Source: Candidatus Rifleibacteriota bacterium
GTDB lineage: Bacteria; Muiribacteriota; Ozemobacteria; Ozemobacterales; Ozemobacteraceae
Length of the DNA: 64,000 bases
Direction: 5' to 3'
Assembly: GCA_012517355.1 (NCBI GenBank)
Contig: JAAYVD010000088.1
Span: forward strand, 1-64,000
The position numbers and the translations under genes are program-made. The notes under the pieces are model-generated. The model worked only from the letters and a program-made list of their open reading frames with translations, was not told where the DNA came from and did no database searches. Within the stretch, counting starts at the first letter, position 1; the number at the start of each line of letters is the position of its first letter. Shown one piece after another: positions 1 through 64,000 of the stretch.

Positions 1-170
1 CCATCCTGGCGCCCGCGGCCCACTTCCGACCTCGTGTCGGTCGGGTCCGCGGAGGATGCGCCATCCTGGCGCCCGCGGCCCACTTCCGACCTCGTGTCGG
101 TCGGGTCCGCGGAGGATGCGCCATCCTGGCGCCCGCGGCCCACTTCCGACCTCGTGTCGGTCGGGTCCGC
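1..170. repeat. 60-bp tandem repeat, about 2.8 copies
   Basis: Bases 1-60 and 61-120 are identical, and the third copy matches for about 50 bases before diverging at about 171. Each unit contains CTTCCGACCTCGTGTCGGTC, with internal dyad GACC(T)CG...GGTC, and a GCGCCATCC segment. The same 20-mer occurs on the opposite strand near 30768-30790, next to a related GGATGGCGG segment, so this is a locally amplified member of a dispersed repeat family. The array probably continues beyond the left edge of the window. No coding function is seen. Confidence 0.9.
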
Positions 171-255
171 CCGGAAAGCCCCGACCCGGGCCCCCACGGC
201 CAGGCGTGCCTGGCGGGGGACCCGGGTCGGATGCGGATCGGTGTAGGTGTGGAGG

Positions 256-918
256 CTATTCCTCGATCACCACGACCACGCCGTTCTGCTCGGCGATACG
301 GAAGGCGGCGCGGGTCTCCTTGGACCAGCGGCCGGTCTGGTCGCTGACCTTGACCGCCCACAGGTAGCGGTGCAGGGGAAGATAGCCGGGTTCGTCGTAG
401 GCCGCCACGCCCTGGCGCACCGAGACGCGCTCCCAGACGGTCTTGTTCTCGTCGAGGTCATACAGGGTGATCATGCCGTAGCGGGCGGTGGTCTTCCAGA
501 CGAAGGCCGGCTTGCGGGCGGCCGACACGGGGTGGATCTTCAACTCGGTCGGGGCTTCGGGAACGGCGGGCAGGGCCATGGGAGCGCCCTTGTCGATTTC
601 GACGGTCAGGATGCCGCGGGCCGGCTCCTCGAAATGCTTGGGCAGCCGAACCTTGACGTAATAATAGGTCGGGGTGAACTCCTCGGCCTCGATGACCAGG
701 CGACCTTCGATCTTGAGCCGGCGGACGAGGAAGATGTGACCTTCGTGGGCGCAGCCGTCGGGCAGGTCGATGCGGTGTTCCCAGCTCTGGGGTTGGCTGT
801 TGACCAGCAGCTGGTGATCGAACACCTTGGTCATGGTCTCGGTGGCGGTCATGCCTTGGGCGGTCAGGCCGGCGAACAGGATGAACAGGCCACAAACGAC
901 GAAAGTCACCTTCCTCAC
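256..918 (-). CDS. secreted protein of unknown function
   Basis: The product is 220 aa. I chose the GTG start at 918 because AGGAGG lies six bases upstream; the ATG at 957 has no comparable site. The N-terminus (MRKVTF, a hydrophobic stretch, then AQGMTA) looks like a Sec signal peptide, so the protein is probably periplasmic or surface-located. The mature part is beta-rich with many aromatic residues (YYYVKVRLPKHF, RYLWAVKVSDQTGRWSKE). The last motif resembles the end of a fibronectin type III-like or Ig-like strand module, but I cannot name a family. It is transcribed away from the MoxR cluster and has no partner in the window. Confidence 0.7.
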   Translation of the reverse strand: MRKVTFVVCGLFILFAGLTAQGMTATETMTKVFDHQLLVNSQPQSWEHRIDLPDGCAHEGHIFLVRRLKIEGRLVIEAEEFTPTYYYVKVRLPKHFEEPARGILTVEIDKGAPMALPAVPEAPTELKIHPVSAARKPAFVWKTTARYGMITLYDLDENKTVWERVSVRQGVAAYDEPGYLPLHRYLWAVKVSDQTGRWSKETRAAFRIAEQNGVVVVIEE

Positions 919-1331
919 ACCATACCTCCTGACGGCGGGATTGATCCCACCGGTCATGTCTCCATCTTAGGAGATACCGTCCCCTCCCGGCAAGGGACAC
1001 CTGCCATCGCCTGCCCCACGCCGACTGCATCAGGGAGGAAGGGCCGCCGTCCGGACGGAGTGTTACGTGAAATATGCAGGTGGCGAAGCCGGGCGCCATG
1101 CACGCTGGACATGGCTTCCGGCGACTCGGCCTCCACGGGGGTGGAGGCCTGCAAGCCTGTCTGGACCAGTCCCGACCTGGTGCCGGACGGCCGTCAGGCC
1201 AGGGGCCAAGGACCAAGGACCAAGGGCGGAAACGCGCCCCCTACCCAAGCCCGGTTCCGCCCTCCCCGCTTTTGACCCTGGGTACCGATCCATGGTAAGG
1301 TGAGGCCCTTCCAATCCACAGGAGGTTTCCC
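919..1331. other. intergenic region upstream of the MoxR cluster
   Basis: This gap between divergent genes holds upstream signals for both. I see three short direct copies of a (G)GACCAA-type heptamer near 1202-1225 and the AGGAGG of the MoxR gene at about 1321. No convincing -35/-10 pair or conserved open frame stands out. The open frames here are Arg/Pro-rich, as expected from GC-rich non-coding DNA. Confidence 0.5.
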
Positions 1332-2354
<1,023 letters not shown>

Positions 2355-2397
2355 GCCGGCCGGCCGCGCGCCCCCACGCCCGGCCGCCGTCCCACTC

Positions 2398-3315
2398 ATG
2401 GACAAGACCCGCCGCCTCTCCCGCTTCCTCGACCCCAAGGTCCTGGCCTCCATCGCCTCGATGGAGATCCGGGCCCGCAGCGTCGTGGAAGGGGCGATCG
2501 AGGGTCTGCACAAGAGCCCGTTCAAGGGGTTCAACGTCGAGTTCGCCGAGTACCGCTCCTACGTGCCCGGCGACCCGATCAAGGACATCGACTGGAAGGT
2601 GTTCGCCCGCACCGACAAATACTACATCAAGGAGCACGAGGAGGAGACCAACCTCTCGGGCTACCTGATCCTCGACACCAGCGGCTCGATGTCGTTCCGG
2701 GGGGAGTCGGCCTTCAGCAAGCTCGAATACGCCGCCACCCTCGCCGCCTCGCTGGCCTTCCTGATGCTGAAGCAGCAGGACTCGGTCGGTCTGGTCACCT
2801 TCGCCGAAGGGGTGCGCAAAATCGTGCGGCCCAAGGCGGGCATGGGCCACCTGAAGGGCATCTGCCGAGAACTCGAGGCCAGCGAGCCGGGGGGCGCCAC
2901 CGACATCGGCGAGACCCTCGACCGGGTGGCCGAGACGATGCGCAAGCGGGGCCTGCTGATCATGTTCTCCGACCTGATGGACTCGGCCGAAGCGATCATC
3001 GCCAAGGCCCGCCAGTTGCGCACCCGCCGGCACGAGATCCTCCTGTTCCACGTTCTCGACCGGCAGGAACTGACCTTCCCGTTCGAGGACACCATCCTGT
3101 TCCGCGACCTCGAGGACAAATCGGAGATCGTGGCCGACGCCTACGCCCTGCGCCGCGAGTACCTGCGCCGGCTGCAGCAGATGGTGACCACCTTCCAGTC
3201 GGCCCTGCGCCGCGCCGGCATCGACTACCTGCTGGCCGACACCTCCCGCCCCATCGAGGCCACCCTGCGCCAGTTCTTCACCCGCCGCATGTCCGGCGCC
3301 GCCCGGGTGGCCTGA
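2398..3315 (+). CDS. DUF58 domain protein with vWA-like fold
   Basis: The product is 305 aa. It contains the DUF58 hallmark YVPGDPIKDIDWKVFART followed by a vWA-type segment, LILDTSGSMSF, whose DTSGS matches the MIDAS metal-binding signature. A further Thr/Asp pair (GGATDIGE and MFSDLMD) fits the remaining MIDAS loops. It follows the MoxR gene by 43 bp, the standard MoxR-DUF58 order, and ends one base before the next ATG. Family knowledge says the DUF58 protein is the usual direct partner of the MoxR ATPase. It is probably cytoplasmic or membrane-peripheral, as no signal peptide is seen. Confidence 0.95.
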   Translation: MDKTRRLSRFLDPKVLASIASMEIRARSVVEGAIEGLHKSPFKGFNVEFAEYRSYVPGDPIKDIDWKVFARTDKYYIKEHEEETNLSGYLILDTSGSMSFRGESAFSKLEYAATLAASLAFLMLKQQDSVGLVTFAEGVRKIVRPKAGMGHLKGICRELEASEPGGATDIGETLDRVAETMRKRGLLIMFSDLMDSAEAIIAKARQLRTRRHEILLFHVLDRQELTFPFEDTILFRDLEDKSEIVADAYALRREYLRRLQQMVTTFQSALRRAGIDYLLADTSRPIEATLRQFFTRRMSGAARVA

Positions 3316-3316
3316 G

Positions 3317-5473
3317 ATGCTGTCGTTCGGCCACCCCCTGTTTTTGACCGGCCTGCTGACGGCCGCGGTGCCCATCTGGCTGCACCTCTACTTCCGCCGC
3401 ACCCCGGTGCCGAAGGACTTCCCCAGCCTGCGGCTGATCCGCCTGTCGGTCGATGCGGTCATCCGGCGGCTGAAGCTGCGCAACTGGCTGCTGCTCGCCC
3501 TGCGGCTGGCGGTGCTGCTGCTGCTGGTGCTGGCCCTGGCCCGCCCCTTCGTGGGCGGCACCTTCGGGAACATCGCCCACACCGGCTCCCCCTCGGCCTT
3601 CGTGGTCATCCTCGACAACTCCCTGTCGATGGGCGTCACCCACCAGGGCATCTCCCTGTACAACTCCGCCAAGGCCAAGGCCCTCGAGGTCCTCGACCAG
3701 ATGGGGCCCTACGACAAAGCCTCGGTGGCCCTTCTGCACGACCCTGGCACCCTGCTGTTCACGCAGCTGAGCTGGGACAAGAACGACCTGAAGGAGGCGG
3801 TGCGCAACGCCCCGCTCAGCCTGTCGGGCACCAACCTGACCGGCGTCCTGCAGGCCGCCGTCAAGCTGGTGGCCCCGGTCCGTTCCTACAAGCGCACCGT
3901 CTACCTGATCACCGACCTGACCCGCGTCGCCTGGAAGCCCCTGCTCGACAACGGCGACCTGCTGGCCCGCATCGATCCCGGCATCGAACTGGTGCTGATC
4001 CCGGTCGGCGACGGGTCCCCCCCCAACCTGGCGGTGGCCGGCCTCGAGCTCGAACAGCCGCTGGTGATGAAGGGTCGCACCGCCGTCCTGTGGGCGACCG
4101 TGGCCAACCACTCCGACCGCCCCCGGCAGACCCGCCTGTCGATCCTCGTCGCCGGCGACAAGAAGCAGGACCTGCCCATCGACCTGGAGGCCCGCTCCCG
4201 CAAGCGGGTCAAGGTGCCGATCACCTTCCCGGCCGAGGGCGTGGTCGACGTGGCCGCCCTGCTGCCGGCCGACTCGCTGCCCGAGGACGACGTGCGGCAC
4301 CTGGCGGTGCCGGTGCTGGCCCCGCCAAAGATCCTGGTCGTCAAGCCGCCTCCCGAGCGGGACGGCTCGCCCAGCCGGGACGACATCTTCCTGCGGTTCG
4401 CCCTCAACCCCCTCAACCGCACCGAGGGGGCCACCTTCCTCGTCGAGAGCCGCCTGCCCGAAGAGGCCGTGTCGCTGCGGCTGGCCGACTACACCGCGGT
4501 CTTCCTGGTCAACCAGCGGCAACTGCCGGCCCCGTTCGTCGATGCCCTGGCCGGATTCGTCCTGGGCGGCGGCTACTGCGTCATCTTTCCCGGGTCGCGC
4601 ACCGACCCGGAATGGTACAACTCGGCTCTTCTCGATGCCCTGGGCGGCCGGTACCTGCTGCCGGCCCGGCTGTTCAAGCGGGTGGGCAACGCGGTCAGCC
4701 GGAACATCGCCTATCAGCTGACCGACCTCGATACCGGCCATCCCGCCTTCAGCCTGTTCGGGGCGGAAGGGAACGGCGACCCGCGCCGGGCGCAGGTCTG
4801 GGAATTCTTCCAGGTGCAGCCCAATCCCGGGGCCCTGGTGCTGGCCCGCATGAGCCACGGCCTGCCGGGCCTGGTCGAGGAGCGGCGCGGCCAGGGCAAG
4901 ACCCTGCTGGTCACCTTCACCGCCGACACCGCCTGGACGAACTGGCCGCTGAAGCCGACCTTCCTGCCTTTCCTGCATCAGGCCCTGGCCGGCATGCTGG
5001 GCCGACGGGGGCTGCGCGGTGGCTCCATCCTGCCCGGCGCCCCCGTCTCGCTGGTGGTCCAGGAAGAGAACCTGCAGAAGGTGACCCTCCTTCCCCCGCA
5101 GGGTGCGGGCATCGAGCTGCCCATCCGGCGCGAGGGGGAAGGCCTGCTGCACATCTCCACCACCCGTACCGAGCAGACCGGCTTCTATCGCCTGGTCCTC
5201 ACGGGCAAGGAAGGCACCCGCACCGAGGCCTTCGCGGTCAACCCGCCCCCCGACGAGAGCGACCTCGAACGGATACCCGCCAGGAAGATTCCACGCTTCA
5301 CCGAGCTCAGCCACCGGGCCGGTTCCGCGACCAGTCTCGGACAGAAGGTCCAGGAAGTCCGGGAAGGGCGTGACGTCAGCGGCGGCCTGCTCTGGCTGCT
5401 GCTGGTGGTGGCCCTGGTCGAGACCGCTCTGGCCAACCGTCCGCCCGCCCAGCGCCCGGGGGTGACCGCATGA
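3317..5473 (+). CDS. BatA-like membrane protein with vWA domain
   Basis: The product is 718 aa. The N-terminus (residues 1-80) is the BatA/'aerotolerance regulator' type membrane module: a hydrophobic segment, LRLIRLSVDAVIRRLKLRNW, then a Leu-rich transmembrane helix. A vWA domain follows at about residues 90-240 with an intact MIDAS (ILDNSLSM, SGTNLTG, LITDLTR). The middle carries a beta-rich section and a GATase-like Rossmann stretch (VFLVNQRQLP...GGGYCVIFPG). A C-terminal hydrophobic helix ends the protein, so it should sit in the inner membrane with its domains on one side. The ATG is one base after the DUF58 stop, and the 3' end overlaps the next gene by 4 bp (ATGA). Confidence 0.92.
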   Translation: MLSFGHPLFLTGLLTAAVPIWLHLYFRRTPVPKDFPSLRLIRLSVDAVIRRLKLRNWLLLALRLAVLLLLVLALARPFVGGTFGNIAHTGSPSAFVVILDNSLSMGVTHQGISLYNSAKAKALEVLDQMGPYDKASVALLHDPGTLLFTQLSWDKNDLKEAVRNAPLSLSGTNLTGVLQAAVKLVAPVRSYKRTVYLITDLTRVAWKPLLDNGDLLARIDPGIELVLIPVGDGSPPNLAVAGLELEQPLVMKGRTAVLWATVANHSDRPRQTRLSILVAGDKKQDLPIDLEARSRKRVKVPITFPAEGVVDVAALLPADSLPEDDVRHLAVPVLAPPKILVVKPPPERDGSPSRDDIFLRFALNPLNRTEGATFLVESRLPEEAVSLRLADYTAVFLVNQRQLPAPFVDALAGFVLGGGYCVIFPGSRTDPEWYNSALLDALGGRYLLPARLFKRVGNAVSRNIAYQLTDLDTGHPAFSLFGAEGNGDPRRAQVWEFFQVQPNPGALVLARMSHGLPGLVEERRGQGKTLLVTFTADTAWTNWPLKPTFLPFLHQALAGMLGRRGLRGGSILPGAPVSLVVQEENLQKVTLLPPQGAGIELPIRREGEGLLHISTTRTEQTGFYRLVLTGKEGTRTEAFAVNPPPDESDLERIPARKIPRFTELSHRAGSATSLGQKVQEVREGRDVSGGLLWLLLVVALVETALANRPPAQRPGVTA

Positions 5474-7743
5474 GAGGCCTGTTCCAGTTCCTCGGCTTCG
5501 ATCTCGGGCCGATCCAGGCCGTCGACACCGTCCGGTTCGGGTTCGCCTGGGGCTGGGCGGCCGTGGTCCTGCTGCTCGCCCTGCTCGTTCCGCTGTATGT
5601 CTGGTTCTACCGCCGCTACGAGGGGAAGCCGGTGGCCCCCGGCCTGGCCGGCGGCCTGCTCGCCTTGCGGCTGGTCTTCGTGGTCGGCGTCCTGGTCCTG
5701 CTGGCCGGCCTGCGCGCCACGGTGAGCGGCTGGGTGCCCCAGAAGAACAAGCTGGCCGTGCTGATCGATTCCTCGCGCAGCATGAGCATCGCCGAGGAAG
5801 GCCAGACCCGCCTGGAACGGGTGCGGCAGGCCCTGGTGAACGGCCGCCTGCTGGCCAGCCTCGAGCGCAAGACCGGCATCACCCCCGCCCTGTTCTCCTT
5901 CGCCGGCGCGGTGGCCCCGCTGGCCGCCGACGACGTGGCCTCGTTCGCCATCCTTCCCGAGGGCAACCAGACCGATCTCACCAGGGCCGTGACCGAGGTG
6001 ACCGACCACCTGGGCGAGGGAAACCTGCTCGGGCTCGTGGTCCTGACCGACGGGGCCCACAACCACGGCGACAACCCCCTCGAGGCGCTGGCCCGCCGGC
6101 GCACCCCGTTGCATTTCCTGGGCGCCGGCCGCACCGGCCAGACCCGCGACCTGGCCGTGCTCCTCGAACGCCCACCTTCCCTCGGCTACCTCAACTCCTC
6201 CTCGCGGGTGCGGGGCGAGGTGCGCCTGCACCGGATCGCCAGCGAGGCGATCCCCGTCGAGATCCGCCGCGACGGCAAGGTCGTCGAGACCCTGCGCGTG
6301 CCGGTCGAGGCAGGGGTGAACCGGGCCCCCTTCGCCTTCAACATCCCCTGCGACACCGAGGGGACCTTCACCTGGTCGGCCGCGGTGCCCAGGCTCGACG
6401 GCGAGCTGACCCTCGAGAACAACGAGTCGAGCTTCCTGTTCAAGGTGGTCAAGGAACGCCTCAAGGTGGTGCTGGTGGCCAACGCCCCCAGCTGGGACCA
6501 GACCTTCATCCGTGGGGCGGTCAAGAGCGATCCGAACTCCCACGTCAACGCCTGGGTCCGGATCACCGACGCGCGCTGGAGCCGCACCGAGGATTTCACC
6601 CTGAAAGGGCCCGCCCAGGCCCTCGACCTGACCGCCGACCTCGAGGACGCCGACGTGCTGGTGCTGGCGGGGGTTCCCGAACGGCTGCTCGCCCCCTGGG
6701 GGGAGGCCATCGCCAAGCGGCTCGAGTCGGGCAAGATGGGCCTGTTCATCCTGCCGGCGGCCCGCGGCTACAAGAACCTCGGCTACCCGGGGTCCCGGTT
6801 GGCCGACCTGTTCCCGGTCGATCTGTCGAACGAAACCTGGCGCGGCACCTCCGCCAGCCTGGCCCTGCCCGGGGCCGAACCCGCCTACGGGTTCCTGCGC
6901 CTGCTCGACGATCCCATCGAGAACGCCCTGTTCTTCAAGACGGTGCCCAAGTGGGAGGGCCTGTTCACCTACGGGTCCCTGCGCCTCGGAGCCGAGGTGC
7001 TGCTGGCCTCCGATCTCGAGCAGAACGGCCGCCCCGCGCCCGCCGTGGTGCAGCACCGAGTCGGGCAGGGCAACGTGGTCATGGTGATGGGCGGGCCCCT
7101 CTGGCCGATGGGGTTCAAGATGGTGCCCACCGACAAGACCATCAAGCCGTATACCGCCTTCGTCCTCAACCTGTTCAAGTGGCTGGCCAACCGTCGCGAG
7201 GATGCCCTGGTCACCCTCGAGACACCGTCGGCCCGCGGGTTCGTCGGGCAGCCGACGCCCTTCCGGGTCTGGGTCATGGACAACCGGCGGCAGTATGTCT
7301 CCTCGGCGCAGGTGTCGGCGGTGATCGAGGCCAAGGGGCGGGAGCCGGTGACGCTGTCCTTCATCGGCACCTCGGAGAAGGGCTGTTACGAGGCCACCTT
7401 CGTGCCGCCCCTGCGCGGCCTGTTCTCGGTCACCGCGACCGCCCGCTCGCAGGGGAAGGTGCTGGGCGAGGCCCGCGGCGAGTTCCTGGTCGAGATGCCC
7501 ACCGCCGAGTTCGACAATCCCGAAGTGCAGGTCGATCTGATGCGGCAACTGGCCAGCACCACCGGCGGTTCCTTCTTCCCCGTCGAGGAGGCGAACCGGC
7601 TGGTCGAGACGATGCGGGCCACCCCCGGCCAGAAGCGCGAAACGCGCATCCTCGACCTGCGCGACAGTTTCTGGGTGCTGGCCCTCCTGCTCGCCCTGCC
7701 GCTGGCCGAGTGGATCCTGCGCCGCACGAAAGGACTGAGCTGA
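5470..7743 (+). CDS. vWA-domain membrane protein with GATase-like region
   Basis: The product is 757 aa. Two transmembrane helices lie at about residues 25-45 and 60-85. A vWA domain follows with LIDSSRSMS (intact DxSxS MIDAS) at about 97-105. A beta-sandwich-like middle leads to a glutamine-amidotransferase-like fold (VLVANAPSW...VLVLAGVPERLL...GLFILPAARGY) that lacks an obvious catalytic Cys-His-Glu triad. A second Ig-like region and a C-terminal transmembrane helix close the protein. It overlaps the BatA-like gene by ATGA, so translation is coupled. It is the third vWA protein in the operon and probably pairs with the preceding one in a membrane complex served by the MoxR ATPase. Confidence 0.9.
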   Translation: MRGLFQFLGFDLGPIQAVDTVRFGFAWGWAAVVLLLALLVPLYVWFYRRYEGKPVAPGLAGGLLALRLVFVVGVLVLLAGLRATVSGWVPQKNKLAVLIDSSRSMSIAEEGQTRLERVRQALVNGRLLASLERKTGITPALFSFAGAVAPLAADDVASFAILPEGNQTDLTRAVTEVTDHLGEGNLLGLVVLTDGAHNHGDNPLEALARRRTPLHFLGAGRTGQTRDLAVLLERPPSLGYLNSSSRVRGEVRLHRIASEAIPVEIRRDGKVVETLRVPVEAGVNRAPFAFNIPCDTEGTFTWSAAVPRLDGELTLENNESSFLFKVVKERLKVVLVANAPSWDQTFIRGAVKSDPNSHVNAWVRITDARWSRTEDFTLKGPAQALDLTADLEDADVLVLAGVPERLLAPWGEAIAKRLESGKMGLFILPAARGYKNLGYPGSRLADLFPVDLSNETWRGTSASLALPGAEPAYGFLRLLDDPIENALFFKTVPKWEGLFTYGSLRLGAEVLLASDLEQNGRPAPAVVQHRVGQGNVVMVMGGPLWPMGFKMVPTDKTIKPYTAFVLNLFKWLANRREDALVTLETPSARGFVGQPTPFRVWVMDNRRQYVSSAQVSAVIEAKGREPVTLSFIGTSEKGCYEATFVPPLRGLFSVTATARSQGKVLGEARGEFLVEMPTAEFDNPEVQVDLMRQLASTTGGSFFPVEEANRLVETMRATPGQKRETRILDLRDSFWVLALLLALPLAEWILRRTKGLS

Positions 7744-8117
7744 TGCGTGCTGGCACGATGACTGGCGACGGCCGCGAGGCGAAACGGGCGTGCCTCTTCG
7801 CCCCCGGTGGCGGCGGAGAGGCCCTTCCGTCATCCAGTCGCTCGCGCGGCTTCCATGCCGGATGCCGCGGTCATGAGAAGGTGTTGGGCCAGTGGGATTC
7901 CCGTGAATTCCGGGGACAGAATTCCGGGGACATGATACGGAATTCCTGCAGAATTCCGTATCATGTCCCCGGAATTGCCCGGAATTGCCGGAATTCTGCC
8001 GGGGATTCCCAGAATCCGGGTCCCCGCAACCCCGTTTCCCCGAAAGCGGGGCCGCGGGAGTCGCCGCGGAGTTCCCCGGTGGCCTCAGGGATGTCGGGGA
8101 CGGGGGGGCGCTTCCGA
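7744..8117. other. intergenic gap with REPIN-like palindrome
   Basis: This is the only large gap inside the MoxR operon. Bases 7744-7900 show nothing recognisable. Bases 7905-8030 are filled by GGGGACA/TGTCCCC and GGAATTC motifs, listed separately as a repeat. No promoter is evident, so the downstream genes are probably still reached by read-through, unless the large hairpin attenuates transcription. Confidence 0.6.
7905..8030. repeat. REPIN-like palindrome with GGGGACA/TGTCCCC cores
   Basis: Bases 7921-7945 and 7951-7975 form a perfect 25-bp inverted repeat around a 5-base loop (CTGCA). Each arm carries CCGGGGACATGATACGG, flanked by further GGAATTC and CCGGGGACAG copies. Related sequence occurs at 51545-51665 and 52285-52585. 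Families with this TGTCCCC core are commonly associated with IS200-like REP-associated tyrosine transposases (RAYTs). No such gene is in the window, so these copies would be non-autonomous. The repeat structure is seen directly; the RAYT link is inference. Confidence 0.85.
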
Positions 8118-8786
8118 ATGACCTTGTACAAAATGGTGCTGGTTGTCATGCTCGCCCTGGCCGCGGTCGGGCCGGTGGCAGCCGACTGGGGCACCATCGC
8201 GATCCCCCGCGTCCAGTATGGGGGCGGGGGCGACTGGTATACCGACCCCACCTCCATCCCCAACCTGCTGAAGGCGGCCGCCGACCGGCTGGGACTGCCC
8301 ACCCGCCCCGAGCATTTCGCCCTGCGGATCTCGGACCCCGACCTGTTCTCCTACCCGATGCTCTACCTGACCGGTCACGGCAACGTGAAGTTCGAGGATC
8401 AGGAAATCAACCGCCTGTCCTCTTACCTCGACAACGGCGGCTTCTTGTGGGTCGACGACTGTTACGGCCTCGACCGGAGCATCCGGCGCGAGCTGCGCAA
8501 GGTTTTCCCCGACAAGGAACTGGCGCCCGTTCCCCCCGACCACCCCATCTTTCACACCGTCTACGACTTTCCCCAGGGCCTTCCCAAGGTCCACGAGCAC
8601 GATGGCAAACCGCCTCAGGCCTATGGTATCTTCAGTAAAGGTCGCCTGGTGGTCTTCTACACCTACGAAACCGACATCGGGGACGGCATCGAGGACGAGG
8701 GCGTCCACCCCGAGGATTCCGCCGAGATCCGGGAGAAGGCCCTGCAGATGGCCCTCAACATCCTGGTCTTCGCCATGACCCAATGA
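8118..8786 (+). CDS. DUF4159 family exported protein
   Basis: The product is 222 aa. The ATG at 8118 begins a signal peptide (MTLYKMVLVVMLALAAVGPVAA) directly before DWGTIAIPRVQYGGGGDWY. The protein then shows the DUF4159 features YLTGHGNVKFEDQEINRLSSYL, GGFLWVDDC and HPIFHTVYDF. DUF4159 has a GATase/ThuA-like Rossmann fold and its biochemical role is unknown. It regularly accompanies MoxR/BatA-type genes. The open frame extends far upstream, but that part is non-coding and overlaps the previous gene. The ribosome binding site is poor (a G-run), which leaves some doubt about the exact start. Confidence 0.88.
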   Translation: MTLYKMVLVVMLALAAVGPVAADWGTIAIPRVQYGGGGDWYTDPTSIPNLLKAAADRLGLPTRPEHFALRISDPDLFSYPMLYLTGHGNVKFEDQEINRLSSYLDNGGFLWVDDCYGLDRSIRRELRKVFPDKELAPVPPDHPIFHTVYDFPQGLPKVHEHDGKPPQAYGIFSKGRLVVFYTYETDIGDGIEDEGVHPEDSAEIREKALQMALNILVFAMTQ

Positions 8787-8801
8787 CGACGAGGAACGCC
8801 G

Positions 8802-11800
8802 ATGGATGAACGCAAGGCGCGGCACCTGCTCGCCGAGTACGAGACCCGCCGCGACCGGCTCGCACGTGACCTGACCTCCTACACCCGATCCCGGCAGGCC
8901 CGGGTCTTCCTGCTGCGCGCCTTCTGGACCCTGGCGGCCGCCGCCGGGATCCTGCTCGTCTTCCTGCTCGTCGAGCGCACTCCGATCCAGTCCGAGTTCC
9001 TGCGTTGGGTCACCAGCGGCGTGTTCTACGCCGCCGCCGGCCTTGGCGCCTTCCTGGCCCTGCGCGCCTTCACCGCGCCTCCCGGACCCGTCGAGGCGGC
9101 CGTCGAGATCGAGGCGGCCGCCCCCCGGTTCCGGTCGGGGCTGTCCAGCGCCGCCGAGTTCCAGGCGAAGGCCGACGAGCCCGGCACCTCTTCCGCCCTG
9201 CGCAAGCTGACCGTTGCCCAGGCCGCCGAGGAACTGGGCCCTGGCGACCTTGGCCTGGCCCTCTCCCGGTTCTCCCGACGTCGCGCCCTGGCCACCCTCC
9301 TGGGCCTCGCGCTGGTGCTGGCGGTCTGGACGGGGATCGCCCCCCACGAGGTGCGCCGCGGCGCCATCCGCCTGACGCTGCCGTTCACCGACCTCCCGGC
9401 CTTCTCCTCGCTCGAGCTGGCCGTCTTCCCCGGCAACCGGCTGGTGGCCAGGGGGGAAAACCTGCAGATCACCGCCGTGCCCAACCAGCCCCCCGAAAAG
9501 GACCCGGTCCTGGTCCTGTACCGCCCGGGGTCGGCGGAAGGGACCCCAACCGAGATGTATCCCGACGAGTCCGCCTCGCGGGCGCGCTTCGTCTACACCC
9601 TGACCGGCCTGCAGGAATCGACCGACTACCAGGTCGTCTGCGAGAGGTGGCGGTCGGAGCGGTTCATGGTCACGGTGGTGCCGCGGCCCGAGGTGAAGCG
9701 GTTCCAGGTCACCGTCCACCACCCCGCCTATCTCGCCTCCCAGCCCCAGAAACTCCCCGAAGGGACCGGCGACTGCACCGTGCTGGTGGGCACCCGCATC
9801 GACCTCGAGGGCGAGGCCAGCCAGCGCCTGAAGACGGCCGGACTGGCCCTCGACCCGGGCGCCACACAGACCTGCGAACTGGTCCACGGCGACGGGTTCC
9901 GCCATTCCCTGACCCTCGCCACCGACACGCGCTACTCGGTGCTGCTGCAGAACGAGTTCGGCCTCCTCAACGAGCGCCCGGTCAAATACCAGGTCACCAC
10001 CATCATCGACGCCTCGCCCACCGTCACCATCCTGCGGCCCGCCGCCGACCTGCCGTTCCCCAAGAGCAAGCGGCTCGACCTGAAGGTCGTGGCCAAGGAC
10101 GATTTCGGGGTGGTGGGAACCGTGCTCTACTACTCGGTGGGCGACCGTCGGCACGTCATCCCGCTCAACATGAAGCCCGACCTCACTCCCCGCAAGGAGT
10201 TCGAGGTCGAGTTCCCCTGGTTGCTCGACACCCTGCCGGTGGCGCCGGGCACCGAGATCGCCTACTTCGTGCGGGCCGAGGACGCGCGGCAGCCGGTGGC
10301 CAACGTGGCCACCACGCCGACCTACAAGGTGGCCATGCCCTCGATGTACGACGTCTACCGGGGCGACGACCAGGCGCAGGGCGACGTGGTGGACGAGCTG
10401 AAGGGGCTCCTGGAACAGCAGAAGGTGCGGCGCGACGTTCTGCAGAAGACGTACGAGCAGATCAAGCACGAGGGGAAGCTCGACTCCCGGACCGAACAGC
10501 AGCTCCAGCAGGCCATCAAGGAAGGCGAACAGCGCGAGAAGGACGCCCAGGACCTGCTCGAGAAGTTCCAGGAGATGCAGCAGAACCTGCGGGAGAACCC
10601 CTTCACCTCGCCCGACGCCGTCCAGAAGCTGCAGAAGATCAGCGAGCTGGTCAACGAGGTGCTCGACGACGAGGGCAAACGGCTGATGAAGCAGCTGCAG
10701 CAGTCGTTGCAGGAGATGAAGATCGACCCCAAGGAAATGGAGAAGTTCGAGGAAGCCTTCACGATGGAGAACTACCTGAAGGAACTCGACCGCACCGCCG
10801 AACTGCTCACCCAGCTGCGCGACGAGATGAAGATGAATTCGCTGGGGCAGGCCCTCGAGGACCTGAAACGGCGCCAGGAGGCGATCGCCTCGGAAACCGC
10901 CGCCCTGCAGCAGAAGAAGGAACAGGCGGGCACCCCCCTGGACGAGGCGGAACGGCAGCGCCTCGACGCCCTGCGCCGGCAGATGGCCGAAGTCGCCTCG
11001 GAGGCGGCCGCCCTGCGCCGGAAGCAACCGGGAAGCCTGTCGGCCGAGGAACAGCAGCGGCTCGACGAGATGACGCGGGCGTTGCAGGAACTGGCCTCGA
11101 CCACCGCCGCCCTGCGCGAGAAGCAGCAGTCGGAGAAGGGGTTGACCCCGGCCGAGCGGCGGCAGCTCGATGACCTGACGCAGCAGATGGCCGAGATGGC
11201 CTCGCGGACCGCGGCCCTGCAGCAGAAGCAGCAGGAGGCGGGCCCTCCTTCCCCGGAAGACCAGAATCGGCTCGACGAGCTGGCGAAACAGCAGGAGCAG
11301 CTCGCCTCGGAAGCCGCCGCCCTCGAGCGGAAACAGGGCGGTCTCACCCCCGAGGACGAGAGCCGCCTGAAGGACCTCGCCCGGCAGCAGGAGAAGATCA
11401 AGGAGGAACTGGCCGCGCTCGAGAAACAGTCGAAGGAGCTGGCGGCGAAGAAGCCCGCTCCCGGCCAGCCCGAGCACCCGGCCGCCGAGGACCTGAAGAA
11501 CCTGCGCGACCGCCTGCAAAAAGAAGACTTCCGCCAGACCTCCGACGACATCAAGAAGGATCTCGAACAGAAGAACTTCGAGGCGGCCCGGCAGAACCAG
11601 CAGAAGATGCTGACCTTCCTTGAAGCCCTGAAAAAGGATGGCCAGAAGATCTGTCAGACCTGCTCGGGGGGCGGCGGCCAGCCGCCCCAGCTCGACCTGT
11701 CGCGGTTCATCCGCAAGGCGATCCAGGCTTCGCGCGACCAGGAACAGCTGCTGCAGCAGTTGCAGGGGGTGCCCGACCAGTTCATGCGCGGCCAGCGGCC

Positions 11801-12650
11801 GGGCGTCGAGGGCATCATCGACGAGGTGTCGGTGTTGCAGGTGCTGGTGAAGGACCAGGGCCGCGCCCTTGAGGAGGCCCTGGAAACGCTCGTCCGCACC
11901 AGCTTCAGCGTCAACCCCGAAGTGCTCGAGCCGCTCAAGGGAGTACAGGGCATCTTCTCCGAGACCGTGAAGAACCTCGAGGACCGCGCGGTCGGCCAGG
12001 CCCGCCAGCAACAGCGCGAGCTGATCCGCCGGTTCAACCTGCTGGCCATGGAATTGATGCGGGCCCAGGACCAGCCCCCCCAGTCGCAGTCGGCGAGTTC
12101 CGATCCGAAGAACTTCCTGCAGCAGTTCAAGAACCTGACCCGCCGCCAGCTGAGCCTGTATCAGAAGACCATGCAGCAGCAGATGTCGCCGGGCGACCAG
12201 AAGACCCTCGAACAGATGAAGAAGATGGCCCTGGAGCAGAAGATGATCCGGGAGGCCCTCGAGCAGATGATGCGGGAAGGGCGGAACCAGCGCCAGCTTC
12301 TCGGCCGCCTGGATGACGTGCTGAAGGACATGCAGGACCTGGAGACCCAGCTGCTCGACCCCAACCAGCGGCGCGAGGCGGCCGACAAGCAGAAGTCGGT
12401 CTATGACCGCATGCTGAAGGCCCAGAAGGCGTTGCGCAACCGGGACGAGGAAAGCGAGGAGCGGAAGGCCGAGAAGGCCAGCGATCTCAAGCAGGCCCCG
12501 GTCGAGGGGCCGCTTCCCGACGCCGGGAGCGACACCCGCGACCTGTCGCGCGATTTCCTGGGCGACATGAAGGAGGATTACCCGAAATCCTACGAGACCC
12601 AGTTGAACGACTACTTCAAGTCGCTCAGCCTGTACGGAGGCGACCGTTGA
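8802..12650 (+). CDS. giant coiled-coil membrane protein, DUF4175-like
   Basis: The product is 1282 aa. Three hydrophobic helices occur in the first 185 residues, near 45-65, 73-90 and 160-180. Beta-sandwich-like domains span about 200-510. From about 520 to the end it is almost entirely charged helix, rich in Gln, Glu, Lys and Leu, predicted as long coiled coil. Between codons 690 and 885 a 33-36 residue unit repeats about six times, each with (S)E/TxAALxxKQ; copies start at 10887, 10994, 11094, 11199 and 11304, with a sixth near 11403. A CQTCSGGGG motif at about residue 950 could be half a zinc site. The layout matches DUF4175 proteins found beside MoxR/vWA clusters. It starts 15 bp after DUF4159 and its stop overlaps the next TTG start. 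Confidence 0.88.
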   Translation: MDERKARHLLAEYETRRDRLARDLTSYTRSRQARVFLLRAFWTLAAAAGILLVFLLVERTPIQSEFLRWVTSGVFYAAAGLGAFLALRAFTAPPGPVEAAVEIEAAAPRFRSGLSSAAEFQAKADEPGTSSALRKLTVAQAAEELGPGDLGLALSRFSRRRALATLLGLALVLAVWTGIAPHEVRRGAIRLTLPFTDLPAFSSLELAVFPGNRLVARGENLQITAVPNQPPEKDPVLVLYRPGSAEGTPTEMYPDESASRARFVYTLTGLQESTDYQVVCERWRSERFMVTVVPRPEVKRFQVTVHHPAYLASQPQKLPEGTGDCTVLVGTRIDLEGEASQRLKTAGLALDPGATQTCELVHGDGFRHSLTLATDTRYSVLLQNEFGLLNERPVKYQVTTIIDASPTVTILRPAADLPFPKSKRLDLKVVAKDDFGVVGTVLYYSVGDRRHVIPLNMKPDLTPRKEFEVEFPWLLDTLPVAPGTEIAYFVRAEDARQPVANVATTPTYKVAMPSMYDVYRGDDQAQGDVVDELKGLLEQQKVRRDVLQKTYEQIKHEGKLDSRTEQQLQQAIKEGEQREKDAQDLLEKFQEMQQNLRENPFTSPDAVQKLQKISELVNEVLDDEGKRLMKQLQQSLQEMKIDPKEMEKFEEAFTMENYLKELDRTAELLTQLRDEMKMNSLGQALEDLKRRQEAIASETAALQQKKEQAGTPLDEAERQRLDALRRQMAEVASEAAALRRKQPGSLSAEEQQRLDEMTRALQELASTTAALREKQQSEKGLTPAERRQLDDLTQQMAEMASRTAALQQKQQEAGPPSPEDQNRLDELAKQQEQLASEAAALERKQGGLTPEDESRLKDLARQQEKIKEELAALEKQSKELAAKKPAPGQPEHPAAEDLKNLRDRLQKEDFRQTSDDIKKDLEQKNFEAARQNQQKMLTFLEALKKDGQKICQTCSGGGGQPPQLDLSRFIRKAIQASRDQEQLLQQLQGVPDQFMRGQRPGVEGIIDEVSVLQVLVKDQGRALEEALETLVRTSFSVNPEVLEPLKGVQGIFSETVKNLEDRAVGQARQQQRELIRRFNLLAMELMRAQDQPPQSQSASSDPKNFLQQFKNLTRRQLSLYQKTMQQQMSPGDQKTLEQMKKMALEQKMIREALEQMMREGRNQRQLLGRLDDVLKDMQDLETQLLDPNQRREAADKQKSVYDRMLKAQKALRNRDEESEERKAEKASDLKQAPVEGPLPDAGSDTRDLSRDFLGDMKEDYPKSYETQLNDYFKSLSLYGGDR

Positions 12651-15418
12651 GGAACCCCAGCCGCCCCGGCCGCCCCAGCCGCCCCAGCCGCCCCAGCCGC
12701 CCCGGCCGCCCCAGCCGCCCCAGCCGCCCCGGCCTGCCCGTCTTCCTGTCCGTCGTCCTGCTCGTCCTCCTGCTCGGCGGCATCCTGCCCGCCGGCCGGC
12801 CGGCCGCCGCCCAGGATCCCGCCCCCGATCCCAACGAGGCCGTCCTGTTGCTCAACGACGCCATGGGCGAGTATGCCATGCGCCGGCTCAACCCCGCCCG
12901 GACGCGGCTGGAAGACCTGATCAAGCGCTTCCCGAACCACCCCGTGACCCCGCGGGCGCGGCTCGAACTGGCCCGGATCCTGAAGGACCTGCGGGAGTTC
13001 GACCGGGCCATCGAGCTGCTGACCACCCTGGCCACCGGGCCCGCCGGTGGGTTCGAGGCCGTCAACGCCCGCGAGATGCTGCTCGACCTGCTATATGACC
13101 TGCACCGGTACAAGGACGGCATCGACCTGCTGGAAAAGGCCTGGAAGGAAACGCCGGGCCACGTCGAGACCGGCCGGCGACTGGCCCGGTTCTACCTGTC
13201 GGCGGGCCGGCCGGACGAGGCGCGCCTCCTGCTCGAGGGCCTGCTCGAACGGACCGCGCGCCCCGACGTGTTCAACGACCTTCTGCAGCTGGCCATCCGG
13301 CAAGGGAAGGTCGAGGCCCTGCAGTCGTTGATCGAGCAGCGGCGGGCCCGCTACCGGACCGTCGATTACCTCGACTTCCTCACCGACTGCCACCTGGCCT
13401 TGAAACAGAACGAGAAGGCCGCCGCCCTGTTGCGCGAGGCCAAGGAGACGGCCGGCGAGCTGCGGCTGCTGCGCAAGCTGGCCCAGCTCGACCAGGCCCG
13501 CAACGACCCGGCGCGGGCGCTGGAATCGCTGCGGCAGTTGCAGAAGATGTTCCCCGACCAGTGGGAATATGCCAAGGCGGTGGGGCACTGCCTGTTCCTG
13601 CTTGGCAGGAAGGACGAGGCCATCGCCGAGTGGCGGACCCATTTCCAGAAACGAGGCGGCCTGGGCACCGAGGGGTTCCAGTTGTTCGCCGAAGTGCTCA
13701 TCGAGCACCGGCTCTACCAGGCGGCCCTCGACGTCTTCGAGGAGGCCCGCCGGATGACGGGCATCCCCACCCAGTTCGCCGAGGAGAAGGCGGGGGTGCT
13801 CGAGGCCCTGGGCCGCACCCCCGAAGCCCTGGAGGAGTATTTCCTGACCCTGGTCAACGGGTTGTACAAGACCGAAATTTTTGACAAGCTGTATGACAGC
13901 CGGTCGGCCGCCTTCGACCTGAAAAGACGGCTGCTGGAGGCCCTGAAGGTCACGCCCACCCTGGCGGTGCGACGGGCCCTTCTCGAGGTCTGGTTCCGGG
14001 AGGCCGACCCGGCCTGCCTTCCCGACCTGCTGCCGATGGCGGCCGGCGACGGCAACGTCCAGGAGATCGTCTTCGAGCGTATCCGGCAGGAGGCGTTCGT
14101 GCAGCCGACCCCCTTCTTGCGGGCCCTCCTGCTCGGGCTGATCCGCCAGGACCGGGCCTCGTCGCTGGCCTTGCGCCTGGTGCTGGTGCTGCTCACCCTG
14201 CCCGACCAGACCGACGGACAGGCGGCGGAGGCGCTGACCGAGGCCAGCCAGGCCGCCGACCAGCCGACCGTCGCCGACCTGACCCTGCAGAACCGCGTCC
14301 TGATCGAGATGGCCCGCCTGGCGTGGGAACGCTTCGCGCGGGTGCCCGACGCGCTCGCCTGGCTGGCCCGGGTGGCCGACGGCCCTGCCGCCGGCGCCGC
14401 TCCCGGTGTGGCCTTCGACGCCCTGCTGCTGACCATGCGGTTGCGGGCCGCCCTGGGCGAGATGCCGGCCGCCGAGGCCGCCCTGGAACGGGCCCGGAAG
14501 GTGGCGGGAGTGGTCGGCCCCGGCCGGTCGCCGGCGTCCCGCCCCGAACCGGTCGTGGTGATCAACAACGGCGACGGTCTTCCCCCGGTGGGGGAGGCCC
14601 CCGACGGGTTCGACGCCCTGTTCGATGCCCCCGACCTGGGTCCCGAAGCGGAGGCCCGGCTGATGTACGAGGAGGGCTGGCTGCTCGCCCACCAGGGGAA
14701 ATACCCGGAAGCGCTCGACCGGCTGCGGCAGATGACCAGCTCCTTCCCCGAATCGTTGTGGATGAACGATGGGTTGAGCCTGGCCCTGACCATCACCACG
14801 GGGTCGGTGGGCGATTTCGGGCCGTTGCAGAAATACCTGGCCGCCGAGCGGGCCTCCCTGGTCGGCAGTCAGGCCGCCGCGCTGGCGCTGATGCAGGAGG
14901 TGGCCCGGGTGGCCTCCGAGTCGGCCATCGGGCTCGACGCCCAGGCCCAGGCCCTGTTGATGGCCGAGCGGACGGCCGACCCGGCGGCCCTGCAGAAGGA
15001 GATCGAAACCTTCGTCCGGTTCCACCCCAACCACTGGCTGGGGCCCGACCTGTGGCTGGCCGGGTGGAGGCTGATGCGGCGGAACGGGGCCCCTCCCGAG
15101 GCGATCGCCGACCACCTGAAGGAGTTCTCCGACCGCTTCCCCGGCGATCTGCGCGGGCGGATGGTCAAGCTGGCCCTGGCCGGGCTGATGCGCGACAAGA
15201 GCCGGTCTGGAGCAGCCCCCGCGCCGACCGCCCCCACCGGGAAAACGGCGTCCGAAGCATCCCCTCCCGGAACGGCGCCACGGGAAGGCACCCCGGTTGA
15301 AAAGACCACGCCGCAAGAGACCCAGCCGGCAGGCCCCTCCCCCGACAAGGCTCCCCCGCAAGGGAACCCGCCGGCGGAAGGTCCGTCCCAGAAAGAGCAG
15401 GGCGAGAAGAAACCATGA
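12647..15418 (+). CDS. TPR-rich secreted or membrane-anchored protein
   Basis: The product is 923 aa. The TTG start at 12647 overlaps the DUF4175 stop (TTGA) and has GGAGG six bases upstream, which favours it over internal ATGs. The N-terminus is an Arg/Pro/Ser repeat (RPSRPSRPGRP) of about 28 residues followed by a hydrophobic segment ending AAAQDP, so it has a very basic n-region before a signal peptide or anchor. Residues about 60-500 and 640-830 contain degenerate tetratricopeptide helices (for example ARLELARILKDLREFDRAIELL). The C-terminal 80 residues are Pro/Lys/Glu-rich and probably disordered. It is likely a periplasmic scaffold for the MoxR/vWA complex. Confidence 0.85.
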   Translation: MRNPSRPGRPSRPSRPSRPGRPSRPSRPGLPVFLSVVLLVLLLGGILPAGRPAAAQDPAPDPNEAVLLLNDAMGEYAMRRLNPARTRLEDLIKRFPNHPVTPRARLELARILKDLREFDRAIELLTTLATGPAGGFEAVNAREMLLDLLYDLHRYKDGIDLLEKAWKETPGHVETGRRLARFYLSAGRPDEARLLLEGLLERTARPDVFNDLLQLAIRQGKVEALQSLIEQRRARYRTVDYLDFLTDCHLALKQNEKAAALLREAKETAGELRLLRKLAQLDQARNDPARALESLRQLQKMFPDQWEYAKAVGHCLFLLGRKDEAIAEWRTHFQKRGGLGTEGFQLFAEVLIEHRLYQAALDVFEEARRMTGIPTQFAEEKAGVLEALGRTPEALEEYFLTLVNGLYKTEIFDKLYDSRSAAFDLKRRLLEALKVTPTLAVRRALLEVWFREADPACLPDLLPMAAGDGNVQEIVFERIRQEAFVQPTPFLRALLLGLIRQDRASSLALRLVLVLLTLPDQTDGQAAEALTEASQAADQPTVADLTLQNRVLIEMARLAWERFARVPDALAWLARVADGPAAGAAPGVAFDALLLTMRLRAALGEMPAAEAALERARKVAGVVGPGRSPASRPEPVVVINNGDGLPPVGEAPDGFDALFDAPDLGPEAEARLMYEEGWLLAHQGKYPEALDRLRQMTSSFPESLWMNDGLSLALTITTGSVGDFGPLQKYLAAERASLVGSQAAALALMQEVARVASESAIGLDAQAQALLMAERTADPAALQKEIETFVRFHPNHWLGPDLWLAGWRLMRRNGAPPEAIADHLKEFSDRFPGDLRGRMVKLALAGLMRDKSRSGAAPAPTAPTGKTASEASPPGTAPREGTPVEKTTPQETQPAGPSPDKAPPQGNPPAEGPSQKEQGEKKP
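12657..12740 (+). repeat. 9-bp microsatellite inside the TPR gene
   Basis: Variants of CGCCCCAGC / CGCCCCGGC repeat about nine times in frame, encoding the RPS/RPG tripeptide run ahead of the hydrophobic signal segment. The unit is a multiple of three, so copy-number change would alter the length of the basic N-terminus without switching the gene off. Confidence 0.85.
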
Positions 15419-15424
15419 CCCGCT

Positions 15425-15535
15425 TCGAAGCTTTCCGAAAGGGCTTTGCCCCTTCACCCCCCCAGGGGCACAGCCCCTGGACCCATTTTTCGGCCTGGGG
15501 AACGCTTTCGCGTTTCCCAGGCAAAAGGTCCGCTC
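15425..15535. repeat. three-hairpin interspersed element, copy 1
   Basis: Three short stem-loops follow one another: GGGCTTTGCCC, CCAGGGGCACAGCCCCTGG, and CCTGGGGAACGC...GCGTTTCCCAGG. The same order and spacing recur at 61893-62030 (same orientation) and 33655-33770 (inverted). Copy-to-copy differences are partly compensatory in the stems, which suggests structure is kept. Function is unknown; it may be a non-autonomous mobile element or a transcript-end structure. Confidence 0.85.
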
Positions 15536-15848
15536 CGCGGTTGTCGATGGCCTTTGAGCCGAGGGTTGGAAAGACATGAGCCATCCGACGAGCCTGCCAG
15601 ATCTTTTCGGGTTCCCTCCGGTTCGCCCTCGGCCGGACTTTCGCCGTGGGCGTGGCGACGGCATCCAACCACCGCGGAGGAGCGGCGCCGTCGGTACGCC
15701 TCTCCCTGGATCGGATGCCCCATCACGGTGCCGGCCCCTTCCTCCTGTTGCCCCGGGTGGTGACGCGGGGTGCCTGCTGCGCACCCGGTCGGGGCGCGGT
15801 CTTCGGCGCCCCGGTGCGGGTCTCGGGCTTCTGCGCCTGCCCGGTCTC

Positions 15849-17090
15849 ATGGCCATCCTGGTTCTGGCCCTGCTGTCTGCCGGTCCGGCCTGCGAGGCGG
15901 GGCGGCTGCTGATCCCGATGGACGATGCCCAGGCCGACCACCTGCGGGCCTACGGCCTGGCCTACTTCGCCCTCGACAAGCAGGCGATCGACGTGGAGTG
16001 GCTGCTCAACTACCGGTGCGGCTCGTTCCTGTGCGACGACCTGCCCGCCCTGCGCGACCGGGCACGCGAGGTGGGGGTGACCGTCGAGCCGCAGAGCGAG
16101 GACCAGGCGCTGGCCATCCTGGCCCGCATCGAGGACGAGAACATGGAGCGGGTGCTCCTCGAAAAGGCTCCGAAGGTGGCGGTCTATTCCCCCGACTACG
16201 CGGAACCCTGGGACGACGCGGTGACCCTGGTGCTGGAGTATGCCCAGATCCCGTTCGAGAAGTTCTACGACACCCAGGTGCTGAACGGTGACCTGGCCAA
16301 GTTCGACTGGGTTCACCTGCACCACGAGGACTTCACCGGCCAGTTCGGCAAGTTCTACGGCAGCTTCCGGTTCGCCGACTGGTACCGCAAGCAGGTGACC
16401 CGGGCCCAGCTCGACGCGCAGAAGTTCGGGTTCCGGAAGGTGCCGGAGCTGAAGCTGGCCGTCGCCCGCGGCATCAAGAAGTTCGTCCAGAACGGCGGCT
16501 TTTTGTTCGCCATGTGCTCGGCGGTGGACACGCTCGACATCGCCCTGGCCGCCAACGGCACCGACATCGTGGCCCCCGAGATCGACGGCGACCCCATCGA
16601 CCCCCTCTACGAGTCGAAGCTGGATTATGGCGAATGCCTCGCCTTCACCGGGTTCAAGCTGATCCCCGATCCGATGGTGTACGAGTTCTCCGATATCGAC
16701 GTTTCGAACAACTACATGGGCGACGCCGGCACCTTCAAACTGTTCGAGTTCTCGGCCAAGGTCGATCCCATCCCGACCATGCTGACCCAGAGCCACCGCA
16801 ACGTGATCGACGGGTTCTTCGGCCAGACCACCGCCTTCCGCAAGAGCCTGCTGAAGCCCTCGGTCACCATCATGGCCGAGAACAACGACGGGCTGTCGGT
16901 CAAATACCTGCGCGGCGACCTGGGGAAGGGCAGTTTCTCCTTCCTCGGCGGTCACGATCCGGCTGACGTCAGCCACATCGTCGGCGAGGGGCCCACCCGC
17001 CTGGAGCTGCACAAGAACAGCCCTGGCTACCGGCTGATCCTCAACAACATCCTGTTCCCCGCCGCCAAGAAGAAGGAGCGGAAGACCTGA
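15849..17090 (+). CDS. exported protein of the family labelled 'asparagine synthetase B'
   Basis: The product is 413 aa from the ATG at 15849, giving a short hydrophobic signal (MAILVLALLSAGPACEAG) directly before GRLLIPMDDAQADHLRAYG. That motif is the start of a conserved family found in Bacteroidetes and related genomes and often labelled asparagine synthetase B. Other family features are WLLNYRCGSF, KVAVYSPDY, DDAVTLVL, DWVHLHHEDFTGQFGKF and NGGFLFAMCSAVDTLD. I see no N-terminal Cys nucleophile or ATP-pyrophosphatase motif, so I doubt any asparagine synthetase activity. A ThuA/GATase-like fold similar to DUF4159 is more likely. The frame is open back to 15576 and that longer start cannot be excluded. 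It lies 8 bp before the M48 gene. Confidence 0.82.
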   Translation: MAILVLALLSAGPACEAGRLLIPMDDAQADHLRAYGLAYFALDKQAIDVEWLLNYRCGSFLCDDLPALRDRAREVGVTVEPQSEDQALAILARIEDENMERVLLEKAPKVAVYSPDYAEPWDDAVTLVLEYAQIPFEKFYDTQVLNGDLAKFDWVHLHHEDFTGQFGKFYGSFRFADWYRKQVTRAQLDAQKFGFRKVPELKLAVARGIKKFVQNGGFLFAMCSAVDTLDIALAANGTDIVAPEIDGDPIDPLYESKLDYGECLAFTGFKLIPDPMVYEFSDIDVSNNYMGDAGTFKLFEFSAKVDPIPTMLTQSHRNVIDGFFGQTTAFRKSLLKPSVTIMAENNDGLSVKYLRGDLGKGSFSFLGGHDPADVSHIVGEGPTRLELHKNSPGYRLILNNILFPAAKKKERKT

Positions 17091-17097
17091 ACCACAC

Positions 17098-18768
17098 ATG
17101 ATCTCCGCCTTCCTGCCCCTGATCCTGCTGGCCTACGCGACGGTCGAGGCCGAGGCGGCCTGGATGCCAGCGCCCTGGACGGTGCTGGTGCTGTGGCTGT
17201 GGGGCAGCCTGGTCGCCGTCCGGGTGCTGCTGCCCGACTGGCTTGCCCGCCGCCAGACGGCCGACGGACCCTCGGTCTCGTTCCTGACCACGCAGTCGGT
17301 CTTCCAGTGGACGGTGGTGGGGTGGGTGGTCCTGCTGCAGGTGACGGCCTCCCCGGCACGCCTCCTGGCCCCCGGCCTGACCCGCGCCCTGCCCCAGGCC
17401 TGGCCGATGCTGGTCTCGACCGCCCTGTTCGTCTGGCTTCACTGGCTGAGCCGCGGGGTCTTCCTGCAGGCGTTCCGGCTGCTGCTGCACCCCGACCAGA
17501 CCCCCGCCGAGTTCTTCCGCGCGCGCCTCACCCTGCCGATCCTGTTCTTCCCACCGATGCTGGCCTGGATGGTGGTGGAGGACCTGTGGCTGGGCGGCAC
17601 CTCGTTTCCCGGCATCTCCGACCTGGAGACCTTTGTGCTGGCGCCGCTGTTCTTCGTGGGGCTGTATCTGCTGGCTCCGCACCTGTTCAACTGGGCCTGG
17701 CGGGCGGGGCCGATGGGGGACGCCGACCTGCGCGGCCGCATCGTCGATCTGGCGGCGCGCGCCGAGACGCCGATCTCCGGGGTGCGGGTGTGGGACACCT
17801 TCAAGGAACCGGTGCCCAATGCGGCGGTGGCCGGCCTGTCGGCCCGGTTCCGGTTCGTCTACATCACCCAGTATCTGCTCGAGCTGTTCCCGCCCCGGGA
17901 GATCCTGGCCATCGTGGCGCACGAGCTGGGGCACCTGCGGCTCGGCCACGTCTGGACCTACCTGATCTTTTCGCTCGACCTGGTCTTCTTCTCGCTCTGG
18001 GTGAAGCTCGAGCTGTTCTTCCGGCAGCCCTGGCTGGTGGCGCGCTACCAGAGCTTCGAATCGACCCTCGACCTGGTGGTCTTTCTGGGCGTTTTCCTGT
18101 TCCTGTTCACCTCCCTCACCCGCCGCAGCGAGCTCGAGGCCGACCGCTTCTCCGCCTCGTTCGCGGGTGGGGAGGTGTTCGCCGGCACCCTGCGGACCCT
18201 GCAGGAGTTCGTCTCGCCGCCGCCGGCCTGGACCCCGCGCTGGCTGCTGACCCATCCCGAGTTCGAGGACCGCATCGCCGCCGCCACCGGCTGGCGGGAC
18301 GGGGCGGCCCCGCTCGTGGCGAGGGCGCGACGGATGCGCTGGTTCCTGGCGGCGGTGGGGGTGGTGCTGCTGGCCCTGTCGTGGCCGGCGGCCGACCGGA
18401 TCCTGGTGCTGGCGCGGGCGGCGGAGGAGATCGAGGAGGGGCGGACGGAGACGGCGGTGGCCGGGCTCAGGGGGTTGCCCGCGATGGCGCAGGAGCACCC
18501 GCAGGTGGTGGAGTTGCTGGGAAGGGCCGCGGCGCGGCAGGGCCGGTGGCCGCTGGCGCTGTATTACGCGGCGATGCGGGAGTGGGAGAACCTCGGGAGG
18601 GTGGGGCCCCCCCTAGAGGTATTTCAACATGCGGCTCCGCCAGAAGTTGCTCTTCACTTCCAGATCGTGCAGTTTCTGCTGCAATCGCTTGACCTCGGAA
18701 GAGTTCATGGCGTATCCCTTTTTGATGAGATTCTCGATCATGTCCAGGTTCCGTTCCGTCAGCGTTGA
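17098..18768 (+). CDS. membrane M48-family zinc metalloprotease (3' end doubtful)
   Basis: As read the product is 556 aa. About six hydrophobic helices surround a protease domain with AHELGHL (H275, E276, H279) and SELEAD (glutamate ligand at about E347), the HtpX/Ste24 arrangement, so it should be catalytically active in the inner membrane. A helix near 420 and a TPR-like tail follow. The last 50 or so codons (after 18613) are antisense to a small minus-strand gene and differ in composition. A run of seven C at 18607-18613 precedes TAG: losing one C would stop this frame at 18614-18616, tail-to-tail with the minus gene. A sequencing or real indel is likely. Confidence 0.88.
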   Translation: MISAFLPLILLAYATVEAEAAWMPAPWTVLVLWLWGSLVAVRVLLPDWLARRQTADGPSVSFLTTQSVFQWTVVGWVVLLQVTASPARLLAPGLTRALPQAWPMLVSTALFVWLHWLSRGVFLQAFRLLLHPDQTPAEFFRARLTLPILFFPPMLAWMVVEDLWLGGTSFPGISDLETFVLAPLFFVGLYLLAPHLFNWAWRAGPMGDADLRGRIVDLAARAETPISGVRVWDTFKEPVPNAAVAGLSARFRFVYITQYLLELFPPREILAIVAHELGHLRLGHVWTYLIFSLDLVFFSLWVKLELFFRQPWLVARYQSFESTLDLVVFLGVFLFLFTSLTRRSELEADRFSASFAGGEVFAGTLRTLQEFVSPPPAWTPRWLLTHPEFEDRIAAATGWRDGAAPLVARARRMRWFLAAVGVVLLALSWPAADRILVLARAAEEIEEGRTETAVAGLRGLPAMAQEHPQVVELLGRAAARQGRWPLALYYAAMREWENLGRVGPPLEVFQHAAPPEVALHFQIVQFLLQSLDLGRVHGVSLFDEILDHVQVPFRQR

Positions 18769-18852
18769 ATACTTCTGGATCTGGGACATGACGAAGTTCT
18801 CATCCTCGGGAGGATGAACAAAAGGGGTGGGCCGTTCACGGATGTCCGACAT
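18613..18852 (-). CDS. small helical protein of unknown function
   Basis: The product is 79 aa (MSDIRERPTPFVHPPEDE...). The ATG at 18852 has AGGAG nine bases upstream. Residues 20-79 are predicted helical with heptad-like spacing (TERNLDMIENLIKKGYAMN, RLQQKLHDLEVKSNFW). Its DNA is visibly less GC-rich than the flanking genes, and reading its antisense as the M48 tail gives an atypical protein; both favour this gene being real. It sits head-to-head with the SLH-like gene, whose possible starts overlap its own. I do not recognise the family. Confidence 0.72.
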   Translation of the reverse strand: MSDIRERPTPFVHPPEDENFVMSQIQKYSTLTERNLDMIENLIKKGYAMNSSEVKRLQQKLHDLEVKSNFWRSRMLKYL

Positions 18853-19873
18853 GTCTTCCGCTCCTGATTCTCTCGACGTAGGGCGAACGTGCTATCGGTT
18901 GGCGGTGGCGTTTTGTTTAGCCTTTGGCCTGACCGGCGGCCTCCTGCCGTTGCAGGCGGCTCCCACCCAGGTCTCCCGCATGCTCCTGCTGGAAGAGGCC
19001 AGCCGGCGGTGGGGCGGTCAGCCTTTCACCGAGGCCGAGGCCCTGCAGTGCGGCCTGTTGGAGCCCTATAGCGACGGCAAATTCCACCTCGACTGGCCCC
19101 TGTCGCGTGGGGCGGCCGCCCGGGTTCTGGCGCGGGTGGTCCGCCGGCTCGACGCCGAGGCCAGCTTCCCGAAGGTCTTCGGCGACGTGACCGCCAGCGC
19201 CCCGGTGGCGCCCGCCCTCGCCGTGGTGGGTCAGGCCTTCCGGCCCGTCGCCGGTGACCGGTTCGTCGCCGACCAGATCTTTTCCCCCGACGACCTGGCG
19301 TTCGCCTTCTCCATGCTCGGCCCGCTGCTGCCCGCCTCCCTGTCCTTGCGCCTTCCCCCCGCCGATGCCGACCTGAAGGCCGAGATGCGCATCGGACTCG
19401 GCTTTCCCGACCGCTCCGGGGCTCCGCCCCGTACGCTCCAGGGCCAGGTTCTCGCCTCCGACGTCGACCGCCTGGCCCGGCTGGCCCCCCTGGTGCCGGC
19501 CGACCAGCTGGCGCCGCAGAACGCCTTCGATCTCGAGGCGGCCAGCACCGGGGTGACCGAGATGGAGACCGCTCTCGACTCGTTCGAGGGGACCGTCTGC
19601 GAGGTCGTTCTGGCCCGGCCGGCCGACCCCGTCCTGGAGTCCGAGGTCCGCGATTTCCTGGGCCAGATGCGGGAAACCCTGCGACACGCGGGCGAGAAGC
19701 TCCGGCTGTCGCGGCGCCAGCTGCAGGCCGCCCTCCTCGTCGATCCGCCCAGCATGCAACGCTGCGTGGAACTGCGGTCCCGTCTCGACACCGCCTTGTT
19801 CCGCCTGGACCGCCTGGCCGACCAGGTCGACCGGCGCCTGGCGCCCATCCCCCCCATCGGAGGTGCCGAATGA
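18842..19873 (+). CDS. exported protein with SLH-like N-terminal region
   Basis: The product is 343 aa from the ATG at 18842; GTG 18827 and ATG 18851 are alternatives and none has a clear ribosome binding site. A signal peptide (LAVAFCLAFGLTGGLLPLQAAP) is followed by an S-layer-homology-like module, MLLLEEASRRWGG...LLEPYSDGKFHLDWPLSRGAAARVLARVV, and a second half-module around FSPDDLAFAFSMLG. The C-terminal 150 residues are helical and of unknown type. If the SLH reading is right the protein may be anchored to the cell envelope. Its stop overlaps the next ATG by four bases, so the pair is translationally coupled. Confidence 0.72.
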   Translation: MSDMSSAPDSLDVGRTCYRLAVAFCLAFGLTGGLLPLQAAPTQVSRMLLLEEASRRWGGQPFTEAEALQCGLLEPYSDGKFHLDWPLSRGAAARVLARVVRRLDAEASFPKVFGDVTASAPVAPALAVVGQAFRPVAGDRFVADQIFSPDDLAFAFSMLGPLLPASLSLRLPPADADLKAEMRIGLGFPDRSGAPPRTLQGQVLASDVDRLARLAPLVPADQLAPQNAFDLEAASTGVTEMETALDSFEGTVCEVVLARPADPVLESEVRDFLGQMRETLRHAGEKLRLSRRQLQAALLVDPPSMQRCVELRSRLDTALFRLDRLADQVDRRLAPIPPIGGAE

Positions 19874-20700
19874 CCCCAGGTCGTCCCGGCCGGACCGCTC
19901 CTGCCGAACGCCCCTGCCGGGCCGGCGGTCTTCCCCGGCTTGCCTTCCCGACTTCCCGGCGGAACCGGGCCTTCCTGATCCCCCGGCTCCCGATCGGCCT
20001 CCTGCTGGTCGTGGTGCTGCTGGCGGGGAGCGGGGTCTGCTCCGCCCAGGCCCGCAACCCCTTCGCCAGTTATTTCTCGAGGCTGCTCGACGAGACCCGT
20101 GCCGAGATCGCCATCGGCCAGCGCCTGGTCAACGACTTCCTTGGGGAGACGGGCGGCGCCTCACGCTCGATCGACCTCCCCGAGATCGATGCCCTGGTGG
20201 CGCGCCTCGCCTCCCAGACCACGCGGCCTGCCCTTCCCTACCGCGTCCTGGTCATCGACAGCGCCGTCCCGGGCGAGATCGCTTTCCCGGGCGGGCCGAT
20301 CATCCTCACCTCCGGCCTGCTGGCCCTCGCCGCGACGCCCGAGGAACGCACCTTCCTGGTCGCCCGCAACCTGGTCCACGTCGCCCTCCGGCACCCCATG
20401 ACGGTGATCAAGAAGGAGGGCCTGTACGCGCCCACCCTCAAGATCCTCAAGCAGCCGGAAGGCCGCCGCGACCGCGAGTCGGTCCGGCAGGTGCTGCGCG
20501 GCTACATCCGCGCCGCCACCGGCATGGACCAGAAGAAAGCCGATCGCGAGGCGATCCGGCTGTTCGCCGACCCCGAAACCGGCCGTCAGGCCGGGCTTTC
20601 CCTGCTGCGGAAGCTGGAAAAGGAGCTGTGGCCGATCGCCCCCTGGGAATGGTTCGATCTGCCCGGCCGCATCCAGAACCTGGAGGCGTTGACGCCGTGA
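19870..20700 (+). CDS. M48-like protein lacking the zinc-binding motif
   Basis: The product is 276 aa. An Arg-rich leader of about 35 residues precedes a hydrophobic signal or anchor (LLLVVVLLAGSGVCSAQ). The body then follows the M48 layout: IGQRLVNDFLG, YRVLVIDSAVPGEIAFPGG, IILTSGLLALAATPEERTFL. Where HExxH is expected the sequence reads ARNLVHVALRHP (R166-N-L-V-H170), so two of the three critical residues are missing. A non-catalytic role is likely, perhaps regulating or templating the active M48 protein encoded at 17098. It overlaps the SLH-like gene by ATGA. The M48 fold assignment is from pattern only. Confidence 0.7.
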   Translation: MTPGRPGRTAPAERPCRAGGLPRLAFPTSRRNRAFLIPRLPIGLLLVVVLLAGSGVCSAQARNPFASYFSRLLDETRAEIAIGQRLVNDFLGETGGASRSIDLPEIDALVARLASQTTRPALPYRVLVIDSAVPGEIAFPGGPIILTSGLLALAATPEERTFLVARNLVHVALRHPMTVIKKEGLYAPTLKILKQPEGRRDRESVRQVLRGYIRAATGMDQKKADREAIRLFADPETGRQAGLSLLRKLEKELWPIAPWEWFDLPGRIQNLEALTP

Positions 20701-20742
20701 CCACCTCCCGCCGCGCCACGGCCGGGAACGGCGGCTGACGCC

Positions 20743-23127
20743 ATGCAACCCGACGTCTTCCCGCAGAACCCCCGGGAACGGCTGTTCGACCCCGATCCCG
20801 CCACGAGGCGCATGGCGGTGGCCGCCATCGCGCGCGACCCGCAGCCGTTCGACCGCGAGTTCTTCGAGGAGACCCTGTTCAACCCCGACACTTCGACCGC
20901 CCTGCTGGCCCACGTCGGCCTGCGGGCGCTGTTCCCGACCCCGCCCACCATCGACCAGACCTGGCGCGACACCTTCTCCGAGTCGGTGGAGCTGCTGGTG
21001 CAGCGGGCCACCTCCGGGCCGGTCCAGCTCCGGGTGGCCGCCCTGCAGGCCCTCGCCTTCGCCCCCGAAGGGTTGTCGGTGCCCCTGGTGGAGCGGATCC
21101 TGCTCTCGCTGTCCGAGGCGGCCGCCATGGAGACCGGCATGTGGCGCGAGGCGCCCACCCTGCCCCTGGTCCAGACCCGGCGGTCGCTCGACCTGCCCGA
21201 GGGGTTCGCGCTGTTGTTGTCGGCCCTGCCGCTCGGCAAGGAGCGGATCCACCTGCTGAAACGGGAACTGGCCCGCAAGGAGATCCACCGCCTCCTGCCT
21301 GTCCTGATCGCCCTGCAGATGATGCCCGTGCCCGAACTGACCGAGCAGATCCTCACCTGCGTGCGGTCGGGCGAGCCGCGGGTGGCGGTCGAAGCCGCCC
21401 GTGCCCTGCTGGCCTGCGGCGGCAAGAAGGTCTACCTGATGATCCTGTCGCTGCTGAAGGAGACGGTGGACCCCCGCAAGAAGGCCGGCCTGCTGCCCCT
21501 CGCCGGGCAGACGGGACGGCCCGAGGTCTGGCAGGTGCTGCTCAGCCACCTGCGGCACTCCTCCCCGTTGGTGCGGCGGGCTGCCGTGCTGGCCGTCTCC
21601 AACTTCCCCTGCGCGGCCACCGAGAAGACCGCCGCCCTGCAGCCCCTGTTGAAGGACAAGGAGGCGATGGTGGCCTGCGAGGCCTGCCGGTTCCTGTGGC
21701 AGATGGGGTCGATGGAGGCCCTCGCCCACCTGGAAGAGCTGTTCGGCCAGGGCGATCCGCACCAGCGGTCGACAGCCGCCGAAACGCTGGGGGAACTGCC
21801 CGCCGAAACCGCCGTCCCCATCCTGATCGAGGAGTTCAGCCGCGAGCGGCACGGGGACGTCATCCGCCAGGTCATCCTGTCGCTGCGCCGGCTGCTGCCG
21901 CGCCTGGCCGGCAGCACCGGCCTGACCGACCGCCTGCTGCCGGTGCTGCGCCGCCTGCTCGGCTCCACCGACCCCTTCGCCCGCAGCCAGGCCGCGGTGC
22001 TGGCCGGCATCCTGGGCGCCCCGGCCGAGGACATCCTGCTGGCCGCGCTCGAGAAGCCCGAGCACCCCCACGTGCTGGCCTCGCTGCTGGCCGGGCTGGG
22101 AAGCATCGGCCACGGCCGCCTGCTGGTGCTGGCCCGGTTCCACGACCACCCCGACCCGCGCGTCCGGTCGAACCTGATGAACGCCCTGCTGTCGGCCGGC
22201 CCCGGAGCCATCCCCTACCTGACCACCGGCCTGAAGGACCCCTCGCCGCGCGTGCGCGCCGCCGCCGCCCACAGCCTGTTCCTGCTGGGGCAGCTCGAGG
22301 TCGTGCCGGTGCTGAACCGCATGCTGCTGGTGCCCTCGCCGGTCTCGGTGCTCGCCGCCAGCCACGCCCTGGGCAAGCTGATGCGGGTGCGGATCCCGGT
22401 CCTGAAGCAGGACCACCCCCTTCCCCTCTCGCTCAGCCGCAAGGCCCGCCGCCGGCCGGTCGCCGGGACGGAGGGGGACGGGCCCCACCTGCTGCGGGCG
22501 TCCGAACTCCCCAGGGTCTTCGAGGAACTGGCCATCGCCCGTGGCGACCCCGCCAAGACCCTCTGGATCCTCGAGAACCAGCACAAGAGCCACCCGGCCT
22601 CGCCGGCCATCCGGCGCATGCTGGCCTCGACCCTGGCCGTGCAGGGAAAGGCGGAACCCGCCCTGGCGATGCTCGAAACCTGCCTGCGCGACCATCCCGG
22701 CGTGCTGGCTGACCTGCTCGACGCCTACCGGCTGTCGCTGATGCTGGGCGACCTGCCCCGGGCCGAAGCGTTCGGCCGCAAGGCCCGCGAGATCTACCAG
22801 CGCATCCTGGCCGCCTGCACCGAGTTGTGCCAGACCCTGCGCGGGCCCGGCGCCGAGGCCATGCTCGAACGGCTGCACACGCTCAGCACACCGAGCATGA
22901 ACATCTACGCGGCGATGATCCAGCTCAAGGCCCTGCAGGGCGACGCCGAAACGGTGCTCGATCTGCTGGCCGAGCTGCTGCTGGCGCGGCCGACCAACGG
23001 GGTGGTGGCCCAGAAACTGGCCAACCTGCTGCCGGAAGCGCTGTCCGACCTGCGGCAGGCGCTGCTGACCTACGCGCAGCACCTTCCCCTCCCCGGCCAG
23101 CCCGGGGGGGCTTCATCGCCCGACTGA
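20743..23127 (+). CDS. HEAT-repeat protein with TPR-like C-terminus
   Basis: The product is 794 aa with no signal peptide. Residues about 60-560 are built from HEAT-type helix pairs (SSPLVRRAAVLAVSNF, DPSPRVRAAAAHSLFLLG, DPRVRSNLMNALLSAG). Residues about 580-780 look TPR-like (SPAIRRMLASTLAVQGKAEPALAMLE). It is probably a cytoplasmic scaffold. It follows the degenerate M48 gene by 42 bp and may end the long MoxR locus. A second HEAT protein with a similar feel is encoded at 60455-61885. Confidence 0.85.
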   Translation: MQPDVFPQNPRERLFDPDPATRRMAVAAIARDPQPFDREFFEETLFNPDTSTALLAHVGLRALFPTPPTIDQTWRDTFSESVELLVQRATSGPVQLRVAALQALAFAPEGLSVPLVERILLSLSEAAAMETGMWREAPTLPLVQTRRSLDLPEGFALLLSALPLGKERIHLLKRELARKEIHRLLPVLIALQMMPVPELTEQILTCVRSGEPRVAVEAARALLACGGKKVYLMILSLLKETVDPRKKAGLLPLAGQTGRPEVWQVLLSHLRHSSPLVRRAAVLAVSNFPCAATEKTAALQPLLKDKEAMVACEACRFLWQMGSMEALAHLEELFGQGDPHQRSTAAETLGELPAETAVPILIEEFSRERHGDVIRQVILSLRRLLPRLAGSTGLTDRLLPVLRRLLGSTDPFARSQAAVLAGILGAPAEDILLAALEKPEHPHVLASLLAGLGSIGHGRLLVLARFHDHPDPRVRSNLMNALLSAGPGAIPYLTTGLKDPSPRVRAAAAHSLFLLGQLEVVPVLNRMLLVPSPVSVLAASHALGKLMRVRIPVLKQDHPLPLSLSRKARRRPVAGTEGDGPHLLRASELPRVFEELAIARGDPAKTLWILENQHKSHPASPAIRRMLASTLAVQGKAEPALAMLETCLRDHPGVLADLLDAYRLSLMLGDLPRAEAFGRKAREIYQRILAACTELCQTLRGPGAEAMLERLHTLSTPSMNIYAAMIQLKALQGDAETVLDLLAELLLARPTNGVVAQKLANLLPEALSDLRQALLTYAQHLPLPGQPGGASSPD

Positions 23128-23173
23128 CCTTCCCTTTCCCCGCCCGATACGGGGCCTGCCGCGAAACAGCGAA

Positions 23174-23199
23174 AAGGGCGATGGTCGCCCATCGCCCTT
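23174..23199. terminator. bidirectional hairpin between convergent genes
   Basis: AAGGGCGATGG and CCATCGCCCTT form a perfect 11-bp stem with a 4-base loop. The hairpin lies between the ends of the HEAT gene (+, 23127) and the secreted-protein gene (-, 23233). T-runs are short on both sides, so it may be a weak or structure-only terminator. Confidence 0.7.
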
Positions 23200-23232
23200 C
23201 GCGGACCGGGAGTCCGGTCGCTGCTGCTGTTC

Positions 23233-24075
23233 TCAGTAGTTGTCGGACACCGGGATCATGGTGGAGGGAATGCTGCCGGCGGGAGGATTCAGGTTCTGGC
23301 CCTGCCCCCAGCCGGTGATGGTGATGCGGGGGAAGTAGGAGACGGGGACGACGGTGACCGGGTAGGACACGGTGACGGTCGGGGTCGAGCCGGTGGGCTG
23401 GGAAAACTGGATCTGGGTGCCGCCGTTGCCGGTGGTGGTGACCGTGGTGCCGTTGGAGAGGCCATTCCCGACCTGGTTGAGGATGATCGAGCGCATCATG
23501 GCGCTCAGCTGCGCGATCATCATGCGCACGGTCATCTCGTCGTTCATGACCAGGTGGAACTTGATGCGGCTGAGCCGGCTGTCGATCTCGGAGAGGAGCG
23601 GCAGGTAGGCCGGGTGCATCTGGGTGCGCGACAGGGCGGACTTGGCACTGTTGAGGTAGCCGATCGACATCAGGTCGTTGGTGTAGTGGTTGTTCGCCCG
23701 CAGCGACATCTGGCACATCTCGAGGTCACCGAGGACGAGGTTGAGCATCATGACCAGGGCCTGGAAGTCGGCCGCCGAGACCGGGCCCTGCCCATACTGC
23801 GTGGGGCAGCCCTGGGTGGGGCAGCCCTGGGTGCAGGTGCCACCGGTCTGCTGGACGGCGGTGCCGCTGGTCTGCTGGGCGGGATAATCGCCGGTCGGGG
23901 TGCCGGTCATCTGGCCGTTGCCGATGCCGCCGCTCTGGCCGCAGGTGCCGCCGGCCTGGTCGACGGGGGCGGGCTCCATCGGGGGCTGCTCGACGGGTTC
24001 ATAGCCACCCGCAAAACCGGGGACGGTCAGACAACAACACATCAGGCCGATGATCAGGATCCGGGTGGCGTTCAT
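23233..24075 (-). CDS. secreted Cys-rich protein of unknown function
   Basis: The product is 280 aa from the ATG at 24075, which has GAGGAG about seven bases upstream. A signal peptide (MNATRILIIGLMCCCLTVPGFAG) is followed by a low-complexity region, residues 25-95, with Pro, Gln, Gly and paired Cys (GGTCGQSGG, TCTQGCPTQGCPTQ). A helical, Met-rich domain occupies about 95-200 (ADFQALVMMLNLVLGDLEMC). The C-terminal tail is Thr/Ser/Pro-rich with beta character. The Cys pairs could form disulfides outside the cytoplasm. It is divergent from the histidine kinase gene; no known family is recognised. Confidence 0.78.
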   Translation of the reverse strand: MNATRILIIGLMCCCLTVPGFAGGYEPVEQPPMEPAPVDQAGGTCGQSGGIGNGQMTGTPTGDYPAQQTSGTAVQQTGGTCTQGCPTQGCPTQYGQGPVSAADFQALVMMLNLVLGDLEMCQMSLRANNHYTNDLMSIGYLNSAKSALSRTQMHPAYLPLLSEIDSRLSRIKFHLVMNDEMTVRMMIAQLSAMMRSIILNQVGNGLSNGTTVTTTGNGGTQIQFSQPTGSTPTVTVSYPVTVVPVSYFPRITITGWGQGQNLNPPAGSIPSTMIPVSDNY

Positions 24076-24262
24076 TTGGTGCTCCTCTGTTCGTCGTTCA
24101 TGTTGAAGTGCTGGATATAGCAAAATGCGTGCCATCGGCGGGCTGCCTGTACAGCGTATCCACCCCCTTCCCTGCCGGAAAACGGGCGGTGGCGCCGCCC
24201 GGAATCCGGCACCCGGCGGCACGAGCCCGGCCATTCCCCCTTGCGACCATTGCCAGCGGGAA

Positions 24263-27058
24263 ATGGGGATGTTATACAAAGGCATGCATCGTGCCGATCT
24301 GGCCTGGAGTTGTGACGCCCAGGGGCGGTTCACCCACCTGGCGGCCGCGTGGCAACAGGTGTTGGGCGGTCGACCCGAAGGGTGGGTGGGCCGCAGCCTT
24401 CCAGGGTTCCAGCCCCCCCCGTCCCCGGGGCCCGGCGGGCAGTCGGCTCCCGGCCCCGCCCCGCGGGAGGCGGCCTGGTGGTTCGAAACCGCCCTCTCCG
24501 TCGAGGTCGATGGTTCCGACGGGTACGATGTCGGCCACCCCTCCTTGCCGCCAGAGATGCCTTCGCGACCCGCGAGGAGCGCGCCTGGCCAAAGGGTCGT
24601 CTTCCTGATGGTGTGGGCCGTTCCCCGGTTCGATGACCTGGGAACCTTCCTTGGGGCGGATGGGACCGCCATCGACCTGACCGCGCGGCACCGCGAGGCG
24701 GAGACCCTGCGCGAGAGCGAAGCCAAATACCGGTCCCTGGTGGAGATGACCGCCGACTGGCTCTGGGAAATCGACGCCGACGGCCGGCACACCTTCTCGA
24801 ACGGAAAGATCCTTGCCCTTCTCGGGTATCCGCGCGAAGAGGTCATCGGGCAACCGGTGGGCTTCCTGCTGCATCCCGACGATGCCGCCACGGCCGAGGC
24901 CCGTTTCCGGCACCACCTGGAGGCGCGGCAGGGATGGCGGGGATGGGTCATGCGCTGGCGCCACAAGGAAGGCGGATACCGGTTCCTCGAAAGCAACGCC
25001 GACCCGATCTGGGATGCCGCCGGGAAGATCCGCGGCTTCCGGGGGTCGGACCGCGACGTCACCGAACGGTGGAAGGCCGAGAAGATGCTGCGCATCCAGC
25101 AGGACCTGGCGTCGGGGTTGTACTCCTGTCACGACCTGCGCCAGGGAGCGGAACTGGTCCTGGCCGCCGGTCTGCAGATGGAAACCATCGACAGCGGCGG
25201 GGTCTACCTGGCCGACCCGGCCGACGGGTCGCTCGAGCTGATCGTGCACCGGGGTTTGTCCGAGGGGTTCATCTCGACGGTGACCCGTTTCCCGGGCCAA
25301 TCCCCGCGGGCCAGCCTGGTCCGCGACGGCCAGCCGCGGTACGGGGCCTATCGCGAGATGCCCGGCCTGGCAGGGCCGGCCGGGATCACGGAGGGGATCC
25401 GCGCCCTGGCGGTCATTCCGATCATGAGCGAGGGCCGGCTGATCGCGGTCCTCAACCTGGCCTCCCACACCCATGACACCATCCCCCTCGAGGTCCGCCG
25501 CTCCCTGGAGAGCATCGCCCTGCAGATCGGCGCCACGCTGGTCCGGCTGCGGACCGACGCCGCTCTGCGGGAGAGCGAGGAGATCTTCCGGCTGTTCATG
25601 GAACACAGCCCGATCTACGTCTTCTTCAAGGACGACCGGATCCGGGCGATCCGGTTGAGCCGCAACTTCGCCGGCCTGGTGGGCAGGCCGGTGGCGGAAC
25701 AGCTCGGCCGGACGATGGAGGAGTTGTTCCCCTCCGAGTTCGCCCGGAAGATGGTGGCCGACGACCAGCGCGTGCTGGCCGGAGGGAAGGCGGTCACCCT
25801 CGAGGAGGAGTTCAACGGGCGCGTCTATTCCACCATCAAGTTCCCCATCATCATCGACGGGAAGCCCCGGTACCTCGCCGGGTTCACCATCGACATCACC
25901 GGGCAGCGGAAGATGCTCGACAGCCTGCGCCGGGTCGACAAGCTGGACTCGCTGGGCGTCCTGGCGGGGGGCATCGCCCACGATTTCAACAACCTGTTGG
26001 GCGGCATCCTCGGCAACATCGAGATGGCCCGCCGGTACAGCCCGGCCGGGAGCCCGGGCGAGCGTCACCTGGACCGCGCCCTCGGCGTGTTTGACCGGGC
26101 CCGCGACCTCACGCGGCAGCTGCTCACGTTCTCCAAGGGCGGGGCGCCCCGGCGGCAGACCGGCAACCTGGCCGCCACCATCCAGGAGAACGTGGCTTTC
26201 GTCCTGGCGGGATCGAATGTCCGGTGCGAGTTTCGCCTGTCACCCGGGCTCTGGTCATGCGACTTCGATGCCGGGCAGATCGGGCAGGTCATCGACAACA
26301 TCGTCATCAACGCCCAGCAGGCCATGCCCAACGGAGGGCAGATCGTCATCGAGGCGGCCAACGTCATGCTGGAGGCCGGGGATCTGCCGCCGCTGAAGGC
26401 CGGCCGCTACGTGCAGGTCTCGGTGACCGACGCCGGGATCGGCATTCCGCAGGACCTGCTGGGCCGGGTCTTCGACCCTTTTTTCAGCACGAAGCAGAAG
26501 GGCAGCGGGTTGGGGCTGGCCATCTGCTATTCCATCATGCAGAAACACGACGGGCTGATCTCGGTGGAATCGACCCCGGGGAAAGGGACGACCTTCCACC
26601 TCCATTTTCCGGCCTCGTCGGGCGAGGTGGCCGGGAAACCGCCCGCCTTGTCCGTCGGGCATCGCGGTCGCGGCCGGATCCTCGTGATGGACGACGAGGA
26701 CTTCCTGCGCGACCTGATGGTCCGGATGATCGGCGGCATGGGGTACCAGGTGGTGACGGCGGCCGACGGGGCCGAGGCGCTCCGCCTGTTCGCCGAGGCC
26801 CGGGCGCAAGGGGAACCCTTCCGCGCGGCATTCTTCGACCTGACGGTGCCGGGTGGCATGGGGGGCCGGGAGGCGGTCGCCCAGCTGCGGGAGGGGGAGG
26901 GGGCTCTGCCGGTGTTCGCCGTGAGCGGGTATTCCGAAGACCCCGCCATGGCCGCCCCCCGATCGTTCAGGTTCACCGACAGCATCCGCAAGCCGTTCCG
27001 CATGGACGATCTCGCCGACCTGCTGAACCGGCACCTGAAGGAAGAGCCCGGGTCCTGA
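24263..27058 (+). CDS. PAS/GAF hybrid sensor histidine kinase
   Basis: The product is about 931 aa from the ATG at 24263; ATGs at 24125, 24269 and 24284 are alternatives. There are no transmembrane helices, so it is a cytoplasmic sensor. In order: an N-terminal PAS-like region, a PAS/PAC module at about 150-275 (ending GSDRDVTERWKAE), GAF at about 278-432, a second PAS at about 434-549, a HisKA with GIAHDFNN (phospho-acceptor H573), a HATPase_c domain (GSGLGLAICY), and a C-terminal receiver domain (VMDDED, phospho-acceptor D859 in FFDLTVPGGMGG, Lys in SIRKPF). No response regulator or DNA-binding partner lies nearby, so its output is unknown. Confidence 0.93.
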   Translation: MGMLYKGMHRADLAWSCDAQGRFTHLAAAWQQVLGGRPEGWVGRSLPGFQPPPSPGPGGQSAPGPAPREAAWWFETALSVEVDGSDGYDVGHPSLPPEMPSRPARSAPGQRVVFLMVWAVPRFDDLGTFLGADGTAIDLTARHREAETLRESEAKYRSLVEMTADWLWEIDADGRHTFSNGKILALLGYPREEVIGQPVGFLLHPDDAATAEARFRHHLEARQGWRGWVMRWRHKEGGYRFLESNADPIWDAAGKIRGFRGSDRDVTERWKAEKMLRIQQDLASGLYSCHDLRQGAELVLAAGLQMETIDSGGVYLADPADGSLELIVHRGLSEGFISTVTRFPGQSPRASLVRDGQPRYGAYREMPGLAGPAGITEGIRALAVIPIMSEGRLIAVLNLASHTHDTIPLEVRRSLESIALQIGATLVRLRTDAALRESEEIFRLFMEHSPIYVFFKDDRIRAIRLSRNFAGLVGRPVAEQLGRTMEELFPSEFARKMVADDQRVLAGGKAVTLEEEFNGRVYSTIKFPIIIDGKPRYLAGFTIDITGQRKMLDSLRRVDKLDSLGVLAGGIAHDFNNLLGGILGNIEMARRYSPAGSPGERHLDRALGVFDRARDLTRQLLTFSKGGAPRRQTGNLAATIQENVAFVLAGSNVRCEFRLSPGLWSCDFDAGQIGQVIDNIVINAQQAMPNGGQIVIEAANVMLEAGDLPPLKAGRYVQVSVTDAGIGIPQDLLGRVFDPFFSTKQKGSGLGLAICYSIMQKHDGLISVESTPGKGTTFHLHFPASSGEVAGKPPALSVGHRGRGRILVMDDEDFLRDLMVRMIGGMGYQVVTAADGAEALRLFAEARAQGEPFRAAFFDLTVPGGMGGREAVAQLREGEGALPVFAVSGYSEDPAMAAPRSFRFTDSIRKPFRMDDLADLLNRHLKEEPGS

Positions 27059-27066
27059 GGGGCCCT

Positions 27067-28434
27067 TCAGTTCCGCATGCTGTGGATGGGGGCGGGGATG
27101 CGGCCGCCGCGGCGGACGAACCGGCCGCCCGAGAACTTCGAGACGTCCATGATCGGGCCCTTCCCGAGGAGGCCGCCGAAATCGACCACGTCGCCGGCCT
27201 TCTTGCCGGGCACGGGGATCAGGCGGCAGGCGGTGGTCTTGTGGTTGATCACGCCGATCGCCATCTCGTCGGCGATGATCCCGGCCAGGGTCTCGACCGA
27301 GGTGTCGCCGGGAATGGCCACCATGTCGAGGCCCACCGAGCAGACCGCCGTCATCGCCTCGAGCTTCTCGATGGTCAGCGCCCCGCACTCGACCGCCGCG
27401 CACATGCCGGCGTCCTCGGTGACCGGGATGAAGGCGCCCGACAGCCCGCCCGCGTAGGTGCAGGCCATCACGCCGCCCTTCTTCACGGCATCGTTGAGCA
27501 GCGCCAGCGCCGCGGTCGTGCCGGGGGCGCCGACCTTCTCCAGGCCCATCAGCTCGAGGATGTCGGCGATCGAATCGCCTTCGGCGGGCGTCGGGGCCAG
27601 CGACAGGTCGATGACCCCGAACGGGATGCCCATCATGCGCGAGGCCTCGCGGCCCACCAGTTCCCCGACGCGGGTGATCTTGAAGCTGGTCTTCTTGATC
27701 AGCTCCGACAGTTCGCCGAAATCGAGCTCGCCGGCGTTGGCCAGCGCGGCCCGCACCACGCCCGGGCCGGAGATGCCGACGTGCAGGATCGCCTCGGCCT
27801 CGCCGTTGCCGTGGCAGGCCCCGGCCATGAAGGGGTTGTCCTCGGGCTGGTTGGCGAAGATCACCAGCTTGGCGCAGGCCAGCCCGTCGCGGTCGCGCGA
27901 CCGCTCGGCGGCCTCCTTGATGATCTGGGCCATGCGGTAGACGGCGTCCATGTTGATGCCGGCCGCCGAGGTGGCGACGTTGACGCTCGAACAGACGTGC
28001 TTGGTGGCGCACAGGGCGTCGGGAATCGAGTTGATCAGCAGCTGGTCGCCCCGCTTGAACCCCTTCTGGACGTGCGCGGTGAACCCGCCCACGAAATCGA
28101 CGCCCAGCTCGTCGGCAGCCCGGTCGAGCGCCTGGGCGAGGGGCACCAGCGTGTCGCCGTGGCAGGCCCCGCCGACCTGGGCGATCGGCGTCACCGACAG
28201 CCGGCGGTTGACGATCGGGATGCCGTACTTCTTCTCGATGTGCCGCGCCGTGGGCAGCAGGTTGCGGCCGACCCGCACCACCTTCTCGTAGATCTTGGTG
28301 GCGCACCGGTTGAGGTTCTCGTCGGAACAGGAGTTGAGCGAGATGCCGAGGGTGATGGTGCGGATGTCGAAGGTCTCGACCCCGACCGCGCTGATCAGTT
28401 CGATGACTTCGTCGAGGGAAAACGGGTTGGTCAT
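27067..28434 (-). CDS. UPF0210 (DUF711, PFL-like) family protein
   Basis: The product is 455 aa, the normal length for UPF0210. Conserved features are [15 protein letters not shown] near the N-terminus, [40 protein letters not shown], and the C-terminal [20 protein letters not shown]. The family is related in fold to glycyl-radical enzymes, but the function is unresolved. It lies 12 bp after the ACT-domain gene, and this UPF0237-UPF0210 pairing is conserved in many bacteria. GGAG sits eight bases before the ATG. It is the last gene of a four-gene minus-strand operon. Confidence 0.93.
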
Positions 28435-28446
28435 GGCCGGCTCCGC

Positions 28447-28731
28447 TCAGACGCGGTGCATGAACTTGAAGACGTCTTCGTGCTGGGCGAAGATGCGCAC
28501 CTTCATCTCGTCGGCCCCCTTCTGCAGGCGGCCCTGGAACTCCTCGAAGGTGCAGTTGGCGTGCGAGAAGTCGGTGATCAGCATCAGGGCGAACAGGTCC
28601 TGCATCACCTTCTGGCTGATGTCATCGACGTTCACCTGCGCGTCGGCCACGATGCGGGTGACCCCCGCCAGGATGCCGGGTTTGTTGGCCCCCAGCACCG
28701 TGATGACCACGCGTTCCCGTTGTTCGCTCAC
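28447..28731 (-). CDS. ACT domain protein, UPF0237 family
   Basis: The product is 94 aa from a GTG at 28731 that overlaps the stop of the PHP gene (GTGA) and has GGAGGG seven bases upstream. A single ACT domain, VVITVLGANKPGILAGVTR...NVDDISQKVMQDLFALMLI, fills the protein. ACT domains bind small ligands, often amino acids, and this family forms homodimers. Its constant partner is the UPF0210 protein encoded next, so a ligand-sensing role for that enzyme-like protein is likely. Confidence 0.93.
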   Translation of the reverse strand: MSEQRERVVITVLGANKPGILAGVTRIVADAQVNVDDISQKVMQDLFALMLITDFSHANCTFEEFQGRLQKGADEMKVRIFAQHEDVFKFMHRV

Positions 28732-29459
28732 TGGTTCCCTCCCCATCGGGGCGCCATCCGGTCGGGGTCGGTCAGCTGCCCGGTCAGGGAGTTGGCCTCC
28801 AGGAACCGCAGCACCCCGTCGATGTCGCCCACATCGGCGATGCGTTCGTGCGTGTCGCACCCGATGGTCAGGGGCAGGCCGGTCAGCAGACCCGCATCCC
28901 GTCGCGCCCAGGGCCAGGCGTTCCGGGTACCCCCCGGCAGTTCGAGGGCGGCGCCGCACTCGCGCACTATAGCAAAAGCCCGGTCGATCGGTAAAGCTTC
29001 TTCCCACCGGTCGGGGTCGGGATGGGCCAGGATCACCGGAATGCGGCACCAGGCACGGATCTCCGGCAGCCGATCGAAGGGCAGCCCCCCCTTGTCGGTC
29101 TCGCCGACGTATTCGAGCAGCAGGTAGTCGAGCTGGTTCAACTGCTCCCAGGGCAGCCCGGACAACTCGGCCCCGACCCGTTCCAGGCAGGAGTCGAGTT
29201 CCAGTCCGCACCAGACCCGCAGGTCGTCGAAACCCATCGTCCGGATCTCCCGGGCCACCCGCAGATACTGCGGCAGGACGGTCTCCGACCAGGAGGCCAG
29301 GTCGCCCCCCCGGAAGACCTTGCGGGTGAACGCGTGGTCGCTCAGGCCGAGCGCGGTCAGGCCGGCCGCCATCGCCTCCTCGATGAGGCGGGCGGGGGGG
29401 AACCGGCCGTCCGAGAAGACGGTGTGGTTGTGCAGGTTCTGGCGGAGGTGTCGGCGCAT
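28728..29459 (-). CDS. PHP-domain metal-dependent hydrolase
   Basis: The product is 243 aa. The N-terminus NLHNHTVFSDGR carries the PHP HxH metal site, LGLSDHAF provides the next ligand, and VILAHPDP and TIGCDTHE match the third and fourth PHP motifs (GCDTH replacing the usual GSDAH). Histidinol-phosphatase-like or polymerase-associated phosphoesterase activity is typical of the family; the substrate here is not indicated. It begins four bases after the signal-peptidase-like gene ends and overlaps the ACT gene. Confidence 0.9.
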   Translation of the reverse strand: MRRHLRQNLHNHTVFSDGRFPPARLIEEAMAAGLTALGLSDHAFTRKVFRGGDLASWSETVLPQYLRVAREIRTMGFDDLRVWCGLELDSCLERVGAELSGLPWEQLNQLDYLLLEYVGETDKGGLPFDRLPEIRAWCRIPVILAHPDPDRWEEALPIDRAFAIVRECGAALELPGGTRNAWPWARRDAGLLTGLPLTIGCDTHERIADVGDIDGVLRFLEANSLTGQLTDPDRMAPRWGGNQ

Positions 29460-29463
29460 CGGT

Positions 29464-30507
29464 TCAGCGGTTGGTCCGCACGCCGCGCACGAACCGGCAG
29501 GCCCGCTCGGCGGGGTGCAGCACCCCGTCGATGCGGCCGGGCAGGCTGGCGATGTTGTAGGTTCGCAGGTGGCGGCCCCAGAACAGGAGGCCGAGCTTCC
29601 CCGGGCCCACGGTGATCGAGGATTGGTCAGGGGTGACCGGCGTCTGGGAGAGCTGGTAGGGGATCTCGCGGCCGGGGTTGAACCCGAGGACCGGCTGCTG
29701 GCTGCCGGGCAGGGGTTGGCCGTTCCGCAGGATCTCGCTGCCGCTGCGGGTGAGGACGTCGCCCTCGAGGCCCAGCACCCGGTCGAGCGAAAACTGGTCG
29801 AGCATCACCAGGTCGCCGCGCTCGAGCGTCCCGGGCCGGATGGGGTTCACCTCGAGGACGTCGCCCCCCTGCAGGACGGGCTTGAAATACCCGGCCGCGT
29901 AGCCGGTCAGCCGTACCCCGCGCAGGTCGAGCTGGTACTCGCGCCCGTAGATGGCCCAGCCCAGCAGGTTGAGCTGCGCGAACAGGGCGATGACGATGAG
30001 CCCGGAGACGGTGCGGGTCGACCAGCCCGGTTGGTCGGGGTACTTCCGCCGGGATGCGATCATCACGTGGGAATGGCAGAGGCCCAGCATCAGCCCGAAC
30101 CAGAACAGGTGCCAGGTGGTGTCGGGGCGGGTGGGTTCCATGGCCAGGGACACCAGCATCCAGAGCATGAGGGCCGCCCCCGCCATGATCAGCAGGCCCG
30201 CCCAGTACAACCCGAGGGCGAGGTGGCCGAGGCCGGGCACCAGCACGCTCAGCCAGACCTCGCCGTGGGGAAGGCGCCGGAGGGACAGGGGAATCCGTTG
30301 GCGCACCCGCTCCGCCAGCCCGTCGAGGGCGCCACGGGCATCCTGCTCGGCGCGCCGGGCCCGGAGCACGGCCTCCTCCTGGACGTCGCGGTCGCGGGCG
30401 CGGGGCGGCTCGACGATGGCAGGCCGGACGCCGTGCAGCGACGCCTGGCAGAACGGGCAGCGGGCCGGCTGGCCCGGCACTTCCTGAAGGCAGGAGGGGC
30501 AGTTCAT
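29464..30507 (-). CDS. zinc-ribbon membrane protein with degenerate signal-peptidase-like domain
   Basis: The product is 347 aa from the ATG at 30507 (GGAG nine bases upstream). An N-terminal zinc ribbon (CPSC...CPFC, residues 3-21) is followed by a charged helix, then four hydrophobic segments at about 90-200. The C-terminal half resembles signal peptidase I: FKPVLQGGDVLEVNPI, ERGDLVMLDQFSLDRVLGLEGD, EILRNGQPLP. The catalytic Ser of the SMxPTL motif is replaced (YFKPVL) and the general-base Lys (VKRVIG) reads LDRVLG, so peptidase activity is unlikely. It may retain peptide- or membrane-binding. First gene of the operon running to UPF0210. Confidence 0.75.
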   Translation of the reverse strand: MNCPSCLQEVPGQPARCPFCQASLHGVRPAIVEPPRARDRDVQEEAVLRARRAEQDARGALDGLAERVRQRIPLSLRRLPHGEVWLSVLVPGLGHLALGLYWAGLLIMAGAALMLWMLVSLAMEPTRPDTTWHLFWFGLMLGLCHSHVMIASRRKYPDQPGWSTRTVSGLIVIALFAQLNLLGWAIYGREYQLDLRGVRLTGYAAGYFKPVLQGGDVLEVNPIRPGTLERGDLVMLDQFSLDRVLGLEGDVLTRSGSEILRNGQPLPGSQQPVLGFNPGREIPYQLSQTPVTPDQSSITVGPGKLGLLFWGRHLRTYNIASLPGRIDGVLHPAERACRFVRGVRTNR

Positions 30508-31014
30508 GCGGGGTATCTCCGGGAGCGGGAAATGAGGAACGGGCTGACGGACCCGGACGGTCCGACCGCGGTTCGGGCGGGGGTCGCGGTTCCCGTCGCC
30601 AAGCGCCCCCGACCAACCTCCCGAAGGTCGCAAGGGGGGCTGGGCAGGTCGCCCCTCCTGTGGTGGAGGGTGGCGGCCGGGCGCCGGTCTTGACGGCGTA
30701 TACTTGGGGCGGGGGAAGGGGGCGACGCCGGGTGGTGGCCCGACGGCTGGTCCGTGCCGCGGAGCCTGACCAGACCGACACGAGGTCGGAAGGGTTTCCC
30801 CTTGGCCGCCACGGATGGCGGCGCGAAACGGCCGTTTCGCGCATCGCCAAGGGGTCGACCGATAGGAGGTCGGCAGTGGCCCGTGGCCGCCGTGGATGGC
30901 GGTGCGACCCCCCCGTGGCGCGTCTCGCCACGGGTCTGGCCGGAACGGTGATCCGTGTCCTTCCCAAGGCTGGCGGAAGCCGGCCGGGAGAGGCTCTGTG
31001 ACAGGAGGGAACCC
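30508..31014. other. intergenic region with dispersed repeat copies
   Basis: This gap separates divergent genes. Bases 30750-30945 carry two imperfect copies of the GACCGACACGAGGTCGG / GGATGGCGGCGCGA repeat, listed separately. Bases 30508-30750 are Pro/Arg-codon-like GC-rich sequence with nothing recognisable. An AGGAGGG for the small gene at 31015 lies at about 31002. Confidence 0.55.
30750..30945 (+). repeat. two imperfect units of a dispersed palindromic repeat
   Basis: Unit 1 reads GACCGACACGAGGTCGGAAG, then GGCCGCCACGGATGGCGG and GCGCGAAACGGCCGTTTCGCGC. Unit 2 reads GACCGATAGGAGGTCGG, then GGCCGCCGTGGATGGCGG and a CGTGGCGCGTCTCGCCACG hairpin. Each unit has two to three self-complementary segments with different loop arms. 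The window-start array is the same family on the opposite strand, and further relatives lie at about 40740-40830 and 51860-51905. Confidence 0.75.
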
Positions 31015-31191
31015 ATGGGCAATCCCAGGCGGGTGGGGGGGGTGGTCGACCGGATCGAGGGGGACATCGTCGTGGTGGTCATCCGCGATCCCGATGATCC
31101 GGAGATGACGCGCGAGGTGTACGTGCCGCGCGCCAGGATCAAGCGGGTCGACCTGCAGGAAGGCGACCGGGTCACGGTCATTTTGGGCTGA
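31015..31191 (+). CDS. small DUF3006-like protein
   Basis: The product is 58 aa; AGGAGGG lies seven bases before the ATG. The sequence GVVDRIEGDIVVVVIRD...VYVPRARIK...EGDRVTVIL matches the small beta-barrel layout of DUF3006 (a VDRIEG start, a central promise of acidic loop, and an EGDxxxV end). The role is unknown; in other bacteria such proteins sit near secreted nucleases or hydrolases, which is not the case here. It converges on the ankyrin gene 14 bases away. Confidence 0.75.
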   Translation: MGNPRRVGGVVDRIEGDIVVVVIRDPDDPEMTREVYVPRARIKRVDLQEGDRVTVILG

Positions 31192-31204
31192 GCGGCGGCG
31201 CGGT

Positions 31205-32380
31205 TCATTCCTCGATGACCGGGGTGGGGGTGTCCTCGGCCCCCTTCTCGAGCAAAAACGCGGCCACCTCGCGGTGGCCGTCCAGGCGCGCCACGTGGAG
31301 GGCGGTCAGCTCGAAGTCCCCGCGCGCGTTCAGGTCGGCGCCGCGCTCCAGGAGCAGGGCCACCGAATCCCGGCTGCCGCAGGCGGCGGCCTGGTGGAGC
31401 GGGGTCATGCCGTCGTTGGCCCGGGCGTTGACCTGCGCCTTGTGGTCGAGGAGCACCCGGACCACCTCGGTCTGGCCGCGGTAGGCAGCGATGTGCAGCG
31501 GCGTCCCCCAGGTGGTGGTGCGGGCGTCGACCTCGGCGCCGCGGCCGAGCAGGAAGGACACCATCTCGGCTCTTCCCTCGCGGGACGCGTAGTGCAGCGG
31601 GGTTTCGCCGATCTCGTTGCGGATGTGGATGTCCAGGCCCTTGTCCAGGAGGAGGGTGGCGACGTTCGGTTGGCCGAGGGCGGCGGCCAGGTGGAGGGCG
31701 GTGGCCCCCGACGGGCCCCGGGAGGTCAGGTCGGCCCCCCGTTCGATGAGCATCGTGGCGATCTCGGTGGAATCGGGAAACACCGCCAGGTGGATGGGGG
31801 GGGCGGTCTCGGGGCCGTGGAGGTTGGGATCGGCGCCTTTTTCCAGCAGGAGGCGGACCAACCCGGCCTGGTCGTTGAGGATGGCGAGGTGGAGCGGGGG
31901 GGCGCCGTCGGCCATCTGGGCATTGGTGTTGGCTCCGGCGGCCAGGAGGTCTTCGATGAGGTCCTGGCGGCTGATGGCCACGGCGAGGTGGAGGGGGGTG
32001 GCTCCCGGCCACTCCCCGGCGGTGCAGGGAAGGTTGGGGTCGGCCTTGCCGGCGAGCAGGGCGGTGACCGTCGCCCGGTGTCCCCAGCTGGTGGCGAGGT
32101 GGAGTGGGGAGAATCCGCCCGAGTTGCGGACGTTGGGGTCGGCGCCCTGGGCGATCAGCCTGGTCACCCGCTGGGGACGGCCGTCGCGGGCCGCCAGATA
32201 CAGCGAATGGTAGGGGAGATACCACCGCCAGTAGAGCAGCAGGACGGCGGACAGGGCGCCGAGCCCGTGCAACAGGATGGCCTCGGGCATGAGCTGGGTC
32301 ATGACCAGGCAGCCGACGGCCCCGAGGATGAGGACGAGGGCCTCCACCCGTTCCTGCCAGGTCTCTGGGAGGTTGATCAC
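31205..32380 (-). CDS. membrane-anchored ankyrin-repeat protein
   Basis: The product is 391 aa from the GTG at 32380, chosen because GGGAG lies six bases upstream; an upstream in-frame GTG at 32452 would add 24 Pro/Gly-rich residues. Two hydrophobic helices (ALVLILGAVGCLVMTQL and AILLHGLGALSAVLLLYW) precede about nine ankyrin repeats from residue 75 on, each with the G-TPLHxAA and LL-GAxxN signatures. The repeats probably face the cytoplasm and mediate protein binding. No effector-type secretion signal is seen. Confidence 0.9.
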   Translation of the reverse strand: MINLPETWQERVEALVLILGAVGCLVMTQLMPEAILLHGLGALSAVLLLYWRWYLPYHSLYLAARDGRPQRVTRLIAQGADPNVRNSGGFSPLHLATSWGHRATVTALLAGKADPNLPCTAGEWPGATPLHLAVAISRQDLIEDLLAAGANTNAQMADGAPPLHLAILNDQAGLVRLLLEKGADPNLHGPETAPPIHLAVFPDSTEIATMLIERGADLTSRGPSGATALHLAAALGQPNVATLLLDKGLDIHIRNEIGETPLHYASREGRAEMVSFLLGRGAEVDARTTTWGTPLHIAAYRGQTEVVRVLLDHKAQVNARANDGMTPLHQAAACGSRDSVALLLERGADLNARGDFELTALHVARLDGHREVAAFLLEKGAEDTPTPVIEE

Positions 32381-32654
32381 GAGCGACTCCCGATGGCCGA
32401 CGATCCACGCGGCCGGGCCGCCCGACGGAAGGGGGCGGCCCGGCGAACGCACCCCTTGGGAACGCTGTCAGAGCGGGAGGAGCCTCGCTCCCCCCGGCCA
32501 CCTCGCCCGGGTCCACAGGCCCCTGGACACCCTCTTCCCGACTGCCGGAGGTGGAGGGTTCGGCAGGCGGGCGCCTCGGTTGACGAGGCGGGTTTCAAAC
32601 TCGCGTTCTCCATGGGTGGGGCGGGGCTCGCGGCGCAAGGCATGGATTGGCGGG

Positions 32655-33287
32655 TCACCCTTTGGCGGGGGACAGGACGACGACGTCCACCTTCCCGGCC
32701 AGCCCTTCGCGGAACCGGTCGGCATCGCTCTTCTCGCCGACGATGGAGCCGTAGTGCATGGGGATGGCGACGGCCGGCCTGATCTCGAGGGCAGCGGCCA
32801 CCGCTTCGGTGGCGGTCATGACGTAGGTTCCGGAGACGGGCAACAGGGCGATGTCGGCCTTGATGTGCTTCATCTCGGGAATGTGGTCGGTGTCGCCGGC
32901 GTGGTAGATGCGTGTTCCCTCGAAGGTGAGCAGGTAGCCCACCCAGCGGTTGCCCTGGGGGTGGAATGTCTTGCCGATGTTGTAGGCCGGCACGGCCTCG
33001 ATGGCGATGCCCGCCACGGTGAGCCGGTCGCCGGGCTGCACCGGCCGCTTGTCGCCCTGCAGCTTGGCGAGGGCGTCGGGAGGGCCGACCAGGACGGTGT
33101 GGGGCCCCTGGATCTTCGCCACGTCCTCGGGAGAACAATGGTCGAAATGCTCGTGGGTGAAGCAGATGAGGTCGGCCACCGGCCCCCCCCGAATCTGGAA
33201 CGGGTCGAGATAGACGGTCCGGGTGCCGGACAGGCGGAAGGAGTCATGGCCGAGCCAGGCCAGGTGGCGTTCGATGAAGGTCTTCAT
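32655..33287 (-). CDS. metallo-beta-lactamase-fold hydrolase, UPF0173-like
   Basis: The product is 210 aa. The N-terminus WLGHDSFRLSGTRTVYLDPF is typical of the UPF0173/UlaG-like branch, FTHEHFDHCS is the HxHxDH metal site, and YHAGDTDHIPEM and PMHYGSIVG supply the remaining ligands. A two-metal hydrolase is expected; substrates in this branch vary (lactones, N-acylated or phosphorylated small molecules), so none is assigned. It stands alone, with a TATAAT element upstream. Confidence 0.92.
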   Translation of the reverse strand: MKTFIERHLAWLGHDSFRLSGTRTVYLDPFQIRGGPVADLICFTHEHFDHCSPEDVAKIQGPHTVLVGPPDALAKLQGDKRPVQPGDRLTVAGIAIEAVPAYNIGKTFHPQGNRWVGYLLTFEGTRIYHAGDTDHIPEMKHIKADIALLPVSGTYVMTATEAVAAALEIRPAVAIPMHYGSIVGEKSDADRFREGLAGKVDVVVLSPAKG

Positions 33288-33333
33288 GGCGTTCCCCTCA
33301 ACTCTCCAAAATCTCCTGGAAGATCACCCTGTC

Positions 33334-33339
33334 ATTATA
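33334..33339 (-). promoter_or_regulatory. -10 box TATAAT upstream of the UPF0173-like gene
   Basis: On the minus strand GGAGTATAATGACAGG contains a perfect -10 hexamer 47 bases before the ATG at 33287. No good -35 lies 16-18 bases upstream. Several CTCC(A/T)GG half-repeats flank it (33302-33360) and could be activator or repressor sites. Confidence 0.45.
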
Positions 33340-34000
33340 CTCCAGGCAGGACTCTCCAGGGGTCATCTCCATGGAAGGACGGCGAGGGCATGGGCCGGCC
33401 GGCCGGACAAGCCGCTCCTGAGGCGTATGGGGGTCTCCCGGCAGCTTCATGGTTTACATAAAAACAGAAAAAAAGACTCATGGTCCGGGCGGCTTCAAAC
33501 GCAGTACAAAAGTGCTTTTTTCATTTAGGTCCAACTATAAAAAACCACTTTTTCATTTATGTGCCAGGCTTTCTGAGATTGTGCCGGGCAAAACATTCCC
33601 CTCTCCTTTTCCCGCCTGGCAACAACAACTACCGTCCGGTCAAGGGCTAGCGGACCGCGAAGCGGAGCTTCCGCGAAGGGAATGCGTCAGCGTTCCCCTC
33701 GCCAGCAGAAAGGGTCCAGGGCCATCGGCCCTGGTGGGGTGAAGGGGCAAAGCCCCTTCGACAAGCCTTAATGCGGATCATTGACGAAAAAGGGCCGGCG
33801 TCAGGGTGCGGGCCGGCCCGGGGGAGCGGAACCGGACCCGGCCACCCTGCCGACTCCTTCGCCTGAAACTCCCCGGCCTGCGGTCGGAAGGCCTTCCCAT
33901 CCGGGCGGGCCGGGCCACCGGCTCCCGGATCCGGAGTCGCCCGGGGCGGAGCCGTCCCGCCGCCGGCTCGCCGGAAAATTGTGCATTGCAAAAATTTCCC
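33340..34000. other. gap with an AT-rich island and a repeat element
   Basis: Bases 33445-33600 are strikingly AT-rich for this genome, with A- and T-runs and two near-direct copies of CTTTTTTCATTTA (about 33509-33525 and 33549-33561). Bases 33655-33770 are the three-hairpin element. Bases 33780-33990 are GC-rich and featureless. The short open frames here have no ribosome binding site or domain and I do not call them genes. The AT island could be a remnant of foreign DNA or a regulatory or nucleoid-protein binding region. Confidence 0.55.
33655..33770 (-). repeat. three-hairpin interspersed element, copy 2 (inverted)
   Basis: Read on the minus strand it gives GAAGGGGCTTTGCCCCTTC, CCAGGGCCGATGGCCCTGG, then GAGGGGAACGCTGACG and a GCGGAAGCTCCGC tail. 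Order and spacing match the copies at 15425 and 61893. Confidence 0.85.
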
Positions 34001-34029
34001 TTGTTATTTTCCGGAAGATCTGCCATAAT
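34001..34029 (+). promoter_or_regulatory. sigma70-like promoter of the symporter gene
   Basis: TTGTTA (34001-34006) and CATAAT (34024-34029) are separated by 17 bases, followed by GGAGGAA and the GTG at 34074. The -35/-10 pair lies in a locally AT-rich stretch, consistent with a real promoter. Confidence 0.75.
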
Positions 34030-34073
34030 ACGGTTCGTATCACACGTGGGCGTGCGCCCGGGAGGAACTCGTC

Positions 34074-35597
34074 GTGGAACACTCGACCATCGTCTGGATC
34101 GGCCTGTCGGCGTATGTCGCGGTCACCCTGTGGCTGACCGTGCAGGGAATGCGGCGAACCAGCGACCTCGCCAGTTTCGCCGTGGGGAGCGGGAACATCG
34201 GCCCCGTCTGGGTTGGCCTCTCCCTCACCGCCCAATTGACCAGCGTCGCCACCTTCGTGGTCAATCCCGGCCTGGTCTACCAGTACGGCCTGGCCGCCCT
34301 CCTGGGATACGGCGTGGCGGCCGGGGCCGGCATCATGCTCGGCCTGGTGATCCTGTCCAACCGCTTCCGGCTCGTCGGCAGCAAAGTCAAGGCCCTGACC
34401 ATCCCGCAGTGGATCGGTGCCCGCTACGAATCGCCCGGCCTGCGCGTCTTTTTTGCGCTGCTTTCCCTGTCCCTGATGAGCTTCATCGTCCTGATCGCCG
34501 TGGCCCTCGCCCTCACCCTCGGTTCGCTCCTGCAGGTGCAGGGGGTCTCGGCCTATTCCTGGCTGGTGGTCGTGGTCATGGCCTTCGTGTTCAGCTACAC
34601 CCTGGTCGGCGGGGCCAACACCTCGACCTATACCAACGCCATCCAGGCGAGCATCATGCTGGTGGTCGCCCTGATCCTGATCGGCAGCGGGCTGCCCCTC
34701 CTCTGGAAGGGCGAGGGCCTCCTGTCGGCCGTCGGGGCCATCGACCCGCAACTCACCGGCCTCACCAATCCCGCCTCCCTCTACTTCCGCAACCTCTTCG
34801 AGGTCTTCTTCTGCAACTTCCTCGTCGGCCTCGCCATCGTCTGCCAGCCCCACATCCTGGCCAAGTCCCTCATGCTCAAGGATGACCGGCAGGTGAAGGA
34901 ATACCTCGCCACCGCCGTGGTCGCCGGCACCATCTTCCTGCTCGTCCTGGTCGTCGGGCTCTACGCCCGCGTCACCCTCACCCAGGTCGTCCCCATGGAC
35001 CGGGTCATCCCCACCTACATCGCCGCCACCTTCTCCAGTCCCGTCCAGGTGCTGATCGCCATCGGCCTCCTGTGCGCCGGCATCTCCACCCTGGAAGGCC
35101 TGCTGCTGGCGCTGTCGGCCATCTTCTCGTCCGACCTGTTCCTCGCCCTCCGCACCCCGGTCCCGGGCGAGGATCCCCAGACCGTGTCCCGCCGGGCCCT
35201 GAATTTCGGCCGGACCGCCCTCGTCCTGGCCGGCCTCGTCTGCATCGGCCTGGCCTGGTACCAGCTCGCGAATCCCACCGGCGGCTCGGTGGCCATCTTC
35301 GCCCAATACGGCGTCTACCTGCTGTTCACCGCCACCTTCCTGCCCATCTGCTGCGGCCTGTTCGTGCCCCAGGCCGGCCGGGGCCTGGTCACGGCCGGCA
35401 TCGCCGCCTCGGTGGCCGGCTATGCCCTCCCCGCGGTCGCCCGGGCCCTGGGCCTCGATCTGCCCTTCCTGAACCTGGCCAACAACCCAGCCGTCCTGGC
35501 CACCTGGGGCATCCTGGCGGGTTGGTCGGTCGTCGGCCTCGGCCTGCTCGTTCCCCAACCGGCCGCGGAGCTCGCCCCCGTCCCCGTCGCCGACTGA
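34074..35597 (+). CDS. sodium:solute symporter (SSS family)
   Basis: The product is 507 aa with about 13 hydrophobic helices. It starts at a GTG with GGAGGAA six bases upstream. The N-terminus has the SSS pattern DLASFAVGSGNIGPVWVGLS, followed by TIPQWIGARY and VGGANTSTYTNAIQASIM, characteristic of the family. It imports an unidentified solute (organic acid, pantothenate or amino acid-type substrates are common) with Na+ into the cytoplasm. It has its own promoter and a convergent hairpin behind it, so it is monocistronic. Confidence 0.94.
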   Translation: MEHSTIVWIGLSAYVAVTLWLTVQGMRRTSDLASFAVGSGNIGPVWVGLSLTAQLTSVATFVVNPGLVYQYGLAALLGYGVAAGAGIMLGLVILSNRFRLVGSKVKALTIPQWIGARYESPGLRVFFALLSLSLMSFIVLIAVALALTLGSLLQVQGVSAYSWLVVVVMAFVFSYTLVGGANTSTYTNAIQASIMLVVALILIGSGLPLLWKGEGLLSAVGAIDPQLTGLTNPASLYFRNLFEVFFCNFLVGLAIVCQPHILAKSLMLKDDRQVKEYLATAVVAGTIFLLVLVVGLYARVTLTQVVPMDRVIPTYIAATFSSPVQVLIAIGLLCAGISTLEGLLLALSAIFSSDLFLALRTPVPGEDPQTVSRRALNFGRTALVLAGLVCIGLAWYQLANPTGGSVAIFAQYGVYLLFTATFLPICCGLFVPQAGRGLVTAGIAASVAGYALPAVARALGLDLPFLNLANNPAVLATWGILAGWSVVGLGLLVPQPAAELAPVPVAD

Positions 35598-35644
35598 ACC
35601 AAACCGGGCGGGAGCCTTTCCCCGCCCTCCCCCGAAAACACCCA

Positions 35645-35680
35645 GACGGCCCCGCCGGCGCCCTGCGCCCACGGGGCCGT
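35645..35680. terminator. hairpin between convergent symporter and decarboxylase genes
   Basis: ACGGCCCCG (35645-35653) pairs with CGGGGCCGT (35672-35680) across an 18-base loop that is itself GC-rich. There is no T-run, so this is a candidate bidirectional terminator rather than a firm one. Confidence 0.5.
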
Positions 35681-35691
35681 TCCCGTTCCGG

Positions 35692-37062
35692 TCAGAGCGA
35701 GGTCCGCAGAAGGTCCCAGAGCCGGTCGAGCCAGGCGAGGTGCTCCGGCTTCATCAGCACCGATCGCAGGCAGGTTATCGTCCCCGCGTCGGTCGCCATG
35801 CCCGCGCCCTCGAGATCGAAAAAGGAGACGGGAAGCCCGGCCAGGGCGAGATGCAGGCCGCGCCGGCCGGCCTCCTCGAACACTGCCCGGGCCCGGGCGC
35901 TGGCCGCGGTGACCGAAGGCGCCCGCATCGCCCAGACCACGATGTCGAGCTCGGGCGGAAAGGCGGTCAGGAAAGCGCGATCGGCACGCAGCCGTTCGTA
36001 CAGGCCAAGCGCGGCCTCCCGGCCGCGAGCCAGGTCGCGGGCGAACGCCCCCCCGGGAACCGGGGGCAGCAGCCGCTGGGTGGCCCACAAGGCGACTGCC
36101 GCCGCCCCCGGTCGTGAGCATTCCAGGCTGATCTCGCCAAGGTGCAGCGCGCTCGAGCTGAAATAGGTGTACGGCGAGTCGTGCCGGTAGAACCGGCCCA
36201 CCGACGGGTCGCGGAACAGGATGCAGCCGCACCCGTAGGGCTGCAGGCCGTGCTTGTGCGGGTCGACCACGAGCGAGTCGGCCTCGCCCAGCCGCTGGAA
36301 GGCGGCGCGGGCGTCGCTTCCGAGACCGTCCGCCGGTTCCCCGGCGAGCAGCCGGAAATACCCGCCGTAGGCGGCATCCGCGTGGACCCGGAACCCGTGC
36401 CGGGCCCGCCGTTCGAGGATTCCGGGCAGCGGGTCGACGGCACCCGTGGCCGTGGTGCCGATGGTGGCGACGACCGTTCCCACATCCCCCCGCGCCAGTT
36501 CACGGTCGAGGGCGTCGAGGTCGAGTCGGCCGCGCCGGTCGGCCGGCACGGCGGTGAAGGGGAGTCCGAGGACCTCGCTGAGCCGGGCGTGGGTATAGTG
36601 CGCCTGCGTCGAAGCCAGCACCCGCCGGCCCGGATGCAGCCGTCCCGCCACCCAGAGCGCTTCGAGATTGGCCATGGTGCCACCGCCCGTGAGATGCCCG
36701 AGGTGGTTGTCCCATCCGATCATCCCCGCCAGGGTGGCGACCGCCTCCTTTTCCATGGCCGAACTGGCCCGGCCGCCGTCGAGGGCGTGGTTGTTGGGGT
36801 TGACAGTCATGGCCAGCGCGTAGGCGAGCCGGGCCACGGGGTGGGGCGGCTTGAGCATCTGGCCGGCATACAACGGATGGAAGTAGGGGAAGTTGTCCTG
36901 AAGGCGTTGCGCGGCCTCCAGCAGGACGGCTTCCATGGCGTCGCGGTCGAACGCGGGTTCGGGGGCCGCGGGCAGGTCGGCGAATCCCCGCGCCAGGACG
37001 GCCATCGCCTTCCCGAGCATCTCCATCTCCGTGGCAAAGAATGGCCCGGCGGTGTTTTTCAT
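35692..37062 (-). CDS. PLP-dependent group II amino acid decarboxylase
   Basis: The product is 456 aa; GAGGAGGG precedes the ATG. It has the aromatic-L-amino-acid/glutamate decarboxylase layout: HPLYAGQMLKPPHPVARL, GHLTGGGTMANLEAL, THARLSEVLGLPF, VHADAAYGGYF (cofactor-binding Asp), and DPHKHGLQPYGCG with the Schiff-base lysine at about K270. Substrate specificity cannot be read from the sequence; aspartate, tyrosine/DOPA or related amines are possible. It stands alone on its strand. Confidence 0.93.
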   Translation of the reverse strand: MKNTAGPFFATEMEMLGKAMAVLARGFADLPAAPEPAFDRDAMEAVLLEAAQRLQDNFPYFHPLYAGQMLKPPHPVARLAYALAMTVNPNNHALDGGRASSAMEKEAVATLAGMIGWDNHLGHLTGGGTMANLEALWVAGRLHPGRRVLASTQAHYTHARLSEVLGLPFTAVPADRRGRLDLDALDRELARGDVGTVVATIGTTATGAVDPLPGILERRARHGFRVHADAAYGGYFRLLAGEPADGLGSDARAAFQRLGEADSLVVDPHKHGLQPYGCGCILFRDPSVGRFYRHDSPYTYFSSSALHLGEISLECSRPGAAAVALWATQRLLPPVPGGAFARDLARGREAALGLYERLRADRAFLTAFPPELDIVVWAMRAPSVTAASARARAVFEEAGRRGLHLALAGLPVSFFDLEGAGMATDAGTITCLRSVLMKPEHLAWLDRLWDLLRTSL

Positions 37063-37367
37063 GTTCCCTCCTCTTTTCTGCCTCGTGTTCGGCCTTCGTG
37101 GTCACCACGAAGGGATGTGGGCCATGACCAGCGCGCGATCGGTGACCTGCCCTGCGGCCCGTGGCCGGAATGGCGGCGATGACTTCCTTCCCCCTCCGGC
37201 CCCGGGGCAAACGAAAGCCCAGCTGCGGGAGTCACGACGATTCCCTCGATCGGCCCGGAAAGACCTTTCCTGGCTGATGGTTCGCCCGGCCGCCCCCCAC
37301 CTCCCGGCTGGAGGAGAAGGCTGGGACTGGCCCGGGGATCCGTCCCGGTCGCCTGCCGGTGTTGCCC
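37063..37367. other. intergenic region upstream of the decarboxylase
   Basis: A CCGTGGCCGGAATGGCGGCGATGA segment at about 37155-37180 resembles the GGATGGCGGCGCGA repeat family in diverged form. Nothing else is recognisable, and no strong promoter hexamers are visible. Confidence 0.4.
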
Positions 37368-37883
37368 TCAGTAGGCGGTGTCGCGGGCGATCTCGACCAG
37401 CAGTTCGGTGCCGGCCGGGATGGTGATGTGCTTGCCCTTGACGAAAGCCCCGCCCAGGATGCCCACCGGGCCCAGGATCATGAACCCCGCGGCCGAAGCC
37501 CCCGCGGCGTAGCCCATCGACTCGTTGGTCTTGGCGGCCCGCTCGCCGAGCGTGATCGGCACCTGTCTGCCGTTGGCGGCCTTGGCGAACAGGTATTTGA
37601 TCTTCAGGCTGCCGTTCTTGCCGAATCGCCCCGGGCCCCGTACCTTCTCGAGTTGGGCTTGGACAAACGCCCCTTTCTTGATCACGACGCGCTTGCCGAT
37701 CTCCAGTTCCTCGGCGGTGGAGAACTTCACCATCTCGCCGGTCCTGCTGGTCTTGGTCGACAGGGTCTGCTCGAGCCGGATCTTGATCAGGGTGCCCTGC
37801 GGGATGATGGTCGCCGCCTCCAGAAGGGGGGCAACGGTCATCGCGAACAGCACCAGGAGGGCAACGGACGAACGCTTGGTCAT
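37368..37883 (-). CDS. secreted beta-rich protein of unknown function
   Basis: The product is 171 aa; GAGGAG sits six bases before the ATG. A signal peptide (MTKRSSVALLVLFAMTVAPLLEA) precedes IPQGTLIKIRLEQTLSTKTSRTGE, a motif seen in small secreted beta-barrel-like modules that resemble the conjugation TrbI/VirB10 C-terminal fold. A Gly/Ala-rich hydrophobic segment at about 125-150 (GYAAGASAAGFMILGPVGILGG) could insert in a membrane. The end, GKHITIPAGTELLVEI, mirrors the first motif. Likely envelope-associated; no assigned function. Confidence 0.8.
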   Translation of the reverse strand: MTKRSSVALLVLFAMTVAPLLEAATIIPQGTLIKIRLEQTLSTKTSRTGEMVKFSTAEELEIGKRVVIKKGAFVQAQLEKVRGPGRFGKNGSLKIKYLFAKAANGRQVPITLGERAAKTNESMGYAAGASAAGFMILGPVGILGGAFVKGKHITIPAGTELLVEIARDTAY

Positions 37884-38022
37884 GGGAACTCCTCTCGGTC
37901 ACCCCCTCGAGCGGGGGCCGGATATGCCGCCCAATGATACGCAAGGACCGTCACGCTCGCAACGCCCGGCCGGTCGCTCCAACAACCCCGTCCGGATCCC
38001 CCAATCCGAGGGATGCCAGGCT

Positions 38023-38337
38023 CGCCCTTCCTCCCGATCTTTCTCTCCTGCCTTCCGGCTTTTGCCGGATCCGATCCACGGGGCGATCAGTGATTCCAGC
38101 GCCTCGTGTCTGATCCTCGCTCGCCCATTCCCCCATTTCTCCCCTTCTCCTTCAGGTTCCTGAAATGGGGGTCTTCCGCGCGCCCTTCCTCCCGATCTTT
38201 CTTTCCTGCCTTCCGGCTTTTGCCGGATCCGATCCACGGGCGATCAGTGATTCCAGCGCCTCGTGTCTGATCCTCGCTCGCCCATTCCCCCATTTCTCCC
38301 CTTCTCCTTCAGGTTCCTGAAATGGGGGGGCTTCCGC
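38023..38337. repeat. 158-bp tandem duplication
   Basis: Two nearly identical copies (38023-38180 and 38181-about 38337) differ at a few bases: TCTCTCC/TCTTTCC, one missing G after CCACGGG, and G-run length at the end. Each contains CCGGCTTTTGCCGG and CAGGTTCCTG hairpins and pyrimidine-rich CATTTCTCCCCTTCTCC. The second copy ends just after the FIST-cyclase gene stop. A diverged relative on the other strand lies at about 54330-54400. The partial duplication spans 37884-38343, a gap with no gene. Confidence 0.92.
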
Positions 38338-38343
38338 TCTCCC

Positions 38344-40467
38344 TCAGGCAGCGGGGCCTCCGGCCGGTGTGATCTCGAGCACGACGACGGGCTCGGTCTT
38401 CCCCTTCACCTGGATGGTCTTCTCGTGCGTGGATAGCCCCTGCAGCAGCGCCCGGTCGAGCTGGGCCAGGAACGCCTGCGACACCAGCACGCACCCGGGG
38501 GTGCAGTTCGCCTCCAGGCGCTGGGTGAGGTTGACGGCATCGCCGATCAGGGCGTTTTCCCGGCGCTGGTCGGCCCCGACGTTGCCCGAGACGATGCGGC
38601 CGTGGTGGAGCCCGATGCGGACCGCGAAGGGGCAGCCGTCCGTCCGCTTCTCCCGCAGCATCTCCTGCACGGCCAGGGCGCAGCGCAGGGCCCCTTCGGA
38701 AGTCTCGAACCGTGCGAAGATGCAGTCGCCGATGTACTTGTCGACGTCGCCGCCGTTGGCGTAGACCAGGTCGGTGGCCGGCCGGAAGATCTCGTTGAGC
38801 TCGGCGATGACACGGTCGGGGGGGTTCTTCTCGGCGAAGGTGGTGAACCCTTTGACGTCCATGAACATGAACGAACTGAACGTCTCCTCGTCGGGGATGT
38901 GGTAGAGGCCCGCCATGACCGTCACGGAGGCTTTGTCCCAGACCGTGTGCGGGGTGTACTGCCGGATCACCGACTGCAGCCGCTCGCTGCGGCGGTTGGC
39001 CTCGGCCAGCTCCTGGTTGCGGCGGAACAGGGCGCAGGTGGTCTCGTAATGCTGCCGGATGAGGACCTGCAAGGACCGCTCGGTCTCGACGAAGGCCCGG
39101 TCGGCCTCCTCGAGCTGCGCGACCAGGTGGGCCGTCCGCTCCGCCTCGGTGGGCGGGAACCGCTCGAGGTCCTCCCGGCGGAACCCGTCGAGCATTTTGT
39201 ACAAGTCACGGGCGGGGTCGGGCGGTTCGGGGGTGCCGATCACGAGGAGGGAAACGGAGGCCCCGAACTGCCGGGAACCGGCCAGGGTGCGGCGCTTGTC
39301 GGAGATCTCGGCCGCCGTGTCGAGCAGCGGGGCGAATTCGGACCCGCAGTACATGCCGATGATGGGGACCCCCGGCCCGAAGACCTCTCGCAGGGCGTTG
39401 ACTTCCCGCTCGGCCCAGGTGTTGAGGATCTTGTACCGGGTGGCGCAGCTGAAGGCGAGGACGAGCGCGGGGTGCAGAGGGCCGAGGGCGGCCCGGGCCC
39501 GGCGCGCGGCCGCTGCGGCCCCGGCCAGCAGGTCGTCGCGGGACATCTGGGCGAGCTGGATCTCCTGCCCCTGCAGGTCTTCGGGGGGCCAGAAGCTGAT
39601 CGACCCGGCCTGGCGGTCGAAGGTGACGGGGGCCCGGATGAGGGACTTCTCGATCGGCCCTTCGCGGAGGTGGGCCATCAGGGTGAACCGGGCGACGTTG
39701 ACGTTGAGGACCTCCTGGTAGTCGGGGCCCAGGAACGACTCGAGATACTGGTGGATGGGCTGTCCGTCGACCTCGTAGACGATGTTGCGGTCGGCCTTCG
39801 TGCAGGTGACGGGGTGGGCGATGGGCCGCCAGCTGCTGTCGTTGGCGAACCCGAACCCGATCCGGCCGGCCGGGCCGGCCTCCTTCAGGAACAAAAGGTT
39901 GAGCATGTCCTGCTGGACGAGGTTGCCGCAATACATGGACCCCTGGTTGATCGCGTTCGAGTCGCGGGAGGGATAGGTACCCAGGACGGTTCCCCCCGTG
40001 ATGGGCAGGGGGCGGGGCAGCAGCTCGCGGGGGCCGGCCAGATACTCATTGCCCCGGCCGTGGATCTCGGTTCCCGACATCAGGCAGGCCACGAGGTCCT
40101 GGTCCTGCGGGGGGTGTTCGAACTGGTAGCGGCTGAACAGGTAGCGGGAGACCTCGGCAGGGTTGTTCGCGGTCTTTCCCGAATACAGGTGGAACTGCAG
40201 GTCGTCGGTGCGCAGCAGGCAGAGGACGGCGGCTCCCGGCTCGACGCCGCGGGTGGAGATGCCGAACGGCGAGGTCATGCCGTAGAGGGGAATGCCCTTC
40301 AGCGCCCGCCGGAGGGTCTCGAAAAACGCCTTCTGGTCGAGGGCGGTGGGGGCGAACAGGATGCCGATCTGCGGGTCGGGCACCTGGGCGAGGGCGCGCC
40401 GGGCCAGGCAGTCGGCGAGGCTGGCGGCATCCGGGCCGGTGGCGGTGGCCAGGGCGGTCTTGAACAT
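38344..40467 (-). CDS. FIST domain-class III adenylate/guanylate cyclase fusion
   Basis: The product is 707 aa from the ATG at 40467, which has GGGGAG six bases upstream; the ATG at 40473 abuts that site. Residues about 10-200 match FIST_N (GMTSPFGISTRGVEPGAAVLC) and about 215-390 FIST_C (PLHPALVLAFSCATRYKI, GVPIIGMYCGSEFAP). A coiled coil spans about 430-510. The C-terminus (about 525-700) is a class III cyclase: FMDVKGFT and GGDVDKYIGDCIF supply metal Asp residues and the purine-contacting Lys, and LIGDAVNLTQRLE supplies the Asn/Arg transition-state pair. It should be an active soluble cyclase that senses a small ligand through FIST. It is monocistronic. Confidence 0.93.
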   Translation of the reverse strand: MFKTALATATGPDAASLADCLARRALAQVPDPQIGILFAPTALDQKAFFETLRRALKGIPLYGMTSPFGISTRGVEPGAAVLCLLRTDDLQFHLYSGKTANNPAEVSRYLFSRYQFEHPPQDQDLVACLMSGTEIHGRGNEYLAGPRELLPRPLPITGGTVLGTYPSRDSNAINQGSMYCGNLVQQDMLNLLFLKEAGPAGRIGFGFANDSSWRPIAHPVTCTKADRNIVYEVDGQPIHQYLESFLGPDYQEVLNVNVARFTLMAHLREGPIEKSLIRAPVTFDRQAGSISFWPPEDLQGQEIQLAQMSRDDLLAGAAAAARRARAALGPLHPALVLAFSCATRYKILNTWAEREVNALREVFGPGVPIIGMYCGSEFAPLLDTAAEISDKRRTLAGSRQFGASVSLLVIGTPEPPDPARDLYKMLDGFRREDLERFPPTEAERTAHLVAQLEEADRAFVETERSLQVLIRQHYETTCALFRRNQELAEANRRSERLQSVIRQYTPHTVWDKASVTVMAGLYHIPDEETFSSFMFMDVKGFTTFAEKNPPDRVIAELNEIFRPATDLVYANGGDVDKYIGDCIFARFETSEGALRCALAVQEMLREKRTDGCPFAVRIGLHHGRIVSGNVGADQRRENALIGDAVNLTQRLEANCTPGCVLVSQAFLAQLDRALLQGLSTHEKTIQVKGKTEPVVVLEITPAGGPAA

Positions 40468-40991
40468 GCGCATCTCCCCGATTGGACTTCCCAGATGCTA
40501 CCCGTTTCCCACCGGGTTTGCATGCCCGGACTTCGGCCACCGCATTTCCCTCATCGATCGGGGCTTGTCTGATGGACAAGGATTTCCGCAGGCCTCGACC
40601 CATCGACGCGTCACGCCGAAGCAGCCCGGAAGATCGTTTCAGGACTCACGGGGAGAATGACGGTTTGCAACGGGTGCACGATCGGGCCAGGGCCAGGGAA
40701 GTCCACCCTGCTTTCCCCCGCTCTTGGCTACTGCTCCGGCCGATCCGGCCCGGCCGGCCTCCCTGGCGTTCCGCGAAACGGCCGTGTCGCCCCGCCATCC
40801 GCGGGGGGACGCGGGCCCCTCCGCCATCCTGCCGGTCGGCCCCCGTGGCAACCCTGGCGAGAACGCGGTTTCCCGACCAGGTCGGACCCTCCGGCAACCC
40901 GTCGGGGGCCTGATGGTGACGCCGGCCGGCAGGAAGAGGTATCATGGGCGCGGTCGTATGACCGGGAATGTTTCGTGTCGCGGAGGGTTCC
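40468..40991. other. intergenic region with dispersed repeat relative
   Basis: Divergent promoter region of the cyclase gene and the Lys-rich protein gene. Bases 40762-40815 on the minus strand read CGCGGATGGCGGGGCGACACGGCCGTTTCGCGG, in two adjoining pieces, matching the 30805-30845 repeat. A second inverted copy of CCATCCTGCCGGTCGG-type sequence follows at about 40832. The remainder shows nothing I can support as a gene. Confidence 0.55.
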
Positions 40992-41798
40992 ATGAAAAAG
41001 CTCCTGGCGGTGTTGGTGGCTGGTTGTCTCGTCCTGGGCGGTCCGGCGGTGTATGCCAAGGGCAACCAGGAAGGGAAGGCGGGCAAGGTGAAGACTGCCA
41101 AAGAAGGCAAAGCCCGCCTGGAAGGCAAGGCAGCCAAGGAAGGCAAGGCAGGCAAGGCCATCAAGGAAGGCCAAGGCGCCAAGGAAGGGAAGGAGCGCCA
41201 GGGCGGCAAGGCCAGGGAGTTCAAGAAGGCCCAGAAGGAGAAACGGCAAGCCTTCAAGGAGCAGATGAAGAAGGAGCGCCAGGAATTCCGGAAATCGCTC
41301 GAAGGCAAGTCGCCGGAAGAGCGCAAACTGGCGATGCAGGAGTTCAACCAGAAGCAGCTCGCCTCGCGGAAGGCCTTCTTCACCGAACGACGCGCCGAGA
41401 ACATGGCGGCCCTGAAGGAGCGCCTGGCGGCCAACCCCAAGCTCACCGACGAGCAGCGGCAGGAGATCATCTCGCATTTCGAGGCGCAGCAGGACGAGAC
41501 GGTTGCCTTCAACAGCGCCAGCCAGGGGAAGATCGCCGAGTTCATGAACAGGATCGGGGAGGACCAGGAGATGACCCCCGAACAGCGCAAAGTGGCGATC
41601 CAGGAGTTCTTCGCCGGCATCAGGAAGGAACGGCAGGAGTTCCAGCAGAAGCAACAGTCGGAAAACAAGGGTTTCTGGACGGAGGGCAAGGCCGGGGATG
41701 CCGCCGGGAATGCCGACAGCGACCTCGACGATCTCGACGGTTCCGAAGGCCGGCTGACCCCCACCGAATCCGGTCTGCCGGAAGCGGACGGGAACTGA
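40992..41798 (+). CDS. secreted Lys/Gly/Gln-rich helical protein
   Basis: The product is 268 aa; GGAGGG lies about six bases before the ATG. A signal peptide (MKKLLAVLVAGCLVLGGPAVYA) leads into a KEGKA/AKEGK low-complexity run (residues 25-75), then charged helices. Two similar modules, SPEERKLAMQEFNQKQLASR and TPEQRKVAIQEFFAGIRKER, plus LTDEQRQEI recall the LTxxQ repeats of Spy/CpxP-type periplasmic chaperones, but the match is weak. The tail is acidic (DSDLDDLDGSEG). It lies before the ABC exporter genes, with a hairpin between. Confidence 0.82.
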   Translation: MKKLLAVLVAGCLVLGGPAVYAKGNQEGKAGKVKTAKEGKARLEGKAAKEGKAGKAIKEGQGAKEGKERQGGKAREFKKAQKEKRQAFKEQMKKERQEFRKSLEGKSPEERKLAMQEFNQKQLASRKAFFTERRAENMAALKERLAANPKLTDEQRQEIISHFEAQQDETVAFNSASQGKIAEFMNRIGEDQEMTPEQRKVAIQEFFAGIRKERQEFQQKQQSENKGFWTEGKAGDAAGNADSDLDDLDGSEGRLTPTESGLPEADGN

Positions 41799-41821
41799 CG
41801 CCCTTTCGCTGACCCTCCGAC

Positions 41822-41845
41822 GGCGGGAACCGTCAGGTTCCCGCC
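41822..41845 (+). terminator. hairpin after the Lys-rich protein gene
   Basis: GGCGGGAACC and GGTTCCCGCC form a perfect 10-bp stem with a GTCA loop. There is no T-run downstream, so termination would be inefficient or factor-dependent. It lies 40 bases before the ABC exporter start. Confidence 0.55.
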
Positions 41846-41885
41846 AGGCACGGGGGCCTTCCATCCCCCCCCTCCCAGGATACGC

Positions 41886-43727
41886 ATGGCAGACCCTTCC
41901 CCGCCCCCGACCACCACCCCCGTCCCGCCCCCGACCACCTCGGTGGTGAAGCGGGTCCTGCCCTATTTCCGCCCCCACCTGGGAACGCTCGCCTTTTCGG
42001 TGGTGACGCTGCTGATCGCCACCGGCGTCCACCTGACGCGGCCGCTGATCATCCGCGAGATCATCGACGTGGCCGTGCCCAACGCCGACCTCTGGCACGC
42101 GGCCAAGGCGGTGGGGGCCTTCGTCGCCTGCCTGATCGTCGGCGGGGTGGCGATGTACGTGCGCGTGCAGTTGATGGCGCGCATGGGGGCCGAGATCATC
42201 GCCAGCCTGAAGCGGCAGGTGTTCTCCCACATCGTCCACCAGGGATTGCGGTTCTTCGACCAGCAGCCGGTGGGGAAGCTGCTGACCCGTACCGAGGCCG
42301 ACGCCGACCAGTTGCGGGTGCTGTTCACCGGCGGGGCGGTGCAGTTGCTGTCGAGCTTCGTGCTGCTGCTGGGCATCGTCGGGCTCATCTTCCGCGAGGA
42401 GCCGTTCCTGGGCTGGGCGGCGGTGGGCACCATCCTGGTCGTCGGCACCGTCCTGTATTTCTACACCTCGTTCATCCGCAGGACCTACAAGCAGATCCGC
42501 GAGCGCAACAGCGAGATGACGGCCTACGTCACCGAGTATGTGCAGGGCGTGCCGGTGATCAAGATCCACGGCCGCGAGGAGGCCGCGGTGCGCCGCCTCG
42601 CCGCCCTGAACCAGGACAAGGCGGTGCTCGAGCGGAAGGCCGGGTTCATCGACTACATCCTGTTCCAGCCCTCCTTCCGCATCGTGACCGAGATCTTCGT
42701 CATGATCGGCATCTTCCTCTACGCCAGCGACCGCATCTTCGCCGGGACGATGAGCGTCGGCACGCTCGTCATGTTCCTCGAACTGGTGCGCCAGTTCTTC
42801 CAGCCCCTGCAGATGATGACCGAGCTGATCGCCCAGATCCAGTCGAGCCTGGCGGCCGCCTCGCGCCTGTTCGAGGTCCTCGACCACCCCACCGACATCC
42901 GCGACGACGGCCGCGCCGCGCCCGACCTGCGGCTGACCGACCGGCTCGCCTTCGATGGCGTGACCTTCGCCTACAAGGACGAGCCGGTGCTCAGAAACCT
43001 CTCTTTCGCGGTGCGGAAGGGCGAACACGTGGCCATTGTCGGTGTCTCGGGCTCCGGCAAGACCAGCTGCGTCAGCCTTCTGTTGCGGTTCTACGACCCG
43101 ACGCAGGGGGCCCTGCGCATCGACGGGCAGGACATCCGCTCCTTCCGCCTGGTCGACTGGCGCCGCACCATCGCCCTGGTGCTGCAGGAGATCTACCTGT
43201 TCCCCGGCACCATCATGCAGAACCTCAAGGCCTTCGACGAGAGCATCCCCGACGAGGCGGTCGTCGAGGCCGCCACGCGCCTGGGCGCCCACCCGTTCAT
43301 CGCGCGGTTCCCCAACGGGTACCAGACCGTCCTGGCCGAGCGCGGCGCCAACCTCTCGCTCGGCGAGCGGCAGCTGCTCTCCTACACGCGGGCGCTGGTC
43401 AAGAACCCCGACATCCTGCTGCTCGACGAGGCCACCAGCTCGGTCGACGTCATCACCGAGCGAGCCCTGCAACGGTCGATGGACCAGCTGATGACGGGCC
43501 GCACCGCCATCATCATCGCCCACCGCCTGTCCACCATCCGGCACGTCGACCGCATCCTGGTGCTCGACCAGGGCCGCCTGGTGGAGGAGGGCAGCCACGA
43601 CGAGCTGATGGCCCGCGGCGGCATCTACAAGAAGCTCGTCATGATCCAGACCGTCTCGCCGACCCCCGCCGCGGGTGGGGGGGAAGCCGTCAACGGGGGC
43701 GCCGAGCCGGTCGAGGCCGCCGTATGA
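41886..43727 (+). CDS. ABC exporter half-transporter, subunit 1
   Basis: The product is 613 aa. A type IV ABC exporter membrane domain with six helices (about residues 30-310) precedes the nucleotide-binding domain. Walker A is GVSGSGKTS at about 386-394; Walker B has the catalytic Glu (LLLDEATSSVD), and the H-loop is IAHRLST. The signature is LSLGE rather than LSGGQ (about 490-494). It overlaps the next ABC gene by ATGA, so the two very likely form a heterodimer exporting lipids, peptides or drugs. The Pro/Thr-rich first 20 residues are probably disordered. Confidence 0.94.
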   Translation: MADPSPPPTTTPVPPPTTSVVKRVLPYFRPHLGTLAFSVVTLLIATGVHLTRPLIIREIIDVAVPNADLWHAAKAVGAFVACLIVGGVAMYVRVQLMARMGAEIIASLKRQVFSHIVHQGLRFFDQQPVGKLLTRTEADADQLRVLFTGGAVQLLSSFVLLLGIVGLIFREEPFLGWAAVGTILVVGTVLYFYTSFIRRTYKQIRERNSEMTAYVTEYVQGVPVIKIHGREEAAVRRLAALNQDKAVLERKAGFIDYILFQPSFRIVTEIFVMIGIFLYASDRIFAGTMSVGTLVMFLELVRQFFQPLQMMTELIAQIQSSLAAASRLFEVLDHPTDIRDDGRAAPDLRLTDRLAFDGVTFAYKDEPVLRNLSFAVRKGEHVAIVGVSGSGKTSCVSLLLRFYDPTQGALRIDGQDIRSFRLVDWRRTIALVLQEIYLFPGTIMQNLKAFDESIPDEAVVEAATRLGAHPFIARFPNGYQTVLAERGANLSLGERQLLSYTRALVKNPDILLLDEATSSVDVITERALQRSMDQLMTGRTAIIIAHRLSTIRHVDRILVLDQGRLVEEGSHDELMARGGIYKKLVMIQTVSPTPAAGGGEAVNGGAEPVEAAV

Positions 43728-45559
43728 AGCCGCTGGCCGAGGAACACGAACTGCGCCACCCGCGGATGTTCTACCTCCGCTGGATCTGGGAACAGTACCG
43801 GCCCCACCGCCGGATGATCCTGCTGCTGGTCGGTCTGACCGTCATTTCCACGGTGGTCTCGGTGCTGTTCCCGATGGTCTTCCAGCGGGTCATCGACGGC
43901 GTGGTGGGCAGCCTGAAGGGGTTCAAGGACGGCACCACCGACCTGGCCCACGCCGTGGCCGACCGCAACCGGCGCCTGGGCTACCTGCTGGCCCTGGCCT
44001 TCGGGCCGGTCTTCGCCGGCATCTACACCTACCTGCGGCTGAAGATGAACCTGATCTTCGAGATGTTCTACCGGGAGCGGTTCTTTCGCGAGATCCTCGA
44101 GAAGGGCCACCGCTTCTTCCTGAAATTCCGCACCGGGGACCTGGTGACGAGGCTCACCGAGGACGTGCGGTCCTACCCGCCGGGGCTGTCCTGGCTGTGC
44201 TGCTCGGGCATCTTCCGGGCCTTCAACTCCTCGTGCATCATCTTCTTCTGCGTCGCCAGCATGTTCCTGCTCAGCCCCGCCCTGGCCTGCGTGGCGATCC
44301 TGCCGATGCCGTTCATGGTCTGGCTGTTTTTGGCCATGGAGACCGCCATCGAGCGCCGGTTCAAGAAGATGCAGACGGCGGTCAGCGCCACCAACGATTT
44401 CCTCGAATCGGCCTACTCGGGCATCAAGATCATCAAGTCGTTCAATGCGGAGGCGCCCCAGATCGCCCTCTTCGGGCAGCAGATGGACTCCCGCATCGGG
44501 TGCGAGATCGAAGTGGCACGGATCGAGGGGTTGTACAACGTCTACTTCGAGTTCCTGAACTACCTCAGCGGGGTTCTGGTGATGCTGGTCGGTGGCATCA
44601 TGGTGATCAAGGGGAGCATCTCGCTGGGCGTCTATTACGCCTTCTTCGGCTACCTCGGCATCGTCATGCACCCGCTGATCGACATCCCGGTGCTGCTGTT
44701 CACGCTGGCCCAGTGCTTCGTCACCATCGACCGGCTCGAGGAGATCGTGCAGAGCGAGCGGGAATGGCAGGAAGCCGACAAACGCGGGGACATCGAGGTT
44801 TCCCGCATCGACCGCCTCGAGTTCAAGGGGGTTGCCTTCGCGCACCAGCCCCCCCCGCCGAAAGACGGCGAGGCGGCGGCCGTGCCCGACCGCCCGTGCT
44901 TCGCCTTCCAACCCCTGGATTTCTCCATCGGACGGGGTGAAAAGATGGCCATCGTCGGAACCATCGGCAGCGGCAAGACCACCCTGCTCAACCTGGCGGC
45001 CGGCATCCTGACCCCCGAGGCCGGCGAAATCCTCGTCAACGGGCACCCCCTGCGCGACCTGCGCAAGGACCGGTTCAAGGAGCGGATCGGGTTCATCCAG
45101 CAGGAACCGACCATCTTCTCCGAGACGGTGGCCGACAACATCGACTTCTGGCGGGGCCGGGAGCGCGATTGGATCGAAACCTGCACCCGGCTCGCCCAGT
45201 TCGAGGGCGAGGTGAAGAGCCTGCCCCACCAGTATGACGAGAAGATCGGCCAGCGCGGCCTCAACCTGTCGGGCGGGCAGCGCCAGCGGCTGTCGATCGC
45301 CCGCGCCCTGGCCGGCCGGCCCGAGATCCTGTTCATGGACGACGTCACCTCGGCCCTCGACGCCGAGAACGAGACCCTGCTGTGGCGCGACCTCCGCGAG
45401 CAGTTCCCCGGCGTGACCTGTGTCATCGTCACCCACCGCCTGTCGACCGCCCAGAACGCCGACCGCATCATGGTCCTCAACGAGGGCCGGCTGGAGGCCA
45501 TCGGCACGCACGACGAACTGATGCGCTCCAACGCCACCTACCAGAAGCTGGTCAACTGA
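43724..45559 (+). CDS. ABC exporter half-transporter, subunit 2
   Basis: The product is 611 aa, with six transmembrane helices at about 35-320. The nucleotide-binding domain has Walker A GTIGSGKTT at about 412-420, a canonical LSGGQRQRLSIARAL signature, and THRLST. Walker B reads LFMDDVTSALD, so Asp (D540) replaces the catalytic Glu. Combined with the LSLGE of subunit 1, the site formed by this Walker pair and the partner signature is degenerate, while the other site is complete. That is the classic asymmetric heterodimer arrangement. ATG overlaps the subunit 1 stop. Confidence 0.94.
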   Translation: MKPLAEEHELRHPRMFYLRWIWEQYRPHRRMILLLVGLTVISTVVSVLFPMVFQRVIDGVVGSLKGFKDGTTDLAHAVADRNRRLGYLLALAFGPVFAGIYTYLRLKMNLIFEMFYRERFFREILEKGHRFFLKFRTGDLVTRLTEDVRSYPPGLSWLCCSGIFRAFNSSCIIFFCVASMFLLSPALACVAILPMPFMVWLFLAMETAIERRFKKMQTAVSATNDFLESAYSGIKIIKSFNAEAPQIALFGQQMDSRIGCEIEVARIEGLYNVYFEFLNYLSGVLVMLVGGIMVIKGSISLGVYYAFFGYLGIVMHPLIDIPVLLFTLAQCFVTIDRLEEIVQSEREWQEADKRGDIEVSRIDRLEFKGVAFAHQPPPPKDGEAAAVPDRPCFAFQPLDFSIGRGEKMAIVGTIGSGKTTLLNLAAGILTPEAGEILVNGHPLRDLRKDRFKERIGFIQQEPTIFSETVADNIDFWRGRERDWIETCTRLAQFEGEVKSLPHQYDEKIGQRGLNLSGGQRQRLSIARALAGRPEILFMDDVTSALDAENETLLWRDLREQFPGVTCVIVTHRLSTAQNADRIMVLNEGRLEAIGTHDELMRSNATYQKLVN

Positions 45560-45704
45560 GCCCTGGTCTCCGGCCAGGGGGAGCCTCCCGGGGTGGCGGA
45601 AGGATTGACCAGATCATGCTCCAGAGGGACATGACCTTCTACCGGCGGCTGCAGGCGGCCATGGCCGGCGGAGATCCGGTCCCGGCCAGGACCGCCTCAG
45701 GGGG

Positions 45705-46601
45705 TCAGGCCCTCCAGGCGTGCGCGTGATCCCGGGCGAAACGGGCCAGGCCGATCGGGGCGCGGCCGGTCACCCGTTGGACCGCCTCGCTGACCGGGGA
45801 GCAATAGCCGGCCCGGACGAGCTGATAGAAGCGGACCAGACGCTCCTGCCAGGCAGGTGGGAATCCGGCGGCGGCCAGACTGGCGCGGGCTTCGTCCTCT
45901 TCCACCGGCTCATAGGTCATGGTCCGCCCGGTCGCTTCCCCGATGGCCTCCGCCACCTCGTGGTGATCATGGGCGGCGGGGCCGGTCAGCGTCAGGCCCT
46001 CACCCTCGTGGCCGCCATCGGCGAGAAGGACGGCCGCGACGGCGGCAACGTCCCGGGCGTCGATGAAGGACAGGCGGGCGTCGGCGGCTGGCAGGCGGAT
46101 GGTGCCGGCGCCCCGGAGGCCGGCGAGCAGGCTTCCCTCGGTGAACACCTGGAAGAACCAGTTGGGGCGCAGGTGGGTCCAGGCCAGGCCGGAAGCTTCG
46201 AGGAGGAGCTCCAGCCGGCGGAGGGCGAAGTCGGGCCGCTGGTCGGTTCCCATGGCGGTCAGGTTGATGACCTTTCTGACCCCGGAGTGGCGCATGGCGG
46301 AAATGAACGGGCCGGCCACCGCGTCGGAGTGTTCGTCCCCGGGGCGGGCGGCCAGGAACACCCGGTCGACCCCGGCCAGGGCAGGGGCGTAGGTGGTGGG
46401 GTCGGTCAGGTCGAAGCGGACCCAGGTCGTGCCGTCTTCCCCCGTTCCCCCGGGGGTCGGCATGGACGCCTGTTGCGGCCGGTGTCTCTCCGGGTGTCGC
46501 GTGGCGCCGCGGGGCCGGAGGCCGCGGGCGACCAGTTCCGCTTGCAGTTGGGTGCCGATGCGGCCGCTGGCGCCGATGATCAGGATCTGCTGGTCAGTCA
46601 T
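45705..46601 (-). CDS. NmrA-like NAD(P)-binding oxidoreductase
   Basis: The product is 298 aa; AGGAGG lies six bases before the ATG. The N-terminal LIIGASGRIGTQL is an atypical-SDR GxxGxxG dinucleotide site. VINLTAMGTDQRPDFALRR and WTHLRPNWFFQVF follow the NmrA/QorB pattern, where the usual catalytic Tyr-Lys pair is absent. Such proteins bind NADP and act as quinone reductases or redox sensors. It lies directly downstream of a TetR gene on the same strand and a related operator sequence sits in the gap, so it is likely the TetR target. Confidence 0.92.
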   Translation of the reverse strand: MTDQQILIIGASGRIGTQLQAELVARGLRPRGATRHPERHRPQQASMPTPGGTGEDGTTWVRFDLTDPTTYAPALAGVDRVFLAARPGDEHSDAVAGPFISAMRHSGVRKVINLTAMGTDQRPDFALRRLELLLEASGLAWTHLRPNWFFQVFTEGSLLAGLRGAGTIRLPAADARLSFIDARDVAAVAAVLLADGGHEGEGLTLTGPAAHDHHEVAEAIGEATGRTMTYEPVEEDEARASLAAAGFPPAWQERLVRFYQLVRAGYCSPVSEAVQRVTGRAPIGLARFARDHAHAWRA

Positions 46602-46651
46602 GGGTTCCTCCTGTCGGGATGGGGGAGTCCGGAGTTCGCCGACCGATAAAA

Positions 46652-46668
46652 ATGAACATCATATTCGC
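46652..46668. promoter_or_regulatory. possible second TetR operator before the NmrA-like gene
   Basis: ATGAAC-ATCAT-ATTCGC matches the operator at 47354-47370 (GTGAAT-AATTA-ATTCAC) at 9 of 12 arm positions with identical spacing. It lies about 51 bases upstream of the NmrA-like ATG. This local AT-rich stretch probably also contains that gene's promoter. Confidence 0.45.
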
Positions 46669-46715
46669 TTTTAAGGCGGCCCGGTGGACCGCTGGGGAAC
46701 GGGACATCGGTCGGC

Positions 46716-47333
46716 CTACCGGCGGAAGAGGGCGTTCAACCCTGCCAGGTGGTAGCGGAGATATTCCTCGATGGCCTGCCGGGCCTCGGCGGGATCGGGA
46801 TGGGACAGCAGAGCCTCCCGGCTCACCGCGATCAGGGTGCGATAGATGTGCCCGAGGGCGAAACGAAGGGAGGGGGTGGGTGGCCGGGTCCCGGCGATGG
46901 CCCGGAAATGTCGGCAGGTTCCCCGGATCATCATCGCCGTCAGGTCCTCCGGGAAGTGCTCCAACCGGGTTCCCTGCGCCCCGCCCAACAGGATGACGAG
47001 GCGGCGACCTTCCCGCCGGGCGAAGGTGAAGAGTTCCTCGCTGGCCGCGTGGAAGGCGGCGGTGGGCGGCAGGGTCCGCACGTCCTCCACCTGGGCCAGG
47101 GCCTCCATCCGGCGGCGGACCAGCCGGCGCACCTGGCTGACGACGGCGTCGGGCAGCAGGGCATCGAACAGGGCTTCCTTGCCGGGGAAATACCGGTAGA
47201 TGTTGCCCGTGGAGATGCCTGCCGCGGCCGCGATCCGTTCCATGGACGCCCCGGCGAATCCCAGCCGGGCGAAGGCCTCGAGGGCGGCCTCCTGGATGGC
47301 CTCCTCGACCTCCCGTTTCCGCGTCTGGCCCAT
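46716..47333 (-). CDS. TetR family transcriptional regulator
   Basis: The product is 205 aa. The N-terminal helix-turn-helix domain is typical: EAALEAFARLGFAGASMERI, AAAAGISTGNIYRYFPGKEALF. The ligand-binding C-terminal domain is unclassified. GGAGGG sits about nine bases upstream of the ATG. A 19-bp palindrome overlaps the -10 element of its own promoter, so autorepression is expected, and the NmrA-like oxidoreductase gene 114 bp downstream is the likely second target. The inducer is unknown. Confidence 0.95.
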   Translation of the reverse strand: MGQTRKREVEEAIQEAALEAFARLGFAGASMERIAAAAGISTGNIYRYFPGKEALFDALLPDAVVSQVRRLVRRRMEALAQVEDVRTLPPTAAFHAASEELFTFARREGRRLVILLGGAQGTRLEHFPEDLTAMMIRGTCRHFRAIAGTRPPTPSLRFALGHIYRTLIAVSREALLSHPDPAEARQAIEEYLRYHLAGLNALFRR

Positions 47334-47352
47334 CGGTCGGTCCCTCCTGGAA

Positions 47353-47371
47353 AGTGAATAATTAATTCACT
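47353..47371. promoter_or_regulatory. TetR operator palindrome
   Basis: AGTGAAT-AATTA-ATTCACT is a perfect 7-bp inverted repeat with a 5-base centre. It lies 20 bases upstream of the TetR start and overlaps its -10 hexamer on the minus strand, the expected position for an autorepressor site. Confidence 0.85.
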
Positions 47372-47397
47372 ATATTGGAGAAAACGCTTCCCGTCAA
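47369..47397 (-). promoter_or_regulatory. sigma70-like promoter of the TetR gene
   Basis: On the minus strand TTGACG (47397-47392) and TATAGT (47374-47369) are separated by 17 bases. The operator begins within the -10 box. Confidence 0.82.
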
Positions 47398-47537
47398 GGA
47401 TCTTCGTGGCGGGGGCCGGTCCCGGCTGGCTCGACCACGGCCGACCCGGCGATGGGCGCGGACCAGGGGGGATCCCCAGGGCGGATATCCTGGAAGCGCG
47501 CGAGCGCGCCCCGGTCCGTCGAGAGGGGGATTACCGG

Positions 47538-48332
47538 TTACGGAATCAGGTGGGCGGCCAGTTCCTGGTAGGGGGCCACCACTTCGAAGCCCAGCTTGCG
47601 ATAGCAGGAGATGGCGGTGCGGTTGTCGGCGGCGACGTTCAGGCCGATGTGATCGACCTTTTCGAGGAGGGACCGGCACAGATCGCGGGTGGCGCGGGTG
47701 GCCAGGCCTTTCTTGCGGTGCGTGGGGAGGGTGGTGATGTTGCCCAGCGCGGCCACCCGCAGAGCAGGCGAGAACACGTGGACGCCGGCGATGCTGACCA
47801 GGCGCGAGCGTTCGCGGATGCCGAAATACTCGCGGGTCTCCAGCATGCGGGGGTCGAACCAGTTGCCGGGATAGCTCTCGGCGTAGAGCTGCAGCACCTC
47901 GGCCAGGTTCTCGGGGCCCAGGCGCACTGCCCCGCTGTCCGGCCAGGCGCGGGCCACCGCCGGTTTCTTCAGGCTCATCTTCTGGTGGCTGCCGTGGGTG
48001 TCGATCTGGTATTTCCCCTTCAGGGCCTCGGCCACCCCGGGGCTGAGATGCCCGTAGAACCATGGGGGAAGGACGCCGACCAGGCTGCGCACCAGGTCGG
48101 TGGTGGCCGGCCCCTTCCCGAACGCCAGGAGGGTGGGCTGGGTGTTCCCCGAATAGACGTACAGGAGCGCCAGGGCGGCCAGGCGGCCATCATTCCCCCG
48201 CCGGCCGTACCACTGGGTCTGCGGCCAGAAGAAGTCGTCGAGATCGCCGAGTTCGTAGAGGTGCAGGTCGGTGTCGCGGCGCAGGAACTCCTCGATCACC
48301 GCCTTGTCGTGCAGGCACTCGAATTCACTCAT
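47538..48332 (-). CDS. GNAT-family N-acetyltransferase
   Basis: The product is 264 aa from the ATG at 48332, preceded by GGGAGGG; upstream in-frame residues are unlikely to be translated. The C-terminal half is a GNAT fold with the acetyl-CoA loop LPTHRKKGLATRA and the usual NVAADNRTAISCYRKLGFEVV ending. The N-terminal half (MSEFECLHDKAVIEEFLRRD, LHLYELGDLDDFFWP) is a substrate-side domain seen in a subfamily of two-domain GNATs. The acceptor is unknown. Confidence 0.9.
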   Translation of the reverse strand: MSEFECLHDKAVIEEFLRRDTDLHLYELGDLDDFFWPQTQWYGRRGNDGRLAALALLYVYSGNTQPTLLAFGKGPATTDLVRSLVGVLPPWFYGHLSPGVAEALKGKYQIDTHGSHQKMSLKKPAVARAWPDSGAVRLGPENLAEVLQLYAESYPGNWFDPRMLETREYFGIRERSRLVSIAGVHVFSPALRVAALGNITTLPTHRKKGLATRATRDLCRSLLEKVDHIGLNVAADNRTAISCYRKLGFEVVAPYQELAAHLIP

Positions 48333-48453
48333 CGATGGGGTCCCTCCCTCGGAGGCCCGGGGAAACGCTTGTTGCGCCATCCTCGGCAAGTAGAGCAAAA
48401 CCGGGTGGCCGCCGGGGCGGCGGCCGGCCATGGCCGGAAGCGGAACCGGGACT

Positions 48454-48927
48454 TCAGAACGAGGCCCGCACGCGCTCCAGTTCCTTCAGTTCATCGACCG
48501 TCAGGAGCTGGTCGGGTTCGAAGACGGGGAAGGTCTTTTCCCCCACCCGCGCCTTCCGCGGGGAAGGGTTCGCGCTGACCACGGTGAGTTTGACCTTGCC
48601 CCGGCTCTTGGCCCGGGTCGGTCGCCCCTCGATGATACCCTCGGTCAAGCGCAGGTCGACGGCATCGACGAGGAACCCGACGTAGTCGCCGGCCAGCTTG
48701 ATCACGACGAGGCGGGCGGTGGTTTCGGGTTCGGCGCGTTTCTCGCCCACCTTCTCGTGGGCATCGACGACCGGCACGATGTTGCCACGGACGTTGGCCA
48801 CCCCGACCAGGAACGGCGGCCCGCCGGCCGGCGTGGTCAGCTTGGGGACCATCATCACCTCGAAGATCTTGACCGCCTCGGCGGCCAGGTCCAGGGCGCC
48901 CAGGCGGAACACGAACAGCTTGTCCAT
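48454..48927 (-). CDS. CheW-like domain protein
   Basis: The product is 157 aa; GGAGGAG lies about nine bases before the ATG at 48927. It is a single CheW-type domain: LFVFRLGALDLAAEAVKIFEV, FLVGVANVRGNIVPVVDAH, RLVVIKLAGDYVGFLVDAV. CheW couples receptors to CheA kinases. No CheA, MCP or flagellar gene is in the window, so it is a stand-alone copy whose signalling partner is elsewhere. Its N-terminus begins almost directly with the fold. Confidence 0.9.
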   Translation of the reverse strand: MDKLFVFRLGALDLAAEAVKIFEVMMVPKLTTPAGGPPFLVGVANVRGNIVPVVDAHEKVGEKRAEPETTARLVVIKLAGDYVGFLVDAVDLRLTEGIIEGRPTRAKSRGKVKLTVVSANPSPRKARVGEKTFPVFEPDQLLTVDELKELERVRASF

Positions 48928-49099
48928 GCGGGGTTCTCCTCCGGCGGGCGGGGACGCCGGACCGCCCCGCCGTCGGTCGAACGGGATGATGGGGGTCATG
49001 CCTGCGGGTCCTCTCGCGGTGGGCGGGGCCATCCGCCCTCCGGAGGGCCGGCGCGGTCTCCCGCGGGGCGGCCCTCCGGCGGCGGCTGGCGCGCGCGGT

Positions 49100-49219
49100 T
49101 CAGGCCTTCTTGGCCTTCTTGGCGGTGACGGCGGGGGTCCGGACCTTGCGGGGCCGGTCCTTGCCGAAGCTGTGGCGGAAGATCTTGCCCTTGCGGGTCT
49201 TCTGGTCGCCCTTACCCAT
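49100..49219 (-). CDS. thx: 30S ribosomal protein bTHX
   Basis: The product is 39 aa: MGKGDQKTRKGKIFRHSFGK then DRPRKVRTPAVTAKKAKKA. MGKGD-KT-(R)KGKI and G-x-x-RP-K are the signature of the small subunit protein THX (bTHX, PSRP-4 relative), which binds in a pocket at the top of the 30S head. AAGGAG is ten bases upstream and a good sigma70-like promoter precedes it. It is below most length cut-offs and easily missed. It is divergent from secG. Confidence 0.92.
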   Translation of the reverse strand: MGKGDQKTRKGKIFRHSFGKDRPRKVRTPAVTAKKAKKA

Positions 49220-49285
49220 GTGGTGTGTACTCCTTGTGACGTTGATTGACCGGTCTTCCTCGATCGGGAAGGCGCGTCGATCATC

Positions 49286-49314
49286 TTTGTACCACCATTC
49301 GGGGAAAAATTCAA
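49286..49314 (-). promoter_or_regulatory. sigma70-like promoter of the bTHX gene
   Basis: On the minus strand TTGAAT (49314-49309) and TACAAA (49291-49286) are 17 bases apart, in a short AT-rich patch 67 bases upstream of the ATG. Confidence 0.6.
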
Positions 49315-49514
49315 ACCCCCTGGCCGGGCCATGGTCCTTCCATGGGCCGTCGGGGGGGGGCGCACGGGGTCGTGGTGACAAGCCCCGCCCTTTCCCGGGA
49401 CGAGCGGGGGAGCAACCTGGGGCAAAAGTCGGGTCCGACCAGTCCCGGCCGATGCGTCCTGGTCCGAGGAAGGTCGGTCTGATCCCCGTTGCCATACCTG
49501 CGGAAAGGGAACGT

Positions 49515-49542
49515 TTGACTTTTCCCCCCCGGATTGCTACAC
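49515..49542 (+). promoter_or_regulatory. sigma70-like promoter of secG
   Basis: TTGACT (49515-49520) and TACACT (49537-49542) are 16 bases apart. AAGGAG and the secG GTG follow about 40-50 bases later. Confidence 0.7.
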
Positions 49543-49590
49543 TCCTACCCTGTTCCAACGAAGGTACGAGTCCACGCAAGGAGTTCGAGG

Positions 49591-49995
49591 GTGATTGCCA
49601 TTCTGGTGAAGTTGGTCCACTTCCTGGTGTGCATCGGGTTGATCGTGGTGGTCCTGCTGCAGGCCGACAAGGGCGAAGGCCTGGCCGGCGCGTTCGGCGG
49701 CGGGGCTTCCGGCACCGTGTTCGGCGAGCGGGGTGGCGGCGGCTTCATCGCCAAGCTGACCACCGGCATGGCCGTCGTGTTCATGATCACCTCCCTCATC
49801 ATCTCGATCTACCTGCCCCTGTGGGAAAAGCCCGCCGGCGGCATCGACCTGACCTCGCCCCGCCAGGGCGGCGCCCCGATGAGCCTGCCCGTGCCTGGCC
49901 TCCCCGGTGGGCTGCCGATTCCCGGTGCCGACATCCCTGCCGCCCCGGCCCCCGGTGGCACCCCGCTGCCTGGCGCGGTTCCCGGCGGCCAGTAA
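49591..49995 (+). CDS. secG: protein-export membrane protein SecG
   Basis: The product is 134 aa from the GTG at 49591, with AAGGAG about seven bases upstream. Two transmembrane helices (ILVKLVHFLVCIGLIVVVLL and LTTGMAVVFMITSLIISIYL) flank the conserved cytoplasmic loop QADKGEGLAGAFGGGASGTVFG, which is diagnostic of SecG. It is the auxiliary subunit of the SecYEG translocon. The C-terminal 50 residues are Pro/Gly-rich and variable in the family. It is followed by a good terminator and then enolase. Confidence 0.95.
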   Translation: MIAILVKLVHFLVCIGLIVVVLLQADKGEGLAGAFGGGASGTVFGERGGGGFIAKLTTGMAVVFMITSLIISIYLPLWEKPAGGIDLTSPRQGGAPMSLPVPGLPGGLPIPGADIPAAPAPGGTPLPGAVPGGQ

Positions 49996-50014
49996 CCGTC
50001 GTTCCGTCTTTCCC

Positions 50015-50060
50015 GACGGGCTCCGACCGCTTGCAGCGGCCCGGGGCCCGTCGTCTTTTT
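50015..50060 (+). terminator. Rho-independent terminator after secG
   Basis: GACGGGC (50015-50021) pairs with GCCCGTC (50046-50052), with an inner CCGCTTGCAGCGG hairpin, and the stem is followed by a five-T run ending at 50060. Confidence 0.85.
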
Positions 50061-50110
50061 CGCCGGGCCGGAATGTGATAGACTGGCTCCGCCATCAGGG
50101 CCCGGGCTGA

Positions 50111-51433
<1,323 letters not shown>

Positions 51434-51448
51434 ACGTCCGAGCACCGG

Positions 51449-51480
51449 GGGCCGGGTGGAAGACCGTTTCCGCCCGGCCC
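51449..51480 (+). terminator. hairpin terminator after enolase
   Basis: GGGCCGGGTGGAA pairs with TTCCGCCCGGCCC (one G-T wobble) around a six-base loop, ending 47 bases after the enolase stop. The T-run is short (TTCC). Confidence 0.75.
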
Positions 51481-51933
51481 TTCCGGTTCGCGCCGCCCTT
51501 CACGTAAGGGATTCCGGGATGGCTTCCGTTGCTCTCGTGCTGCGGCGCGATTCCCGGGGTTTCCGGGAGACGTCCGGGATTCCGTCGATTCCGCATCGAT
51601 TCCGGGGACATCATCGATTCCGGGGACATGATACGGGATTCCGGGGCCATGAAGCGGAATCATCGTGGCATCGACGATCCTGCTGGCGGTTCGTCCCCGA
51701 CCAGGGCCGGACCAAACCACCCCGGCACGGATCCCCGCCGACGCTTGCGGATGTCCCTGGAGGTTGGCGGATGTCCGCTGGGATCGCCGTCCGGGCGCCT
51801 CGCTGGCAGCCGTCGCGCGAGGCTGCCGGTTCCGACCGGCTGGATGCCGGAAGGGCCCCCTTGCCGTCAGGGATGGCGGCGCGAACCGCCAGGTTTGCGG
51901 GGGAGGTTGGCCGTCGTTGGACAGGAGGAAGAA
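51481..51933. other. gap with REPIN-like and GGATGGCGG repeats
   Basis: Bases 51545-51665 are the GGGGACA family, listed separately. Bases 51800-51905 include GTTCCGACCGGCTGGATGCCGG and GGGATGGCGGCGCGAACCGCC, relatives of the 30.8-kb repeat. The segment between shows no gene. The AGGAGG for the PAS gene lies at about 51923. Confidence 0.55.
51545..51665. repeat. GGGGACA-family repeat cluster (REPIN-like)
   Basis: GATTCCGGGGACATCATCG and GATTCCGGGGACATGATACGG repeat in tandem with GATTCCG half-units before them. The second copy shares CCGGGGACATGATACGG exactly with the palindrome arm at 7921-7945, but here no long inverted partner is present. Confidence 0.8.
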
Positions 51934-52284
51934 ATGACGCATTCCAAGGAATGGTACCGGTCGTTCCCCGGGGCGGTCACCGTGTGTGATCCCCAGGGAA
52001 TCATCCTGGAGATGAACGACCGGGCCCGCGAGACCTTCAAGAAAAGCGGGGGAGGGGAGCTGATCGGCAAGAGCCTGCTCGACTGCCATCCCGAGCCCGC
52101 CCGCACGAAACTGCAACACCTGCTCGCCACGCAGGGGACGAACGCCTACACCATCGAGAAGGCCGGCAAGAAGAAGCTGATCTACCAGGCCCCCTGGTAC
52201 GCCGACGGCCGGTTCGCCGGCCTGGTCGAACTGTCGCTCGAGATCCCCTTCGAGATGCCCCACTTCATTCGCACCCAAAGTTGA
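51934..52284 (+). CDS. single-domain PAS protein
   Basis: The product is 116 aa; AGGAGG lies six bases before the ATG. The whole length is one PAS fold: FPGAVTVCDPQGIILEMNDRA, GGELIGKSLLDCHPEP, WYADGRFAGLVELSLEIP. It belongs to a group of short stand-alone PAS proteins that share the GKSLLDCHPEP stretch. It has no output domain and so would signal through a partner. It lies between two repeat clusters. Confidence 0.88.
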   Translation: MTHSKEWYRSFPGAVTVCDPQGIILEMNDRARETFKKSGGGELIGKSLLDCHPEPARTKLQHLLATQGTNAYTIEKAGKKKLIYQAPWYADGRFAGLVELSLEIPFEMPHFIRTQS

Positions 52285-52585
52285 TTCCGGGGCCGATTTC
52301 AGGATTTCAGGGACACATGACCTGATTGGTTCCGCAACAAGCGGGAGAGGGCGCACCTTCGATTTCGGGGACACATGACCAAACCATCCCTCGCACCTGG
52401 CGGGGAGTGCGTGGGGGACACCGATTCAGGATTCAGGGACACATGACCAAATTCTTTTTCACACCCGGCAGAGGAATTTGGTCATGTGTCCCCGAAATTC
52501 GTGTCCCCGAAATTCCACACCCGGCAAGGGAATCTGGTCATGTGTACCCCGGGGAAGTTTTGTCATGTGTCCCCGAAATTTAGGA
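52285..52585. repeat. GGGACACATGAC / GTCATGTGTCCC repeat cluster
   Basis: At least six copies of the core occur, in both orientations. Bases 52436-52454 and 52474-52492 form a perfect 19-bp inverted repeat with a 19-base spacer. Further single copies are at about 52310, 52365, 52500, 52535 and 52565, the last three in minus orientation, and CACACCCGGCA(A/G)(A/G)GG spacers repeat between them. This is the densest cluster of the family in the window. It ends at the stop codon of the transglutaminase-like gene. Confidence 0.88.
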
Positions 52586-53236
52586 TCAAGATGGTTCGTC
52601 CGGCTGGAAAAGGCCGGTGGCGACCGAGCCCTGGAGGCCCGATTCGTAGGTGCGCGGGTCGACCGGGCAGAGTCGTTTCGCCATCTTCGCGGTGATGAGC
52701 GGAAACTTCCGGGCCCGGTCGAGGGCGTTGGCCACCTCGTCGAGCCCGTCGTCGCGGGTCATCCAGGCATGGCGGTCGAGGGCGGTGAGGTTGATGGGAA
52801 GGGTATACCCTCGCAGGGTCTTTTCGCGGGCCACGTTGTAATAGGCCTCGAAGTAGGAGATGACCAGTTCGCGCAGGGTGCGGTGGATCGGTTCCCGATA
52901 GCGCAACCCCACGAAGTTCGACTTGGCGATGGCCCCCCAGTGCCCGTCGGTTTTGAACACGGCCAGGATGTGGTCGTCGTCGCGGTCGTTCGGCAACATC
53001 TCGAGCAGCAGAGGCGGCAACCCGATCAGCCGCAGGGCGGCGGCGGCGAACAGGGCCCCGTCGAAGCAGTGGGCCAGTCCGTCCCGCAGCGAGCGGAGGG
53101 GGCAGCGGTAGAAATGGTCGCTGCTGTAGGTGAACCCGTCGACGAAGGCCTGGATGGCCGGAGGGCTGGTCAGCCCCCGGATGGCCTTCCGCTCGGCGGC
53201 GGTAAGGGAGTGCAGGAACTCGTCTGTCTGTGTCAT
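52586..53236 (-). CDS. transglutaminase-like (papain-fold) domain protein
   Basis: The product is 216 aa from the ATG at 53236, with AAGGA about seven bases upstream. FTYSSDHFYRCPLRSLRDGL then AHCFDGALFAAAALRLIG supplies a conserved Cys in the HCxDGA context, and DDDHILAVFKTDGHWGAI supplies the His of a Cys-His-Asp type site. This matches a conserved bacterial family related to transglutaminases. Enzyme activity is unproven. It has no signal peptide and lies alone between a repeat cluster and its promoter region. Confidence 0.8.
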   Translation of the reverse strand: MTQTDEFLHSLTAAERKAIRGLTSPPAIQAFVDGFTYSSDHFYRCPLRSLRDGLAHCFDGALFAAAALRLIGLPPLLLEMLPNDRDDDHILAVFKTDGHWGAIAKSNFVGLRYREPIHRTLRELVISYFEAYYNVAREKTLRGYTLPINLTALDRHAWMTRDDGLDEVANALDRARKFPLITAKMAKRLCPVDPRTYESGLQGSVATGLFQPDEPS

Positions 53237-53333
53237 TGCTCGTCCTTGGAGGTTGGTTCGTGTCTGCCAGGCACTGCCGGGGGGCAGTATAGCGGGAAAT
53301 TCCCTCCCCGGCCAGGGTGGCCGGCACGACGGG

Positions 53334-53368
53334 AAAAAGGGGCCCCCCCCGCAGAGGGCGGGGGGGGA
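53334..53368 (-). terminator. Rho-independent terminator of the gene at 53394
   Basis: On the minus strand an eight-C arm followed by GCC pairs with a GC and eight-G arm around CTCT, then GGCCCC and five T follow. It lies 26 bases after the stop of the membrane-anchored protein gene. Confidence 0.8.
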
Positions 53369-53393
53369 GAAACCCAACCGTGGTCCGGGTGGC

Positions 53394-54068
53394 TCAGTAG
53401 GTGCGGTCGAACGAGTCTCCGCGTTTGCCGCGCGGCATGTTGGCGGGCCGGACCGGGGCCATCGGGGGCATGCCGAAGGCGGGCTGGGCCGGAGCCGGGG
53501 TGTTGAGCGAGTTCATGTGGGACTGGAGCTGCTGCTTGATGGCCTCGGCCTGGAGCTGGTTCTGGGTGGACATTCCCTGCAGGCGGGCCCGCTGCAGCAG
53601 GCGGTCCATGGTCTGGTCGGCGTTGGGGGGCAGGGGTCGCGAATAGTAGGACTGGTCACCCAGGGGCGTCAGCTGCACCTGGCCGGGCGCGCCCGGCAGC
53701 ATGCCGGCGGGAACCATGGGGGCGGGGGCGAGGAAGTCGGGCAGCGGGGCGTCCATGGTGGGGGGGACGTCGAAGACCTGCTTGCGATGCTGGGCCATGG
53801 CCAGTTCCCAGGTCAGCACGTCGGGTTCGTAGATGAAGGGCAGGTTGGTGCGGGGCAGCCCGTGGATGAACTGTCGCTTGTCCTTCGCGTAGACGTCGTG
53901 GGACGTTTTCGGGTGCAGCGACGACTTGATGAGAAACTCGCTGAAGTGGGCGTGCTCGAGAAACTGCCGCATCGGCCCGTCGGTGACGGCGGTGGCCGGG
54001 GTGGTCAGCAACCAGCCGCCCACCAGGATGACGAACACTCCGAGAACCAGCACAATCTTACGTTTCAT
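53394..54068 (-). CDS. membrane-anchored protein of unknown function
   Basis: The product is 224 aa from the ATG at 54068 with GGAGG six bases upstream. A signal peptide or anchor (MKRKIVLVLGVFVILVGGWLL) leads to a helical section (MRQFLEHAHFSEFLIKSSL), then a Pro/Met/Gln-rich region and a helical stretch (TMDRLLQRARLQGMSTQNQL). The end is basic and Pro-rich (PRGKRGDSFDRTY). No family is recognised. It is divergent from rqcH across a 600-base gap, and a good terminator follows it. Confidence 0.78.
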   Translation of the reverse strand: MKRKIVLVLGVFVILVGGWLLTTPATAVTDGPMRQFLEHAHFSEFLIKSSLHPKTSHDVYAKDKRQFIHGLPRTNLPFIYEPDVLTWELAMAQHRKQVFDVPPTMDAPLPDFLAPAPMVPAGMLPGAPGQVQLTPLGDQSYYSRPLPPNADQTMDRLLQRARLQGMSTQNQLQAEAIKQQLQSHMNSLNTPAPAQPAFGMPPMAPVRPANMPRGKRGDSFDRTY

Positions 54069-54669
54069 GCTTCCTCCAGACCTCCATGTCTTCGACGATG
54101 GGTGCTTCGGGACGGGAAATGTGTCGAGGGGTCGCGGCATTGTCAAGGAGAAAAAAGGGCCCGACCCTTTGGGAAATCACCGGAAGGACCGGGCAACGGG
54201 GAAGCAGAGAGGAGAGGTGAGCGCGGTCAGCGGCTGCCGCGGGATGAAATGGGGCAGGCTCGAAGAGCGGGATAATGGGGATGGGGAGGGCGATCGGGAT
54301 CTTCCCGAGTCTCGGGCGAAGAAGGGGTTTCTGAACCTTGGGAAACCATCAGGAGAAGGGGAGAAACTGGGGAATGGGAGAGCGTGGCCTTTTCATACCG
54401 GCGGGATGATACGGTTCAAGTACAAGAAGAGAGGTGAGGGGGATTTGAAGGCAGACCCGATGCGGGAGGATCAGAGAGACCGGTGGGTGGAGGAGGTTTG
54501 AGGAACGACCTGTGATGGAAGGGGTTTGGTGCCACGAAGCCCGCTCCAGGTTGATGGTAGGGATCAGGGGGGGGCAGGCTGGGAAATCAGAACGGGGCAT
54601 GGGAACCGGGGGATGGAGGATGGGGTATCATGAGGAATACTGTCACTGGGGCGGACCCCGGGGAGTCGC
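54069..54669. other. intergenic region with a diverged repeat
   Basis: Bases about 54330-54400 contain GGAGAAGGGGAGAAAC and GGGAATGGGAGAGCG, and match the reverse complement of the 158-bp unit at 38023-38337 in diverged form (GGAGAAGGGGAGAAAT, GGGAATGGGCGAGCG). A second purine-rich stretch (54240-54300) is similar in composition. No gene or clear promoter is seen; the short rqcH ribosome binding site is GGGGAG at about 54659. Confidence 0.55.
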
Positions 54670-56586
54670 ATGGATTTCTTCACGTTGCGGAGGCAGGTGG
54701 CCGAGATCAAGGCCGGCTTTGCCGCGCCGCCGGCGGTCGTGCAGGCGATCGACCTCGCCCCCGAGGGTTTCGGGCTGGTGCTCAAGGCGCCGGAGGGGTG
54801 GTTCTGCCTCGAACTGCACCTGAGCCCCGACCACCAGGGCCTCTGGCTGACCCGGTCCTGGGACGAGTCGCCGGTGCGCACCCAGATGGGACGGACTCTC
54901 GAGCGGCTGGCCCGCGATGCCTGGCTGACCGGACTGACCCTGTTCTCTTCACCCACCTTTCCGGCCGACCGGGTCGTGCAGCTCACCCTGACCTGCCGCG
55001 ATCGCTTCTTCGCCACCCGTCAGGTGCACCACCTGATCGTCGAACTGACCGGCCGGGTGGCCAACCTGCTGGCCTGCGATGCCGACCTGGTGGTGCTCGA
55101 CCAGCGCCGTCCGACCGGCAACAATGCCCCGAAATCCCCCTATCTTCCCCCCGTGGTCGACGGGCCCGCCCCGGCCGCCCGCCCCGAGGAAGTGGCCGCG
55201 GTCCTCGCCGGCCCGCCCGATTCCTGGAAGGGGCGGCTGGCGGGTTTCTCGCCCCTGATGGTCCGGGAGCTGGCTTACCGCTGCGAGGGATTGGCACCCG
55301 TTGATCGCCAGGGGGTCTTCGAGGCGCTCCTGGCCGAGGCCACGGCAGTATCCCCTGTGGCGACCACCCCTCTGACGAGACCAGGTTCTCTCCCCCGCGC
55401 CCGCTCCGAGCGGGATCCGCATCTTGCGGCCCTGCCGGGAGGGGACATCCCCGCGGCCCCTCCTGGCACGGGTGAAGGCGGTGGGCAGGGACCCTCCGTC
55501 TCCCAGCCCGGGGGGGCGCCGCCGCCGGCTCCGACCGCCCATGGCTCCCCGCCGGTCGGCCCGGTCCGCGTCTATCGGGAGGGGAACAAGGTCCGGGCGG
55601 TGGTGCCCGTCGAACTGCGTTCCCTGGCCGGCCGGGCCGACTGCCTGGAGTTCGCCACGGTGAACGAGGCCATGCTCTGGGTCGACGAGCACGGGGTCAA
55701 GGCGGCCCGCCTGGCCAATGCCCGCGACCAGGCCCGGGGCCGGTTCGCGGCCGAACTGGCTGCCCGCACCCGCCTGCGGGAAACCCTGCTGGCCGACCTC
55801 GACCGGTTCCGCGGCGCCGACCGCTACAAGAGCTGCGGCGATCTGCTGCTGTCACACCTGCGCGAGGTGCGGCCGGGTTCCCCCCGGGTGACCCTGACCG
55901 ACTGGGCCACCGGCGCCCCCGTCGAGATCGCCCTCGACCCCGCCCGCACGGTGGCGGCCAATGCGCAGAAATACTTCCGGTTGTACAAAAAGGCCCTGCG
56001 TGGGATCGAGGAGGTGACCCGCCGCCTGGCCGAGGTCGATGGCGAGATCGCCTGGTTGCGCGAGCAGGTCTGGCTGTGCGAGAACGCGGCCTCACCGGCC
56101 GACGTGATGGCCCTGCCCCGCCGGTCGCGTCGGGCGTCCGCCCCGGCCAAGGCCGCCCGTGAGGGGAAGGAGGCGGCGCGGCGCCTGAAGCCCCTGCTCG
56201 AGCTGGATGGGTGCCGCTTCTACGTTGGCCGCAACGGCCGGCAGAACGATCTGCTGACCTTCTCCCTCGCCCGGAAGGCCGATGCCTGGTGCCATGCCAA
56301 CGATGTTCCCGGCAGCCACGTCATCGTCAAGCGGGCCGATGGCCCCCCCACCGACGAGGACCGCCGGCGGGGCGCTGTCCTGGCGGCGCATTTCAGCTTC
56401 GCCCGGCAGGCCGGCAAGGTGGCGGTCGACGTGACCGACGTCGCCCACGTGCGTCGCATCCCCGGCGGCGGTCCGGGGCGCGTCTCCTATACGCATCAGA
56501 GAACCTTCCACGTCGACCCGTCCGAGGCCGTTGCCTGGCTCGCCGCCGCCTGTCATGGGCCAGAGGGCTTCGGGAACCGTCGATAA
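54670..56586 (+). CDS. rqcH: NFACT family ribosome quality-control protein RqcH
   Basis: The product is 638 aa. An NFACT-N domain (about 1-230) is followed by a Pro/Gly-rich linker (about 235-310) that is longer than usual, coiled-coil segments (about 340-480), and a C-terminal NFACT-R/DUF814 domain with FYVGRNGRQNDLLTFSLARK and HANDVPGSHVIVK. RqcH binds stalled 50S-peptidyl-tRNA and recruits tRNA-Ala to add alanine tails to nascent chains. It was formerly annotated as a fibronectin-binding protein. It has no RqcP neighbour here. Confidence 0.92.
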   Translation: MDFFTLRRQVAEIKAGFAAPPAVVQAIDLAPEGFGLVLKAPEGWFCLELHLSPDHQGLWLTRSWDESPVRTQMGRTLERLARDAWLTGLTLFSSPTFPADRVVQLTLTCRDRFFATRQVHHLIVELTGRVANLLACDADLVVLDQRRPTGNNAPKSPYLPPVVDGPAPAARPEEVAAVLAGPPDSWKGRLAGFSPLMVRELAYRCEGLAPVDRQGVFEALLAEATAVSPVATTPLTRPGSLPRARSERDPHLAALPGGDIPAAPPGTGEGGGQGPSVSQPGGAPPPAPTAHGSPPVGPVRVYREGNKVRAVVPVELRSLAGRADCLEFATVNEAMLWVDEHGVKAARLANARDQARGRFAAELAARTRLRETLLADLDRFRGADRYKSCGDLLLSHLREVRPGSPRVTLTDWATGAPVEIALDPARTVAANAQKYFRLYKKALRGIEEVTRRLAEVDGEIAWLREQVWLCENAASPADVMALPRRSRRASAPAKAAREGKEAARRLKPLLELDGCRFYVGRNGRQNDLLTFSLARKADAWCHANDVPGSHVIVKRADGPPTDEDRRRGAVLAAHFSFARQAGKVAVDVTDVAHVRRIPGGGPGRVSYTHQRTFHVDPSEAVAWLAAACHGPEGFGNRR

Positions 56587-56826
56587 ACGCTGACGGACAC
56601 GGAGGAATACCGAAGGGAACCCAATGAACATTGGTGGATACGGATGAGGGTCGAGCCCGGTTTCCGAAAGGCGGGCGACTATTCCCTGCGACGCGGAAGG
56701 CTCTCCAGCCGCCTCGCCAAGGCAGGGAATGGCACCGCGCCGTGAGCGGTTCCCGGGAACCGGCGGGTATTTGCGCCTGGAGGGGGTTGGATGGTACCAT
56801 GACCACACTCCCTCCGGAGGTGATCC

Positions 56827-58533
56827 GTGTCCAAGAGCAAGCGGCGCGAGGCGCCTGCCTCATCGGCTTCCGCTCCTTCCCCCTCGGCTCCGGCTGACCA
56901 GGCCCCCGTCGTCGGCCCGGCGACCGGGACCCCGCCATCCCCGGGACCGGCAGCAACCGCGGCAGCCTCGGCTGTCGCCGCCCCCGCCGCCCCGGCCCCG
57001 GAAGAGCCGCATGTCGATTCCTCCCTCGAGCTGTATCTGGCCGAAATCGCCCTCGACGAGGAGCTGATCCTGGCCAATCTCGCCTTCGACCCGCTGGTGG
57101 CGGGCCGGCAACTGCGGGAGCACCGGTTCGTGGTGGCCGATTTCCAGGGGATCGAGGCCAACCGGGTGCTGCTCGGGGTCATGCTCGAGATCCTCGAGAA
57201 CGAGGAGGAGCTGACCCTGGCCAACCTGACCGACCATCTCCGCGAGCAGCGCAAGGGTAGCCGCACCCGGCTCGACTGGGTGGGTGCGGAGCGGGTCGAA
57301 CGGCTGTTTACCGCCCCGTTCAGCGCGCCGAAGGTCCGGTTGATGGAGGACCTCGACCCGGTGATCGACCGCATCCGCGACCGCAACCTGCGTACCCGTG
57401 CGCGCCGGATGCTGATCCAGTATGCCGAGCGGATCGAGCACGACGAAGCCGACGCTTTCGAGACGCTGAGCGGCTGCATCCAGGAAATGAGGACCATCTT
57501 CCTGCAGGGCACCGCCGGCTACATCCGCGACCTCGATGCCCACATCGCCGAGATGCGCGAGCTGGTCCACGACGGCCGGGCCCGCAAACTGGGCTACAGC
57601 GGGTTCGACACCAACTTCCCCCTGCTGCAGGAGCGCCTGAACGGCATCCAGAAGGAGTTCTACCTGCTGACCGGCGGGGTCGGCATGGGCAAGTCGACCT
57701 TCTGCACCCAGCTCGCCTGGGACCTGGTCAACCTCAACCCCTCGCTGACCGTCCTGTTCTTCACGCTCGACATGAACCGGCTCGACGTCACGGCCAAGAT
57801 CGTCGCCCAGTCCCAGGAGGTGCCGATCGACTACGTCAAGAACCCCTTCCTGACCAACCCCCAGTTCGAGCAGAAGCGGCAGGGGGGCCTCGATCTGGTC
57901 GAGCGCCGCAAGGACCGGCTGATGATCGTCGACGAGTCGGGCGGCCGCATCTTCCTCGAGGACATCAAGCGGCTGGTCAAGCGGGTCAAGCTCGAGCGCG
58001 GGGGCGACCTGGCGGTCATCATCGACCCGTTGTTCAAGATCCACCTGAAGATGGAACGGATCGGCTTCTTCGAGAAGTGCAACCTGTTGTCGGCGGAACT
58101 GAAGAGCATCTGCGCCGCCGAGGGAGTCACCCTGATCGCCACGGCCGGCCTGCCCAAGGCCATCAGCAACCGCCGTCCGCGGCGCGAGGACCTCGAGGAG
58201 ATCATGGGCCTGCTCTACGACCCCTACGTCATCTTCTTCCTCTATTGCGACTACCTCAACGACTTCGAGACGCCCTTCCTCGAATGGGAATGGGGAAAGG
58301 ACAATTTCATGATCCCCATCTCGGAGCTGCACATCGCCAAGAACAAGATGGGCGGCGCCAACTCCCGCATCTTCTTCCGCTACTTCGAGGCGTTCGCCAA
58401 GTACAAGGAATGCGCCCCGCAGGAGGTCGAGAACTATACCGCCATGATCGAGAACCTGCAGAAATTCAAAGAGGACAAGAAACTGAAGACCAACGCCGCG
58501 CAGGCCCACGCCCAGCGCGAGGAAGAGTTCTAG
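56827..58533 (+). CDS. DnaB-helicase-like RecA-fold ATPase
   Basis: The product is 568 aa from a GTG with GGAGG seven bases upstream. The first 60 residues are Ala/Pro-rich and disordered. A DnaB_N-like helical domain follows (LELYLAEIALDEELILANLA...LLGVMLEILENEEELTLANL). The C-terminal RecA fold has Walker A GGVGMGKST at about 281-289, FFTLDMN where DnaB has FSLEM, Walker B DLAVIIDPLF, and the DnaB end pattern AKNKMGGANSRIFFRYFEAF. The catalytic Glu of SLEM is Asp here. The protein is a divergent paralogue, probably not the replicative helicase. It begins a three-gene run with TPR and HEAT proteins. Confidence 0.85.
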   Translation: MSKSKRREAPASSASAPSPSAPADQAPVVGPATGTPPSPGPAATAAASAVAAPAAPAPEEPHVDSSLELYLAEIALDEELILANLAFDPLVAGRQLREHRFVVADFQGIEANRVLLGVMLEILENEEELTLANLTDHLREQRKGSRTRLDWVGAERVERLFTAPFSAPKVRLMEDLDPVIDRIRDRNLRTRARRMLIQYAERIEHDEADAFETLSGCIQEMRTIFLQGTAGYIRDLDAHIAEMRELVHDGRARKLGYSGFDTNFPLLQERLNGIQKEFYLLTGGVGMGKSTFCTQLAWDLVNLNPSLTVLFFTLDMNRLDVTAKIVAQSQEVPIDYVKNPFLTNPQFEQKRQGGLDLVERRKDRLMIVDESGGRIFLEDIKRLVKRVKLERGGDLAVIIDPLFKIHLKMERIGFFEKCNLLSAELKSICAAEGVTLIATAGLPKAISNRRPRREDLEEIMGLLYDPYVIFFLYCDYLNDFETPFLEWEWGKDNFMIPISELHIAKNKMGGANSRIFFRYFEAFAKYKECAPQEVENYTAMIENLQKFKEDKKLKTNAAQAHAQREEEF

Positions 58534-58534
58534 G

Positions 58535-60430
58535 ATGGACAGCGCCCGCGACCTGTTCCAACGCGGCATCGACCTGCAGGAACGCGGCCTGTTCGACCAG
58601 GCGGTCGACGCTTACGCCCGGGCCCTCGAGCTCGAGCCCGACAACGAGGATGTCCTGCTCAACCTCGGCGCCGCCTGGCTCCAGAAGGGCGTGGCCCAGA
58701 AAGCTGTCGAACTGCTGAGCCGCGTGCTGACCCGCAATCCCGACCATGCCCTGGCGCTGTTCAACATCGGCAAGGCCTACCTGTTCCTCGACGACCTGCC
58801 CAAGGCCCTGGCCGCCTTCGAACGCACCGAGGAGTTTTTGCCCGACGATCCCGAGGTCCGCAAGTCGCGGGCCCAGGTCCTGTCACGGCTCGGCCGGCAG
58901 AACGAGGCGGCCGACTTGCTGATGTCCCGGCTCGAGGCCCTCGGGACCGATCCCGAGGCCCTGCATGCCCTGGGCGCCGACCTGCTCGAACTCGAGCGCT
59001 GGCAGGACGGTTCCGAGGTCTTCCGGCGCTGCCTCAACGCGGTTCCCGACTCGATTCCCGCCCTGGAGGGCCTGATCCGGTGCCAGCTCGCCCTCGGCCA
59101 TCTCGACAAGGCCTCGACCTCGGTCAAGCGGGCCCTGATGATGGCCCCGTCGCACCCCGCCTTCCACGTGCAGATGGTCGACCTGCACCTCGCCGAGAAC
59201 CACGTCGAGGCCGCCCTCGACCACCTGAAGAAGGCCCTGCAGCGTTCCCCCGACGACCCGGTCCTGCGGGCGAAGATGGACGAACTGATGCGCCGCCTGC
59301 CGGTGTTGCAGAAACGGGCGGGTGAGCCGGCGGTCGGGGGCCCGCGGCCGAGCCCCGTCGAGACCCAGGTCTACGACGTGCTCGACGCCCTCTATGACAG
59401 CCGGATCACCTTCCCGATGGCCATCCACGAGCTGCGCGACCTCTACGCCCGGGACGACAACGACCTGTTCGTCTGCGACGAGCTGGCCAACCTGCTGTTC
59501 CAGGCCCGGCAGTTCGGCGAGGCGGCCCAGCTCTACACCCGGCTGTACGGAGCCCGGCCCCTCGACCCCCGGCACCGCATCAACCTCGCCAAGGCGACCG
59601 CCCTCGACGGCGACCCCCAGGGGGCCCGGCAGTTCCTGCTCGACTCGATGCACGAGCTGCCCGGCGAGCCCGACCTGCCCCTGACCCTCGTCGAGATCAA
59701 GCTGCTCGAGAAGAACTTCCAGGGGGCGCTGCAGACCGTGGTGCAGACCCTGGCCGACTTCCCCGACCATCCGCACGGCCTGTTCCTGCAGGGGTACGTG
59801 GCCATCCGGCTCGACGATCTCGTGCAGGCCGAACGCGCCTTCCAGAAGCTGCTGCCCCTCGCCCCCAACGACGAGGAGGTGGCCGTCTGGTACGGGAGGC
59901 TCGCCATCCTGCGAGGCAAGCCCCAGGAGGGCCTGGCTGTCTGGGCACGTCTCCACGACGGGATGGAAAGCCTCGTCGAGATCCTGGCCCGCGTCGAGCT
60001 GTCGCTGGCCGCCGGCCGGCCGGCCGAGGTCATGCCGCTGCTGAAGCGGATCGGCGACTACAAGCCGCGCTTCCTCGAAGACCACCTGCTGTTCGGGAAG
60101 GCCTTCTTCTACGGTGGCGATTTCGCCGGCGCCCAGGCGCAGCTGGACGTCGTCCTGAAAGAGGAGCCGGAACACGGCGAGGCCCAGGCCCTGACCGCCC
60201 TGTGCCATCTCGGCCGGGGCAAACCCAACAAATTCTGGATCTGCTGGCAGAAGGCGGTCGAGAGCGACGCCCTGCAGGCCGTCCTGCTGGGGCTGGTCCT
60301 GGCCCCCGTGCTGCAGTTCGCGCAAGCCGAGCGCATCCGCGTCGAGACCCGCAAGCTGCTCGAGATTGCGGTGGCCGACGAGGCCGACCGGGCCCGCCTG
60401 ACCCGCCTGCTGCACGCCTACGCCGGGTGA
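58535..60430 (+). CDS. TPR-repeat protein downstream of the DnaB-like gene
   Basis: The product is 631 aa with no signal peptide; its ATG is one base after the DnaB-like stop. Regular tetratricopeptide repeats cover nearly the full length, with clear units such as LFDQAVDAYARALELEPDNE, VLLNLGAAWLQKGVAQKAVE and ALFNIGKAYLFLDDLPKALA. A looser section at about 265-330 interrupts them. It is a cytoplasmic scaffold whose tight coupling suggests it works with the DnaB-like ATPase. Confidence 0.92.
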   Translation: MDSARDLFQRGIDLQERGLFDQAVDAYARALELEPDNEDVLLNLGAAWLQKGVAQKAVELLSRVLTRNPDHALALFNIGKAYLFLDDLPKALAAFERTEEFLPDDPEVRKSRAQVLSRLGRQNEAADLLMSRLEALGTDPEALHALGADLLELERWQDGSEVFRRCLNAVPDSIPALEGLIRCQLALGHLDKASTSVKRALMMAPSHPAFHVQMVDLHLAENHVEAALDHLKKALQRSPDDPVLRAKMDELMRRLPVLQKRAGEPAVGGPRPSPVETQVYDVLDALYDSRITFPMAIHELRDLYARDDNDLFVCDELANLLFQARQFGEAAQLYTRLYGARPLDPRHRINLAKATALDGDPQGARQFLLDSMHELPGEPDLPLTLVEIKLLEKNFQGALQTVVQTLADFPDHPHGLFLQGYVAIRLDDLVQAERAFQKLLPLAPNDEEVAVWYGRLAILRGKPQEGLAVWARLHDGMESLVEILARVELSLAAGRPAEVMPLLKRIGDYKPRFLEDHLLFGKAFFYGGDFAGAQAQLDVVLKEEPEHGEAQALTALCHLGRGKPNKFWICWQKAVESDALQAVLLGLVLAPVLQFAQAERIRVETRKLLEIAVADEADRARLTRLLHAYAG

Positions 60431-60454
60431 GCCCCGGCGGGAAAGAACCCCCCC

Positions 60455-61885
60455 ATGACTGACCATCCCCCCCGCGATCATGCCACCCCGGCCGACCAGG
60501 ACCTTCCCCTCAACCGCCACGTGCCCCGGCTGAACCGGCGGGTCAGGCGCCTCGCCACGGTGCGCCCCGCCCGCCTCGACGCGGCCATCTGCGACATCAT
60601 CGACCTGCGCGGCCTGGCCGTCGCCGTGCTGCTGAAGGAAATGCCGCGGCTGCCGGCCAAGGTGCAGCGGCATGTCGCCAGGCGCCTGGAGGACTTCCTG
60701 TTCTTCCACCCCGGGAAGGGCCGTCGGCTGATGAAGCGGTTGGCCTCCACCATCGGCCGCGCCGTCCCCGCCTGCCGCCCCCACCTGATCGCCGCCCTGG
60801 CCGACGTGGCCGCCAAGGTGTCCCGTCACCCGGTCGATCTGGCCGACCTCGCCCCGCTCGCCCGCGAGGTGCTCGGCTCGAAGGCCGACCTGATGCGGAA
60901 GGGGAAGGCGGTCGAGATTCTGGCCTACGGCCGGCAGCCCGAGCACGTGCCCGTCATCATCCGGCTGCTGCAGACCGCCCTGGCCGGCATCGAGACCTAC
61001 GCCAACTACCATTTCGCCGAGACCGCCCTGTTCGCCCTCAAGCGCCTGGGCGGCGAGAGCCTGCTGCGGCTGCTGGTCAACCCGTCCTCGCCGGAAGCCA
61101 GTCAGCAGCTTCGCCTGGAATGGCGCACCTACCCGGAAGAACAGCTCAAAGCCGCCGTCCAGACCCTGCAGGGGATCGACGAACAGGTCGCCCCGGTCCT
61201 GCTGAAGGTCGTCGAACTGTCGGAATACGCCCTGCCCTTCATCGCCATGGTGCGGGAAGGCCTCGACCACCCCGACAAGTGGGTGCGCCAGGCCGCCGCC
61301 GCCTCGATGGACAAGGTCGTCGGCCAGGGCGGGTTCGAGCATCTCGACCGCATGTTGAAGGACCCGGCCGTCGAGGTGCGGCTGATGGCCGTCAGCTCGC
61401 TGGGCAGCTATCCCGCCGAGGCCACCGGCGAGCGGCTGACGGGCATCGCTCTCGACGAGAACGAGATCCCCGGGATCCGCATGAATGCCCTGTACGCGCT
61501 GTTCGCCCAGAAGAACCGGGGGGCCCTCGAGACCCTCCGCCAGAGCCCGTCGCCCCGGATCGCCGCCAACGCCATCGGCCTGCACGCCCTGCTGGCGCCC
61601 CGCGAGGACGGCCTGAAGACCCTGCTGGAGGAAGTGGGCAACCTGACCGGCGACGGGCGCCCCGAACTCTTCCCCTACCTGCTCGAACTGGCCCACCCCG
61701 AGGATCTCGGGCTGCTGGTCCAGTTCCAGGCCGCCCTGCCCGATGCCGCCCGCCGCGAGGAGTTCCTGGGGGTCGTCACCTCCTTCCTCCGGAAGAACGC
61801 CGGCCCCTCCCTCGAGAAGGCCCTCGGCCGCCTCGATGCCGCCCAGCAGAGCGCCGTCCGCCTCCTGCTCGACGGCCGCTTGTAG
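60455..61885 (+). CDS. HEAT-like repeat protein
   Basis: The product is 476 aa. After a basic N-terminus (LNRRVRRLATVRPARLDAA) the protein is built from HEAT-type helical pairs: DKWVRQAAAASMDKVVGQGG, DPAVEVRLMAVSSLGSYPAE, NEIPGIRMNALYALFAQ. It starts 24 bp after the TPR gene and ends a three-gene operon. The ribosome binding site is weak. Partner binding is the likely role; no catalytic motif is seen. Confidence 0.88.
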   Translation: MTDHPPRDHATPADQDLPLNRHVPRLNRRVRRLATVRPARLDAAICDIIDLRGLAVAVLLKEMPRLPAKVQRHVARRLEDFLFFHPGKGRRLMKRLASTIGRAVPACRPHLIAALADVAAKVSRHPVDLADLAPLAREVLGSKADLMRKGKAVEILAYGRQPEHVPVIIRLLQTALAGIETYANYHFAETALFALKRLGGESLLRLLVNPSSPEASQQLRLEWRTYPEEQLKAAVQTLQGIDEQVAPVLLKVVELSEYALPFIAMVREGLDHPDKWVRQAAAASMDKVVGQGGFEHLDRMLKDPAVEVRLMAVSSLGSYPAEATGERLTGIALDENEIPGIRMNALYALFAQKNRGALETLRQSPSPRIAANAIGLHALLAPREDGLKTLLEEVGNLTGDGRPELFPYLLELAHPEDLGLLVQFQAALPDAARREEFLGVVTSFLRKNAGPSLEKALGRLDAAQQSAVRLLLDGRL

Positions 61886-61892
61886 AAGGGAT

Positions 61893-62030
61893 CCACCGCA
61901 AGGCTTTGCGAAGGGGCTTTGCCCCTTCACCCCACCAGGGGCCAAGCCCCTGGACCCTCTTTTCCGGCCTGGGGAACGCGTGCGCGTTCCCCAGCCGCAA
62001 TGCCCGCAATGGGGGTGTCGATGCCCTTCG
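61893..62030 (+). repeat. three-hairpin interspersed element, copy 3
   Basis: GAAGGGGCTTTGCCCCTTC, CCAGGGGCCAAGCCCCTGG and CTGGGGAACGCGTGCGCGTTCCCCAG follow one another right after the HEAT gene stop. Arms are perfect or nearly so. This is the best preserved copy of the family seen at 15425 and 33655. Confidence 0.9.
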
Positions 62031-62144
62031 AACGGATCGTTGGAAAAAACCGTCTGGTGACACCATTTTTCTTCGTAACAAGGGGGGCCGGGGTGGCGTA
62101 ACATGGTCGGAAGCCACGAAGGTCGACTGAGGAGGAGAATGGAT

Positions 62145-62453
62145 ATGAAACGGTTCAAGAAAGCGTGTCGGGCGATCGCCTTCATGCTCCTGATGGCCCT
62201 CTCGGCGGTGACGATGACGGGATGCGATGCCGCGTCGGTGCTGGGCGTCATCCAGAAGATCCTGCCGGTGATCACGCAGATCATCGGGGCGATCAAGGGG
62301 ACCGGCACGGCGAGCGGTACGGCCAACATCGGCAGTGGAACCGCCACCCTGGGCAACGTCATCTCGGCGATCTCCACCGTGGCCAGCGGCACGGCCACCA
62401 CGGTGAAGGAAGGCGACGACGCCGAAGGAGTCCCGAACTCCGACACCGAGTGA
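62145..62453 (+). CDS. small lipoprotein
   Basis: The product is 102 aa from the ATG at 62145, which has GGAGGA eight bases upstream; the ATG at 62139 is too close to that site. MKRFKKACRAIAFMLLMALS leads to a lipobox-like TMTG-C, so the protein is probably lipidated at C26. The mature part has a hydrophobic helix (SVLGVIQKILPVITQIIGAI) and a Gly/Thr/Ser-rich tail. No family is recognised. A strong hairpin follows it. Confidence 0.8.
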   Translation: MKRFKKACRAIAFMLLMALSAVTMTGCDAASVLGVIQKILPVITQIIGAIKGTGTASGTANIGSGTATLGNVISAISTVASGTATTVKEGDDAEGVPNSDTE

Positions 62454-62489
62454 GTCCCGAACAGGGAACCGGTCACAACCGACGGGAAG

Positions 62490-62525
62490 ACCACCCCCGA
62501 ATCATCAGGGATGATCGGGGGTGGT
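62490..62525 (+). terminator. hairpin after the lipoprotein gene
   Basis: ACCACCCCCGA(A)TCAT pairs with ATGATCGGGGGTGGT around CAGGG, a 15-bp stem with one bulged A. Only TTTC follows. It lies directly before the ORF6N start and contains an in-frame ATG that is therefore unlikely to be used. Confidence 0.7.
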
Positions 62526-62528
62526 TTC

Positions 62529-63074
62529 ATGCCTCACGGCGGCAAGGAAGAACGCTTGACGAACGCCATCAGGGTTCCTGGCATCGAGGCCAGCATCCTC
62601 CACATCCGGGGGCAGAATGTCATGCTCGACGCTGACCTGGCGAAACTGTATGGCGTCGAGACCTTCAACCTCAACAAAGCGGTCAAGCGGAACAGGGAGA
62701 GATTCCCGGAGGACTTCATGTTCCAGTTGACGGAGAGCGAGTTTGCCGACTTGAGATTCCAAAATGGAATGTCAAGTTCCCACGGTGGCCGCCGACATCC
62801 TCCCTTCGTCTTCACCGAACATGGGGTCGCCATGCTTTCGAGTGTGCTGCGAAGCCCCCGTGCCGTCCAGGTCAACATCTCCATCATGCGGGCTTTCGTC
62901 CGGATGCGGGGGTTGCTGCTGTCCAACGCCGACCTTGCCCGGAAAGTCGCGGCCATCGAGGCGACGCTCATGAAGCACGACGAGCAGTTCCGGGCCTTCC
63001 ACGAGATCATCCTTCCCCTCCTCGCGGCCATTCCGGCGGGGCGGAAGAAGATCGGATTCACCCCGAAAGGCTGA
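62529..63074 (+). CDS. ORF6N domain protein
   Basis: The product is 181 aa from the ATG at 62529; an in-frame ATG at 62511 lies inside the preceding hairpin. ILHIRGQNVMLDADLAKLYG, VKRNRERFPEDFMFQLTESE and FVFTEHGVAMLSSVLRSPRA are the ORF6N (KilA-N related) signature, and a C-terminal helix (ARKVAAIEATLMKHDEQF) follows. The domain is common in phage and mobile-element proteins and is thought to bind DNA. No phage genes surround it; it is an isolated accessory gene. Confidence 0.92.
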   Translation: MPHGGKEERLTNAIRVPGIEASILHIRGQNVMLDADLAKLYGVETFNLNKAVKRNRERFPEDFMFQLTESEFADLRFQNGMSSSHGGRRHPPFVFTEHGVAMLSSVLRSPRAVQVNISIMRAFVRMRGLLLSNADLARKVAAIEATLMKHDEQFRAFHEIILPLLAAIPAGRKKIGFTPKG

Positions 63075-63257
63075 TCTGCCGGTCTGTTCCGACATCGTTC
63101 CGACCGTCGGCAGACGAATCGCCTGCATGCCGCCAGCCGTGGTGGCAAGGGGGCACACCCGACCTCATGGCGGCCGTGGCTGGGAGCCCCCACGGGAAGG
63201 GCGCTGATCACGCCGGCCGGGTTGCAGAACGCGGGGGGGTGGGATACCATCCCTGGC

Positions 63258-64000
63258 ATGATTACCGACATCCTCGCGATCGTTACCGGTCTGGTGTTGC
63301 TGACGCTTTCGGCCGACTGGCTGGTGGCCGGGGCGGTGGGGCTGGCCCGCAAGATTGGGGTTTCCCCTTTGTTCATCGGGCTGACGGTGGTGGCCTTCGG
63401 CACCTCGATGCCCGAGGTCGTGGTCAGCGTGCAGGCGAGCTTCGAGAACAACCCCGGCATCGCCGTGGGCAATGCGGTGGGCAGCAACCTTTTCAACGCC
63501 GCCTTCATCCTGGGCATCGCCGCCCTCATCCGGCCGATCGCGTGCAGCAAGGCGGTGATCCGGCGGGACGTGCCGGTCATGATCCTGACGGCCGCGCTGG
63601 CCTGGTGGATGGCCTCGGATCGGCTGCTGTCGCGCCCGGAAGCGGCAACCCTGCTGGGCATTTTGGCCTTGTACATCGCCGTCAGCTATTGGCTGGGGAA
63701 GCAGGAAGCCACGCCCGACCTGCCCGACGAGGTGAAGACGGCGGAAGTGACGACCCTGCCCAAGGACCTCGGGCGCATCCTGATCGGGCTGGTCGGGCTG
63801 GTCGGCGGATCGAAGCTGTTGCTGTACGGCTCGGTCAACATCGCCAAGGCCTACGGGGTCTCGGACGAGGTCATCGGTCTGACCCTGATCGCGGCCGGCA
63901 CCTCCCTTCCCGAACTGGCGACCTCGGTGGTGGCGTCCTGGAAGGGCCAGCCCGAAATCGCCGTGGGGAACGTGGTGGGCAGCAACATCTTCAATGTTCT
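63258..64000 (+). CDS. calcium/sodium antiporter (CaCA family), truncated by window end
   Basis: About 247 codons are visible before the window ends. The ATG at 63258 opens MITDILAIVTGLVLLTLSAD, and the first alpha-repeat reads VVAFGTSMPEVVVSVQ with GNAVGSNLFNAAFILG. A cytoplasmic loop leads to the second repeat, AAGTSLPELATSVVASW with GNVVGSNIFN, at the edge. These paired GTS(M/L)PE and GNxxGSN motifs define YrbG-like Na+/Ca2+ exchangers with two inverted five-helix halves. Only the last helices are missing. Confidence 0.93.
   Translation, partial: MITDILAIVTGLVLLTLSADWLVAGAVGLARKIGVSPLFIGLTVVAFGTSMPEVVVSVQASFENNPGIAVGNAVGSNLFNAAFILGIAALIRPIACSKAVIRRDVPVMILTAALAWWMASDRLLSRPEAATLLGILALYIAVSYWLGKQEATPDLPDEVKTAEVTTLPKDLGRILIGLVGLVGGSKLLLYGSVNIAKAYGVSDEVIGLTLIAAGTSLPELATSVVASWKGQPEIAVGNVVGSNIFNV

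Follow-up and report, generated by a model that had tools for sequence, protein, structure and literature searches.

A DnaB-type ATPase found across Riflebacteria is sister to phage helicases and linked to a TPR protein gene

We found that bacteria of the phylum Riflebacteria carry, beside their own dnaB, a second gene of the DnaB superfamily, here denoted DnaBp. DnaBp is conserved phylum-wide, is linked to the gene of a TPR repeat protein, differs from canonical DnaB at several functional residues and is sister to a clade of phage helicases. What is new is a branch of cellular proteins, spread through one phylum, next to a helicase clade otherwise found in phages, and its conserved pairing in an operon with a repeat-protein gene. 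Our working interpretation, to which we give slightly less than even weight, is that DnaBp is a ring ATPase that would take part in chromosome maintenance together with a TPR adaptor. A search of the open-access literature at the level of titles and the starts of abstracts found no description of a DnaBp-TPR-HEAT operon.

Gene organization of the locus

DnaBp was identified in the window (the whole stretch of DNA that was analysed, 64,000 nucleotides long, from a genome of 7.1 Mb). Three plus-strand open reading frames, encoding DnaBp, a TPR protein and a HEAT protein in that order, fill positions 56827-61885 (Table 1). A preliminary description of the locus had named a DnaB-shaped ATPase followed by TPR and HEAT proteins. 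Its observations were confirmed, and the reading frames and domain assignments (DnaB_C, TPR_19, and HEAT_2) hold. As it had noted, one base separates the DnaBp stop codon (TAG, ending at 58533) from the ATG of the TPR gene; the spacing between the TPR and HEAT genes is 24 bases. The three genes presumably form one transcript. No sigma-70-like promoter was found in a search of the locus, and terminator-like patterns were no more frequent than chance would give (4 found, 4.5 expected), the best stem lying just after the HEAT gene. A GGAGG sequence precedes the GTG start codon of DnaBp, so the leader is probably translated. The leader of about 60 residues was correctly described as disordered (pLDDT below 50 for residues 6-63), but it is not conserved, and only the window's genus has a long leader.

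Table 1 Features of the DnaBp locus in the window.
Feature	Positions	Strand	Basis and remarks
Shine-Dalgarno-like GGAGG	56816..56820	+	Ahead of the DnaBp GTG; read from the sequence, putative function
DnaBp, DnaB-superfamily ATPase, 568 aa, GTG start	56827..58533	+	PF03796 67.4 bits; Foldseek best matches all DnaB
Disordered leader, residues 1-63, genus-specific	56827..57015	+	pLDDT <50 for 6-63; not conserved in other genera
Helical N-terminal domain, residues 66-229, divergent DnaB-N-like	57022..57513	+	Weak profile match; PF00772 not matched
RecA-fold motor domain, residues 257-530	57595..58416	+	Profile and predicted structure
Walker A GGVGMGKS, residues 283-290	57673..57696	+	K289 in 34/34
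Asp 315 at the DnaB catalytic Glu site	57769..57771	+	D in 34/34 DnaBp
Walker B Asp 400	58024..58026	+	D in 34/34
DLEEIM loop, residues 455-460 (DLRESG, ssDNA-binding, in DnaB)	58189..58206	+	Alignment
Clade-specific insertion T482-P497 (TPFLEWEWG..MIP)	58270..58317	+	T482, L485, E486, M495, P497 invariant in DnaBp
Finger motif K505-N506-K507 (K-x-R in DnaB)	58339..58347	+	K507 in 34/34
Long C-terminal helix, residues 531-567	58417..58527	+	E528 and C529 precede; E533, Y537, M540, N543 invariant; putative docking role
TPR protein, 631 aa	58535..60430	+	TPR_19 149 bits; linked to DnaBp in 31/37 testable genomes
KFWICWQ signature close to the TPR protein C-terminus	60230..60250	+	F567, W571 invariant in 13/13 aligned rows
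HEAT-repeat protein, 476 aa, all-helical	60455..61885	+	HEAT_2 45 bits; mean pLDDT 91.1
Terminator-like hairpin with T tail, 3' of the HEAT gene	61935..61953	+	Pattern match; number of matches at chance level

DnaBp is a paralogue of DnaB

The preliminary description had also proposed that the ATPase is a DnaB paralogue, which would not hold if the genome had no other DnaB. A canonical dnaB was found elsewhere in the genome (G000:C7), scoring 572 bits against TIGR00665 (curated cut-off 385), with the L9 gene (rplI) just upstream on the same strand. With this canonical dnaB at a separate place, beside rplI, DnaBp is a paralogue. Against TIGR00665, DnaBp scored 75.7 bits, which is below the cut-off and places it outside the DnaB equivalog, while 67.4 bits against PF03796 (DnaB_C; gathering cut-off 27) place it in the DnaB superfamily. 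The genome encodes a third DnaB-like protein, denoted P2, at G000:C19. Apart from DnaB_C, family-profile searches of the operon proteins matched no family of DNA repair or replication, which counts against a role in chromosome maintenance.

The predicted structure of DnaBp (mean pLDDT 79.4, pTM 0.54) had DnaB as its best fold match (Foldseek, E 3e-22). It aligned with the two-domain DnaB chain 9oa1_A over 366 residues (VIA Z 33.3, rmsd 13.4) and with the ATPase domain 3bh0 over 278 residues (VIA Z 33.2, rmsd 3.9). RadA (VIA Z 23.4, rmsd 2.2, 207 aligned residues) and KaiC (VIA Z 20.6, rmsd 2.8, 214 aligned residues) also share the RecA fold with DnaBp, both at scores below that of DnaB (Z 33.3). 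Unlike these rings, DnaBp has one RecA domain, and its score against the KaiC profile PF06745 was 13.4 bits, under the cut-off of 26.6. Bacterial DnaB (TIGR00665; PF00772 and PF03796) resembles DnaBp in overall fold and, in families f1, f5, and f6 (families are labelled f1 to f8, f1 being the window's family, Ozemobacteraceae), in having an N-terminal domain in the same place. It differs in that the catalytic glutamate, finger arginine, glutamine and LRESG loop of DnaB are changed in DnaBp, which is encoded away from rplI. The N-terminal domain is absent from DnaBp of f2, f3, f4, f7, and f8 and from the helicase of phage MTATph1 (see below), and its profile weakly matches the N-terminal domains of DnaB from the same phylum (E 5e-4 for f1 and 3e-5 for f5/f6). 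This patchy occurrence and weak resemblance suggest that the domain was gained or repeatedly lost.

Distribution of DnaBp

DnaBp was found in 38 of the 39 genomes of the phylum. In the profile search its weakest match scored 413 bits (G024), and the next matches scored at most 109 bits. The gene in G027 was recovered as two contig-end pieces. The one genome without DnaBp, G030, is 92% complete, which counts against our favoured explanation.

At E<=1e-40, DnaBp was detected in 0 of 93 distinct genomes from outside the phylum, a sample that covers other phyla without depth. It joins two sets that overlap by one genome (G043): 77 genomes from one other phylum (0/77), scanned without a positive control, and 17 genomes (0/17; best outside match 6e-32), for which both positive controls, G000 and G025, were found. 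We also scanned a collection of 84,980 species for one peptide pattern from the clade-specific insertion. This uncovered 31 confirmed loci, all 31 in genomes assigned to the phylum, although some are filed as Cloacimonadota, Erysipelotrichia or Methylomirabilis and the scan is blind to relatives without the pattern. For Riflebacteria, 26 putative synapomorphic families are given in a published account (PMC10849945).

Linkage to TPR, HEAT, and ligA genes

The 38 genomes with DnaBp comprise 24 from f1, 8 from f3, f7, and f8, and 6 from f2, f4, f5, and f6. Same-strand DnaBp-TPR pairs, with gaps of -68 to +148 bp, were present in all 31 testable genomes of f1, f3, f7, and f8. In f1, the order DnaBp-TPR-HEAT on one strand was kept in 23/23 genomes with sequence downstream of DnaBp; G023 was left out of the count because its contig stops 238 bases past the gene. 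In f3, f7, and f8, the TPR gene follows DnaBp in 8/8 genomes (gap -47 to +148), and ligA lies directly upstream of DnaBp in the same 8/8 (-8 to +16 bp). Seven of the eight ligA genes were tested with NCBIfam, two of them being cut by contig ends. This conservation across genomes indicates that the gene arrangement is not due to chance. In f1, ligA is not adjacent to DnaBp, which counts against a maintenance role. The suggestion that the operon would be linked in relatives was borne out for DnaBp-TPR, which extends to distant relatives, but linkage of the HEAT gene is confined to the window's own family.

Neither a TPR nor a HEAT gene was found beside DnaBp in f2, f4, f5, and f6 (0/6 genomes, the gene of G027 being split over two contigs). 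This suggests that a neighbouring TPR gene is dispensable for DnaBp. Full-length but weak TPR matches (about 211-227 bits) that are not linked to DnaBp were found in G030, G026, and G024 (f2/f4); these candidate orthologues lie in a different neighbourhood, whose genes were named by eye and include STAS-like ones, and are without the WQ signature.

The TPR proteins outside f1 align over their full length with the window's TPR protein at 15-20% identity. A C-terminal KF...WQ signature is common to the linked proteins, with F567 and W571 present in 13/13 aligned rows, and this supports TPR orthology beyond generic TPR likeness. Compared with the PDB, a profile of the TPR protein matched generic TPR proteins. 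For the HEAT protein, a fold search returned only generic alpha-repeat matches (TMq about 0.2-0.3), and a HEAT profile found no strong match outside f1. Since the best such matches reached only 35-39 bits, we dropped HEAT as a core part of the system.

Residue changes in DnaBp

We aligned 34 DnaBp with 30 canonical DnaB of the same phylum and 10 phage-clade sequences (an earlier alignment held 36 DnaBp rows, two being the G027 fragments). The Walker A lysine and the Walker B aspartate are each kept in 34/34 DnaBp. The catalytic glutamate of DnaB (E in 30/30) is aspartate in all 34 DnaBp and all 10 phage-clade sequences. The arginine finger (R in 30/30 DnaB) is lysine in 34/34 DnaBp, within a K-N-K motif. 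DnaBp thus has neither the SLEM glutamate nor the arginine finger that mark the DnaB equivalog. The preliminary description had singled out the aspartate in place of the SLEM glutamate; the change itself is real (FTLDM, D315), but it is no private oddity, as it is common to a clade of probable phage replicative helicases.

In DnaB of G. stearothermophilus, R381, E382, and G384 contact ssDNA, the arginine by its side chain, according to two reports (PMC6391071, PMC8421360). This contact loop is changed in DnaBp. At the arginine site (R in 30/30 DnaB), the five commonest residues of DnaBp are E (22), Q (4), A (4), G (1), and F (1); the glycine is mostly M, A, P, T or V, and the middle glutamate is kept in 26/34. 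A glutamine near the active site, which we take to be a gamma-phosphate contact, is Q in 30/30 DnaB and mostly G, R, N, H or D in DnaBp. Other residues are invariant in DnaBp only. These include T482, L485, E486, M495, and P497 in an insertion (T482-P497) that is a gap at 482-487 in 30/30 canonical DnaB, and E528, C529, E533, Y537, M540, and N543 at or in the long C-terminal helix. The proteins are acidic, with a pI of 5.3-6.5 in 17 of 18.

The aspartate and lysine changes were at first read as signs of an inactive pseudo-enzyme. We rejected this because phage relatives, some of them fused to primases, carry both; with the same pair in probable phage replicative helicases, these changes alone are no sign of a dead enzyme. 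In RecA, the comparable change E96D is reported to affect the hydrolysis of ATP but not to abolish its binding (PMC5240526). This suggests that DnaBp would be a slow ATPase, rather than none.

Relationship to phage helicases

In a search of annotated phages, the best match to DnaBp was the DnaB-like helicase of Moorella phage MTATph1 (E 1e-26; the next best among the matches listed was 7e-10). This phage has a genome of 177 kb, and its helicase (CDS0063, WPA89550.1) is encoded after a primase gene, with a DNA polymerase gene nearby. It shares 22-27% identity with seven DnaBp and carries the same aspartate and K-N-K. A viral scan with the DnaBp profile returned only distant DnaB-like matches, one of which (L107) was later placed in the sister clade, and a scan with an f3 DnaBp (L064) as query found no relative. 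Relatives were found in viral contigs, many of them >100 kb (16 loci in one scan and 28 in another, overlapping). K-N-K was present in 17/17 of the sequences first read and in 11/11 read later. The aspartate was present in the 10 aligned sequences, in L107, and in 10/10 later ones (L233 set aside as misaligned). In L107, L225, L229, L232, and L233, primase domains occur in the same protein as the helicase. Based on gene context and these fusions, the clade probably consists of replicative helicases that work with primase.

We constructed maximum-likelihood trees of 69 and 102 sequences. DnaBp and the phage Asp/K-N-K helicases were reciprocally monophyletic sisters, so that DnaBp lies beside, not inside, the phage clade. 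UFBoot values in the smaller tree, which kept 17 DnaBp, 12 DnaB, and 9 P2, were 99 for DnaBp plus phages, 98 for DnaBp, and 90 for the phage clade; in the larger tree they were 99 for the union and 96 for DnaBp. P2 adjoins this union on a long branch. L233 was misaligned in the 69-sequence tree (an earlier GK[ST] was taken as the P-loop; branch length 4.10) and its position there should be ignored, and L182, labelled P2, was placed outside P2 in the 102-sequence tree. Left out of both trees were L184, L185, L187, and L188, which the trimming rule could not place, the near-duplicate or partial phage loci L191, L194, L195, L196, L199, L204, and L205, the DnaBp pieces L068 and L069, and the window copy L070; the 69-sequence tree is also without L117 and L123.

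The phage helicases (MTATph1 CDS0063, Bacillus phage vB_BauM_KLEB27-3 gp070, and IMG/VR relatives) differ from DnaBp in being beside or fused to a primase, with no TPR or HEAT protein noted. In most of them the ssDNA loop still has Arg or Lys, and they show neither the LEW motif of the insertion nor the complete C-terminal E-C-E-Y-M-N pattern of DnaBp. Glutamate occupies the catalytic site in canonical DnaB, in P2 (two rows being gapped) and in the other phage DnaB examined. As the sister phage helicases have both the aspartate and the lysine, the two changes most likely predate the split between DnaBp and these helicases. Transfer may have occurred in either direction, from phage to cell or from cell to phage.

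With the phages as outgroup, f3 branched first among DnaBp, then f7 with f8, then f1 with f5, f6, f2, and f4; this rooting rests on a long branch and is a weak point. The rooted tree suggests that ligA-DnaBp-TPR is an old arrangement, that HEAT joined in f1, and that the TPR link was lost in the group of f2, f4, f5, and f6.

Possible function of DnaBp

We propose that the ancestor of the phylum already had a RecA-fold ring ATPase of the DnaB superfamily from the phage-type branch, which was kept beside its own dnaB. DnaBp would form a hexamer and most likely still binds ATP and slowly hydrolyses it at subunit interfaces, since the Walker A and Walker B residues and both lysines of the finger motif are invariant. 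The DnaBp-TPR pairing is old and conserved, and the TPR protein probably holds partners; it would grip DnaBp through the clade-specific insertion and the C-terminal helix, and the HEAT protein would join the two in Ozemobacteraceae. The complex would serve chromosome maintenance, for example in repair or in restarting forks close to where ligase acts, rather than the bulk of replication. The old ligA linkage (8/8 genomes, three families) and the kinship with replication helicases lean the role towards DNA, and the loss of the loop arginine (mostly to Glu) together with the acidic proteins leans it away from tight ssDNA translocation. The preliminary interpretation, a specialised motor with two repeat-protein partners that could act in DNA or signalling processes, is partly supported. 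A broader version is more speculative: the entire phylum might have domesticated a helicase from the large-phage branch of replication proteins. Given a dedicated TPR adaptor, and in one family HEAT, this helicase would have been remodelled into a permanent ring machine that serves the biology of the cell's own chromosome outside replication, and ligA-DnaBp-TPR would be the ancestral operon.

If true, a phylum-level gene would tie a cellular operon to phage replication helicases. It would also separate two questions that are usually merged, namely whether a DnaB-type ring with aspartate for the catalytic glutamate and lysine for the arginine finger can work, which the phages suggest it can, and what such a ring does beside DnaB. 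Direct targets for mutation are the TPR signature and the C-terminal helix that only DnaBp has.

A possible but doubtful alternative is that DnaBp is no longer a helicase and serves as an ATP-gated ring scaffold or switch, its clients, brought by TPR and HEAT, being proteins instead of DNA. KaiC and archaeal ArlH are comparison cases. This would fit the loss of the DnaB loop's only side-chain contact with ssDNA (R to mostly E, Q or A) and of its glycine, the replaced active-site glutamine, the acidic proteins, the repeat-protein partners and the DnaBp-only invariant residues. However, the sister phage primase-helicases also vary at the arginine (L in L107 and L229, A in L232) and the glutamine (E or H), so such losses are no proof of lost DNA work, and ligA is linked in three families. 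We favour a ring ATPase in chromosome maintenance because the ligA linkage and helicase kinship lean to DNA and three phage primase-helicases of the sister clade, too, lack the loop arginine.

It is unlikely that DnaBp works as an active accessory helicase, for instance as an additional motor for the primosome or for restart, paired with DnaG or P2. Its sister clade consists of probable phage replicative helicases with the same Asp/K-N-K set, and its P-loop and Walker B are invariant, but the ssDNA-loop arginine is replaced, mostly by glutamate, DnaBp of f2, f3, f4, f7, and f8 is without an N-terminal domain able to bind primase, and P2 was not seen in f3, where DnaBp occurs. We consider it improbable that the genes are adjacent but unrelated housekeeping genes whose linkage has no functional meaning. 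A position next to ligA or another housekeeping gene can be due to accident even when it is old, and the linkage is absent in four families, but elsewhere it was kept, with close spacing and a shared C-terminal signature, among TPR proteins that had diverged to 15-20% identity with that of the window.

Least likely is an anti-phage role, in which a phage-type helicase made by the host would poison the helicase rings of large phages during infection: the nearest relatives are large-phage helicases and the ATP-site and finger residues are kept, but most defence genes are not as conserved and nearly universal in a phylum as DnaBp is, the matches in PADLOC were all weak and partial (mad8 at 1.3e-5 for DnaBp and HEAT-ARM_XIII at 2e-4 for HEAT), and the hosts of the two sister phages that have names are Moorella and Bacillus.

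A third DnaB-like protein in the phylum

P2, the third DnaB-like protein, was found to be widely distributed in the phylum. The catalytic Glu and the K-N-R finger motif were retained in nearly all aligned P2 rows. Three P2 sequences were read over their whole length, and in two of them the N-terminus resembles a zinc ribbon. In the search for DnaB-like proteins across the phylum, two copies of P2 were identified in genomes of family f5 and none was seen in those of family f3.

Genes adjacent to DnaBp and related proteins

The gene located directly upstream of the DnaBp operon encodes a divergent NFACT/RqcH-like protein, and homologues were also found upstream of this operon in several other genomes of the window's own family. 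In f5, a divergently oriented gene upstream of DnaBp encodes a small HPt-like protein; an NCBIfam search with one of these proteins returned no match. Some TPR proteins encoded in f4 and f2 genomes may be distantly related to the TPR protein of the window; their neighbourhood contains a STAS-like gene together with further genes that recur there, all identified by eye.

In Bacillus phage KLEB27-3, from the phage clade sister to DnaBp, the annotated helicase start falls past the position where the P-loop would lie. A separate gene, a frameshift or an interruption may account for the N-terminal portion of this helicase.

Locations of the features described.
Feature	Location	Remark
P2	G000:C19:22538-23884 (L071 8329-12699)	minus strand
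P2, further loci	L074, L171-L181, L183, L186	
NFACT/RqcH-like protein	window 54670-56586	NFACT_N 112 bits
HPt phosphotransfer domain-like protein (f5)	L055 6919-7323; L056 6459-6824	on reading
TPR proteins (f4, f2)	L133 4616-6589; L134 5435-7270; L135 4460-6346	611-657 aa
KLEB27-3 helicase	L206 6025-6825	annotated as replicative
ORF6N-type DNA-binding protein-like ORF	window 62511-63074	read by eye
Sodium/calcium exchanger-like ORF	window 63222-64000	read by eye
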